Positions 1-40,708 of a stretch of DNA of 40,708 nucleotides are shown here, one piece after another; within the stretch, counting starts at the first letter, position 1; every line of letters starts with the position of its first letter. A program made the translations under genes and the position numbers. Source of the DNA: Planctomycetota bacterium. Lineage in GTDB: Bacteria; Planctomycetota; Planctomycetia; Planctomycetales; Planctomycetaceae. Under the pieces are notes generated by a model. That model was not told the origin of the DNA, did no database searches, and saw only the letters and a list, made by a program, of their open reading frames with translations. The stretch is taken from contig QWQG01000028.1 of NCBI GenBank assembly GCA_003670925.1, positions 1 to 40,708 of the forward strand, read 5' to 3'.

Positions 1-224
1 ATGGCGAGCAGCCGCAGCTTCGCCCGGTCACGTTTCAGGAGGTCTTTGCTACGCTGTACCATTGCGCCGGCGTGGATGCTCAGAATACTCGCGTCTTCGA
101 CTTGTCCGGAGTCCCTCAATACCTCGTCGATCCAGGCAATAAGCCACTGCACGAACTGGTTTAGCGGGTTGCCACCTATCAGTTGATGGGTTGTGTGCCA
201 CTGGCTCGGCCCAGTGCTGGCCAT
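1..224 (-). CDS. Partial unidentified protein, N-terminal part, runs off the window
   Basis: A reverse-strand frame is open from an ATG at 222-224 to the window edge. Its middle reads as a convincing amphipathic helical protein (NPLNQFVQWLIAWIDEVL, then a Lys/Arg/Leu-rich helix) with coding-like codon use. The first 18 or so residues come from the hairpin repeat at 192-258, so the true start may be further in, for example the GTG at residue 25. I do not recognise the family. The frame is a better candidate than the overlapping Arg-rich frames on either strand, which look like shadows. It is transcribed away from the DUF1501 gene's 3' end, with the hairpin between them. Confidence 0.35.
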   Translation of the reverse strand, partial: MASTGPSQWHTTHQLIGGNPLNQFVQWLIAWIDEVLRDSGQVEDASILSIHAGAMVQRSKDLLKRDRAKLRLLA

Positions 225-258
225 TTACAGGACGCACTGGCCGAGCCAGTGGCACACA
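192..258. repeat. Long near-perfect hairpin (palindromic intergenic repeat)
   Basis: The left arm (192-217) and right arm (234-258) are reverse complements over about 25 bp, with a single extra C in the left arm and a 16 nt loop. The core of each arm is GTGCCACTGGCTCGGCC or its complement. It lies about 30 bp beyond the stop of the reverse-strand DUF1501 gene, so it could end that transcript. There is no T tract, so a REP-like repeat or transcript-stabilising hairpin is equally likely. Similar GCCACTGGC palindromes recur in planctomycete intergenic DNA as I remember them; that is recollection, not a search. Confidence 0.7.
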
Positions 259-286
259 TCAATAGACGGATGACACGCTGTCTTCA

Positions 287-1687
287 TCAGGCGATGATTT
301 CCTGCACGACCTGACCAAAGACATCAGTCAGGCGATAATCGCGACCACTGTATTGGTAGGTCAATTTTTCATGATCCAATCCCATTAAGTGCAGAATCGT
401 GGCATGCAGATCGTGGACATGCACGCGGTTTTCAACAGCAGTCAAGCCAAAATTGCAGGTTGATCCGTACGAATATCCAGGCTTCACGCCGCCACCAGCC
501 ATCCAGACGGTATAGCCGTAGTGATCATGATCCCGCCCTTTTTGTCCTTCCGACGTCGGGGCTCGACCGAATTCGCCACCCCAGATAACAAGCGTATCTT
601 CCAGCATGCCTCGTTGTCGCAGATCTTTCAGGAGAGCGGCGATGCCTTGATCACATGCCTGCGCCAGTTTTGCGTGGCCATCGACAATATTTTCATGTCC
701 CGTGTCCCACGCAATGTCGTACCCGTCAATAGAAAGCGACACCTGCACCATCCGCACGCCACGCTCCACAAGTCGCCGCGCCAGCAGACAACCCTTGGCA
801 TATTCACTGTCACCGTACAGCTCGAGTGTCGCTTTGGTTTCCCGCGACACATCGAAGACATCCGGAACAGCAAACTGCATGCGAAAGGCCATCTCCATCG
901 CTTGAATACTGGCTTCCAGATTCTGATCTTTTTCCTGCCGTTTCAAATGGAGGCTATTCAGTCGTGCCAACAAGTCCACCTGTTCCCGCTGCTCGATCCG
1001 CGGCAGCTGATTTGTCAGATCGTTCAATGCACGCTCGGGATGCATCTGGCCGATGTTCACGTAGCAACCATTGTACGTGCCCGGCAAAAAGCTATTACCC
1101 CAGTTCGCGGCCTGACCACGAGGCTGTGCACGAGGACTCATGGCGACGAAACCAGGCAGATTCTGATTTTCCGTCCCAAGCCCGTAAACCAGCCACGATC
1201 CCATGCTGGGTCGGTTGGGCTGGAGGTGGCCGACATTCGTCATCATGATCGCACCAGCGTGCTCCGGAATGTCCGTGTGCATTGAATGGATGAAACAGAT
1301 CTCATCCACCATCTCGCCGACATGCGGAAAGATATCGCTGACCCACTTTCCGCACTGGCCATACTGCCTGAAGCCGTAAGGCGACTTCATCAAACCGTTC
1401 TTCGTGTTGCGCAGGGATTTGCGATCGACACTTTCCGGGCGCTGTCCTTCGTAGGTTGCAAGATCCGGTTTGTAGTCGAACGTATCGACCTGTGAAGGGC
1501 CGCCAGGCATGAACAGCTGAATGACTCGTTTTGCCTTCGGTGCAAAATGTGTCATTTTGGGAGCAAGCGGCGTTGTAGTTGCTCCAGCCTCGGCCATTAT
1601 TCCTGCTAAGCCCAACGTGCCAAATCCAGCGCCGCAGCGGGTTAGCATTTCCCGGCGTGAGACGCCGGGGGAAATCCAGTTGTTCAT
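287..1687 (-). CDS. DUF1501 family exported protein
   Basis: A 466-residue member of the DUF1501 family, which has an alkaline-phosphatase/sulfatase-like fold and is abundant in planctomycetes without an established reaction. The N-terminus has a twin-arginine-like signal (SRREMLTRCG followed by a Gly/Ala-rich hydrophobic stretch), so export by Tat is expected. Family landmarks are the PGGPSQVDTFD segment near residue 60, the WDTGHENI region near 330 and FGRAPTSEG with GRDHDHYGY near 375-390. The start has AGGA about 10 nt upstream. It begins 13 bp after the stop of the upstream PSD1 cytochrome gene, so the two form one transcription unit, the usual planctomycete arrangement. Its specific substrate cannot be read from sequence. 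Confidence 0.93.
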   Translation of the reverse strand: MNNWISPGVSRREMLTRCGAGFGTLGLAGIMAEAGATTTPLAPKMTHFAPKAKRVIQLFMPGGPSQVDTFDYKPDLATYEGQRPESVDRKSLRNTKNGLMKSPYGFRQYGQCGKWVSDIFPHVGEMVDEICFIHSMHTDIPEHAGAIMMTNVGHLQPNRPSMGSWLVYGLGTENQNLPGFVAMSPRAQPRGQAANWGNSFLPGTYNGCYVNIGQMHPERALNDLTNQLPRIEQREQVDLLARLNSLHLKRQEKDQNLEASIQAMEMAFRMQFAVPDVFDVSRETKATLELYGDSEYAKGCLLARRLVERGVRMVQVSLSIDGYDIAWDTGHENIVDGHAKLAQACDQGIAALLKDLRQRGMLEDTLVIWGGEFGRAPTSEGQKGRDHDHYGYTVWMAGGGVKPGYSYGSTCNFGLTAVENRVHVHDLHATILHLMGLDHEKLTYQYSGRDYRLTDVFGQVVQEIIA

Positions 1688-1700
1688 CGTTTCGTCTTTC

Positions 1701-4085
1701 CTATTCGATATACATGAATTCGTTAGAGCTTAGCAGCACCTGCAGGTATCGCTCCATTCGTGACCGGTCGTCGCTGGCCACAATGTTTTCTGTGGCCTTT
1801 TGCTCTTTCAGAAACTCAAGACCGATTTGCTGTTCGTCGACTGTTGGAAATCGGCTGAACAGCAATCGGTAGGCCCGCTCGATCCGTTGCTCATTGGTCT
1901 GTGATTCTTTTCCCAATCGTGCAGCGAAGAGCTCCGCTCGACGCAGCATATAACCGTTATTCATCATAAACAGATATTGCTGAGGAACAGTATTTGGTAA
2001 CCGTTCGGAGACGGTTGCCCGCATGGCAGGAAAATCAAACAATCGCATGAACTCATCTGCCTGAAAATGATCACCATTGCGGCTCACTTGCAAATAGATC
2101 GTGCGGCGAGCACTGTTAATATCATCGACGGGCAGACCGCCCAGCTGTAGATCAAGATCACCAGAGACTGCCAGTAACGCATCGCGCCAAGCTTCGATAT
2201 TCAGTCGCCGTGGGCTCATTCTCCAGAGAAGGCGGTTGTCGCCATCGGCCTTGAAGTTCTGCTCGTCATAGCGACTGCTCATGCCGTACGCGGCTGAGTT
2301 CATGATGTCGCGATGAAGTTCTTTGATTGACCAGCCTTGATTAATGAACCGAGATGTCAACCAGTCGAGCAATTCCGGATGAGTCGGCTTTTCCCCGAGC
2401 GCGCCGAAGTTGCCGGGTGTGCGAACCAGTCCTTTCCCAAAATGATGCATCCAGACACGATTGACAAAAACTCGCGCCGTTAGCGGGTTTTGAGAGCTGA
2501 CGACGGCCTCGGCCAATTCCAAACGACCACTACCCGAAGTAAATCTGATGGGGTCTGCTCCTGCAACGATGCGGAGAAATCGGCGAGGAGCAACGGACCC
2601 CGGTCGAAGCAGATTGCCGCGAATTGCCAGATGCATGTCAGCAGTTCCACCATCGGCGATCGCATGGACGGAATCAGGTTTTGGCGGAGCAGCATCTTTG
2701 AGTTTCTGTAACCCGCTCCGCAGAGTTGCCAACTCCTGAGGCTGCTCAGACAACAGCTTAGTCTCGTCCTTCTTCAGCTCAGTTTCCCGTTGTTCCAAAA
2801 GCTTCTCACGTTCCCGGATCACATGCTGCGCCTCATCATATTGCTGGATTACCAGAGGTAGTGCGATCGGTTTCTCGATCACATTTGTATTCTGAAAGAT
2901 CCCGGCAAGTGAGTAATAATCGAGTTGCGGAATGGGATCAAATTTGTGATCGTGACACCGCGCGCAGGAAACCGTCAGTCCCAGAATCCCACGTGACAAC
3001 GTATCGACTCGATCATCCAAGGTTTCGGACCTTGCCTGCGCGGTAGCTTCAGGATCACCACCGTCCGAAATGTACGTTGGCCCCAGGGCAAAAAATCCTG
3101 TAGCGACGGCGGCGTTATCGCCGTCGATCAGATCACCCGCAATCTGGAGACGCACGAATTCATTAAAGGGGAGATCGCGGTTGAGTGCGGCAATCACCCA
3201 GTCGCGATAACGCCACGCGTGTGGTTGCGCTTGATTGTCAAGAAACCCGCCGAACCCATCACTGTACCGAGCAACGTCCAGCCAATGGCGTCCCCAACGC
3301 TCGCCGTAATGCGGCGAATCAAGCAGCCGATCGACCAATTTTGCAAAAGCGTCCGGCTGCGAATCGCTTTCAAACGCATGCACTTCCTCTGGAGTGGGAG
3401 GCAACCCGGTCAGATCGAAGTAAGCCCGTCTAACGAGGACGCGACGATCGGCGCGCTGTGCTGGCTTCAGACCGGCCACTTCCAAACGTGACAGAATAAA
3501 TCGATCGATGTCACTTTCAGGCCATGTTAAGTCCTTGACGTTTGGTGGAGACTCTTCTGCCAGCGGACGAAATGCCCAATGGTTTTGACGCAAAGCATCC
3601 CAGTCGCGGGGCAAGTCCGCAGTCATCACAACATGCTCTGACGTCGAAGCATCGGCAGGCCACGGGGCACCCATCTCCACCCATTTCTCAAGAGATGCAA
3701 TCTCTTCGGGACGGAGCTTGCCCTTCGGAGGCATCTCACGTGACTCGTAGCGTATGGATTGGATCAGCAAGCTTTTGTCAGACGCCCCAGGGACAATCGC
3801 CGGTCCACTCTCACCGCCTGCAAGCAGGGCTTTCCGACTTTCAACCAGCAATCCACCTTCAACCTTCTCGGCGTCGGAACTATGACATTGGAAGCAGCGT
3901 TCGATCAATACAGGACGCACCTGCTTTTCAAAGAATTCGACCTGCTCAGGAGGAACCTCTGCCTCGTCGATCAGCGCGACAACAATACCGCTGCCGAACG
4001 CCGTTGCGGACACGAAGCCAAGGAGCATGAGTAGCCGATTCATCATCTGCATCGATTTCCGTTGTGAAGCATCACTCTCCGTCAT
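1701..4085 (-). CDS. PSD1 and planctomycete cytochrome c domain protein (DUF1549/DUF1553)
   Basis: A large exported planctomycete-type cytochrome. After an N-terminal hydrophobic segment comes a cytochrome c-like domain with a CFQCH haem-binding motif near residue 65, then DUF1549 (PSCyt2; WPESDIDRFIL, then LTGLPPTPEEV, and a second CARCH motif followed by DHKFDPI) and C-terminal DUF1553 (PSD1; RVFVNRVWMHHFGKGLV near residue 540). The two CxxCH motifs suggest covalent haem, although the second belongs to DUF1549 itself and may bind metal. I place the start at ATG 4083-4085, preceded by GAGGTGGGA, instead of the in-frame GTG two codons earlier. It is followed 13 bp later by the DUF1501 gene; such pairs are thought to act together at the cell surface, but no function is proven. 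Confidence 0.93.
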   Translation of the reverse strand: MTESDASQRKSMQMMNRLLMLLGFVSATAFGSGIVVALIDEAEVPPEQVEFFEKQVRPVLIERCFQCHSSDAEKVEGGLLVESRKALLAGGESGPAIVPGASDKSLLIQSIRYESREMPPKGKLRPEEIASLEKWVEMGAPWPADASTSEHVVMTADLPRDWDALRQNHWAFRPLAEESPPNVKDLTWPESDIDRFILSRLEVAGLKPAQRADRRVLVRRAYFDLTGLPPTPEEVHAFESDSQPDAFAKLVDRLLDSPHYGERWGRHWLDVARYSDGFGGFLDNQAQPHAWRYRDWVIAALNRDLPFNEFVRLQIAGDLIDGDNAAVATGFFALGPTYISDGGDPEATAQARSETLDDRVDTLSRGILGLTVSCARCHDHKFDPIPQLDYYSLAGIFQNTNVIEKPIALPLVIQQYDEAQHVIREREKLLEQRETELKKDETKLLSEQPQELATLRSGLQKLKDAAPPKPDSVHAIADGGTADMHLAIRGNLLRPGSVAPRRFLRIVAGADPIRFTSGSGRLELAEAVVSSQNPLTARVFVNRVWMHHFGKGLVRTPGNFGALGEKPTHPELLDWLTSRFINQGWSIKELHRDIMNSAAYGMSSRYDEQNFKADGDNRLLWRMSPRRLNIEAWRDALLAVSGDLDLQLGGLPVDDINSARRTIYLQVSRNGDHFQADEFMRLFDFPAMRATVSERLPNTVPQQYLFMMNNGYMLRRAELFAARLGKESQTNEQRIERAYRLLFSRFPTVDEQQIGLEFLKEQKATENIVASDDRSRMERYLQVLLSSNEFMYIE

Positions 4086-4311
4086 TCCCACCTCGGAAGC
4101 CTACTTTGTAAGGACTTTGATCCGCAACCGTCGCGTAGGATCTCACGCTGTATTCATCGTAAAAATCCGGTCCCTATCGGCACCGCCGACTCTTCAAAAC
4201 ATCTTGCAAATGATTCGCGTTGTGTCGAGACGGACGAAAGATTTAGTGGAGGATAGACATTCTTGTCCGCCGCACGGCCATGCAGCACTATCGAAGCGCA
4301 GGTATTGTGAC

Positions 4312-4329
4312 TTGTGAGTCGTGTCACAA
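4312..4329. promoter_or_regulatory. CRP/FNR-like palindromic operator candidate
   Basis: TTGTGAGTCGTGTCACAA is a perfect 6+6 bp inverted repeat with a 6 nt spacer and contains TGTGA-N6-TCACA, the classic CRP-family operator pattern. A further TTGTGA half-site lies just outside at 4305-4310, making a second overlapping palindrome (ATTGTGAC and GTCACAAT, 4304-4330). It sits in the 314 bp gap upstream of the reverse-strand PSD1 gene, about 230 bp before its start and 70 bp after the isochorismatase stop. The rest of that gap holds nothing else I can support. A chance palindrome or the remains of a terminator (no T tract) are alternatives. Confidence 0.35.
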
Positions 4330-4399
4330 TGCTACGGTGGCTGGTGAATGTGTTGAACAGGACAGTCGGCGCTATAGGAATCGCTGCTTTGGACCGCGT

Positions 4400-5092
4400 C
4401 TAGGGAACTCGGCTCGCCGAAGTGGTGCTGCGTTCGGCATCGCGGTCACGAACCCGACGGCTGAGCGTCTTGAAAGAAGCGTTGCCCGCTCGTTCGCACC
4501 ATTCGAAGGCGATTGCTTCCGCAGTCGTAATGATCACTCCTGCGTGAGCCATGCGTTGCAATGCCCATTGATGATCGTCGATATTTCGGCTGCCAACACA
4601 ATCTGCAGGCACGAAGACTTGATATCCCATCTGGAAAAGTTCCAAAGCGGTTTGCTGCACACAGATATGCGTTTCAATGCCCGCCAGTACAATCTGCTCC
4701 ACCTTGCAGCGCGAGTGCTTCAGTTCTGAGATAACCTCAGGAGTAAAGCTAAATCCAAACGCGCTGCTGGGACGGTGTTCGAGTGGCGGTATACGCATCA
4801 CGGAGAGATTAGTCGTCAATGCCTCAGCCGCGCTGAACTTCAACTTTTCGAATGTCGTTACCGTCGCTGAATGGTTGCGGAGGAGTTCAACTGTCGGCCC
4901 CAGCCCTTTCGGGTATTGCTCGCTCACAAAAGTGGAGACGCGCAGCAAGGCGGCAGAATCCATCAGAAACCGAATCGATGCGGCGATCTTCTGATGATCC
5001 TGAATCACTGGCAGCAATCGTTCCTGAACATCAATCACGACGAACTGTGATAGCGGCACAGACAAGAGGGGTGATGGCAGACTTTTGCTCAT
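4400..5092 (-). CDS. Isochorismatase family cysteine hydrolase
   Basis: A 230-residue member of the isochorismatase-like cysteine hydrolase family. The expected triad is visible: Asp21 (VVIDVQERLLP), Lys83 (FEKLKFS) and Cys144 (GIETHICVQQTALEL), with the cis-peptide LAGIE segment just before the cysteine. Relatives cleave small amides or vinyl ethers; the short loops resemble the YcaC/ISOC-type branch more than true isochorismatases, so the substrate is open. The last 25 residues are Arg/Ser-rich and probably disordered. It starts 11 bp after the stop of the upstream membrane/coiled-coil gene with no good ribosome-binding site, so translational coupling is likely. No signal peptide, so cytoplasmic. 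Confidence 0.85.
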   Translation of the reverse strand: MSKSLPSPLLSVPLSQFVVIDVQERLLPVIQDHQKIAASIRFLMDSAALLRVSTFVSEQYPKGLGPTVELLRNHSATVTTFEKLKFSAAEALTTNLSVMRIPPLEHRPSSAFGFSFTPEVISELKHSRCKVEQIVLAGIETHICVQQTALELFQMGYQVFVPADCVGSRNIDDHQWALQRMAHAGVIITTAEAIAFEWCERAGNASFKTLSRRVRDRDAERSTTSASRVP

Positions 5093-5103
5093 TTGTTTTA
5101 CGT

Positions 5104-5982
5104 CTATTGTGCTACTTTTTGGCGTGGAATCATCTCCGGCACCGTTTCATCGATTGTCGAGAGTCCCGTGACAAACTTCAGATCTTCCAACGTCTTTTCC
5201 GTTTCGACCACACTGCCCGCGACGGTGTCCACCTGCGATGAAATTGTTTCGGGATCGCCTAGCCTGATGCTCATTTCGGCCAAGGCGCGGATGCGAGTTT
5301 CCAGCCGCTGTTGTTCGGCACGGACAAGTTCGTAACTGTCGCGTGCCTGTTGAAAATTAGCCTGACGCTGCTCGCAGGCCTGCCGATTGTCCTGCAACGT
5401 GGCAATAATTCGATCACGTTGTGTGCCTACATCTCGCTCTTGTTCACGTGTGAGACGTTCCTTGAGTTGTTTCATCTCTTGCTGAATCTGTTCGATACCG
5501 GTCGTTTCAAAAAAACGGTTCAGTGAATATTCCGTATAGAGCAGCTTCAAATACAACCACAGTAGCCTGTCGAGGCCATTGACACGAAGTTGAGAGACAG
5601 TACCGTCTTCAGTCGCGTTGTTGGCGGCGTGATAGCCTCGACTGATCGAACGCAGTTCATCGCACTGAGTCAGCAGTTCTGCGAACCGTTTCTGCAGCGC
5701 GTGGGGCAGTGCGGCAAGCATCTTTCGCTTGCGATCATCGGTGACCGCTGCGTTTAGGGAACGCACGACTTCGTTTTCGCTAACATCCACGTACTGCTGG
5801 AAACGGGGGTGCGTCCCCACAATTCCAAGCCATGCGACTTCCGCAGCAATGACCAGCGGCAAGCCAATCTCAGGGCTTCCAGACAGCAAGGAAAATCCAA
5901 TGCCGCCAACCAAGCCTAAGAGGTTCCACTGATTGCTGAATGCCTTGCGGATATAGCCTAACAGTTGCACGTGAACCCACAT
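5104..5982 (-). CDS. Membrane-anchored coiled-coil protein, unknown function
   Basis: I do not recognise a named family. From the ATG at 5980-5982 the product is 292 residues: two short hydrophobic segments near the N-terminus (LLGLVGGIGFSLL and GLPLVIAAEVAWLGIVG), a helical middle (about residues 70-150), a Gln/Glu/Arg-rich coiled coil (about 165-245) and an acidic Thr/Val-rich tail. A membrane anchor with a cytoplasmic helical bundle is the simplest reading. The frame stays open to an ATG at 6132, but the extra 50 residues are Arg-rich and not protein-like; AGGA directly abuts the chosen ATG, so the exact start is uncertain. It is followed 11 bp later by the isochorismatase-type gene, suggesting co-expression. 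Confidence 0.7.
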   Translation of the reverse strand: MWVHVQLLGYIRKAFSNQWNLLGLVGGIGFSLLSGSPEIGLPLVIAAEVAWLGIVGTHPRFQQYVDVSENEVVRSLNAAVTDDRKRKMLAALPHALQKRFAELLTQCDELRSISRGYHAANNATEDGTVSQLRVNGLDRLLWLYLKLLYTEYSLNRFFETTGIEQIQQEMKQLKERLTREQERDVGTQRDRIIATLQDNRQACEQRQANFQQARDSYELVRAEQQRLETRIRALAEMSIRLGDPETISSQVDTVAGSVVETEKTLEDLKFVTGLSTIDETVPEMIPRQKVAQ

Positions 5983-6373
5983 TCCTGAACAGTGTCGCGG
6001 ACCAGAGTTTTTAATGCGAAAGATCGGCAAACGAACAAATCTAAGTCTGAAACCGATCGACTCGCATTCTAACCAACTCAGAAGCATTCGAGAAATCCGT
6101 CGCCATTCTATGTTTGAATGCTGTGGCAGCAAACATATTCGGAGTCCAATAACGAGCTAATTCAGAGCCGAAGACCGTGGACCGCTCGACCAAGCCGCAA
6201 GGGGATAGGTTTTTTAGCAATTTCTACCTCGCGTGGGTTCAAGTCCCGTGTCGCCGGAATCGCGACAACTTTGAGTTGTGGGCGATTCATCGCCCAATAT
6301 TTATAAATCCGGCCGCCACAAAAGCTCTTACGAAAACTCGCGATTAGGAGTTGCCCCCCAGACGAATTCCCTG
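5983..6373. other. Intergenic region with a tRNA-like T-arm
   Basis: No convincing gene. At 6233-6249 there is a T-arm-like stem-loop (GTGGG, TTCAAGT, CCCGT) followed by GTCGCCG, but no matching acceptor 5' strand, D arm or anticodon arm could be assembled upstream. It may be a tRNA fragment or chance. The reverse-strand open frame across it is not protein-like. The 5' part should carry the promoter of the coiled-coil/isochorismatase unit. Confidence 0.4.
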
Positions 6374-6661
6374 TCAATTATTTTTGAGTGTATCCTCAGG
6401 ATCCAGCATTTCATCTTGAATCAGCATCTCGCGACGCGACATACGGTAGAATGCAATTCCGAAACAACTAAAGATGGTGGCCGGCATTCCAAGCATGAAA
6501 AGGATGCTGTACATGTAAGCGGTCGGTCTGCGTGAATCCGTTTCGTTAGCAGCCTTACAACTTGGGCAGGCTCCCGCCTGAGATTGCCAAGCATGAGGCA
6601 CAGCACCTGCAGTTGCGACAAAAATTCCGGCAGCAAGTGTCAGGCGAAGCATAGATTTCAT
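6374..6661 (-). CDS. Small membrane protein with CxxC, partner of the SCO-DUF420 gene
   Basis: A 95-residue protein with an N-terminal signal-like segment (LRLTLAAGIFVATAGAVPHA), a short CPSC motif near residue 32, one transmembrane helix (about 49-71) and an acidic cytoplasmic tail. AAGGAG lies 8 nt before the ATG, one of the clearest ribosome-binding sites in the window, and the gene starts 17 bp after the SCO-DUF420 stop. The pair is therefore almost certainly co-transcribed. The CxxC placed outside the membrane next to a SCO protein suggests copper or thiol handling during cytochrome oxidase assembly; that is inference from context. No named family recognised. Confidence 0.8.
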   Translation of the reverse strand: MKSMLRLTLAAGIFVATAGAVPHAWQSQAGACPSCKAANETDSRRPTAYMYSILFMLGMPATIFSCFGIAFYRMSRREMLIQDEMLDPEDTLKNN

Positions 6662-6678
6662 CAGTCAGACTCCTTAAA

Positions 6679-8103
6679 CTATTGAGCCATGCTCAATGAC
6701 ACCAGTTCGTTCGGCCACGGCCAATGGTACAGCATCCCATAAATCACCACACCTGTGATCGACACAAACAACCAGATCGGCAGTGTGATTCTCGCAAGAT
6801 AGCGATGTTCAGACCAGCGTTCTTTGAAGGCCAGATAAAAAACGCGAAGTGCGAGAATCGGCACCACGGCAGCCAAAATCACGTGGGGAATCAAAATGCT
6901 GAAATACACCCGCGTCGCGAAAACACTGCCGTCAAATCCACGTCCGCGATAGGTCGTAAACCGATACAGTACTTCGTGATACGTTAAATAACATACCAGA
7001 AATACCACGGAGGCAAAAAATGCCGCGAGCATCATGTTTCGATGCCGACGTTGATGCCCAGACTTGATGGCAGCTAAGCCCGACAATAACGACACAAGGG
7101 AGACAAAATTCAGCCCCGCATTGATCGTCGGCATGTGAGCGGCCCAGACAGGCAAAAGTGTGTCAATCCTCTCATTCCTCGCTTGCGGGGTCTCGCCTTT
7201 TACGGCATCGTCTACCGGGTTGCCACCAAGACTGCTCTCGTCTGCTGCCTCACTGGGAAGTGAGTCACCGTCGATTTCGCCCACCGGTTTCCCAACTGGC
7301 TCCAGAGCTTCGGTTTCTTTCACGGGGACGAGCGTCAGCGGCACAACAGGATTCTCAGCACTCGTTGCTGAGAACGAAAGGGATTGACCTGGTTTAGGGA
7401 ACGCATCCTTGCCCTCAATGATCCGCCGAAGCTTCACCACATCTTCCGGAATCGTCATTACAAAGGAGCCTACCGGGACGCTGTCTTCATTGACAAGCAC
7501 GGCCCGATTGGAATGGGCGACCTCCATGCCCGGCATTCGGAGATCACCCAAATTTGGCTGCACATATTGCGTAAATCCGCCGCGAATGAGTTCGTGCATT
7601 GCGGTTTCATCACCAGTAACAAACTTCCAGCGTTCGTGATCGGCCTGAAATGTCTCAGCATATTTTTTAAGCACGGCCGCGGTATCGTACGCAGGGTCAA
7701 CACTAAATGAGACAAACAGAAAATCCAGATTCGACTTCGCTACAACGCGATGAAGTTCCGAAATGTCCCGGGTCATCAAAGGACACGGGCCAGCACATCG
7801 CGTGAAAATAAAATTCGCGAGCCAGCGTTTGCCCTTCATTTTGTCGCGACTGATCGTTCCCCCCATGCTTTCGGGAAACTCAAACACCGGAAGCTCACGG
7901 CTGGGAAAACTGAACATTACCGTTTTTTGCGTTGCCACAATTGGATGTTGTTCGCCTGCTGCGGCGTTGGTCTCGGAGACATCCGTTCCCAACCCGTTTG
8001 CTGGCGTTGCATCCTGCGAAATTTTCTGAACGACAACAGAATACAATGCTCCGAGCGTAAGCGTCCAGAGCACGAGCCCAGCCATGAATTTGCATCTTGA
8101 CAT
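6679..8103 (-). CDS. SCO1/SenC-DUF420 fusion protein
   Basis: A two-domain protein of 474 residues from the ATG at 8101-8103, which has AGGA 5-6 nt upstream; an ATG 30 codons earlier adds a Cys/Arg-rich stretch and is unlikely. After an N-terminal anchor (about 8-25) comes a thioredoxin-fold SCO1/SenC domain with copper ligands Cys103 and Cys107 (TRCAGPCP) and His197 (VAHSNR). A low-complexity acidic linker (about 250-320) leads to a DUF420 membrane domain with four hydrophobic helices and conserved histidines (AAHMPTINAG, YLTYHEVLY, LIPHVILA). SCO proteins insert copper into the CuA site of cytochrome c oxidase; DUF420 proteins are found in oxidase operons. No oxidase subunit genes are in the window. 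Confidence 0.93.
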   Translation of the reverse strand: MSRCKFMAGLVLWTLTLGALYSVVVQKISQDATPANGLGTDVSETNAAAGEQHPIVATQKTVMFSFPSRELPVFEFPESMGGTISRDKMKGKRWLANFIFTRCAGPCPLMTRDISELHRVVAKSNLDFLFVSFSVDPAYDTAAVLKKYAETFQADHERWKFVTGDETAMHELIRGGFTQYVQPNLGDLRMPGMEVAHSNRAVLVNEDSVPVGSFVMTIPEDVVKLRRIIEGKDAFPKPGQSLSFSATSAENPVVPLTLVPVKETEALEPVGKPVGEIDGDSLPSEAADESSLGGNPVDDAVKGETPQARNERIDTLLPVWAAHMPTINAGLNFVSLVSLLSGLAAIKSGHQRRHRNMMLAAFFASVVFLVCYLTYHEVLYRFTTYRGRGFDGSVFATRVYFSILIPHVILAAVVPILALRVFYLAFKERWSEHRYLARITLPIWLFVSITGVVIYGMLYHWPWPNELVSLSMAQ

Positions 8104-8443
8104 CCCGTTCCTAAAGCGGCATCGGCCGCAATAGATGATTGTGAGGATCGTGCGCTGCATGCAATTTTGAGCCTGAAACAGAGAATTCCGCAAAATCTGA
8201 CCGTCGCCAAGCCACCCGGCCTCTGCAGGATTCTAGCATCGAGTTTGCGACAGATTGGAGAGTCCCTGACACTCTCTCACTGTTCCCACGTTCAATCTCT
8301 GAAACGAGAAGTAAGCTTTTCACTATTTGCAAGCAAACGTGCGGTGATGGTTGATCTTCGGGAGATTAGGCGAGACAGTTACGCACGGCAGATACTTAGC
8401 AGCAATCCTGACGATAATTTTTGAGTTGAGCAGAGAGTGAACG
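8104..8443. promoter_or_regulatory. Divergent intergenic region
   Basis: This 340 bp gap separates the reverse-strand SCO-DUF420 gene from the forward Gfo/Idh gene, so promoters for both must lie in or near it. A small inverted repeat (GAGAGT, 7 nt, ACTCTC; 8258-8276) is near the middle. I see no clear -35/-10 pair or credible coding frame. Confidence 0.4.
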
Positions 8444-9562
8444 ATGGCTAACCAAATTCAGGTGGCGATGATTGGGCTGGGATTCGGGGCAGAGTTCATT
8501 TCAATTTATCAGGCTCATCCACAAGCAAACGTGGCAGCCATCTGCCGCCGTGATCCTGCGGAACTTAAGAAGTGCGGTGATCAGTTTGGAATTGAAAAAC
8601 GCTACACTAGTTACGACGAGGTATTGGCAGACAAGAGCATCGACGCGGTGCATATTAATAGCCCAATTCCCGATCACGCATGGATGTCACTGAAAGCGTT
8701 GGATGCCGGCAAGCATGTGATGTGTACAGTTCCAATGGCGACTACGATTGACGACTGTCGACAGATTGTCGAAAAAGTCAAACAGACCGGCCTGAAGTAC
8801 ATGATGGCGGAAACCGTGGTTTACAGCCGTGAGTATCTGTTCATTAAAGAAATGTATAAAAACGGAGAACTCGGCGACATCCAGCATCTTGCCGCATCGC
8901 ATCCGCAGGACATGGACGGTTGGCCCAGTTACTGGGAAAACATGATTCCCATGCACTATGCGACACATGTCGTCAGCCCTTGCCTCGGACTCGTTGATGG
9001 TCTGGCGGAATATGTAAGTTGCTTCGGTTCGGGCACCGTGCGCGACGATATCGCGAAGAAATCTGGGAACAAGTTTGCTGTTGAGACGTGTCATATCAAG
9101 ATTCGGAATACAGATCTGACGGCCCATATCTGGCGATTTCTCTACGATGTAGCGCGGCAGTATCGTGAGAGCTTTGACGTCTACGGCACCAAAAAAAGTT
9201 TCGAATGGACTTTGGTGGAACACGAGCCGCATGTGATCCATACCGCAAAAAAACCGGAGCCTGAAATCGCAGAGAAAGTCACGATTCCCGACTTCGCGCA
9301 TCTGTTGCCGGAACCGATTCGCAGATTTACTCAGCCTGCCGAAATTCATGACGCCGATCACCTGTCTTTCCTGCAGGGCGGTGGACACGGCGGCTCACAC
9401 CCACATCTCGTGCATGAATTCGTGAGCGCTCTCGTAGAAGGTCGCGACCCGCGTCCCAACGCCATTACCAGTGCCAACTGGACCTGCGTCGGGATCTGTG
9501 CGCATGAGTCGGCCACTAAAGGCGGGCAGATCGTTAGGCTGCCGGAGTTTACGTTGGGTTAA
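8444..9562 (+). CDS. Gfo/Idh/MocA family oxidoreductase, EKP motif replaced
   Basis: A 372-residue NAD(P)-dependent oxidoreductase-type protein. An N-terminal Rossmann domain starts at VAMIGLGFGAEF (residues 7-18) and a C-terminal mixed sheet domain begins near 120. Cytoplasmic; no signal peptide. In this superfamily the motif after the Rossmann core is normally CEKP, whose Lys assists catalysis; here residues 94-97 read CTVP, so the Lys position (96) is Val. The C-terminal half keeps His residues (MHYATHVVSP near 171, and a Gly/His-rich GGGHGGSHPHL near 320). Either chemistry is altered or a different residue takes over. GAGAG a few bases upstream is a modest ribosome-binding site. The substrate, probably a sugar or polyol derivative, is unknown. 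Confidence 0.9.
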   Translation: MANQIQVAMIGLGFGAEFISIYQAHPQANVAAICRRDPAELKKCGDQFGIEKRYTSYDEVLADKSIDAVHINSPIPDHAWMSLKALDAGKHVMCTVPMATTIDDCRQIVEKVKQTGLKYMMAETVVYSREYLFIKEMYKNGELGDIQHLAASHPQDMDGWPSYWENMIPMHYATHVVSPCLGLVDGLAEYVSCFGSGTVRDDIAKKSGNKFAVETCHIKIRNTDLTAHIWRFLYDVARQYRESFDVYGTKKSFEWTLVEHEPHVIHTAKKPEPEIAEKVTIPDFAHLLPEPIRRFTQPAEIHDADHLSFLQGGGHGGSHPHLVHEFVSALVEGRDPRPNAITSANWTCVGICAHESATKGGQIVRLPEFTLG

Positions 9563-9709
9563 GCTGGGATGCAATAAATCCTAAGCCAAAGGCCCTAGAC
9601 TGCACCTGTCCTCGGAACACAGTCAGGCGTCTGCTTTCCGAATCGAATCAATCACGCCACACTTTGTCATCGTCTGGATCTTCGACTTACGTTTACAGAT
9701 CGCGTTGCG

Positions 9710-10606
9710 ATGTCTTCCGCTGAACAGTATCTCAAGCCCGAAGTGATTCAGAGCATCGCGCGGCTGGATCTGCGCGCAAAATTTATTGTCGAAGGATTGC
9801 TGTCCGGCCTGCATGCCAGCCCATTTCACGGATTCAGCGTGGAATTCAGCGAACATCGACGATACGAACCCGGAGACGACCCCAAAGATATCGACTGGCA
9901 GGTGTTCGCACGCACAGATCGGATCTACATCAAACGCTATCAGGCCGAAACAAATATCACCGGCTACCTGCTGATCGATTTGTCACGAAGCATGGCGTAC
10001 ACATACCGCCAGACGCTTACAAAATTTGACTACGCAATCTGTCTCGCGGCTGCGATTAGCTATCTCATGATTCATCAACAGGATCCTGTCGGGCTGATGA
10101 CATTTGACGATGAACTCCGAGCCAGTCTGCCCGCACGCAGTCGGCGATCTCATCTGGGGGATATTCTGGCCGTACTTCAACGCTGCAAACCGACGGGAAC
10201 AACAAATATTGGCGGCAACCTGCGCCGCATCGCATCAATGATTCGACAGCGGAGTCTGATGATGCTGATGTCAGATTTGCTCGCAGATCCTGACGAGATT
10301 ATTGAAGCTCTCCGGATGCTGCGTTATCGTGGCCATGACGTCATTCTGTTTCACATTCTCGATGAAGCTGAGGTGACGTTTCCGTTTTCAGGCAGTGTGG
10401 ATCTGTTGGAGCCAGAATCGCTGGATCACGAAATTGTGGACGCGGCTGGGATCCGGGCAGATTATCTTGCCGCTGTCGCTGAATTGCGGGAACGATTCCG
10501 GGCAACATGTGTCAGTATCGGAGCAGACTACGTTCCACTCGACACCAGTATGCCCTTCGACAAGGCGCTGGTGGAATTTTTAACCCAACGCCAGGCAAGG
10601 TTCTGA
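9710..10606 (+). CDS. DUF58 domain protein (MoxR-associated, vWA-like)
   Basis: A 298-residue cytoplasmic DUF58 protein. The family signature is clear: EFSEHRRYEPGDDPKDIDW and VFARTDRIYIKRY (residues 45-82), followed by a von Willebrand A-like fold with a degenerate MIDAS (LLIDLSRSM near 93). DUF58 proteins usually work with a MoxR-type AAA+ ATPase and larger vWA/TPR membrane proteins, thought to act as chaperones in complex maturation. No MoxR gene is adjacent here: upstream is a Gfo/Idh gene and 22 bp downstream is an M3 peptidase. The ATG has no strong ribosome-binding site, but the motif begins close enough that no upstream start is needed. Confidence 0.92.
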   Translation: MSSAEQYLKPEVIQSIARLDLRAKFIVEGLLSGLHASPFHGFSVEFSEHRRYEPGDDPKDIDWQVFARTDRIYIKRYQAETNITGYLLIDLSRSMAYTYRQTLTKFDYAICLAAAISYLMIHQQDPVGLMTFDDELRASLPARSRRSHLGDILAVLQRCKPTGTTNIGGNLRRIASMIRQRSLMMLMSDLLADPDEIIEALRMLRYRGHDVILFHILDEAEVTFPFSGSVDLLEPESLDHEIVDAAGIRADYLAAVAELRERFRATCVSIGADYVPLDTSMPFDKALVEFLTQRQARF

Positions 10607-10628
10607 CATCTTTCAAGGATCGACTAGG

Positions 10629-12809
10629 ATGAAATTTATGTTCCGGGTTGCCACTTTTTTAGCGGTGACAGCTCTCATCAATGCTTACCATGAATGCTCT
10701 GCCGCATCAAAGGAACCGAATACCCTCGTGACTGCTCAATCTTCCGCTGCACCTGATACCCCACTCCCTGCAGACAATCCCTTTGCTGCTCCAAGTCCAC
10801 TGACATTTCACACTCCAGCTTTCGATAAAATCCGCCTCGAACATTATCAGCCGGCATTCATGGCTGGTATGCAGCAGCAGCTCGCGGAAATGGATGCCAT
10901 CGCGGGACAAAGTGACACCCCGACATTCGATAATACGATTGTCGAGCTGGAAAAATCGGGCGGCATTCTGACACGTGTGCGAAACGTGTTTTCAAACATG
11001 ACTTCGGCGGAGAAAACAAAAGACCTGCAGAACATCGAAACTGAACTCGCTCCCTTGCAGGCGGCACATTCAGACAATATTTTGCTGAATCGCAAGCTAT
11101 TTGCTCGGGTCGAAAAACTCTACGAAACCCGCGAGTCACTGGTACTTAACCAAGAACAACGTGAAGTTCTAAAGCAGCACTACGAAAGTTTTGTCCGTGC
11201 CGGTGCAAAATTGGATGAGGCCCAGCAAGCGCGAATTCGAAGCCTCAACGAGCAGCTTTCGAAGCTGGAGACGAAGTTCGAGGAGAACCTGCTGGCTCTG
11301 TCCGAAGAGCGATCGGTCTTCATCGAGCAAGTGTCCGAGCTAGACGGAATGAGCGAAGCAGACATCGCGGCAGCGGCCGAAGGTGCGAAGGCCCGCGGCA
11401 AGGATGGGCAGTACCTCCTCGAAATTACAAATACAACTCGGGTGCCAATTTTGTCATCGCTGAACAATCGCGAGACACGGCGACGCATTTGGGAGGCTTC
11501 CGCGAACCGAGGTTTAGGACGTGAGAGCGGCATCGACAATCGCCCCCTGATCTTGGAGATCGCTCAATTGCGAGCAGAACGCTCGAAGCTCTTGGGATTC
11601 GCAAGTCATGCGGCCTTCAAGTTACAAAATCAGATGGCGGAAGAACCCGCAGCCGCTCGGAAGATGCTGGCGGATCTGATTCCAGGAGTTCTGGAAAAAG
11701 TGCAGAAAGAAGCGCTCGATCTGAAAGCGATGATTACCGAAACCGGCGGCACGCATGAACTTGAACCATGGGATTGGGAATACTACACCGAAAAAGTCCG
11801 CAAGGCTCGCTTTGAAGTCGATGAAGCGGCTGTAAAGCCTTATTTCGAACTCGACAACGTGCTAAAAAACGGCGTTTTCTTCACGATGAACAAACTGTAT
11901 GGCATTGAGTTTCGTGAACGCACGGATTTGCCGATTTACCATCCCGATGTGCGCGTCTTCGATGTTTTCGACAAGGATGGCACGCACTTCGCAATTTACT
12001 ACGTTGACTTTTTCAAACGTGACACAAAACGTGGAGGCGCATGGATGAGCTCCTTTGTGGATCAGTCTCACCTCCTGCACGAGAAGCCAGTCATTGTCAA
12101 TGTGCTGAATATCCCCAAACCGGCCGCGGGGGAACCGGCACTCATTAGCTTTGATAATGTGACGACGATGTTTCACGAAATGGGCCACGCCTTGCACGGC
12201 ATGTTTTCTGACGTGACCTATCCGTCCGTCTCTGGCACAGCGACTCCGCGGGATTTTGTCGAGTTTCCATCCACCTTCGAAGAAGACTGGGCAATTCAAC
12301 CTGCCGTATTAAGCAACTACGCGAAGCACTATAAAACAGGAGAACCGATTCCAAAAGAACTTCTCCACAAGGTCATTCTGGCAACTAAATTCAATCAGGG
12401 CTTTGACACGTTGGAGTATCTCGCAGCAGCCCTTTTGGATCTTGAATGGCATACGCTCACATCGGAAGACATCCCTGCTGATGCGGAAAAATTCGAATCT
12501 GCCGCGCTGCAGAAGTACGGGATTGATTTCGCTCCCGTGCCACCCCGTTATCGAACGGCTTATTTTGCGCATATTTGGTCCGGCGGCTATTCCAGCAGTT
12601 ACTACGCTTATCTGTGGAGTGAAGTCCTTGCTGCTGACGCCTTCGCGTATCTGCAAGAGCATGGCGGATTAACACGCAAAAACGGCCAGCGTTTCCGCGA
12701 CACCATCCTCTCCGTCGGTGGCAGCCGGGAACCCATGGAAGCCTACAAGGAATTTCGGGGAAGCGCACCGACCGTTGAAGCGCTGCTCAAACGGCGTGGC
12801 TTGAAGTAA
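10629..12809 (+). CDS. M3 family metallopeptidase, exported (oligopeptidase A/Dcp-like)
   Basis: A 726-residue zinc peptidase of the M3 (thimet oligopeptidase/peptidyl-dipeptidase Dcp) family. The zinc site is complete: His516-Glu517-x-x-His520 in FHEMGHALHGMF and the third ligand Glu545 in DFVEFPSTFEEDW. The C-terminal YSSSYYAYLWSEVLAADAFA and GGSREPMEAYKEFRG segments match Dcp-type enzymes that trim short peptides. The N-terminus has a signal peptide (KFMFRVATFLAVTALINA, Ala/Ser-rich cleavage region) followed by a Pro/Ala-rich linker, so it probably acts in the periplasm. It starts 22 bp after the DUF58 stop and may share its transcript. Confidence 0.95.
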   Translation: MKFMFRVATFLAVTALINAYHECSAASKEPNTLVTAQSSAAPDTPLPADNPFAAPSPLTFHTPAFDKIRLEHYQPAFMAGMQQQLAEMDAIAGQSDTPTFDNTIVELEKSGGILTRVRNVFSNMTSAEKTKDLQNIETELAPLQAAHSDNILLNRKLFARVEKLYETRESLVLNQEQREVLKQHYESFVRAGAKLDEAQQARIRSLNEQLSKLETKFEENLLALSEERSVFIEQVSELDGMSEADIAAAAEGAKARGKDGQYLLEITNTTRVPILSSLNNRETRRRIWEASANRGLGRESGIDNRPLILEIAQLRAERSKLLGFASHAAFKLQNQMAEEPAAARKMLADLIPGVLEKVQKEALDLKAMITETGGTHELEPWDWEYYTEKVRKARFEVDEAAVKPYFELDNVLKNGVFFTMNKLYGIEFRERTDLPIYHPDVRVFDVFDKDGTHFAIYYVDFFKRDTKRGGAWMSSFVDQSHLLHEKPVIVNVLNIPKPAAGEPALISFDNVTTMFHEMGHALHGMFSDVTYPSVSGTATPRDFVEFPSTFEEDWAIQPAVLSNYAKHYKTGEPIPKELLHKVILATKFNQGFDTLEYLAAALLDLEWHTLTSEDIPADAEKFESAALQKYGIDFAPVPPRYRTAYFAHIWSGGYSSSYYAYLWSEVLAADAFAYLQEHGGLTRKNGQRFRDTILSVGGSREPMEAYKEFRGSAPTVEALLKRRGLK

Positions 12810-13269
12810 TCGGAGGTAATGTGTCGATTGGTTTGCCCTTTTTTGTTTCTGTTGAATTGGCACGCCGCCGACCCGGAGGTGCATTGACGTTCGAAACGTA
12901 AGCAAGTCAAGCTTGACGAGCGGCATGCGATCGTCAGTCGCCCACCCGAAATTCGCTCTTGCATGATGGTATGTTAGCCAAGCACATCTGCCTGCTGTCT
13001 GCATGACACTAAGTCTCGCCTCATGGTGGCAGAATTCATAGCCGCCGAGATGCGGCGTGATAAGATCCGACCTCGGCGGATGTTTTTATATTTCAATGCC
13101 ATGGTTAAACTTCCATCAGGGCAATGTGCGATTGAGAACAGTTATTCGATGCGGACAGAAAAATTGGGGGACAGCCGACTCACTGCGAAAAAGATTGAGT
13201 GGTGCACGATGTGGCGGATTGCTGATAAGCTCACTGACGGGCAATTGCTTTGCGTTTTGAAGGTTGACT
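12810..13269. other. Intergenic region, no credible gene
   Basis: This 460 bp gap lies between the M3 peptidase and the first GTPase. It contains the terminator-like hairpin at 13042-13089, and a GAGCGGCATGCG word near 12919 resembling part of the inverted repeat at 19.2 and 24.4 kb. The 86-codon frame at 13023-13283 overlaps the GTPase start and is not protein-like. Confidence 0.45.
13042..13089 (+). terminator. Rho-independent terminator-like hairpin
   Basis: CCGCCGAG (13042-13049) pairs perfectly with CTCGGCGG (13072-13079) across a 22 nt loop, followed by a run of five T (13083-13087). It lies about 230 bp past the M3 peptidase stop and 180 bp before the first GTPase. The distance is long for the peptidase mRNA, so it may instead end a short untranslated transcript. 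The long loop lowers confidence. Confidence 0.4.
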
Positions 13270-15153
13270 GTGGACGACGCTAAACGAGACGTATTATATA
13301 AGCACTGTGCAACCACAGTTCGAAGTCTGCTTGCTGCGTTGACGCAACTCGAACGTGAGGCTGTGTTGTTGCAGCCTGCGGCGTTAGCGGAACGGGAATG
13401 GTTTGAACTGCTACGCCAAAAGTTGATTCCCCAACTTGGAGAACAAGCGTTTCTGGTCGTTGCTGTTGTCGGTGGAACAAACATCGGCAAGAGTGTCATT
13501 TTCAACCATCTGGCGGGATCGCGTGCCAGCGCCACCAGTCCATTGGCGTCAGGGACAAAACATGCAACCTGCCTTGTGCCCGAAGGATTCAACGCGCAAC
13601 ATGATCTGCAATCCGTCTTTCCCGATTTTGAACTGCACGAATGGTCGGACGCATCTCTGGCGTTAGAAGAATCTGAGACACATCGATTGTTTTGGCGTGT
13701 GGCCAAACAACTACCGCCTTCATTGCTGGTATTGGACACGCCAGACATTGACAGTGATGCGCGCGTCAACTGGGTGCGTGCGGATGCCGTGCGTCGTGCG
13801 GCCGATGTGTTGATTGCCGTGTTGACTCAACAAAAATACAACGACGCCGCTGTGAAGGAATTTTTTCGCAAAGCAGGTGCTGAAGACAAAGCTGTCCTCG
13901 TCGTTTTTAATCAGTGTCTCCTTCCAGAAGACGAACCGTATTGGCCAATCTGGCTGGACACATTTTGCCGCGAAACTCAAATTCAGCCTGATGCCATCTA
14001 TCTGACGCCCAACGATCGCCGAGCGGCCGAAGATCTGCGGCTGCCATTTTTCGAGCGACAGATTGCGAAGGGTGATGCCAAGCAGACACAACCCGCACCT
14101 GACAACACGTCACGTGATCTCGCTGCTGATCTGGCGAAGCTGCGGTTTCCCGAAATCCGAATGAGAACTTTACTCGGTTCATTGCATGAGTTGACGCACC
14201 CGCAGCGCGGCATTCCGGCCTATCTCCGCGAACTACGGATGGCCAGCGAGGATCTAAGTCGCATTGCCACGCGGCTAACAACGGAGAGTGTGGTGCAGGT
14301 TCGCACCTGGCCATCTCCGGGAAATTCTCTGCTGGTCTCGGAAATTCGACAGTGGTGGCACGCCCATCAGGAAGGATGGGCACGCACGATTAATTCGGCC
14401 TACAGTACCGTTGGGAGCGGACTGCTGTGGCCAATCCGAGCGGCACGGCGCGCCTTGCAAGGCGAACCACTGCCGCCCATGGAAGATTATCGCAGACGTG
14501 AATGGCTCGCAGTGCTGGGGGTTGTCGAAGAAATATTCGACAAGCTGCAATGGATGGCAGATTCCGGAAATGACGTTATTCGACCACGCATCGAAGCTGT
14601 CTTGCAGGGTGAGGCCCGGTCCCGGCTCTTGACGTTACTGCGGCAAAAGCACGATGCCCTCGATTTCGAAGCAGAGCTAAAATCTGTCATCGAGCAGGAA
14701 ATGCAGAATCTGCGAGAGACGAAGCCAGACCTCTTTGGAATGTATCGCCAACTCAACAATGTTTCTGCGGCCGTGCGCCCCATGACCAGCGTTATCCTAT
14801 TTTCAATAGGTTTCGGGCCTGCCGGTGAAATCGTGGCACCGTTTCTGGGGCATGCGGCAGCATCTGCAGCGATCCATGTGTTTGCGGATGTTGCTGGCGG
14901 AGCCACGGCTGCACTGGCAGGTGAAGCAGCGGTGTCTAGTGCGGCAAGCTCGGGAACGAGTATGCTGCAGGCATGGTTCCATCGGTTACATTCAGCGTTT
15001 ACCGCACGAAGGGCGAGTTGGCTAACCCAGTTGATTCATTCCGAGTTGCTCGGCACGCTGCCAGAAGATCTGAATGCGGCCACGAGTCTGGCGAAGTCAG
15101 CAGCGTTTATCGAGGTTCAGAAATGCGTATTGAAAATAGAAGGATTGTTGTAA
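13270..15153 (+). CDS. Large P-loop GTPase-like protein A of a tandem pair
   Basis: A 627-residue dynamin/YfjP-like GTPase. I choose the GTG at 13270 because GAAGG lies 6 nt upstream; the TTG two codons earlier abuts that site. The P-loop is GGTNIGKS (about 68-75). The usual G3 DxxG is replaced by DTPDID (about 156-161), followed by a TQQKY motif (about 186-190). The G4 NKxD position is FNQC, lacking the canonical Asp. The C-terminal two thirds are helical with a hydrophobic Gly/Ala-rich stretch (about 500-560) that could contact membrane. The next gene 190 bp on is a second GTPase with the same odd motifs, so the two probably work together. Role unknown. Confidence 0.85.
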   Translation: MDDAKRDVLYKHCATTVRSLLAALTQLEREAVLLQPAALAEREWFELLRQKLIPQLGEQAFLVVAVVGGTNIGKSVIFNHLAGSRASATSPLASGTKHATCLVPEGFNAQHDLQSVFPDFELHEWSDASLALEESETHRLFWRVAKQLPPSLLVLDTPDIDSDARVNWVRADAVRRAADVLIAVLTQQKYNDAAVKEFFRKAGAEDKAVLVVFNQCLLPEDEPYWPIWLDTFCRETQIQPDAIYLTPNDRRAAEDLRLPFFERQIAKGDAKQTQPAPDNTSRDLAADLAKLRFPEIRMRTLLGSLHELTHPQRGIPAYLRELRMASEDLSRIATRLTTESVVQVRTWPSPGNSLLVSEIRQWWHAHQEGWARTINSAYSTVGSGLLWPIRAARRALQGEPLPPMEDYRRREWLAVLGVVEEIFDKLQWMADSGNDVIRPRIEAVLQGEARSRLLTLLRQKHDALDFEAELKSVIEQEMQNLRETKPDLFGMYRQLNNVSAAVRPMTSVILFSIGFGPAGEIVAPFLGHAAASAAIHVFADVAGGATAALAGEAAVSSAASSGTSMLQAWFHRLHSAFTARRASWLTQLIHSELLGTLPEDLNAATSLAKSAAFIEVQKCVLKIEGLL

Positions 15154-15344
15154 CTCGCTCGTTCCCTGTTTACCGCCCCGTCCGCGGATCCCGGTGGATT
15201 GTCGCCAGATTCGCAAGAATTCAGATGTGTCGCTCATTCATAGCTGAATTCTGACGAATCCAGCATCAACGAAACATCTCAAACAAACCCGCGCAAAGTC
15301 TAACGCGGGGCCGCATCCCAAACCGTCCGCAAAGGGCATCGTCC

Positions 15345-17171
15345 ATGTCACTAACACCTGAACTCCAGCAACTCACGATCCTTGCCGAGATCGATGATCT
15401 GGTGCGCGACATCCGCCGTTGGCTTAACGATGCGCCGCCATGGGCACCCGCGCGGAGGAATCGGTCGTTGGTTTCGAAGATTCTAGATCGCGTAACTTGC
15501 TTGCGAATTCGCCTCGAGTCGCCGCTAGTTGTCGCAACCTTTGGAGGTACGGGCACCGGCAAGAGCACGCTCGTCAACGCCTTGATCGGGCAGGAGGCAT
15601 CGAACTCCGGACGACAACGTCCCACGACGACCGTGCCCATTCTGCTGGTACATCCAGATATTGAAACCACTGCACTCGGTTTAGATCTCAGCCAGTTTCA
15701 TGTGAAGAAAATTGATGCTCCCGTGTTACGGGATTTGATTATCATTGACTGTCCAGATCCTGACACCAGCGAAGCAGCCGAATTCGGCAGCAATCTTGCG
15801 AGACTGCGGGCAATTTTGCCTCAATGTGATGTGTTGCTTTACGTTTCGACACAACAAAAATACCGCAGTGCAAGAATTACTGAAGAACTAACGGATGCGG
15901 CAGCTGGCTGCCGTCTCGTATTTGTCCAGACTCATGCAGCACAGGATTCTGACGTCCGTGAAGACTGGCGGAAGAGCCTGGCGCCGGAATATCAGGTTCC
16001 CGATATGTTTTTTGTGGATTCGCGACGAGCGTTGACAGAGCAGGCACAGGGACAACGTCCGTCCGGGGACTTCGGTCGCCTCCTCGAACTGCTGACCAAC
16101 CAATTGGGAACGTCACGGCGCGTGGCTATTCGCCGTGCAAATCTCATTGATCTTTTAGAAGAAGCGTTAAACGTTTGCCGCGCGAACTATGATCGTGAAT
16201 TGCCTGAGATCACGAAACTGCAAGAAATTCTGGATCAACAGCGGAAAAAACTCCGCGACACGCTGACGAATCAGTTGCGTGATGAATTGTTGGTGAACCG
16301 AAATCTGTGGGAACGCCGACTACTGAGCGCAGTCACAAACATCTGGGGTTTCAGCCCGTTCTCAGCGGTGCTCCGACTGTACAATGGGTTGGGAGCGTTT
16401 ATTGCCTCATTCAGTCTGTTCCGCGCTCGTTCCTCAGCTCAAATGGCGTTGATCGGAGCAGTTCAAGGTGCAAGATGGCTCAAGTCACGAGTCGAAGAGC
16501 AGGGAGCGGACTCATCGCTGGAACGACTAGCGTCTTGTGGAATCACGGATCAGCAACTCCAGGAATCGCGGATGGTTGTGTCGGGTTATGTGCATGCAGC
16601 CGGCATCGATGCAGAACAATTCGCCGATCGTCGTGAGCTGCATCATTTGCGTCATCAGGCGGCGACAGTGGAAGGTCAGTTCCTCGGAGATGCGCGACGT
16701 GACATCGACGAACTGATCGAACATCTGGCCCTCCAGAACTGCTCGGCTATGACCAGATATCGCTACGAAATGTTGTTACTCCTGTACCTCGGATTCCTCA
16801 TCGGGCGAATCGGGCACAATTTTTTCTGGAGTTCGTTCCTCGCCCCAATCTTAGGGCAGGCTGATCATCCTGAGCCTTTGCTGACTGTAGATTTTTATAT
16901 CCCGGCAATCATTTTCCTCGTCATGTGGTCCGCGATATTGGTGCTGAGCTATACGTGGCGTTTGCGCCGTGGACTCTCAACGAAAATCCATAAACTCGCG
17001 CAGTCCATGGTCGTGACACGAATTTCTGAAGGGCTATTTCCAGCGCTTGATCATGTTTGTCAGAGCGTCATTAGTGACGATCATCGGCTGACAGAATTGC
17101 GGGAGCGAACCTCCCGCTTTCGCCGGGAACTTGCTGACGCCGTTGGGTTTCTAGGCGGCCAACTTAGATGA
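15345..17171 (+). CDS. Large membrane P-loop GTPase-like protein B of a tandem pair
   Basis: A 608-residue GTPase-like protein. P-loop GGTGTGKS (67-74); switch region RPTTTVP (92-98); G3 replaced by DCPDPD (135-140); a TQQKY motif at 169-173 as in protein A; and QTHAAQD at the G4 position. A helical middle with a coiled coil (about 285-320) is followed by two transmembrane helices (about 475-490 and 517-537) and a basic tail. The arrangement is that of bacterial dynamin-like or YfjP-type GTPases, which act at membranes. The two proteins differ enough to be an old duplication or a heteromeric pair. The start ATG has AAGGG 10 nt upstream. The next gene (TolC type) is convergent, 225 bp away. 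Confidence 0.87.
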   Translation: MSLTPELQQLTILAEIDDLVRDIRRWLNDAPPWAPARRNRSLVSKILDRVTCLRIRLESPLVVATFGGTGTGKSTLVNALIGQEASNSGRQRPTTTVPILLVHPDIETTALGLDLSQFHVKKIDAPVLRDLIIIDCPDPDTSEAAEFGSNLARLRAILPQCDVLLYVSTQQKYRSARITEELTDAAAGCRLVFVQTHAAQDSDVREDWRKSLAPEYQVPDMFFVDSRRALTEQAQGQRPSGDFGRLLELLTNQLGTSRRVAIRRANLIDLLEEALNVCRANYDRELPEITKLQEILDQQRKKLRDTLTNQLRDELLVNRNLWERRLLSAVTNIWGFSPFSAVLRLYNGLGAFIASFSLFRARSSAQMALIGAVQGARWLKSRVEEQGADSSLERLASCGITDQQLQESRMVVSGYVHAAGIDAEQFADRRELHHLRHQAATVEGQFLGDARRDIDELIEHLALQNCSAMTRYRYEMLLLLYLGFLIGRIGHNFFWSSFLAPILGQADHPEPLLTVDFYIPAIIFLVMWSAILVLSYTWRLRRGLSTKIHKLAQSMVVTRISEGLFPALDHVCQSVISDDHRLTELRERTSRFRRELADAVGFLGGQLR

Positions 17172-17396
17172 CAGTTGTCAGAGTCGGGTCACAACGCCAT
17201 TGCGCTGTGGATCAAGGTTTGCAGATAATGAACAGCTTTTGACGGCTGCCTTGTACCGTCGTCAAGACGAATGCCGTGCGGGCAGAATTGGTAGTGCGAG
17301 CTTGATTGTGGGCCCGTGACGGTGTCGCTGCGGAGCGTTCGTTGTGGGATTCGCGAGGCACTTTAACAGTGCTCGTCGTGTCTCTGTCATTCAAAT

Positions 17397-18995
17397 CTAC
17401 TGCCCACTCAAAGATTGGTCTCGCAAAGCACTGTCGAAATCGGTGTCGCGGGTTGACTCAAGACCACCGGAAAGGACATATCCATCGATCATGGCTGCTG
17501 CCCGGGCGAGGTCAACTTGGGCAGCGACGTACGCGATGTTGGAATCAAAATACGTACGCCGCACAATCAGTACTTGCAGGAAATCAAACTCCCCTACCAC
17601 ATAAGCAGACTCTGTCAGTTCAAGGGTCTCTTGAGCACGAGGAAGAATCTCCTGTTCATATTGCAACACAGTTGCGGCAGACACTTCGAAGTGACTCCGG
17701 GCTTCAGCAAACCGTGATTGAATTGCGTTTTCAGTGCGGCGGATGTCCTGCGATGCCCGACAGAACTCCGCATGTGCAGCCGCAATATTTCCCTGATTTT
17801 TGTTGTGGATGGGAACAGGCAAGCTAAGCTGCGTGTTAATCATGCCGGATCCGGTACCGTTGTCGTGCCCGGCACCGAGCATCAATGACAGATTTGGGAT
17901 TGCTTGAGCCTGTTGACGATCCAGATTTGCGCGAGCCCTTGCACATCTCGCACGGGCTCCCTGAAGTTCAGGGCTAGACGAAAGGATCTGCCCCTGAATC
18001 GCATTCCAATCGCGATCGGCAGTCGCGACGGACAGTTTTCCATCTAGTGTGCCCGGCTCTAAATTCGGCATGCCGGAGACTGCCATAAGTTGCGTCCACG
18101 ATCCTCGAAACGCAGCATCGGCGTTGCGGCGTTGCAATTGAACTTCTTTCAGTTGAATCTCTGCCTGAAGGACTTCCGGCCGAGTCCCCTCTTTGGCACG
18201 CATCCGCGACTCGGCCACCCCAACACCTTTTTCCGCGACTGTCTCAAACGCGATTGCCAACTCTTTTCGCCGCTGAGCAGCAAGCGCTTCGTAGAATCGT
18301 TGACGCACATCGGTCAACACCCGTTTACGTTGTGTTTCAACTTCCCAAAGCTGTGACTGAATCTCCTGATTAAGCACCGACTGATTCTTCCTCAGTTTGT
18401 CGCCCATTACGATGTCTTGTTCGATGTACGCAAGATGCTGATCCGTTCCGGCGTCGGCCAACTGTTGCCCTTGGTAGCCCAGTATGGGGTTCGGCTTTCG
18501 CCCCACCTGATTGCGATAGCCGAAAGCTTTCTGTGCCGATGCTGATGCCTCTAGAATGGCTGGGTTCTGTTGCAACGCAGTAGCTTCCAAGGCAGCGAGT
18601 GACCACCTGACTGACTCGGTACTTGACGACGATTGAGCGTTGTGAGCGCCTTCCTCGGGGGGAGTGACGGGCAATACGTCACTGCCTTGTTGCTCCTCAA
18701 ACCCCACCGGCAGAATACGGTCAGCAGGCAGGTTTTCACTGCTCTCAGATTCCACAGATTTACATGTGGAGTCATTCCATGTTTGAGGGGACTTCGAAGT
18801 CGGCACCACAGTCACATTTCGACTGGTCGTTGATTCCATAGTCAAGGCTGGACGATAAGACGGCGGTACGCGCGACCGCGATGTTGAACATCCGGACACA
18901 AATACCACCACGGCAAGACACACTGCCGGAAGCGTTCCCTGCATAGCTACCGTCAGGATCAGCGTTTGAGTTGTTCCGAAACGGTACCGAATCAT
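17397..18995 (-). CDS. TolC family outer membrane lipoprotein (CusC/CzcC-like)
   Basis: An outer membrane efflux protein of about 530 residues. The N-terminus has a lipoprotein signal ending in FVSGC, so the mature protein would start at a lipidated Cys. Two TolC/OEP repeats follow: a first helical hairpin (VRWSLAALEATALQQNP to the RFYEALAAQRR region) and a second (ELQGARARCARARANLDRQQ to YVVGEFDFLQVL). Between them the motif LRKNQSVLNQEI is typical of CusC/CzcC-like proteins that pair with RND metal or drug pumps. No RND pump or adaptor gene is adjacent, so this is an orphan channel here. The frame is open to an ATG at 19064, but the ATG at 18995 gives a better signal peptide; 18944 is also possible. 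Confidence 0.9.
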   Translation of the reverse strand: MIRYRFGTTQTLILTVAMQGTLPAVCLAVVVFVSGCSTSRSRVPPSYRPALTMESTTSRNVTVVPTSKSPQTWNDSTCKSVESESSENLPADRILPVGFEEQQGSDVLPVTPPEEGAHNAQSSSSTESVRWSLAALEATALQQNPAILEASASAQKAFGYRNQVGRKPNPILGYQGQQLADAGTDQHLAYIEQDIVMGDKLRKNQSVLNQEIQSQLWEVETQRKRVLTDVRQRFYEALAAQRRKELAIAFETVAEKGVGVAESRMRAKEGTRPEVLQAEIQLKEVQLQRRNADAAFRGSWTQLMAVSGMPNLEPGTLDGKLSVATADRDWNAIQGQILSSSPELQGARARCARARANLDRQQAQAIPNLSLMLGAGHDNGTGSGMINTQLSLPVPIHNKNQGNIAAAHAEFCRASQDIRRTENAIQSRFAEARSHFEVSAATVLQYEQEILPRAQETLELTESAYVVGEFDFLQVLIVRRTYFDSNIAYVAAQVDLARAAAMIDGYVLSGGLESTRDTDFDSALRDQSLSGQ

Positions 18996-19207
18996 GGGGC
19001 AATTCCATCCGTGGTAGAGGGCGCATTGAAGACGGACTACAGCCAATCCCCCATTCAGATTCATCGGACAAATCGAAACTAGCCATACAATTGGACTAAC
19101 GAAATCTCAGTTTTTACGCTTTTTTTGTCAGGAGAATCGTCAGAGACCGTACAAACGCCCCCAATCCTCGCTTCGTGAAATCGCCAGAAGTCAGGAGACT
19201 TGTGTGA

Positions 19208-19314
19208 GACAATTGGCGAGCGGCATGCCTCAGCTTGCCGGTATAAAAACGAGGCACGATGAGGGCTCACGCCGCTTCGCTCGGCGGACTCATTGCTGGC
19301 CGCGTGGAAGGATA
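19208..19314 (+). repeat. Left copy of a ~107 bp inverted repeat flanking the WD40 gene
   Basis: This segment is the reverse complement of 24383-24488 with about nine differences by eye. It runs from GACAATTGG to GCGTGGAAGGATA and contains an internal hairpin-forming CGCCGCTTCGCTCGGCGG. Both copies also have an open frame beginning MSPHR on their outward strand, a shadow of the repeat. Together they bracket about 5.1 kb holding an IS630 relic and the WD40 gene. Likely a genome-dispersed repeat or the ends of a dead mobile element. Confidence 0.85.
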
Positions 19315-19331
19315 ACTGGCAGCAGTTACCC

Positions 19332-19628
19332 CTAAATGGAAACCATCTGCAGCGAAACTTGACGAGTGCGACTGGTCAAAGTCAGGTTACAGGGCAGTCC
19401 GAGTGCGTGCTTCGAGGAATTCACATTAAACTCAACCACATCCAGCAGTTTCTCCGTAAACTGTGCTGCAACGGTGAATGTCTTGATTGCGTGCGGTTGC
19501 AAGCCGTTGGCAAGCCAAACCCGCAAGATTGTGCCTTTCTTGACACCCACCGCTTTAGCCATGTTGCCTCCCCAACATTGGGTCGCAATGGCGAGTGATT
19601 CCAATGTCGGCCGCCTTACACTCAACAT
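19332..19628 (-). pseudogene. IS630 family transposase relic
   Basis: A roughly 98-codon reverse-strand fragment matching the helix-turn-helix to DDE transition of IS630 transposases: NMAKAVGVKKGTILRVWLA, then GLQPHAIKTFTV, FTEKLLDVVEF and SSKHALGL. In intact elements the next stretch is VDEKSQIQALDRTQP with the first catalytic Asp; here it reads CNLTLTSRTRQVSLQM, so the Asp and several residues are lost. The N-terminal DNA-binding domain and the remaining DDE core are absent. It is joined directly behind the WD40 stop codon (11 bp) and ends just inside the left inverted repeat. Confidence 0.75.
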
Positions 19629-19638
19629 AACTTTAGAC

Positions 19639-22600
19639 TTACTGGGCATTGACCGGAATAGCCAAACGAATGAGCCGCGGATCATTTCCGCCAACAAGGA
19701 CTTCGAGGTTATCCGGAGCGTATGCGACGGAATAGCCTGCCGACAAAGGCAACTGAACGTGATAACGAAGTTGTCCATTCGTGGAATCCCACAGGCATAC
19801 GTGTGACGATCCATCGATCGTTGCCATGCGGTTTCCAGCAAGACTGTTTGAAATCCCGACAATGCTTTGAGCGTGCCCGATCCCGCTTCTGGCCAACACG
19901 AGGTCTTTCGGATTCCAAGCATTCCATGCGCGACCGACTCCAGCCGCAAATACTACCGAACCATCGTTCTGGATGGAGACAGTATTGATCCCTTTCAGCG
20001 TGGGGTCAGCGATTGTCTGAGTCTGCTTCCCGATCAGATCCCAAAAGCGGATCGAGCCGTCAAGGCTCCCGCTGACCAATGTGTCCCCTTGTTTGCTGAA
20101 AACGACTGATTTCACTGCGGCCGTATGACCTTCACATGTCGCCTTGAGTTCTCCGGTTACGCCATCCCGGATTTGAATTTTTCGGTCACTGCCAGCGATT
20201 GCCAACAGTTTGCCATCAGGGCTAAAATCCGCGCGATAAACAATGCCCGACGGCACTTCGAAAGTCCGTCGAGGAATCGATGAAGCGGCGAGCCAGCGTT
20301 TGATCGTTCTGTCTTTCGAAAGACTAAACAACTGACGATCGTCATCCGGGACTGCGAGGCCGACGATCACGTCGGTGTGCCCGCTGGCCGTTTGCGTCAA
20401 TGTCCATGCCGACTGTCCGTTGACGATGCTCAAACCACACATCCTCAGGATGTGATCGTTCCCTGAGACGATGAGTTTGCGTCCGCCCTGAACGATAGCC
20501 ACACAAGTCAGCGGTACCGGACAATCCCACGTAGTCTCTGTGCCGGCTGCAAGGTCCCACACGTGAACTTTTTGGTTCTCGCATCCGACAGCGAGATGAT
20601 GTCCATCCTCGCTGAGACTCAGGGCGCGAACTGGCCCTGACCCGGTCCATTGCTTGTCGGACTGCATCGTCGCGACTGATCGGCGCTGCACAACTGGGCT
20701 ACCGTCAGAAGTAAAGAATGACTGGCCCTCAGGTGAAAACTGGATGTGCAACACGGGCTTGTCGCCAATCGATACTAACGCGGTAACGGCCGGAGTCCAA
20801 CGCTTCACAGTCCTGTCTGCACCGCTGGAAATCACGGTGGATCCATCGCTGGACATGGCCGAGGACAACACGGCCCCGGCATGACCGACGAGCCGTTCTG
20901 TTTGTTTGCCGGTCATACCATCCCATACGTAAACGGATCCGTCTTCGCCCGCCGTTGAGTAGGCACTCCCCGTTTGATTGGTTGCCACGCCCCGCAGATT
21001 CACAGTTCCCGTGACTGTCAGCACCGGTGCTGCAGCCTGGACGGCATTGTCTCCGTTGTCAGCCGGAAGATCCCAGACTATGAAACGTTTGTCGTCGGTT
21101 GTCACCGACATCTTTTTCCCATCACCTGTCACAGCCACGCTGTTGATAGGTGAATTGACTGGCGCCCAAACGCCAAGCTCTTTGCCCGACGTGGCATTCC
21201 ATAACCGCGTCGTCTGATCGATTCCGGCCGACAGGAAGCGGTTGCCGTCCGGTGTCCACTGGACAGCTGTCACACTGCCCGTATGCCCTTTAAAAACGCG
21301 TTTGAGGCTTCGACTGAAAAGGTATCCATTGTTGTCAGCGCCGGCGCCAGCGATGAGCGGCAAGTTCATGCCAACCGCCAAATCACCTGTAACCGCAGGA
21401 GCAATGATTTCCTCAAGAAGCGAACCATCGTCGCCAGAATACACCCGGATTTTCTTATCAACGCACGAGATCGCCCAATGCCCGTCGGACGTAGCGGCTA
21501 AACCCATCACCGCTGCTGGCGTGGTCAGTGTCCGGACAGCTATGCCGTCCGCGAGGTTCCAGATAAGGACAGTCGCTTGGGAAAACAATGGATCGCCGCC
21601 TGACGCCACTTGCGTGCCGTTCGCGCGAACGGCGACGAAACGCAGTGCTGTTCCACTGCCGGAAAACGGACGGATCAGTTCGCCCTTCGTGTTCCAGAGT
21701 TTCGCGGTCTTGTCTTCACCGCACGTCACAAGATGGCTCCCATCAGGAGTCAGAGCCAAGTCATGAACTTTGACTTCATCGCCGAGCATGATACTTTCGG
21801 CAGAGATCGAACTGAAAGTCAGATTACCGTCCACTCCCCCCGTCACAAAACCTTGAAGAGAAGGCGTCAGGCGGACGGCTTTGAGGGCAGCCTTTGCGGC
21901 GGGGAAACGCTGCAACTCACGCCCTGTCGTGGTGTCCCAAATACGCACAATCAGATCTTCGCCGGTCGTCGCGATCCGCTTTGAGTGCGATACAAAGTCA
22001 GAAGCTGTGATCGGCGAAGCCTGAGTCAGCACTTTGACTTCACCGGACGCGGCCGTCCAAATCCGCAATGTCTTGTCGAGACTACTGGAGACAATCGTCG
22101 TCGAATCGGCAGAAACGGTGACTCCGGTCACTTGTCCCTGATGCCCAGAATAAGTCTGAGCTTGGACGCCGTCGGCGACATTCCAGCGGCGCACAGACGC
22201 ATCCGCCCCACCGCTGATCACACTCGCACCATCCGGTGTAAACGCCACGGCAAGCACTGCCCCCGCATGTCCAGCCAAGACGCGGGGCATCTCATCGCCT
22301 TTCCACAACTTCACCGCTCCGTCGGAACCTGCGGTTGCCAGTTCACCGCTCTGCGGATGAATGGCGATGGCATGGATGGCTCCGGAATGGCCCATTTGCT
22401 GCTGCTGTTTTTCAACGCCGTCCGGGAACAACCAACTCTGCCATTTGCCTGTGCTTGTACCCGTTACTAGCAGCTTGTCGTCCGCACTGATTGCTAGCGA
22501 TGTCACTGGACCTGTGGTGCTCTTCCAACTAAGAATCTGCTCGTGGTTCTCAAGATTGTAGACGCGAATAAATTCGTCGAGGCCGGCCGCGATCAGCTGC

Positions 22601-24135
22601 TTTCCATCGTGAGTAACGGCGAGTGCCGAAATCGCCTGCTCATGGGACTTCAAGGTTGTCTGAGTCGGAGTTGGTAATGTCCAAATCTTTACCGTGCCAT
22701 CCGCGCCTGAAGATGCCACTCGTTCGCCGTCACCGAGGAAGTGCAATCCCGTGACGGCCCCCAAGTGGGCGCCCAAAGTGGAAATCATGGCTCCCTGATC
22801 CATATTTCGAATCTGGATCTCACCTGCCAGATCGCCAACACCCAGTAACTTTCCGTTCGACGACAGCGAAAGTGATTGAATCGGCTGAGGAAAATCTTGC
22901 ACGGCAAATTTTGGCTGCCCATCACGCACCGTACTGACACGAACTGTTTTGTCGAGACTGCCGGTCACCAGCAACTCTCCATCTAAAGTCAACGCAACAG
23001 CCGCCACTGGTTGACTATGGCCGCGAACTGGTGCCATGGTCGCAGGAACTTCCCAAAGTCGCACAGACCCGTCGAGGCCGCTGCTGAGCACGAGTGAATT
23101 TGACGGATGAAAGCTCAGGTCGTTGACGGCCCCGGTATGACCCGCAAGCACTGGGCCGGGCATGCCATCAACCGTTTTCCACAACTGGATCGTGCCGAGT
23201 TCCGCACCAGATGCCGCCCATGCGCCATCATGCGATAGGCCGGCGGAAAAAATACGCCCGACTTGTCCAGACAGGGTCCGCACCGGCTGGCCGTCACTCA
23301 ATTGCGAAATCTGGAGGATCTGATCGTATCCCCCGCTAATCACAAATCTGTTGTCACCAGAAATCGCGACGATCGGAACCGCATCATTGTGCCCCGAGAG
23401 ATTCTGTCCTGGTTTTGGAGGCCAGTTGACCCGGCGAATCGCTCCATCCAAACCGCCGAGAACAAGCTGAGATCCCGCGGCTGGAACTCCCAGACTGGCC
23501 GATGGGCTCGCGTACACCACGCCACCCAGTTGAGCGTTATCGACGTTCCAGTCTCGCAGTGTTCCGTCTGCAGACGCGCCGATGACTGACTTCGTGGCCT
23601 GCATCCAGCCAACTCCAACCAACGGCGATGTCGCTCCTGCGTAATTGCGTACAAGGCGTCCTGCCACGGGATCCCACAAACTGATGACATTCGATTCATC
23701 GCCGCTTAACAGCGTTGTGCCGTCACGCGAAATCGCGATAGTTGTCGGAACACCAGGAACGCCAGTAAAATCCAAAAGGGGACGGGGGATCGGAACGTCC
23801 GAGACGACGATCTGTTTTCCGGTACCAGCCGTAATGATCTGCTGTCCATCCGGTGAAACTGCAAGAGTCAAAATTGCACCATCATGCCACACGCCACTTG
23901 ACAGAAGTTGCCCTGTCGCACGTGACCACGTTTTGAGTGTACCCGAGGTGTCCCCACTGAACAACATCTTCCCGTCCGGTGAATAGCCGACGGCGTGAAT
24001 CGGTGACGAGTGTCCTGCGAGATATTGAATGGGACTCGGAGGGACAGTTTGTGCCAGCACACAACTTGCGGTCAGCGAAGTCACTCCAGAGATGAACCAC
24101 AACCAGCATCGCCTTGGGATCGTCTGGATTGACAT
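19639..24135 (-). CDS. Giant exported WD40 protein with 35 blades
   Basis: From the ATG at 24133-24135 this is a 1,498-residue protein with a signal peptide (SIQTIPRRCWLWFISGVTSL, Ala-Gln cleavage region). The frame extends 30 codons upstream to 24225, but that part is not signal-like. The rest is WD40 repeats alone: I count 35, each about 40-43 residues with the usual GH, SPDG, SGG-D and LW positions, enough for five seven-bladed propellers. No haem, DUF1549, kinase or enzyme domain is visible, unlike many planctomycete WD40 proteins. It should be an exported scaffold for protein complexes. Codon use is like the neighbours. Flanked by inverted ~107 bp repeats. Confidence 0.95.
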   Translation of the reverse strand: MSIQTIPRRCWLWFISGVTSLTASCVLAQTVPPSPIQYLAGHSSPIHAVGYSPDGKMLFSGDTSGTLKTWSRATGQLLSSGVWHDGAILTLAVSPDGQQIITAGTGKQIVVSDVPIPRPLLDFTGVPGVPTTIAISRDGTTLLSGDESNVISLWDPVAGRLVRNYAGATSPLVGVGWMQATKSVIGASADGTLRDWNVDNAQLGGVVYASPSASLGVPAAGSQLVLGGLDGAIRRVNWPPKPGQNLSGHNDAVPIVAISGDNRFVISGGYDQILQISQLSDGQPVRTLSGQVGRIFSAGLSHDGAWAASGAELGTIQLWKTVDGMPGPVLAGHTGAVNDLSFHPSNSLVLSSGLDGSVRLWEVPATMAPVRGHSQPVAAVALTLDGELLVTGSLDKTVRVSTVRDGQPKFAVQDFPQPIQSLSLSSNGKLLGVGDLAGEIQIRNMDQGAMISTLGAHLGAVTGLHFLGDGERVASSGADGTVKIWTLPTPTQTTLKSHEQAISALAVTHDGKQLIAAGLDEFIRVYNLENHEQILSWKSTTGPVTSLAISADDKLLVTGTSTGKWQSWLFPDGVEKQQQQMGHSGAIHAIAIHPQSGELATAGSDGAVKLWKGDEMPRVLAGHAGAVLAVAFTPDGASVISGGADASVRRWNVADGVQAQTYSGHQGQVTGVTVSADSTTIVSSSLDKTLRIWTAASGEVKVLTQASPITASDFVSHSKRIATTGEDLIVRIWDTTTGRELQRFPAAKAALKAVRLTPSLQGFVTGGVDGNLTFSSISAESIMLGDEVKVHDLALTPDGSHLVTCGEDKTAKLWNTKGELIRPFSGSGTALRFVAVRANGTQVASGGDPLFSQATVLIWNLADGIAVRTLTTPAAVMGLAATSDGHWAISCVDKKIRVYSGDDGSLLEEIIAPAVTGDLAVGMNLPLIAGAGADNNGYLFSRSLKRVFKGHTGSVTAVQWTPDGNRFLSAGIDQTTRLWNATSGKELGVWAPVNSPINSVAVTGDGKKMSVTTDDKRFIVWDLPADNGDNAVQAAAPVLTVTGTVNLRGVATNQTGSAYSTAGEDGSVYVWDGMTGKQTERLVGHAGAVLSSAMSSDGSTVISSGADRTVKRWTPAVTALVSIGDKPVLHIQFSPEGQSFFTSDGSPVVQRRSVATMQSDKQWTGSGPVRALSLSEDGHHLAVGCENQKVHVWDLAAGTETTWDCPVPLTCVAIVQGGRKLIVSGNDHILRMCGLSIVNGQSAWTLTQTASGHTDVIVGLAVPDDDRQLFSLSKDRTIKRWLAASSIPRRTFEVPSGIVYRADFSPDGKLLAIAGSDRKIQIRDGVTGELKATCEGHTAAVKSVVFSKQGDTLVSGSLDGSIRFWDLIGKQTQTIADPTLKGINTVSIQNDGSVVFAAGVGRAWNAWNPKDLVLARSGIGHAQSIVGISNSLAGNRMATIDGSSHVCLWDSTNGQLRYHVQLPLSAGYSVAYAPDNLEVLVGGNDPRLIRLAIPVNAQ

Positions 24136-24382
24136 TAATGCTTGGCCTCTCGGAACGGAGTCAACACGAGAACACAGCCGGTCATGGCTACTGAACGGCA
24201 ACTCATACAACGTCGCAGCCCGCAAATTTTAATGAAGTGTTGCAGTTGTCCACAACATAATACCCATAAATTGTTCCCAAACAAGCGTTGATTCCACCGA
24301 GGCCCGAATGGCAATTAAACTCAACTCCCATCAGTGCAGCGGCAGACGGTTGAGTGTGAGTTTTAAATACCGCTCGCGTTCT

Positions 24383-24488
24383 TATCCTCCACGCGGCCAC
24401 AAATGAGTCCGCCGAGCGGAGCGGCGTGAGCCCTCATCGTACCACGTTTTTGTACCGGCAAGCTGACGCATGCCGCTCTCCAATTGTC
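24383..24488 (-). repeat. Right copy of the ~107 bp inverted repeat
   Basis: Reverse complement of 19208-19314 at roughly 91-92% identity by eye, with one single-base indel near the TCCACGCGGCC end. It lies about 250 bp upstream of the WD40 start and 330 bp before the glutamyl-tRNA synthetase gene. Confidence 0.85.
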
Positions 24489-24816
24489 GCACTCATTACA
24501 GCGCGGAGTCTAGTTCCAAATCTTTGCCGTAGGTGTGCCGTGGGGGGAGCTGTCTCGACCGAAAAGGCGTCTCGGGAAAATCGCCGTTTGTGTCTCGAGC
24601 TGGTAGCAGGCCCACACCACCGTCACGACAACATTGAACAGGTTACCAACAACGGCGAATGTCTTACAGGGCCCTTATTTCTTCGCATATGGAACAAGCA
24701 TTGGCCGCTAGTCTCTGTCTCCGTGCTTGACTACAATCCCGCCTGCTGAAACACGCGGCGGCAGGCGAGACAACTTACCGGCTCGCTATTTTTCTGAAGG
24801 GGGGGAGATTTGCTCG
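24489..24816. other. Intergenic region upstream of gltX
   Basis: No credible gene in 328 bp. A 7 bp GC-rich hairpin (CGCCTGC 24740-24746, GCAGGCG 24761-24767) lies about 50 bp before the gltX ATG with no T tract. It could influence translation but nothing identifies a T-box or other known leader. Confidence 0.4.
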
Positions 24817-26397
24817 ATGACCGTTCGAACTCGATTTGCGCCTAGTCCCACCGGATACATGCATATTGGTGGGATGCGTACGGCGTTATTTAACTGGCTC
24901 TGGGCTCGCCACAATCATGGTCAGTTTATTCTGCGAATCGATGATACCGATGAACAACGGAATCTGCAGGAAGCGTTGGGACCGATTCTAGATGCGTTTC
25001 GCTGGCTGGGACTTGACTGGGACGAGGGCCCGGAGATCGGAGGGCATCATGGACCATATTTTCAATCACAGCGGCGTCATTTGTACGATGCGGCACTTCG
25101 CCAGCTTTTGGACGCCGGCAGTGCCTATCGCGACTTTGAATTGCCAGTCGATACACAGGCTCAGCGTGAAGCAGCCGAGAAGGATAAAAGCGTCTACATT
25201 AGCAGCCGCGCGTCGCTCCAACTGACAGCAGCTCAGGTGGCCACGTACCTCGCCGATGGGCGTTCATGCGTCATCCGACTGTTGATTCCTCGCAACGAGA
25301 AAGTTGTGATGAACGATCACATCCGGGGCACGGTCGAATTCGATTGCGGTCTGATGCCGGACCCTGTTATCGCCCGAAACGACGGATCACCGCTCTACAA
25401 CTTCGCCACAGTCGTAGATGACGCGGAAATGGAAATCACGCACGTTATTCGCGCTGAAGAACATCTTTCGAATACGCCGATCCAGATTCTGCTACACCGC
25501 GCGTTGGGAAATAGAACACCGGAATGGGCGCATGTGCCTTACGTCGCATCTCCCGGCAGCAAGGAGAAAATGAGCAAGCGCAAGATTGATAAATACCGTA
25601 CCAGCCCGCAGTTTCAAAAATTATTCGAACTAGCTGACCAAGTGCTGAGCCGCATTGGGATCGATTCAAAACCGAATGCGTTGTCGCCGGTGATGGTGGC
25701 GTATTATCGCCAAGTTGGTTTTCTGCCCGCTGGCGTCTTGAATGCACTTGTGCGCCTGGGTTGGTCGCTCGACGATCAAACAGAATTTTTGTCACTGACG
25801 GAGATGAAACAGAAATTCACACTGGATCGCGTCATTAAGAGCGCCGCTGGTTTAGATCCGGACAAGCTCTTGAGTTTTCAGTCGCATTGGATGAGTGAAC
25901 TACCCGCGAAGGAGAAGCTCTCAGGGTGTCTGTGGATGCTAAAACAGGCCCATTTGATTCACGATGAAGACGATCAAGAGACACAGGCAAAAGTGGCCCG
26001 TGTCATCGAACTAGCCGCTGATCGTCTGCGTGTCTTTGGCGATATCTTCCAGTTAGATGAATTTTTCGTGGCTGACGACGAACTCAAGCTTGACGATAAA
26101 AATTTCCAGAAACGCGTCGTAAAATCGGAGCACGCCGTTGTGCTGCTCCACGACCTGCGGGGGCGACTAAGTGATCTCGCAATCTTTACCGCAGAGCCAC
26201 TGCACGAGCTCTTGCAGTCATTTGCGGCCGAAAAACAGGTGAAAATCGGCGATCTATTTCCAACTCTGCGTTTGTGCGTTACCGGCAAAGTTCAGGGTGC
26301 GGACTTGTTTGGGTCACTTGAACTCCTCGGTAAGACCTGTGTGCTCAGCAGACTTCAGCGTGCCATCGGACACGCTGAATCACAGCGCATGATCTAG
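24817..26397 (+). CDS. gltX: Glutamyl-tRNA synthetase
   Basis: A 526-residue class I aminoacyl-tRNA synthetase that charges tRNA(Glu). The HIGH motif is HIGG (16-19) within FAPSPTGYMHIGG, and the KMSKS motif is KMSKR (251-255). The C-terminal helical anticodon-binding domain ends with LFGSLELLGKTCVLSRLQRAI, as in bacterial GluRS. I chose the ATG at 24817 because a purine-rich GAAGGGGGGGAG lies 10-12 nt upstream and the catalytic domain begins at once; the upstream in-frame start adds 30 unlikely residues. Directly after KMSKR there is an insertion of about 35 residues before the conserved LNALVRLGWS, lengthening the usual short loop. Confidence 0.96.
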   Translation: MTVRTRFAPSPTGYMHIGGMRTALFNWLWARHNHGQFILRIDDTDEQRNLQEALGPILDAFRWLGLDWDEGPEIGGHHGPYFQSQRRHLYDAALRQLLDAGSAYRDFELPVDTQAQREAAEKDKSVYISSRASLQLTAAQVATYLADGRSCVIRLLIPRNEKVVMNDHIRGTVEFDCGLMPDPVIARNDGSPLYNFATVVDDAEMEITHVIRAEEHLSNTPIQILLHRALGNRTPEWAHVPYVASPGSKEKMSKRKIDKYRTSPQFQKLFELADQVLSRIGIDSKPNALSPVMVAYYRQVGFLPAGVLNALVRLGWSLDDQTEFLSLTEMKQKFTLDRVIKSAAGLDPDKLLSFQSHWMSELPAKEKLSGCLWMLKQAHLIHDEDDQETQAKVARVIELAADRLRVFGDIFQLDEFFVADDELKLDDKNFQKRVVKSEHAVVLLHDLRGRLSDLAIFTAEPLHELLQSFAAEKQVKIGDLFPTLRLCVTGKVQGADLFGSLELLGKTCVLSRLQRAIGHAESQRMI

Positions 26398-26518
26398 TCT
26401 TTGTCAGATTGTTACCGCGTCGTGATTTCTGACACGGCACGGTTAACAGCTCACGCCGATCGGCTTAAGATGCTGGGTTGATAGATCAGCACGGTGGCAA
26501 TTGATAGAAAGTAAATTC

Positions 26519-27451
26519 ATGCCAATCGAGATTCGTTGTCAGTGCGGAAAGAAACTGAAGGCGCCTGATAAACTTGCCGGACGCATGGTGAATTGTCCCG
26601 GATGCGATGCAAAAATTCATGTTCCATCGCTCATCGCACCAGACGACGATGACTACGACGATGAAGCAATTCAGATGCCATTGCCTTTCGCTGCCAAATC
26701 CGCGTTTGGGACCCCGCCTCAATTTTCGACACCAAGGGGCAACCCACAAGCCACACGGGATGATCAACGCTATTCGCTTCGCGAGTTCGTAGAAGAAACT
26801 GGACAAAAGGACCATGGGGAGGGTTTCTTCGAGCTGGAGAGTCCCTACATGCTGGAGGTCAATCTCAACGGCATGGTCTGGACAAAAATGGGCTCAATGA
26901 TCGCCTATGTCGGCAACATCAAGTTTGTCCGCGAAGGAATTCTCGAAAACGGACTCGGTAAATTTCTTAAGAAAGCTGTCACTGGTGAAGGCACCAAACT
27001 GACAAAGGCGGAAGGCCAGGGACGCCTGTATCTGGCAGATTCAGGCAAACGTATCAGTATCCTCCAGCTGCACAATGAATCGATCTTCGTGAACGGCAAT
27101 GATTTGCTGGCTTTGCAAGAAGATATTCAGTGGGACATCAACATGATGTACAGCATCGCTGGCATGATGGCTGGTGGGCTGTTCAATGTGAAACTCACTG
27201 GTACCGGGATGATCGCCATTACATCACATTTCCAGCCGATGACACTCCGCGTGACACCAGACCAACCTGTCACCACCGACCCCAACGCCACGATCGCGTG
27301 GTCTGGCAATCTTACACCGGAATTCAAAAAAGATATCTCACTCAAGACGTTCTTTGGACGCGGCAGTGGTGAATCGATCCAGATGTTTTTTCGAGGCAAC
27401 GGATTCGTGGTCGTACAACCGTATGAAGAAGTTTATTTTCAGAAGACGTAG
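26519..27451 (+). CDS. AIM24 family protein with N-terminal zinc ribbon
   Basis: A 310-residue protein. The N-terminus is a zinc-ribbon-like CxC-x16-CPGC module (Cys7, Cys9, Cys26, Cys29), followed by an acidic, Pro-rich linker and an AIM24 (DUF124, TRAP-like) beta domain from about residue 90: VWTKMGSMIAYVGNIKF, GQGRLYLADSGKRI, IFVNGNDLLA and FRGNGFVVVQPYEEV. In yeast, AIM24 affects mitochondrial inner-membrane organisation; bacterial members have no settled function. The start is the ATG at 26519, where the zinc ribbon begins. No signal peptide. It sits between gltX and a dehydrogenase in the same orientation, with no clear functional link. Confidence 0.9.
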   Translation: MPIEIRCQCGKKLKAPDKLAGRMVNCPGCDAKIHVPSLIAPDDDDYDDEAIQMPLPFAAKSAFGTPPQFSTPRGNPQATRDDQRYSLREFVEETGQKDHGEGFFELESPYMLEVNLNGMVWTKMGSMIAYVGNIKFVREGILENGLGKFLKKAVTGEGTKLTKAEGQGRLYLADSGKRISILQLHNESIFVNGNDLLALQEDIQWDINMMYSIAGMMAGGLFNVKLTGTGMIAITSHFQPMTLRVTPDQPVTTDPNATIAWSGNLTPEFKKDISLKTFFGRGSGESIQMFFRGNGFVVVQPYEEVYFQKT

Positions 27452-27536
27452 CTGGTGAAGTTTGCAGCATGTCTCGTTCTGCAATTCCGATTTGCCATGG
27501 AACACTATCTCTCAATTGAACCGAAAAGGCGGCATC

Positions 27537-28676
27537 ATGCTCTCAGTCTTCTGCTCACCAAGCCGCTACATCCAAGGAAAAAATGCCACCGCCGTCCTAG
27601 GCACGGAAATGTTTGGCATGGGATTAAACGGCCCTGCTTTAATTGTCGCCAGTCGGTCGCCCATTCGCTTGTTGTCTGAGACTTGGAAACACACCCTAGC
27701 TGAAGCCGGGATAGCCTATGCCGTGCATGAGTTCTGCGGCGAATGTTCCATGGCCGAGATCGAGCGAATCAAGCAGATCGCAAAGCAACACAAATCCCAG
27801 GTTATCATCGGAGCCGGTGGTGGCAAAGTTCTCGATGCCGCGCGTGCTGTTGCTGCCGATCTAGGTTTGCCCATCGTCAATTGCCCAACCGTAGCCTCCA
27901 GCGATTCGCCATGCAGTGCGTTGTCGGTGATTTATTCCGACGACGGAATTGCTCTCCGAAGTCAGTTTCATCGCAAGAACGCGGACTTGGTATTAGTGGA
28001 CACCCAACTTATTGCCCAAAGTCCGCCGCGACTCTTAGTGGCTGGAATGGGTGATGCGTTAGCAACGTGGTTCGAGGCCAAAACCTGCGCCGACGGGGGT
28101 ATCAAGAATCTTCGCGGAGGACTATCGACGCAGGCTGCGTTGACTTTGGCTAAACTCTGCTACCGCACATTGTTGGCTGATGGCGCTGATGCCCTGCGAT
28201 CGGTACACTCCAAAGTCGTAACCCCGGCCCTAGAACGACTCGTCGAAGCAAATACGCTGCTGTCAGGGCTGGGGTTCGAGTCCTCGGGTCTCGCAGCAGC
28301 CCATGCTGTTCACAACGGGTTGACCACCGCAAAAGGCACCCATGCTTACTTGCATGGTGAGAAGGTGGCGTTCGGGTTACTCACTCAACTTGTGTTAGAA
28401 GGACAACCCCGTGCGGTGCTGCGTCGCGTGCTAGGGTTCGCAACCGAAGTGGGACTGCCAATCACGCTGGCCGAAATTGGCCTGACGGATGTGTCTAAAG
28501 AAGTCCTGCAAAAAATTGCGGTGCGTGCCACAGCGGAAAACGACACGATGCATAACGAACCGTTTGAGGTGAAGCCAGACATGGTAGCCGATGCGATCAT
28601 GGCGGCAGATGCCACGGGAAGAGCGTGGAAGAACGACGACCGCTCGTCGTCACCAGACTCTCGCATGAAACGGTGA
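27537..28676 (+). CDS. Glycerol dehydrogenase-type enzyme (GldA family)
   Basis: A 379-residue metal-dependent NAD(P)-linked polyol dehydrogenase. The dinucleotide-binding motif is GAGGGKVLD (92-100), and the zinc ligands align with those of known GldA: Asp173 (GMGDALATWFE), His256 (AAAHAVHNG) and His273 (YLHGEKVAFG). Such enzymes oxidise glycerol to dihydroxyacetone or reduce related aldehydes and ketones; the exact substrate is inferred. I start at ATG 27537, with AAAGGCGG 4-11 nt upstream, rather than the ATG at 27462. Cytoplasmic. A terminator-like hairpin follows about 200 bp after the stop, separating it from the next gene. Confidence 0.93.
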   Translation: MLSVFCSPSRYIQGKNATAVLGTEMFGMGLNGPALIVASRSPIRLLSETWKHTLAEAGIAYAVHEFCGECSMAEIERIKQIAKQHKSQVIIGAGGGKVLDAARAVAADLGLPIVNCPTVASSDSPCSALSVIYSDDGIALRSQFHRKNADLVLVDTQLIAQSPPRLLVAGMGDALATWFEAKTCADGGIKNLRGGLSTQAALTLAKLCYRTLLADGADALRSVHSKVVTPALERLVEANTLLSGLGFESSGLAAAHAVHNGLTTAKGTHAYLHGEKVAFGLLTQLVLEGQPRAVLRRVLGFATEVGLPITLAEIGLTDVSKEVLQKIAVRATAENDTMHNEPFEVKPDMVADAIMAADATGRAWKNDDRSSSPDSRMKR

Positions 28677-28869
28677 GCACTCGAACCGCTTCGCTCCACG
28701 TGTCCGCGCAATTTGATTGCTTGGCTTTTTCTGCAACTCACAGACTCAACGCGCTGGTAGCATGAACCGGCGACGCTGGCTTCAGTCGTTTTCGACGGCT
28801 GTTCGCCAGCACGAGGATTGCTAGCCGGCACAGACAACCCCTAGAATCTCACAAGAGGCACGTCGGTAC

Positions 28870-28907
28870 GGGAGCATCGATCGAGACAATGCTCTCGGGT
28901 TGTTTTT
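28870..28907 (+). terminator. Rho-independent terminator-like hairpin
   Basis: GGGAGCAT (28870-28877) pairs with ATGCTCTC (28889-28896) with one G-T wobble across an 11 nt loop, and a five-T run follows at 28903-28907. It lies about 195 bp after the GldA-type stop and 70 bp before the next start, so it plausibly ends the upstream transcript. The rest of the 28677-28976 gap shows no gene. Confidence 0.5.
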
Positions 28908-28976
28908 ACTGCACGTGATTTTCGTCGCGGAAACTATCTAACCTCTTGGGTGATCCGTTGCAAGGAGTTCGGCAAC

Positions 28977-30422
28977 ATGGTGCGCGTTTCTGGTTATCAT
29001 CCAACGCTGTCTGGTACATGGAATCGTCGCGAGATCTTGAGAGCCGGAGGACTACCGCTGGTCATGTCTGGAATTCCAAGATTGGTGGATGCCGCTGAAC
29101 AGCGTAGCGTGGAAGAGACGCGTTCAGTCAAAGCGGGCGCCAAATCGACGATCTTGTTTTTTTTGTGCGGTGGAGCGTCTCACATCGACATGTGGGATTT
29201 GAAACCTGATGCTCCCCTAGAGTACCGGGGCCCCTTTCAGCCAATCGCAACCTCGGCGATTGGCGTTCGACTGTGTGAGCATCTGCCACTGTTGGCGCGG
29301 CAGGCCCACCACATAGCGCTCATTAATTCGGTGGGAGCCTCCGTGAGTACCAATGACCATCATGCGGGTTACTACCATAACCTCACAGGTCATGTGCCGG
29401 ATCCCTCATTTCTGATCCAAGGCAACAATCGAACACCTTATCCGGACGACTGGCCATACATGGGCTGCGTGGTGGGATCCAAACGTCCTCAGCAACCGGG
29501 CATGCCTAACGCGGTCACACTGCCTTGCATGCCGGGCACGCCGCCGCACCGTCCCGGACAGTTCGCTGCCCGTCTCGGAGTCAAGTATGATCCTCTGTAT
29601 ATTTTTGGCAACCGGCAGAAGCCGACGGAGTTCCACGCCCCCAACCTGCTTCTCGCTACGGACGTCACAGGCTCGCGATTTGCCGCGAGACGGGATTTAT
29701 TGTCAGGACTAAACGTCAACCAAACCGCCCTCGATCATACGACCACAGTTCAGAATTGGACAAGTCAACAGGAGCGTGCCGTCGCCTTACTATCGTCTGC
29801 CACGACAACCGCAGCTTTCGATGTCTCACGCGAGAGCCCGGAGGTTATTTCACGATACGGTGCCACGATCAACGGCATGAGTCTCCTCACCGCACGTCGC
29901 CTTGTCGAAGCCGGTGTACCCTTTGTTACCGTGTTTTGGTCCGAAGATGATGAGGTCGTGTCGAAGAAGTGCTCCAGTGGCGGTGGCTGGGATACGCATG
30001 GAAATAATTTCAACTGTTTAAAAGAAAATCTGTTGCCTGAATTCGATCGGGCATTCTCTGCCTTGATCGAAGACCTCGCCGATAGACATCTGCTCGATGA
30101 GACACTCTTGATGGTGACCAGTGAAATGGGCCGCACGCCAAAAATCGGGGATCCGCGTTCCGGCGGCGTCCGCGGGGCCGGTCGCGACCATTGGACACAT
30201 TGCCTGACGGATCTCTTAGCTGGGGGCGGGATCCGCGGTGGGCAGACCTACGGTTCCAGTGACCGTCGCGCTGAGTACCCATCCTCAAATCCGGTAACTC
30301 CGGCTGACATCACGAAGACCGTCTATCACGCCATGGGGATTGAGAACTTAGAGACGTTCGACAATCAAGGTCGGCCCTATAACTTGCTGGAAGAAGGGAA
30401 TCCACTTGTCGAATTATTCTGA
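28977..30422 (+). CDS. DUF1501 family exported protein (second copy)
   Basis: A 481-residue DUF1501 protein with alkaline-phosphatase/sulfatase-like fold. A Tat-like signal (NRREILRAGGLPLVMSG) starts near residue 20. Landmarks are FLCGGASHIDMWDLKP near 60, GGWDTHGNNF near 340, MVTSEMGRTPKIG near 385 and GRDHWTHCLTDLLAGGG near 410. It is clearly a different subfamily from the copy at 287-1687. I start at ATG 28977, with AAGGAG 10 nt upstream; an in-frame GTG lies 9 codons earlier. It is the first of four closely spaced genes for exported proteins (gaps 42, 25 and 21 bp). No PSD1 cytochrome gene precedes it, unlike the usual arrangement. Confidence 0.93.
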   Translation: MVRVSGYHPTLSGTWNRREILRAGGLPLVMSGIPRLVDAAEQRSVEETRSVKAGAKSTILFFLCGGASHIDMWDLKPDAPLEYRGPFQPIATSAIGVRLCEHLPLLARQAHHIALINSVGASVSTNDHHAGYYHNLTGHVPDPSFLIQGNNRTPYPDDWPYMGCVVGSKRPQQPGMPNAVTLPCMPGTPPHRPGQFAARLGVKYDPLYIFGNRQKPTEFHAPNLLLATDVTGSRFAARRDLLSGLNVNQTALDHTTTVQNWTSQQERAVALLSSATTTAAFDVSRESPEVISRYGATINGMSLLTARRLVEAGVPFVTVFWSEDDEVVSKKCSSGGGWDTHGNNFNCLKENLLPEFDRAFSALIEDLADRHLLDETLLMVTSEMGRTPKIGDPRSGGVRGAGRDHWTHCLTDLLAGGGIRGGQTYGSSDRRAEYPSSNPVTPADITKTVYHAMGIENLETFDNQGRPYNLLEEGNPLVELF

Positions 30423-30464
30423 CGGGGGAAATCTAGGTTCGCTTGCATTCGAAGAAAGTCTAAC

Positions 30465-32000
30465 ATGCTCACTCGCCTGAAATGGTTTGTTCTTCTTGCT
30501 GTCTCCATCTGGAGGAGTTTCGCAGCTGCTGCCGACCCGATTGACATTGGATCGCGGCGGGAACTGTTCGTTGATCAGGCATTGATCGATCGACTCGAGG
30601 GACGCGGCGAATTAATGCTGCATCACCCTCTCCCGCGCGAGGTCGCGCTCACGTTTGAAAAACCGTGGGAAGGCAACGCCAGCGGCTACCCGACCGTGTT
30701 TCAAGATGGCGACATCTATCGCATGTATTACCGCGGCCATCGATACATCGTCGACCCTCCACCGCTGCGACAGGCTCAGGCGGAAGTCGTGTGCTACGCC
30801 GAGAGCCGCGACGGCATTCATTGGGTGAAGCCGAACCTCGGTTTATTCGATTTCCCCCCCACCATGGACAACACTGGTGTGAAAGAGAATAACATCTTAT
30901 GGCGGGGCGGCTATGAGACACACAACTTCGCTCCGTTCAAAGATACCAATCCAGCTTGCCCGCCCGCTCAGCTTTACAAGGCCGTTGGCGGCACGACTAG
31001 CAGTCATGGACTGCTTACATTCAAGTCTGCCGACGGCATTCGTTGGTCGCAACTCAGCGACGGGCCGGTCGTCACACAGGGCGCGTTTGATTCGCACAAC
31101 ACGGTCTTCTGGGATCCGGATCGCCAGCGTTATGCGATGTATGTGCGCTACTTCAGCGAAGCGGAATTCAAAGGACTACGTTCCATCGGGATGTCACATT
31201 CGACGGACTTTCAGACTTGGTCCGAACCGATCGGGCTGACATATCCGAACTCGCCGCCTCAGCAAATGTATACAAATCAAATCTCGCCGTACTATCGCGC
31301 GCCTCATTTACTGCTCGGATTTCCGACACGTTTCGTAGCTCGTCCTCTGACGGAGCATGCGAATGAACTGCAGCCAGTCGAGACGCGGGCGCAATTCGTG
31401 GCCGCGGTGAAAGGGAGCGATACCTATTCGGGGGCAGAGATAACGGACGGGGTGCTCATCGCTAGTCGCGACGGCCAAACGTTTCGTCGTTGGGATGAGG
31501 CGTTCCTGCGTCCGGGGCCGGAAGCGGAGGGTCGCTGGATTTACGGGGATAACTATCAAAGCTACGGCTTGTTTGAAACGAAGGCCCACATGGCTGGACT
31601 GCCCAATGAGATCTCGCTGCATTTCAACGAAGGTTCATGGCGTGACGAAATGCACCGCTTGCGACGCTACACGATTCGTCTCGACGGTTTCGTTTCTCTG
31701 CACGCGCCGCTGTCCGGCGGCAACCTGACTACAAAGCCGCTGAAGTTCGTTGGCCGAAATCTTTTGTTGAATTACGCCACGTCCGCAGCCGGCAGTTTGC
31801 GCGTCGAACTTCAAGACTCTGACGGCAAGCCATTCTCTGGTTTCTCGCTCGCTGACGCGGACGAGTTGTTCGGAGATTCTATCGATCAAAAAGCGGCATG
31901 GAAAAACTCCACCGATGTCAGCCGTCTTGCGGGCCAAGTCGTGCGACTCCACTTCGTGCTCCGCGATGGTGACTTGTTCTCGTTTCAATTCACGGACTAA
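30465..32000 (+). CDS. Exported five-bladed propeller protein (glycosidase-like)
   Basis: A 511-residue secreted protein: signal peptide (LKWFVLLAVSIWRSFAAAAD), then RRELFVDQALIDRLEG, a start typical of planctomycete and verrucomicrobial proteins related to the GH32/GH43/GH130 propeller fold. Repeated blade motifs such as YRMYYRG, SRDGIHWVKP, SADGIRWSQL and YAMYVRYF support five-bladed architecture; the C-terminal 90 residues form a separate beta domain (GGNLTTKPLKF to VLRDGDLFSF). Which acidic residues are catalytic cannot be decided by eye, so glycosidase activity is inferred. It follows the DUF1501 gene by 42 bp, and the next gene encodes a shorter relative. Confidence 0.85.
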   Translation: MLTRLKWFVLLAVSIWRSFAAAADPIDIGSRRELFVDQALIDRLEGRGELMLHHPLPREVALTFEKPWEGNASGYPTVFQDGDIYRMYYRGHRYIVDPPPLRQAQAEVVCYAESRDGIHWVKPNLGLFDFPPTMDNTGVKENNILWRGGYETHNFAPFKDTNPACPPAQLYKAVGGTTSSHGLLTFKSADGIRWSQLSDGPVVTQGAFDSHNTVFWDPDRQRYAMYVRYFSEAEFKGLRSIGMSHSTDFQTWSEPIGLTYPNSPPQQMYTNQISPYYRAPHLLLGFPTRFVARPLTEHANELQPVETRAQFVAAVKGSDTYSGAEITDGVLIASRDGQTFRRWDEAFLRPGPEAEGRWIYGDNYQSYGLFETKAHMAGLPNEISLHFNEGSWRDEMHRLRRYTIRLDGFVSLHAPLSGGNLTTKPLKFVGRNLLLNYATSAAGSLRVELQDSDGKPFSGFSLADADELFGDSIDQKAAWKNSTDVSRLAGQVVRLHFVLRDGDLFSFQFTD

Positions 32001-32025
32001 GATCCGTTCCCAGCGTGGGCAACCA

Positions 32026-33099
32026 ATGACGACTACACGACGAAATATTTTACAGGCTGTCGCCGCGGGCATCTGTTGGACATCCGTCTGCTGCGGATTG
32101 ACGCACGCACAGAGTCGAACGTCGTCGCCCTGTTTTCCGCAAACCACGCACGATTCCGATCTGTTGCTGTTCGTAGACGATCATTGGATTGCCGAGCAAC
32201 AGGGGTTGCGACGCGTCGTCAACCACGCACAGCCACAGTCAGAACCGATCATTTGGCCGGACGATCCGCGGACAGAGACCGACTGTGCCTGGGGTAATGT
32301 AATTCGCGAGCAGGACGGCCGGTTCCGGCTCTGGTACTGCACGATGACCATGGGGCACAACGCCGGTGGACCTCACGAAATGGCGGCAGCGAAAGTGTGG
32401 GGCAAGGGAGATGACTATGCGTTTCCCAGTGGCGGTGGCGACCGACTCTTAATTGTGCCCGATCAACGGCATCGACGCTGGATGGCTTACGTGCGAGCCG
32501 GGGGTTGGTCGTATCCTGCGTTTAGCTACAGCTCCGATCTCGTGAAATGGTCCGAGGCAGATCCGGCCCCACAGATCACACCCAAAGATGTGCAGGCTCC
32601 TGCCGTTGAGTGCATGATCCCGTTCAATTACGGAAATCAGGATCTCGGCTTTCCCTGCGGCATGGACAAGCCGAAGGGCGTGTTCACCGTCATGCTGGCC
32701 ACACGACATGATGGAACGCCTTGGTCTTGGGTTGAAAACCAACAGCCGTTCATTCCGTTTGGTCCGCCGGACAGTTACTACGCCACTGGGGCTGTGCCGC
32801 TGCACAACGAACCATTTATCGTCGGCGATGAACTCTTAATCTTCTTCAATGCTTTCTCGCGGAACCAAGCGACGGCCTCCCGATTTGGAAATCGTAGCAT
32901 CGGCGTGGCCAAACTACGCCGCGATGGCTTTGCTGGTCTGACCGCAATGAACAACGGCAAGCCCGGAACGTTAACAACCAGGCCGATCATGTTGAAAGGC
33001 GATATGCGATTACTGAACGTTGAGCAGCGCAGTGGCCAAGGACAGGCGGAGGTTGCCATCTTGAGTGAAACTGGCGATTGTCTACGCCATGCATTGTGA
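32026..33099 (+). CDS. Exported propeller protein, shorter relative of its neighbour
   Basis: A 357-residue protein starting at ATG 32026, 25 bp after the previous stop. The signal has an Arg pair (TTTRRNILQAVAAGICWTS), so Tat export is possible, with a Cys-Cys-Gly near the cleavage region. The mature start LLLFVDDHWIAEQQGLRRVV parallels the ELFVDQALIDRLEG start of the upstream protein, and blade-like segments (GRFRLWYCTM, DLVKWSEADPAP, FTVMLATRHDGTPWSW) follow. It lacks the C-terminal extra domain. Likely the same propeller superfamily with a different substrate. An in-frame start at 31915 lies inside the upstream gene and is rejected. Confidence 0.82.
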   Translation: MTTTRRNILQAVAAGICWTSVCCGLTHAQSRTSSPCFPQTTHDSDLLLFVDDHWIAEQQGLRRVVNHAQPQSEPIIWPDDPRTETDCAWGNVIREQDGRFRLWYCTMTMGHNAGGPHEMAAAKVWGKGDDYAFPSGGGDRLLIVPDQRHRRWMAYVRAGGWSYPAFSYSSDLVKWSEADPAPQITPKDVQAPAVECMIPFNYGNQDLGFPCGMDKPKGVFTVMLATRHDGTPWSWVENQQPFIPFGPPDSYYATGAVPLHNEPFIVGDELLIFFNAFSRNQATASRFGNRSIGVAKLRRDGFAGLTAMNNGKPGTLTTRPIMLKGDMRLLNVEQRSGQGQAEVAILSETGDCLRHAL

Positions 33100-33120
33100 A
33101 AGTGACAAAGGAAATTTGTG

Positions 33121-34605
33121 ATGCCATTGACAACGCTTTTGAACCATTGTCGCGTGAGATGTCACTTCGTCGGCTTATTCTTGATCGCGTGCGTGTTGAC
33201 CGGCGGACGCATCACAAACGCTCAAGAGCAGCCACCCGAACCGGGCTTCCGCGATCGAACGGCCGACCTAGGCCTAGAATTGGCGAACTCAAAGGCTTGC
33301 TGGGTTGATGTTGACAACGACGGCTGGACGGATCTCTGCGCGGGCGGCATCGTCTGGCGGAATAACAGCGGCAAAGGCTTCACGAAGCTGGCCGCAGGGG
33401 TCAGCGATGTCGTGGCTGCCGACTTTGACAACGACGGTTTTGCGGATTTGTTTTCGTGGTCACCAGTCCGCGCCTATCGCAATCAGGGCGGCCACGGATT
33501 TGAGCCAATGGAGATACCTGAACTCCCCAAGTGTGTCTCCAGTGGTGCCTGTTGGGCCGACTTCAATGGCGATGGATTTGTAGATGTGTATGTCGGCGGT
33601 TACGAAGACTGGGACGCTGGGATCACGTACCCGGACTTGCTGTTGATGAACGAGAAGGGGAAGTCCTTCCAGTTGGCGTGGAGCGAAGTGCGTTTCCGTG
33701 CGCGGGGCGTGACAAGCTGCGATTTCGATCAAGACGGCGACGTGGATGTGTACGTATCAAACTACCGTCTGCAACCGAATGTATTGTGGCTCAATGATGG
33801 CGCGGGGCAGTTCGCGGATGTGACCGCCGCCCGCAACGCGCTTGGGACGTCCCCTGGTTTCGATGGTGGTCATTCCATCGGTTCAGCGTGGGGTGACTTT
33901 GATAACGACGGGAAATTCGATCTGTTCGTCGGAAACTTCGCTCACGTTGATGATCGCGGTGATCAGCCGAAGTCGCGTTTCCTGCGTAACCTTGGTGCGG
34001 AAAACGGCTACACCTTCAACGATCGTGGCCCGTGCGGTGTGTTCTACCAAGAGTCGTATGCCAGCCCCAGTGCGGGAGATTTCGACAACGACGGCGATTT
34101 GGATTTATTCTTCACTACGGTCTACGAAACGGCTTCGTTCGGTCGTAAAAATAATCCCGTTCTCTTTCGCAATGACGGCGATTTTGTGTTTGCGGACGCG
34201 ACCTCGACTGCCACCCTGACAGCGTTGCCGACAACCTACCAAGCGGCATGGTCGGATTTCGATCATGATGGCGACCTTGACCTAGTTTCCGCGGGAAAGC
34301 TATTTGAAAACGTGGCTGCGAAAGGGGGGTGGCTGGAGGTGCGACTTGAGGGTGACGGCCATGCTGTCAATCGCTCGGCCATTGGTGCGCAAGTCCGCAT
34401 CGTCTCCCCGACGCAAACCCTCACGCGACAAATCGAAGCGGGGACCGGAGAAGCAAATCAAAACGACCTCATTTTGCATTTTGGACTCGGCGATCAGCAA
34501 CAGCCAATCTCACTTGAGATCCTCTGGCCAAATGGGACGACCCAGACGGTCAAGAACATTGAGATCAATCGCTCGGTGGCGTTCAGCTTCACACCCCAAC
34601 CGTAA
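33121..34605 (+). CDS. CRTAC1-type FG-GAP/VCBS repeat protein with ASPIC/UnbV domain
   Basis: A 494-residue exported protein: hydrophobic signal (VGLFLIACVLTGG), then repeated FG-GAP/VCBS calcium-binding units with the DxDxDG pattern (VDVDNDGWTDL, ADFDNDGFADLF, ADFNGDGFVDVY, CDFDQDGDVDVY, GDFDNDGKFDLF, GDFDNDGDLDLF, SDFDHDGDLDLV), about seven copies forming a beta-propeller. The C-terminus is an ASPIC/UnbV domain (NRSAIGAQVRIV, then LHFGLGD, then LEILWPNGTTQTV). Such proteins bind ligands or the cell surface in a Ca-dependent way. The ATG at 33121 has AGGA 9 nt upstream; a GTG directly before it is also in frame. Last gene of the exported four-gene run. Confidence 0.92.
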   Translation: MPLTTLLNHCRVRCHFVGLFLIACVLTGGRITNAQEQPPEPGFRDRTADLGLELANSKACWVDVDNDGWTDLCAGGIVWRNNSGKGFTKLAAGVSDVVAADFDNDGFADLFSWSPVRAYRNQGGHGFEPMEIPELPKCVSSGACWADFNGDGFVDVYVGGYEDWDAGITYPDLLLMNEKGKSFQLAWSEVRFRARGVTSCDFDQDGDVDVYVSNYRLQPNVLWLNDGAGQFADVTAARNALGTSPGFDGGHSIGSAWGDFDNDGKFDLFVGNFAHVDDRGDQPKSRFLRNLGAENGYTFNDRGPCGVFYQESYASPSAGDFDNDGDLDLFFTTVYETASFGRKNNPVLFRNDGDFVFADATSTATLTALPTTYQAAWSDFDHDGDLDLVSAGKLFENVAAKGGWLEVRLEGDGHAVNRSAIGAQVRIVSPTQTLTRQIEAGTGEANQNDLILHFGLGDQQQPISLEILWPNGTTQTVKNIEINRSVAFSFTPQP

Positions 34606-34839
34606 GACGCAAATCTAGCCAGCCTCGAAAATTCCCCAGAAGGCGTTGGCACAGGGAAGGGGTTGAACTCACAGGGGTCACTGTAAACGGCGGCGAGAAA
34701 CCGTGCCGCTTGGCGGGTGCTGGAGTGCGGTTGAATGGGGCAACGCCCAAATGTTCAGTTGTTGACTTCGTGATTCTATAGAACGCCGTCATCATGGTCG
34801 GTTTCCGGGTGAACGTTCGAGCGGAAGCAAGTGCCACGG
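34606..34839. other. Intergenic, probably the leader of the IS21 remnant
   Basis: No gene. The 234 bp ahead of the istA fragment probably include the left end of the dead IS21 element, but no terminal repeat could be identified. Confidence 0.35.
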
Positions 34840-34992
34840 ATGTTCACCAATTTGGAGATCTGGGTGCAAGTGCGGCGCCGCGTTTTGACGGTTGAGCTGA
34901 GTAAACAAGCGGCGTGTCGGGAATGCAAAATTCACGGGCTAACACGAAAACAGTGTTGCGGGCGAGATCACAACGCTGCTTTCATCTCCTAG
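34840..34992 (+). pseudogene. IS21 family istA transposase fragment (N-terminus only)
   Basis: A 50-codon frame starting at ATG 34840 matches the IstA N-terminal helix-turn-helix: LEIWVQVRRRVLT, LSKQAACRE and KIHGLT. In intact IstA a similar LQKIL and HEEPPGYR follow; here similarity stops near residue 37, where the IS3 remnant joins, and a stop comes at 34992. The rest of istA and all of istB are missing. Confidence 0.75.
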
Positions 34993-35061
34993 TCGAACTA
35001 TCATTTGTCCCAGCAATGCCGCCAAAAACCTCTGCCCGAGGCAGCCTGTGATTCTGCTCTG

Positions 35062-35513
35062 TCAGCTCTGCTGGCCAAATTGTTCCGAACTTGTGTAGTC
35101 TGAAGTGCTGTGCAAACGGATGCTGTTGTAGAACTCTTCGATCCATAAGAAGATGCTCTGGCGAGCTGACTCCCGCGTGGCGTATCGCGTTTAATAAACC
35201 AGTTGTTTCTTCACGCTTCCAAAGAAACTTTCTCACACGGCGTAGTCCCAGCTGTTCCTGATGCATTCGCGGACCGCCGTAAATGTCACTGTATTGCTCC
35301 GAAGAGATCATGCGGACGCCGCGGCCAGTGCGCCACGACGAGCCTTTCGCTCACGCGCAGGACGTTCACATTCACGCCCAGACGACGCGACACTTCTGCA
35401 GCTGTCAGACCTTCAGGCTCAATTATCCCCACTGCGTCCCGACGAAATTCCTTCGTATAATTCCGAATAACGCGACCTCCAGTTAACTTCTCGTCCCGCG
35501 ACTTTGAACTCAT
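35062..35513 (-). pseudogene. IS3 family transposase remnant (orfA plus deleted orfB)
   Basis: The orfA-like frame begins at 35513 with MSSKSRDEKL and has the IS3 helix-turn-helix (YTKEFRRDAVGI, EGLTAAEVSRRLGVNVNVL). The orfB part begins with YGGPRMHQE, then jumps to the far C-terminal end of the DDE domain: ESFFGSVKKQLVY, TRYATRESARQSIFLWIEEF, YNSIRLHS, ending at a stop at 35062. About 150 codons with most catalytic residues are deleted, and two internal stops and at least one frame change interrupt the rest. Not functional. Confidence 0.8.
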
Positions 35514-35709
35514 CTTGACGGCGCGGCGTGGGCAATGAATCGTATCCAGGACAGCGATTTCCGTACTCGGAACACTTTGTCTGTCCGTTCCCGCGCGCAC
35601 GTATTATGACCTCCATCACGGGACCGGTATCGTATTCCACCAAATGCACGTGGCCCACCATAAACGGCTTGTATTCTGCGACGCGGTTGAAGATAGTCTT
35701 AAAGCGCAT
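35505..35709 (-). pseudogene. ISL3 family transposase fragment (N-terminus only)
   Basis: From ATG 35709 the frame reads MRFKTIFNRVAEYKPF, HLVEYDTGPVMEVIIRARG, then a broken zinc-finger region CSEYGNRCPGYDSLPTPRR. Intact ISL3 transposases carry a CxxC at this point; the second Cys is Tyr here. Similarity ends near residue 68, where the IS3 orfA begins, so the IS3 element probably inserted into or replaced the rest of this gene. Confidence 0.75.
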
Positions 35710-36030
35710 TTGATGTCCTCGTGAGCGTGCGAAACTGTCGATTAACACTTGCACTGACAAATTGAGCCATCAAATGCACTTTTCGTCTGCCTGTGGAATA
35801 AGAGGTTCTGCAGACAGGCACGCTCCCGACTACGGAACCACCGCCTTCATCACATCATTTCAAAATAGGTTCGGCGCGCCCCCGTCTGTCGAGCCGGATC
35901 TGAGCTTAAGTCGGCGAACGAACACCACAGATTCTGCGGAACAGTTTTTTGGGGATCAAGCCCATGGCGAGTAGGTTCTGGATGCTTACATTCAAGACGC
36001 AGAGAAACCCTTTGATTAAGGTCCAGAAAC
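35710..36030. other. Intergenic region after the IS graveyard
   Basis: No gene in 321 bp. A 7 bp inverted repeat (TGCCTGT and ACAGGCA, about 35790-35821) lies in it and could be the outer end of the ISL3 remnant. The promoter for the monooxygenase-M20 pair should be near its right end. Confidence 0.4.
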
Positions 36031-37833
36031 ATGACTGATCATCCGAGTGCATTGATGCAAGATGTGTCCGCATGGCTGTCGCAATTTGGAGCCGCGTTGG
36101 ATCGGAAAGACTGGTCCGCCGCCACGGATTTATTTGGTGAGGAATGTTTTTGGCGTGATTTGGTTGCGTTCACGTGGAACATCAAAACACTTGAAGGGAA
36201 AGCCGAGATCCGCGCCATGTTGGCCGCCACAATTTCGGACGTACAGCCCACTGGCTGGCAGATCGCGGGAACGGCAACCGACGAAAACGGCGTGACTGAA
36301 GCGTGGGTAACATTTGAGACCTCCGTTGCGCGAGGCAAAGGCTATCTGCGATTGAAGTCTGGCAAATGCTGGACGTTACTCACCACGATGACAGAACTGA
36401 CGGGGTTCGAAGAACAGTGTGGGGCAAGTCGCCCGCTGGGCACGCAGCACGGAGTTTACAAGAATCAGAAAACGTGGCTGGAGCAAAAATCGCAGGACGA
36501 AATGGAACTGGGCGATATCACTCAACCCTACTGCGTGATCATCGGTGGAGGGCAAGGCGGAATCGGTTTGGCGGCGAGGCTGAAGCGTTTGCATGTGCCA
36601 ACAATCATTATCGAAAAAAATAGTCGTGCCGGTGATTCGTGGCGGAATCGCTACAAGTCGCTCTGTCTGCACGACCCTGTATGGTACGACCACCTGCCCT
36701 ATCTGCCGTTTCCTGATCATTGGCCTGTGTTCTCGCCAAAGGACAAAATCGGGGACTGGTTAGAAATGTACACGAAGGTTATGGAGTTAAATTATTGGCA
36801 TTCCACCGTTTGCCGTGGTGCCCAATATCATGCAGACACGCGAGACTGGAGTGTGACCGTCGAACGTGAAGGTAGGCCCATCGTGCTGCGACCTCGGCAG
36901 CTGGTATTAGCGACCGGTATGTCGGGAATGCCACATATCCCTCAAATTCCGGGCGCCGATACGTTTCTTGGAACGCAACAACATTCCAGCCAGTTTCGGG
37001 GGGTCGGCGATTTTCGCGGCAAAAAGTGCCTCGTCTTGGGCTCCAATAATTCGGCTCACGATATCTGTGCTGCTTTGTGGGAACAAGATGCTGATGTGAC
37101 CATGATTCAGCGTTCATCGACTCACGTCGTGCGATCAAGTACGCTCATGGAATTAGGTCTCGGTGGTCTGTATTCTGAGTCCGCTGTCAAAGCGGGGATC
37201 ACAACAGATATGGCCGATATGCGTTTCGCATCTGTCCCGTATCGCATCATGCACAGGTTGGATATTCCCGTCTATCAAGCGATCGCCCACAGGGACGCTG
37301 ATTTGTATGAGCGACTCTCGCGTGCCGGATTTCTGTTGGATTTCGGAGACGATGGTTCGGGGCTATTCCTGAAATACTTGCGACGAGGGTCTGGCTATTA
37401 CATCGATGTCGGAGCGTCTGACTTAATTGCAGACGGGCGAATCAAGCTGCACAGTGGGGTCAGCATTCAGCGAATTCAGGAAGATTCCGTGGTGCTGACA
37501 AATGGCATCGTTCTACCAGCTGACATGATCGTCTATGCCACGGGGTATGGGTCGATGAATAGTTGGGCGGGGCGCCTTGTTTCCCAAGAAGTCGCCGACC
37601 GGGTGGGCAAGTGTTGGGGGTTGGGTTCCGCTACCAAGAAAGACCCCGGTCCTTGGGAAGGCGAATTGCGAAATATGTGGAAGCCCACGTCACAGCCAGC
37701 ATTGTGGTTTCACGGAGGAAATCTGCACCAATCGCGGCATTATTCCTTGTATTTAGCCTTACAGATTAAGGCCCGACAGGAAGGAATCCGCACTCCCGTT
37801 TATGGCACCAGCGAAGCCCACCACCTCGCATAA
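36031..37833 (+). CDS. SnoaL-like/flavin monooxygenase fusion
   Basis: A 600-residue cytoplasmic protein. Residues 1 to about 130 look like a SnoaL/NTF2-like domain (ALDRKDWSAATDLFGEECFWRDL, LEGKAEIRAML). A flavin-dependent monooxygenase follows, with an FAD motif GGGQGGIGLAARL (172-184), a GDSWRNRYKSLCLHDP segment and an NADP-binding motif GSNNSAHD (337-344), as in YUCCA/FMO and Baeyer-Villiger-like enzymes. The C-terminal LHQSRHYSLYLALQIKA is typical of the group. Planctomycete and proteobacterial relatives often have this fusion. Substrate unknown. AAGG lies 9 nt before the ATG. The next gene starts 2 bp after its stop, so the two are an operon. Confidence 0.92.
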   Translation: MTDHPSALMQDVSAWLSQFGAALDRKDWSAATDLFGEECFWRDLVAFTWNIKTLEGKAEIRAMLAATISDVQPTGWQIAGTATDENGVTEAWVTFETSVARGKGYLRLKSGKCWTLLTTMTELTGFEEQCGASRPLGTQHGVYKNQKTWLEQKSQDEMELGDITQPYCVIIGGGQGGIGLAARLKRLHVPTIIIEKNSRAGDSWRNRYKSLCLHDPVWYDHLPYLPFPDHWPVFSPKDKIGDWLEMYTKVMELNYWHSTVCRGAQYHADTRDWSVTVEREGRPIVLRPRQLVLATGMSGMPHIPQIPGADTFLGTQQHSSQFRGVGDFRGKKCLVLGSNNSAHDICAALWEQDADVTMIQRSSTHVVRSSTLMELGLGGLYSESAVKAGITTDMADMRFASVPYRIMHRLDIPVYQAIAHRDADLYERLSRAGFLLDFGDDGSGLFLKYLRRGSGYYIDVGASDLIADGRIKLHSGVSIQRIQEDSVVLTNGIVLPADMIVYATGYGSMNSWAGRLVSQEVADRVGKCWGLGSATKKDPGPWEGELRNMWKPTSQPALWFHGGNLHQSRHYSLYLALQIKARQEGIRTPVYGTSEAHHLA

Positions 37834-37835
37834 GA

Positions 37836-39065
37836 ATGAGCTTCACAATGATCCTCGATTGGATTGACCGACACAGGGAGAATCTGTTGCAGTTTGCTAG
37901 CGATTTGATTGCTACTCCCAGTCCGAATTTGCCAGGCGACGAACGTGCCGTTGTGGAAGTCATCATGACAGAAATGCAGAGGCTGGGCCTGACGGGTGCC
38001 GAGATTGCGGCTAAGTCACCAGATCGGCCGAATGTGCTTTTCAAACTGCGCGGCAAGCGTCCAGGTCCCGTGCTCATGTTGTGCGGTCACAGCGACACAA
38101 AGCCCGTCGGCGATGTCAGCCAATGGCGGACCGACCCGTTCAAGCCGGTGTTCAATGAGGGCAAGCTTTACGGACTTGGCTCGACCGACATGAAAGGGGC
38201 AGTCGCAGCAATGATTTTTGCGACTGCGGCACTGAAGCAATGTGAGGTTGATTTGGCCGGAGATGTTCTGTTGGTCGTCAACGCGGATGAAGAGCGATCA
38301 ATGAAGTTTGGCTCAGAGTTTCTGGCGACTGAATACGGAATTCATGCGGATGTGGCCCTGCTAGGTGAACCGTCGGGTATCGACGGGCCGGAATTCGAAT
38401 ACTTGCATCTGCTATCGCGCGGCATTACGTGTTTCAAGATTCGCGTCTTCGGGACTCAGATGCACAGCAGTCTGACCGACCGTCTGCCATCAATCAACGC
38501 GAATGCTAAACTCGCTAATGTCCTGACGCGCATGAACCACGAACTCCGCCTCACGTTTATACCACATTCGCTCTGCCCCGCCCCCACCCTTAATCTCGGC
38601 GTCAAAATTGAGGGCGGCGTGGGTTACGGCGTCTGCCCGGGCGTGGCTCTGTTTGAAGCAGACATCCGGACGTTGCCAGGCATGTCGCGCCACCAACTTC
38701 AACTCGACATCGAGCATTGTCTCGACTTGATGCGGCGAGATGACCCCGATTTACATGTCGAAATGGAATTCGAACAACCGCCGTTGGATTGGATTCCGCC
38801 GACCGAAGTACCTGCCGATCATCCCTTCGTTGCCGCATTACTCATTTCGGCTGAACAAGTTCTTGGGTGGCGTCCCCAATTGAGCGCCTTTCCTGGCGGT
38901 ACCGACGCTTCAAAGTTTCAAGGACTCGCCAACATTCCCACAATTCCCAGCTTCGGCCCCGGATGGCTGAGTCTCGCACATGGCCCAAATGAATGTGTTG
39001 GGATTGAGGCAATCGTGCAGGCCGCCAAGATTTATGCGCTGTCGGCGAAGTCCTACTTGAGCTAG
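37836..39065 (+). CDS. M20 family deacylase/peptidase (ArgE/DapE-like)
   Basis: A 409-residue di-zinc amidohydrolase of the M20/ArgE-DapE-ACY1 family. Metal-site residues are visible: His85 and Asp87 (CGHSDTKPVGD), Asp118 (STDMKGA), Glu152-Glu153 (NADEERSMKFGSE), Glu178 (GEPSG) and a C-terminal GGTDAS. Family members remove acyl groups from amino acids (acetylornithine, succinyl-diaminopimelate) or cleave small peptides; specificity is not evident. The ATG at 37836 follows the monooxygenase stop by 2 bp, so translation is probably coupled, and the two enzymes may act in one catabolic route, for example N-acyl compound oxidation and hydrolysis. That link is inference. Confidence 0.94.
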   Translation: MSFTMILDWIDRHRENLLQFASDLIATPSPNLPGDERAVVEVIMTEMQRLGLTGAEIAAKSPDRPNVLFKLRGKRPGPVLMLCGHSDTKPVGDVSQWRTDPFKPVFNEGKLYGLGSTDMKGAVAAMIFATAALKQCEVDLAGDVLLVVNADEERSMKFGSEFLATEYGIHADVALLGEPSGIDGPEFEYLHLLSRGITCFKIRVFGTQMHSSLTDRLPSINANAKLANVLTRMNHELRLTFIPHSLCPAPTLNLGVKIEGGVGYGVCPGVALFEADIRTLPGMSRHQLQLDIEHCLDLMRRDDPDLHVEMEFEQPPLDWIPPTEVPADHPFVAALLISAEQVLGWRPQLSAFPGGTDASKFQGLANIPTIPSFGPGWLSLAHGPNECVGIEAIVQAAKIYALSAKSYLS

Positions 39066-39377
39066 CCAAAAATATCGTACATGCATTTACCGTCAACCTA
39101 GATGAAGGTGCGATCCAGACTGTTGTGGTCCTACGACAGTTCCACGGAATCGGAGCGCGTAGATGGAACACGTTGGCATAAAACACTTTAACATTCGTTG
39201 CGTTATCACACACTGCGACATTTGAGGTGCCGCCCGGTTCCTGCCTCACCGCACTTGCGCTACAATGCGGGACGCAGACCATTCATGAGTTGTATTGAGG
39301 ACTCATCTCGCAACTTCCTGTGGGGGCTGTCGTCTGAAAGCTTTAACACATGGAAAACCTAGAAATCAGGCAATAAA
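39066..39377. other. Intergenic region, nothing supported
   Basis: I see no gene, RNA or repeat in this 312 bp stretch; only shadow frames cross it. It should hold the promoter of the LssY-domain gene. Confidence 0.5.
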
Positions 39378-40163
39378 ATGACGCGAATTGAGTCTTCCCT
39401 CGAGCTAATCCCCGCCGAAATAAACCTGCGGGTTAAACGTGCACGTCGCGTTAAGCGGGTTTCGCTGCTGACTACAAGCATCATCGCGGCTTACATCATG
39501 CTTGCTTATGTTATCGTGCCGGCTGGTTACGAGCATCGGCATCCGGCAATTGACACGGCGGCGGGGATTTCGACGACCGCAGATGGACATCCGGGAGATC
39601 CCCTGAATGTGGCACTGATTGGCTCTGAGGCAGATCTAAAAAAAACCATGCTCGCCGCCGGTTGGTTTGTCGCCGATTCGTTGGGATTTAAGAGCGATCT
39701 TAAGATTACTGCTGATACGGTCTTGGAGCGTTCGGACAATAAAGCACCAGTCAGCAACTTGTTTCTTTGGGGACGCAAGGAAGATCTCGCATTCGAGCAG
39801 CCAGTCGGTGACGATCCGCGGCAAAGGCACCATGTGCGATTCTGGAAATCCAGAGATCTCGATGAGCAATCAAGGCCGTCGTGGATGGGGTCGGCCACCT
39901 ACGATAAGCGTGTCGGATTCAGTCACACCACCGGTCAAATCACGCACCATATTGCCGCCGATGTGGACGCCGAACGGGATCATCTTTTCACAAACTTGGA
40001 GCAAACGGGCTATCTGCCAAATGTGCAGGTTATTGAGGATTTCCATAAAGTCCGCGCGGGACAAAATGGCGGTGGCGATCCATGGCACACTGACGGCCGC
40101 CTGTTTACAGGTACGATCGTCATTCCTTCCGACAAGGGTAACCGTACCCCACGACCATTGTAG
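39378..40163 (+). CDS. LssY C-terminal domain membrane protein
   Basis: A 261-residue protein with one transmembrane helix (about 30-50: SLLTTSIIAAYIMLAYVIV) and an LssY C-terminal domain: NVALIGSEADLKKTMLAAGWFVAD, PVSNLFLWGRKEDLAFEQ, VRFWKS, GSATYDKRVGFS, THHIAADVDAERDHLFTNL. In some bacteria this domain is fused to membrane proteins of the LssY/DedA-phosphatase type of secretion-linked or lipid metabolism genes; here it is on its own. Its biochemical role is unknown. The domain would face the periplasm if the helix is an N-in anchor. CAGG lies 9 nt upstream of the ATG. Confidence 0.85.
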   Translation: MTRIESSLELIPAEINLRVKRARRVKRVSLLTTSIIAAYIMLAYVIVPAGYEHRHPAIDTAAGISTTADGHPGDPLNVALIGSEADLKKTMLAAGWFVADSLGFKSDLKITADTVLERSDNKAPVSNLFLWGRKEDLAFEQPVGDDPRQRHHVRFWKSRDLDEQSRPSWMGSATYDKRVGFSHTTGQITHHIAADVDAERDHLFTNLEQTGYLPNVQVIEDFHKVRAGQNGGGDPWHTDGRLFTGTIVIPSDKGNRTPRPL

Positions 40164-40221
40164 ACAGCCCCTGCATTCTGTGTCGGTTTGAGTTTTCTTC
40201 AACCGAGCAGAGGAATGAATC

Positions 40222-40364
40222 ATGGGGCGGCGAGTAGATCAGGGGAAGCATTGCGAGTGGGCCGAGCGAATTCGGCAGCGGCGGGAGTCAGGGCTGACGG
40301 TGGCTGAATTCTGTGAGTGGGAAGGCGTATCAGTCGCGTCGTTCTGCAACTGGCAGAAGAAGGG
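40222..40364 (+). pseudogene. IS66 TnpA-like accessory gene fragment
   Basis: The frame from ATG 40222 starts CEWAERIRQRRESGLTVAEF, then CEWEGVSVASFCNWQKK, the helix-turn-helix of IS66 TnpA-like accessory proteins. The natural protein continues from there; here the frame changes content at about 40364 and runs on as out-of-frame sequence to a stop near 40446, because an IS1634-type gene fragment is joined on. Confidence 0.7.
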
Positions 40365-40708
40365 AATGGCAAGGTCAAGCATGAGACCGTGGCCAATATC
40401 TCCGACCTGCCGGACGATATGCTCGCCGTCATCAAGAATCGGCTAGCCACCGGACAACCGCTCGTCGGCGACGGCGGCACGATGACCATCGAACGAAGCC
40501 TTCCGCATGGAAATGTTGCGGCTGTACTCGGCACGATGCGAAACATCGGGCTTGATCAGTTCATCGCAGCCAGGCCGTGTCGTGAGCGAAGCCTCGTGAT
40601 GGCCATGATCGCTGATCGGATTCTCTCGCCCGGATCAAAACTCAGTTGTTCGGCAGGCATGCATCCGGAGACCGCTCGTCACACGCTCGCGGAGGAACTG
40701 CAGCTGGG
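40365..40708 (+). pseudogene. 5'-truncated IS1634 family transposase, runs off the window
   Basis: A frame different from that of the upstream IS66 fragment reads NGKVKHETVANISDLPDDM, LPHGNVAAVLGTMRNIGLDQ, RERSLVMAMIADRILSPGSK and HPETARHTLAEEL, the N-terminal region of IS1634/IS4-like transposases. The frame is open from 40317, but the usual first 20-25 residues are replaced by IS66-derived sequence. The remaining part extends beyond the window, so whether the DDE domain is intact cannot be judged. The missing start makes it probably non-functional. Confidence 0.72.

Follow-up and report, generated by a model that had tools for sequence, protein, structure and literature searches.

What kind of machine is encoded by two large P-loop GTPases that lie side by side in a planctomycete genome, differ clearly from each other and yet share the same unusual motifs? 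The genes are located on the forward strand of the window, i.e., the whole stretch of 40,708 nucleotides that was analysed, and all features given below are on that strand. An earlier note, made from the sequence, had described them as a tandem pair of divergent GTPases; both open reading frames (ORFs) are indeed present, and both products have a good Walker A motif.

The first gene, ORF A (13270-15153), encodes a dynamin-like GTPase with a hydrophobic, Gly/Ala-rich C-terminal segment. The ORF caller had placed it at 13264-15153 (+) with a TTG start; since close relatives of A begin, by homologue comparison, at the residue encoded by GTG at 13270, the latter start, also the one given in the earlier note, is likelier than the TTG at 13264. 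The second gene, ORF B (15345-17171), encodes a dynamin-like GTPase of 608 aa whose C-terminal part contains two hydrophobic helices.

The G1 motif, GxxxxGK(S/T), is kept in all 46 homologues of A and all 61 homologues of B. In A it reads GGTNIGKS (aa 70-77, 13471-13494), a sequence found in 41 of the 46 with close variants in the other 5, and in B it reads GGTGTGKS (aa 67-74, 15543-15566; 51/61, GGTGVGKS in the other 10). At the G3 position both proteins have DxPDxD, represented by DTPDIDS in A (aa 158-164, 13735-13755; DTPD(I/V)D in 46/46) and DCPDPDT in B (aa 135-141, 15747-15767; DCPD(P/M)D in 61/61). The dynamin form of G3, DxPG, is absent: DxPD occupies this site in 46/46 A homologues, 61/61 B homologues and all 24 aligned G domains of the family. 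A second shared motif, (T/S)QQKY, follows 30 residues after G3 in A and 34 in B. It is TQQKY in 46/46 A homologues, directly after the model beta strand 182-187 in the window's protein (aa 188-192, 13825-13839), and in 60 of the 61 B homologues, with SQQKY in the remaining one (aa 169-173, 15849-15863). The motif may correspond to the trans-stabilising loop of dynamins, an equation that we do not use as evidence. Because both shared motifs are kept across all of these homologues, they are not due to chance, and the earlier description of a replaced G3 with TQQKY about 30 residues further on holds. Families more remote within the phylum mostly do not keep TQQKY, and several of their genes are without the last Asp of DxPDxD.

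The G4 motif is altered as well. Its canonical form, (N/T)KxD, is absent, as had been noticed; its position is divergent rather than empty, with FNQ in invariant columns of all 46 A homologues (aa 215-217, 13906-13914) and mostly FVQTHAD in B (38/61). In the window's B this site reads THAA (aa 196-199, 15930-15941), where most relatives have THAD. A probable G2 is the RPTT of B (aa 92-95, 15618-15629), found in 61/61 homologues; in A, T98 is invariant (46/46), and one threonine is invariant over the 24 family G domains. Judged from these alignments, this threonine is probably the G2 residue.

A and B are paralogous, and their profiles match each other across the G domain (E 3e-13 in profile-profile comparison). 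A tree of 70 G domains, from which two loci with only one gene found at each (L160 and L161) were left out, places first and second genes in nearly separate groups, with 2 label changes compared with about 23 in shuffles; four first genes (L153, L154, L155 and L157) are placed outside the main group of first genes. The Pfam Dynamin_N model scores below its gathering score of 27 for both window proteins (14.9 bits for A, 25.4 for B), and reached 29.1 bits for B in the genome search, which included neighbours in frame. Pfam MMR_HSR1, in turn, passes its cut-off with each protein (34 and 28.1 bits), and Era and Der rows top by score the search with a profile of the 24 family G domains, as might be expected if A and B were GTPases that, like Era and Der, act in ribosome assembly or on RNA. 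However, in this comparison with dynamin and Era-like families, which the earlier note had proposed, the Era/Der rows align best at the P-loop region, and for IniA, mitofusins and SynDLP the match extends across most of the G domain (both among the best 60 of 392 matches). The canonical G3 DxxG and G4 NKxD are missing from A and B, the rest of the models consists of helical bundles that match mitofusins, and hydrophobic segments are present. Because the Era/Der similarity centres on the P-loop region and the remaining fold is dynamin-like, we rejected the ribosomal identity, which we regard as highly improbable.

In predicted structure both proteins resemble dynamins. AlphaFold2 models (pLDDT 82.4 for A and 84.5 for B, pTM 0.74 for each) consist of a GTPase head carried by a helical neck and trunk, the neck being formed by helices from both chain ends. 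The top Foldseek match of the A model is the bacterial dynamin BDLP (E 4.4e-8), and those of the B model are BDLP (2j69, E 2.4e-10), the Campylobacter DLP pair (5owv) and IniA (6j72). By VIA, the A model aligns to Fzo1 with Z 24.2 (334 residues, 4.7 A) and to MFN1 with Z 22.1, against Z 13.3 for the highest-ranking row that is neither a dynamin nor an EHD; the B model aligns to Fzo1 with Z 22.8 (300 residues, 3.5 A) and to MFN1 with Z 22.7, compared with 16.0 for Era, the best other GTPase. The Fzo1 alignments run end to end, from residue 1 to residue 629 in A and from 1 to 600 in B, and sequence identity in the structure alignments is 11-16%. Whole-chain Foldseek TM-scores are low for both models (0.15-0.34 by query length), and the domain positions are therefore not reproduced. 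The dynamin-like character surmised in the earlier note is thus supported by both predicted folds, whose best matches are mitofusins and bacterial dynamins; an assignment of either protein to some other, unrelated family of characterised GTPases did not result.

Both C-terminal regions contain hydrophobic segments that, from hydropathy and model helices, are predicted to meet the membrane. In A, the hydrophobic stretch reported earlier proves to consist of two segments of moderate hydrophobicity (mean hydropathy 1.42 and 1.29), at about aa 510-553 within a low-confidence loop, the Gly/Ala-rich tip (aa 505-562, 14776-14949; pLDDT <50), which in the model may be placed like the dynamin paddle. 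In B, two hydrophobic helices are apparent in the alignment, with mean hydropathies of 1.49 (helix 1, aa 476-494, 16770-16826, within model helix 468-502) and 2.15 (helix 2, aa 519-537, 16899-16955, within model helix 515-559). The two transmembrane helices of the earlier note correspond to these, but in the window's B by itself only the second exceeds the hydropathy cut-off of 1.6.

The two genes tend to be inherited together. Among 294 planctomycete genomes, in which long matches were counted, A was found in 37 and B in 36, with both in 36, A alone in 1 and B alone in 0. In Planctomycetaceae, the family of the window, A is present in 33/33 sampled genomes and B in 32/33. The genes are adjacent, with A before B, in 22 of the 36 genomes having both; in the 14 where adjacency was not seen, separation on one contig is certain in 4 and the genes are on different contigs in 10. 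Homologues are thus not usually single and unlinked, in agreement with the conserved pair postulated before. When 80 named B loci are considered, A directly precedes B in 49, with gaps of up to 543 nt and a 4-nt overlap in 11 cases, and in 21 loci A is missing from an upstream region of B that spans at least 3.4 kb. Tandems in A-B order also recur in distant families: in 18 loci from other families, chosen mostly since two matches lay close together, the second gene prefers the B profile in 18/18 and the first gene the A profile in 16/18.

Other neighbours are far rarer, the next clusters occurring in 14 loci (on both strands) and 13 loci (on the opposite strand, just after B). The gene of the latter 13 loci gave no Pfam match in the one member tested. 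In six Schlesneria-type loci the gene before B belongs to a single cluster, whose tested member is a UvrD helicase, and three loci of another family (f3) have a CHAD-domain gene after B (two tested). These associations are all local, and no function is inferred from them. A defence system was likewise rejected, with weak PADLOC matches (Leo proteins and mad8, 23.3 bits at most) and neighbours that are not conserved.

Taken as a whole, we consider it likely that A and B are two subunits of a heteromeric, dynamin-like membrane-remodelling machine with the mitofusin/BDLP layout. B would be anchored in the cytoplasmic membrane via its C-terminal hairpin of two hydrophobic helices, and A would be the partner that contacts the membrane by its Gly/Ala-rich tip. 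In each, a helical neck and trunk would carry the GTPase head. On binding GTP the heads would pair, probably one of A with one of B; hydrolysis, which we infer to occur despite the altered G3 and G4, would then swing neck and trunk, and by this movement the complex would tether, constrict or fuse the membrane. Several observations speak against this machine: the dynamin G3 and G4 are altered (DxPD vs DxPG; FNQ/THAD vs (N/T)KxD), Dynamin_N is below the cut-off, whole-chain TM-scores are low, and adjacency was not seen in 14/36 genomes, nor A upstream of B in 21/80 loci.

Three roles come into question for such a machine. Large invaginations of the cytoplasmic membrane are a planctomycete trait, and proteins with the fold of membrane remodelers could shape them or serve macromolecule uptake; the same class, however, includes families without the pair, and we find this role decidedly unlikely. 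A part in envelope stress or membrane repair, the role suggested for the dynamins DynA of B. subtilis and Cj-DLP1/2 of Campylobacter, is in our estimate somewhat unlikely. The fold of A and B matches those bacterial dynamins, the gene context is not fixed, and repair roles of paired bacterial dynamins have been speculated upon (PMC6104087). On the other hand, the presence of A in all sampled genomes of the family is, in our judgement, beyond expectation for an accessory stress gene, and no stress gene was identified among the neighbours of the pair.

A comparison with actinobacteria brings in cell division. The earlier note had pointed to actinobacterial proteins with a DLPDHD motif, and this likeness is real: a homologous tandem occurs in Nonomuraea, the only genus that the plasmid search yielded, with the same gene order, DxPDxD in both proteins, a 4-nt gene overlap and predicted membrane segments in the second protein only. 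Its first gene scores 43.9 bits with Dynamin_N. In the G-domain tree, the sides of the Nonomuraea rows match A and B, on long branches and with modest support, and the second gene joins the DUF697 outgroup, a join flagged by the program as possibly false. We rejected a clean correspondence of A to the first and B to the second Nonomuraea gene as orthologues, because both profiles score higher with the first gene and the tree is long-branched with modest support. The Nonomuraea tandem resembles Streptomyces DynA/DynB; in Streptomyces venezuelae, dynA-dynB (vnz_12110/vnz_12105) form an operon of two dynamin-like proteins, which stabilise FtsZ rings, and DynB has two membrane segments (PMC8748795). 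DynA/DynB and A/B are alike in being encoded by two neighbouring genes with two membrane segments in the second protein (for A/B, from gene order and hydropathy); the S. venezuelae pair is likened by description, the sequences compared being those of one Nonomuraea pair. A search of the open-licence literature, with subscription journals mostly outside it, found no description of the planctomycete pair, and nothing on YfjP in actinobacteria.

The known function of DynA/DynB needs FtsZ, whereas FtsZ (PF00091) was not found in the genome of the window or in its family in the sample. It was found in 3/294 genomes, all of another family, and 13 of 14 control genomes were positive. Planctomycete division without FtsZ is described as an open question (PMC5147048, PMC6952346), and the budding mechanism is termed entirely unknown (PMC6952346); the word "dynamin" had no occurrence in the search listing for either. 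Since planctomycetes divide without FtsZ, A and B are a concrete candidate for membrane shaping or cutting. A narrower form of the remodelling machine, and not an alternative to it, would have the pair constrict or cut the cytoplasmic membrane at the bud neck. The Nonomuraea layout, the stabilising effect of Streptomyces DynA/DynB on Z rings, the near-universal presence in an FtsZ-less family and the gap in knowledge of budding speak for it, but DynA/DynB act on the very protein that this family lacks, and all 9 sampled genomes of another family of the class (f5) are without the pair though FtsZ was likewise not found in them. In addition, no common division gene was seen beside the pair among the main neighbour clusters, those that were identified, and a Campylobacter dynamin pair knockout reportedly had no obvious division defect (PMC6104087). 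We therefore hold a role in division to be unlikely as matters stand. Even so, a pair present in almost every sampled genome of a family without FtsZ, and related to a tandem like the septal one of Streptomyces, provides a small, named target for the question of planctomycete division.

Other planctomycete families have tandem DUF697 GTPases, which, like A/B, are two neighbouring P-loop GTPases with hydrophobic segments, but differ in a DTPG G3 and a C-terminal DUF697 (PF05128). No PF05128 was found among Pfam matches of A or B to E 1, or in the window's genome. Of the 11 genomes of the same class in the phylum sample that lack A, 10 carry two strong DUF697 genes, and 0/37 genomes with long A matches have a DUF697 match above 34 bits. 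Strict mutual exclusion is nevertheless wrong, because two genomes (G046 and G050) carry both kinds, and, f5 being one clade, the contrast is phylogenetically confounded. That A/B is the FtsZ-independent dynamin cytokinesis engine of Planctomycetaceae budding, with a DxPD head and an ancestry common with the actinobacterial pairs, and that other families of the class use the DUF697 tandem for the same job, is a speculation that we rate as quite improbable.

Mitofusins (Fzo1, MFN1 and MFN2) are the best predicted-fold match of A and B, with alignments that reach from the helices at the N terminus to the final one, and share with B two membrane helices between helical segments; they differ in G3 and G4, and A/B are two separate bacterial genes. 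Paired genes have also been described for bacterial dynamin-like proteins (PMC6104087). Nostoc BDLP1 and its neighbour, Campylobacter Cj-DLP1/2, mycobacterial IniA and LeoABC have a dynamin fold like A/B, but sequence similarity is weak (PADLOC LeoA, 23.3 bits for B), the LeoA, LeoBC and LeoC models matching only short P-loop stretches, at best residues 57-94 of B. Bacterial dynamin pairs are already known; A/B differ from them in DxPD, and the head with this altered G3 defines a dynamin-like variant.

The earlier note had described two divergent GTPase genes in tandem at 13270-17171, possibly encoding a dynamin-like heteromeric membrane machine, and both open reading frames are present there on the forward strand. 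An ORF tool places the first gene (ORF A) at 13264-15153, but GTG at 13270 is the likelier start, since this codon corresponds to the first residue of close relatives; the second gene (ORF B) occupies 15345-17171. The unusual DxPDxD and TQQKY motifs that the two proteins share proved to be fixed across near homologues of A (n=46) and B (n=61). DTPD(I/V)D, TQQKY and FNQ each occur in 46/46 A homologues, RPTT and DCPD(P/M)D in 61/61 B homologues, and TQQKY in 60/61 of the latter, with SQQKY in the remaining one. The G4 site of B reads FVQTHAD in 38 of the 61 homologues and varies elsewhere (THAA in the window's own B). The A and B profiles match each other over the GTPase domain (E 3e-13) and, judged by sequence, the two families are paralogues. 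An alignment of 24 G domains of the two paralogues, spanning two phyla, keeps the P-loop, one Asn, one Thr and DxPD invariant; DxPD is therefore a mark of the family.

Both proteins score above the Pfam cut-off for MMR_HSR1 (A, 34 bits; B, 28.1 bits) and under the 27-bit cut-off for Dynamin_N (14.9 and 25.4 bits, respectively), and searches of NCBIfam and PDB sequences gave weak matches only, mostly around the P-loop. AlphaFold2 models of A (46 sequences; pLDDT 82.4, pTM 0.74) and B (61 sequences; pLDDT 84.5, pTM 0.74) each show a GTPase head with long helices after it. In Foldseek searches, the best PDB matches of B were BDLP, the Campylobacter dynamin pair and IniA (E 2.4e-10 to 9e-9), and that of A was BDLP (E 4.4e-8), followed by mitofusin and other dynamins. 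A second structural comparison, VIA-align, gave for B Z-scores of 22.8 to Fzo1 (300 residues, 3.5 A) and 22.7 to MFN1, with Era at 16.0, and for A 24.2 to Fzo1 (334 residues, 4.7 A) and 22.1 to MFN1, the top row that is neither dynamin nor EHD being 13.3. In both models the alignment extends from the helices at the N terminus through to the C-terminal helix, like the first helical domain of mitofusins; whole-chain TM-scores are low, and domain positions are therefore not reproduced. A profile built from 24 diverse G domains of the family matched 392 PDB sequences at E 0.1; among the best 60 of these, IniA, mitofusins and SynDLP match most of the G domain, whereas Era and Der score higher but have their best stretch in the P-loop region. 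By predicted fold, A and B lie near mitofusins and BDLP. Both depart from canonical G3 and G4, and the Dynamin_N result is mixed: each protein alone is under the cut-off, and B together with its neighbours in frame reached 29.1 bits in the genome search. For these reasons we regard the two as a dynamin-like variant and class them neither with canonical dynamins nor with DynA/DynB.

Near residues 476-494 and 519-537 of B lie two hydrophobic helices that may form a membrane hairpin. In A, a Gly/Ala-rich hydrophobic stretch (505-562), modelled with very low confidence, is placed where B has these helices and may be a paddle-like tip.

The A query matched 42, and the B query 48, of a set of 59 genomes that comprises the window's own and its near relatives; these counts include cross-matches between the paralogues. 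A wider sample comprised 294 planctomycete genomes of at least 90% completeness. At E 1e-6 the A profile matched in 60 of them and the B profile in 70, again with some cross-matches. Long matches, read from the match tables as at least 439 bits for A and at least 236 bits for B (two B matches being in two pieces), were found in 37 and 36 genomes, respectively, and 36 carried both. In 22 of these 36 the two genes are neighbours, A preceding B; adjacency was not seen in 14. In four of the latter (G021, G135, G215 and G235) the genes lie apart on one contig, so the separation there is real, and in ten, all drafts, they lie on different contigs, where an assembly break is possible (in G249, A is cut by a contig end). 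Within Planctomycetaceae, the window's family, A was found in 33/33 sampled genomes and B in 32/33. The other 23 of the 60 genomes with an A match have a weak one, with a B-profile match directly beside it in 14.

A scan of a named collection yielded 262 relatives of B. The best 80, which were retained, are all titled as planctomycetes (Fuerstiella, Gimesia, Schlesneria, Planctomicrobium and others). Of these loci, 49 have A directly upstream, 21 are without A despite at least 3.4 kb of upstream sequence, and 10 have less than 1.5 kb, too short to judge. A and B overlap by 4 nt in 11 of the 49. Other neighbours are far less conserved, the next clusters occurring in 14 (on both strands) and 13 loci. 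The latter is a gene of about 520 aa on the opposite strand directly after B (e.g., L085:11926-13497), and the one member examined had no Pfam match. Four loci titled Candidatus Kuenenia stuttgartiensis (L061, L075, L105 and L106) contain A/B pairs with B 51-87% identical to the window's; these titles are probably wrong bin names. In the window, a DUF58 protein gene (9710-10606) and an M3 oligopeptidase gene (10629-12809) precede the pair, and both are absent from the conserved neighbours of B loci. Elsewhere (26501-27451), an AIM24-family protein gene adjoins one of glutamyl/glutaminyl-tRNA synthetase type.

Twenty regions from other families were chosen mostly for having two close matches, a set biased towards tandems, and 18 of them contain both genes. 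The second gene scores higher with the B profile at all 18 loci and the first with the A profile at 16 (exceptions, L154 and L157); four loci show an ORF overlap of exactly 4 nt. In these families TQQKY is mostly lost, and the final Asp of DxPDxD is missing in several genes. A tree of 70 G domains keeps the first genes apart from the second; it needs 2 label changes, versus about 23 in shuffles. Four first genes (from families f26, f59, f44 and f7) do not fall within the main first group, and branches near the middle have modest support. Two f2 genomes carry differing versions of the pair, and both genes of each move together in the tree: the L158 pair groups with f1 and f9, and the L179 pair with f3 and f4, its second gene weakly supported. 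Such joint placement is as would be expected of a unit.

Several further genes were observed in these searches. In family f3, a gene follows the B-like gene (L142:6190-7140, L144:1893-2906 and L156:6926-7912), with a CHAD domain in the two examined, and in L144 and L156 a DAO oxidoreductase gene lies before the A-like gene. An additional dynamin-like ORF, of about 862 aa, occurs in G235 (L178:2219-4807), with several hydrophobic segments and then a P-loop at residue 616; the genome search table lists a similar one in G215. In families f39, f60, f65 and f67 (G123, G198, G183, G174, G156, G315, G290, G327 and G212), ORFs of 576-605 aa have only a short match to the B profile, over the P-loop half, and no A match; these are possibly single GTPases of another kind.

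We commit to the reading that A and B would form a heteromeric, GTP-driven membrane remodeler. B would be anchored in the membrane by its hairpin, A would be its soluble or peripheral partner, and the two heads would pair on GTP. Of this scheme, the analysis established that the two proteins are homologous, what fold is predicted for them, where they are hydrophobic, and how their genes are paired and ordered. To these we add, by inference, A-B binding, GTP hydrolysis and an act on the membrane. A heteromer is likely by analogy, since a known bacterial dynamin pair is reported to be inactive unless both members are present (PMC6104087). A search of the open-licence literature found no paper describing this planctomycete pair.

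The cellular job may be repair, division or membrane shaping. Planctomycetes are described as lacking FtsZ and budding by an unknown mechanism (PMC6952346, PMC5147048, PMC4164004). Our profile search of the 294 genomes, for which 13/14 control genomes were positive, found the tubulin/FtsZ family in three, all of family f61 (G166, G185 and G207; 37-40 bits against a cut-off of 33, ORFs of 445-460 aa), and none in the window's family, where the pair therefore works without detectable FtsZ. Evidence against a general role of the pair in division is that 11 sampled genomes of the same class (nine of family f5) have no A or B match, and FtsZ was likewise not found there. Ten of these 11 have two strong DUF697 GTPase genes, and loci from genomes of this type have two GTPase genes side by side, whose products contain hydrophobic segments and a canonical DTPG; this pair might serve in place of A/B. 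Strict mutual exclusion of the two kinds is ruled out, as G046 and G050 carry both. Such DTPG pairs occur in f5, f10 and some f2 genomes (L162:2540-5540, L163-L168 and L177), DUF697 having been identified in the one pair examined, L162. In L165 and L166, from f2 genomes, an extra ORF lies between the two GTPases; we take its GGSSSGSA stretch to be amidase-like.

A comparable DLPDHD motif had been ascribed to actinobacterial GTPases, and it was recovered in a tandem. A tblastn search of plasmid records with A and B hit two neighbouring places in an 11.85-Mb Nonomuraea gerenzanensis record (L141), clearly with B (E 2e-6) and marginally with A (E 0.5); the record is filed as a plasmid and is evidently a chromosome. 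Its first gene (897 aa, no predicted membrane segments, G3 DTPDIDS) overlaps by 4 nt the second (540 aa, two predicted membrane segments, G3 DLPDHDS, and also DPQKYAD). Profile comparisons of these proteins with A and B gave E 9e-11 to 7e-15, and the first passes Dynamin_N (43.9 bits) while the second is just under (26.9 versus 27). The tandem is flanked by a TP_methylase/NAD_binding_7 (siroheme-synthase-like) gene and an SSB gene. The tree places its second gene with the DUF697 outgroup on long branches, a grouping marked by the program as possibly false. Streptomyces dynA and dynB form an operon (PMC6428758); DynB is reported to have two membrane segments, and DynA and DynB to stabilise FtsZ rings (PMC8748795). 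The Nonomuraea tandem shares this layout in gene order and in having two membrane segments in the second protein, and orthology of the A/B kind of tandem to Streptomyces DynA/DynB is, on this analogy, a lead.
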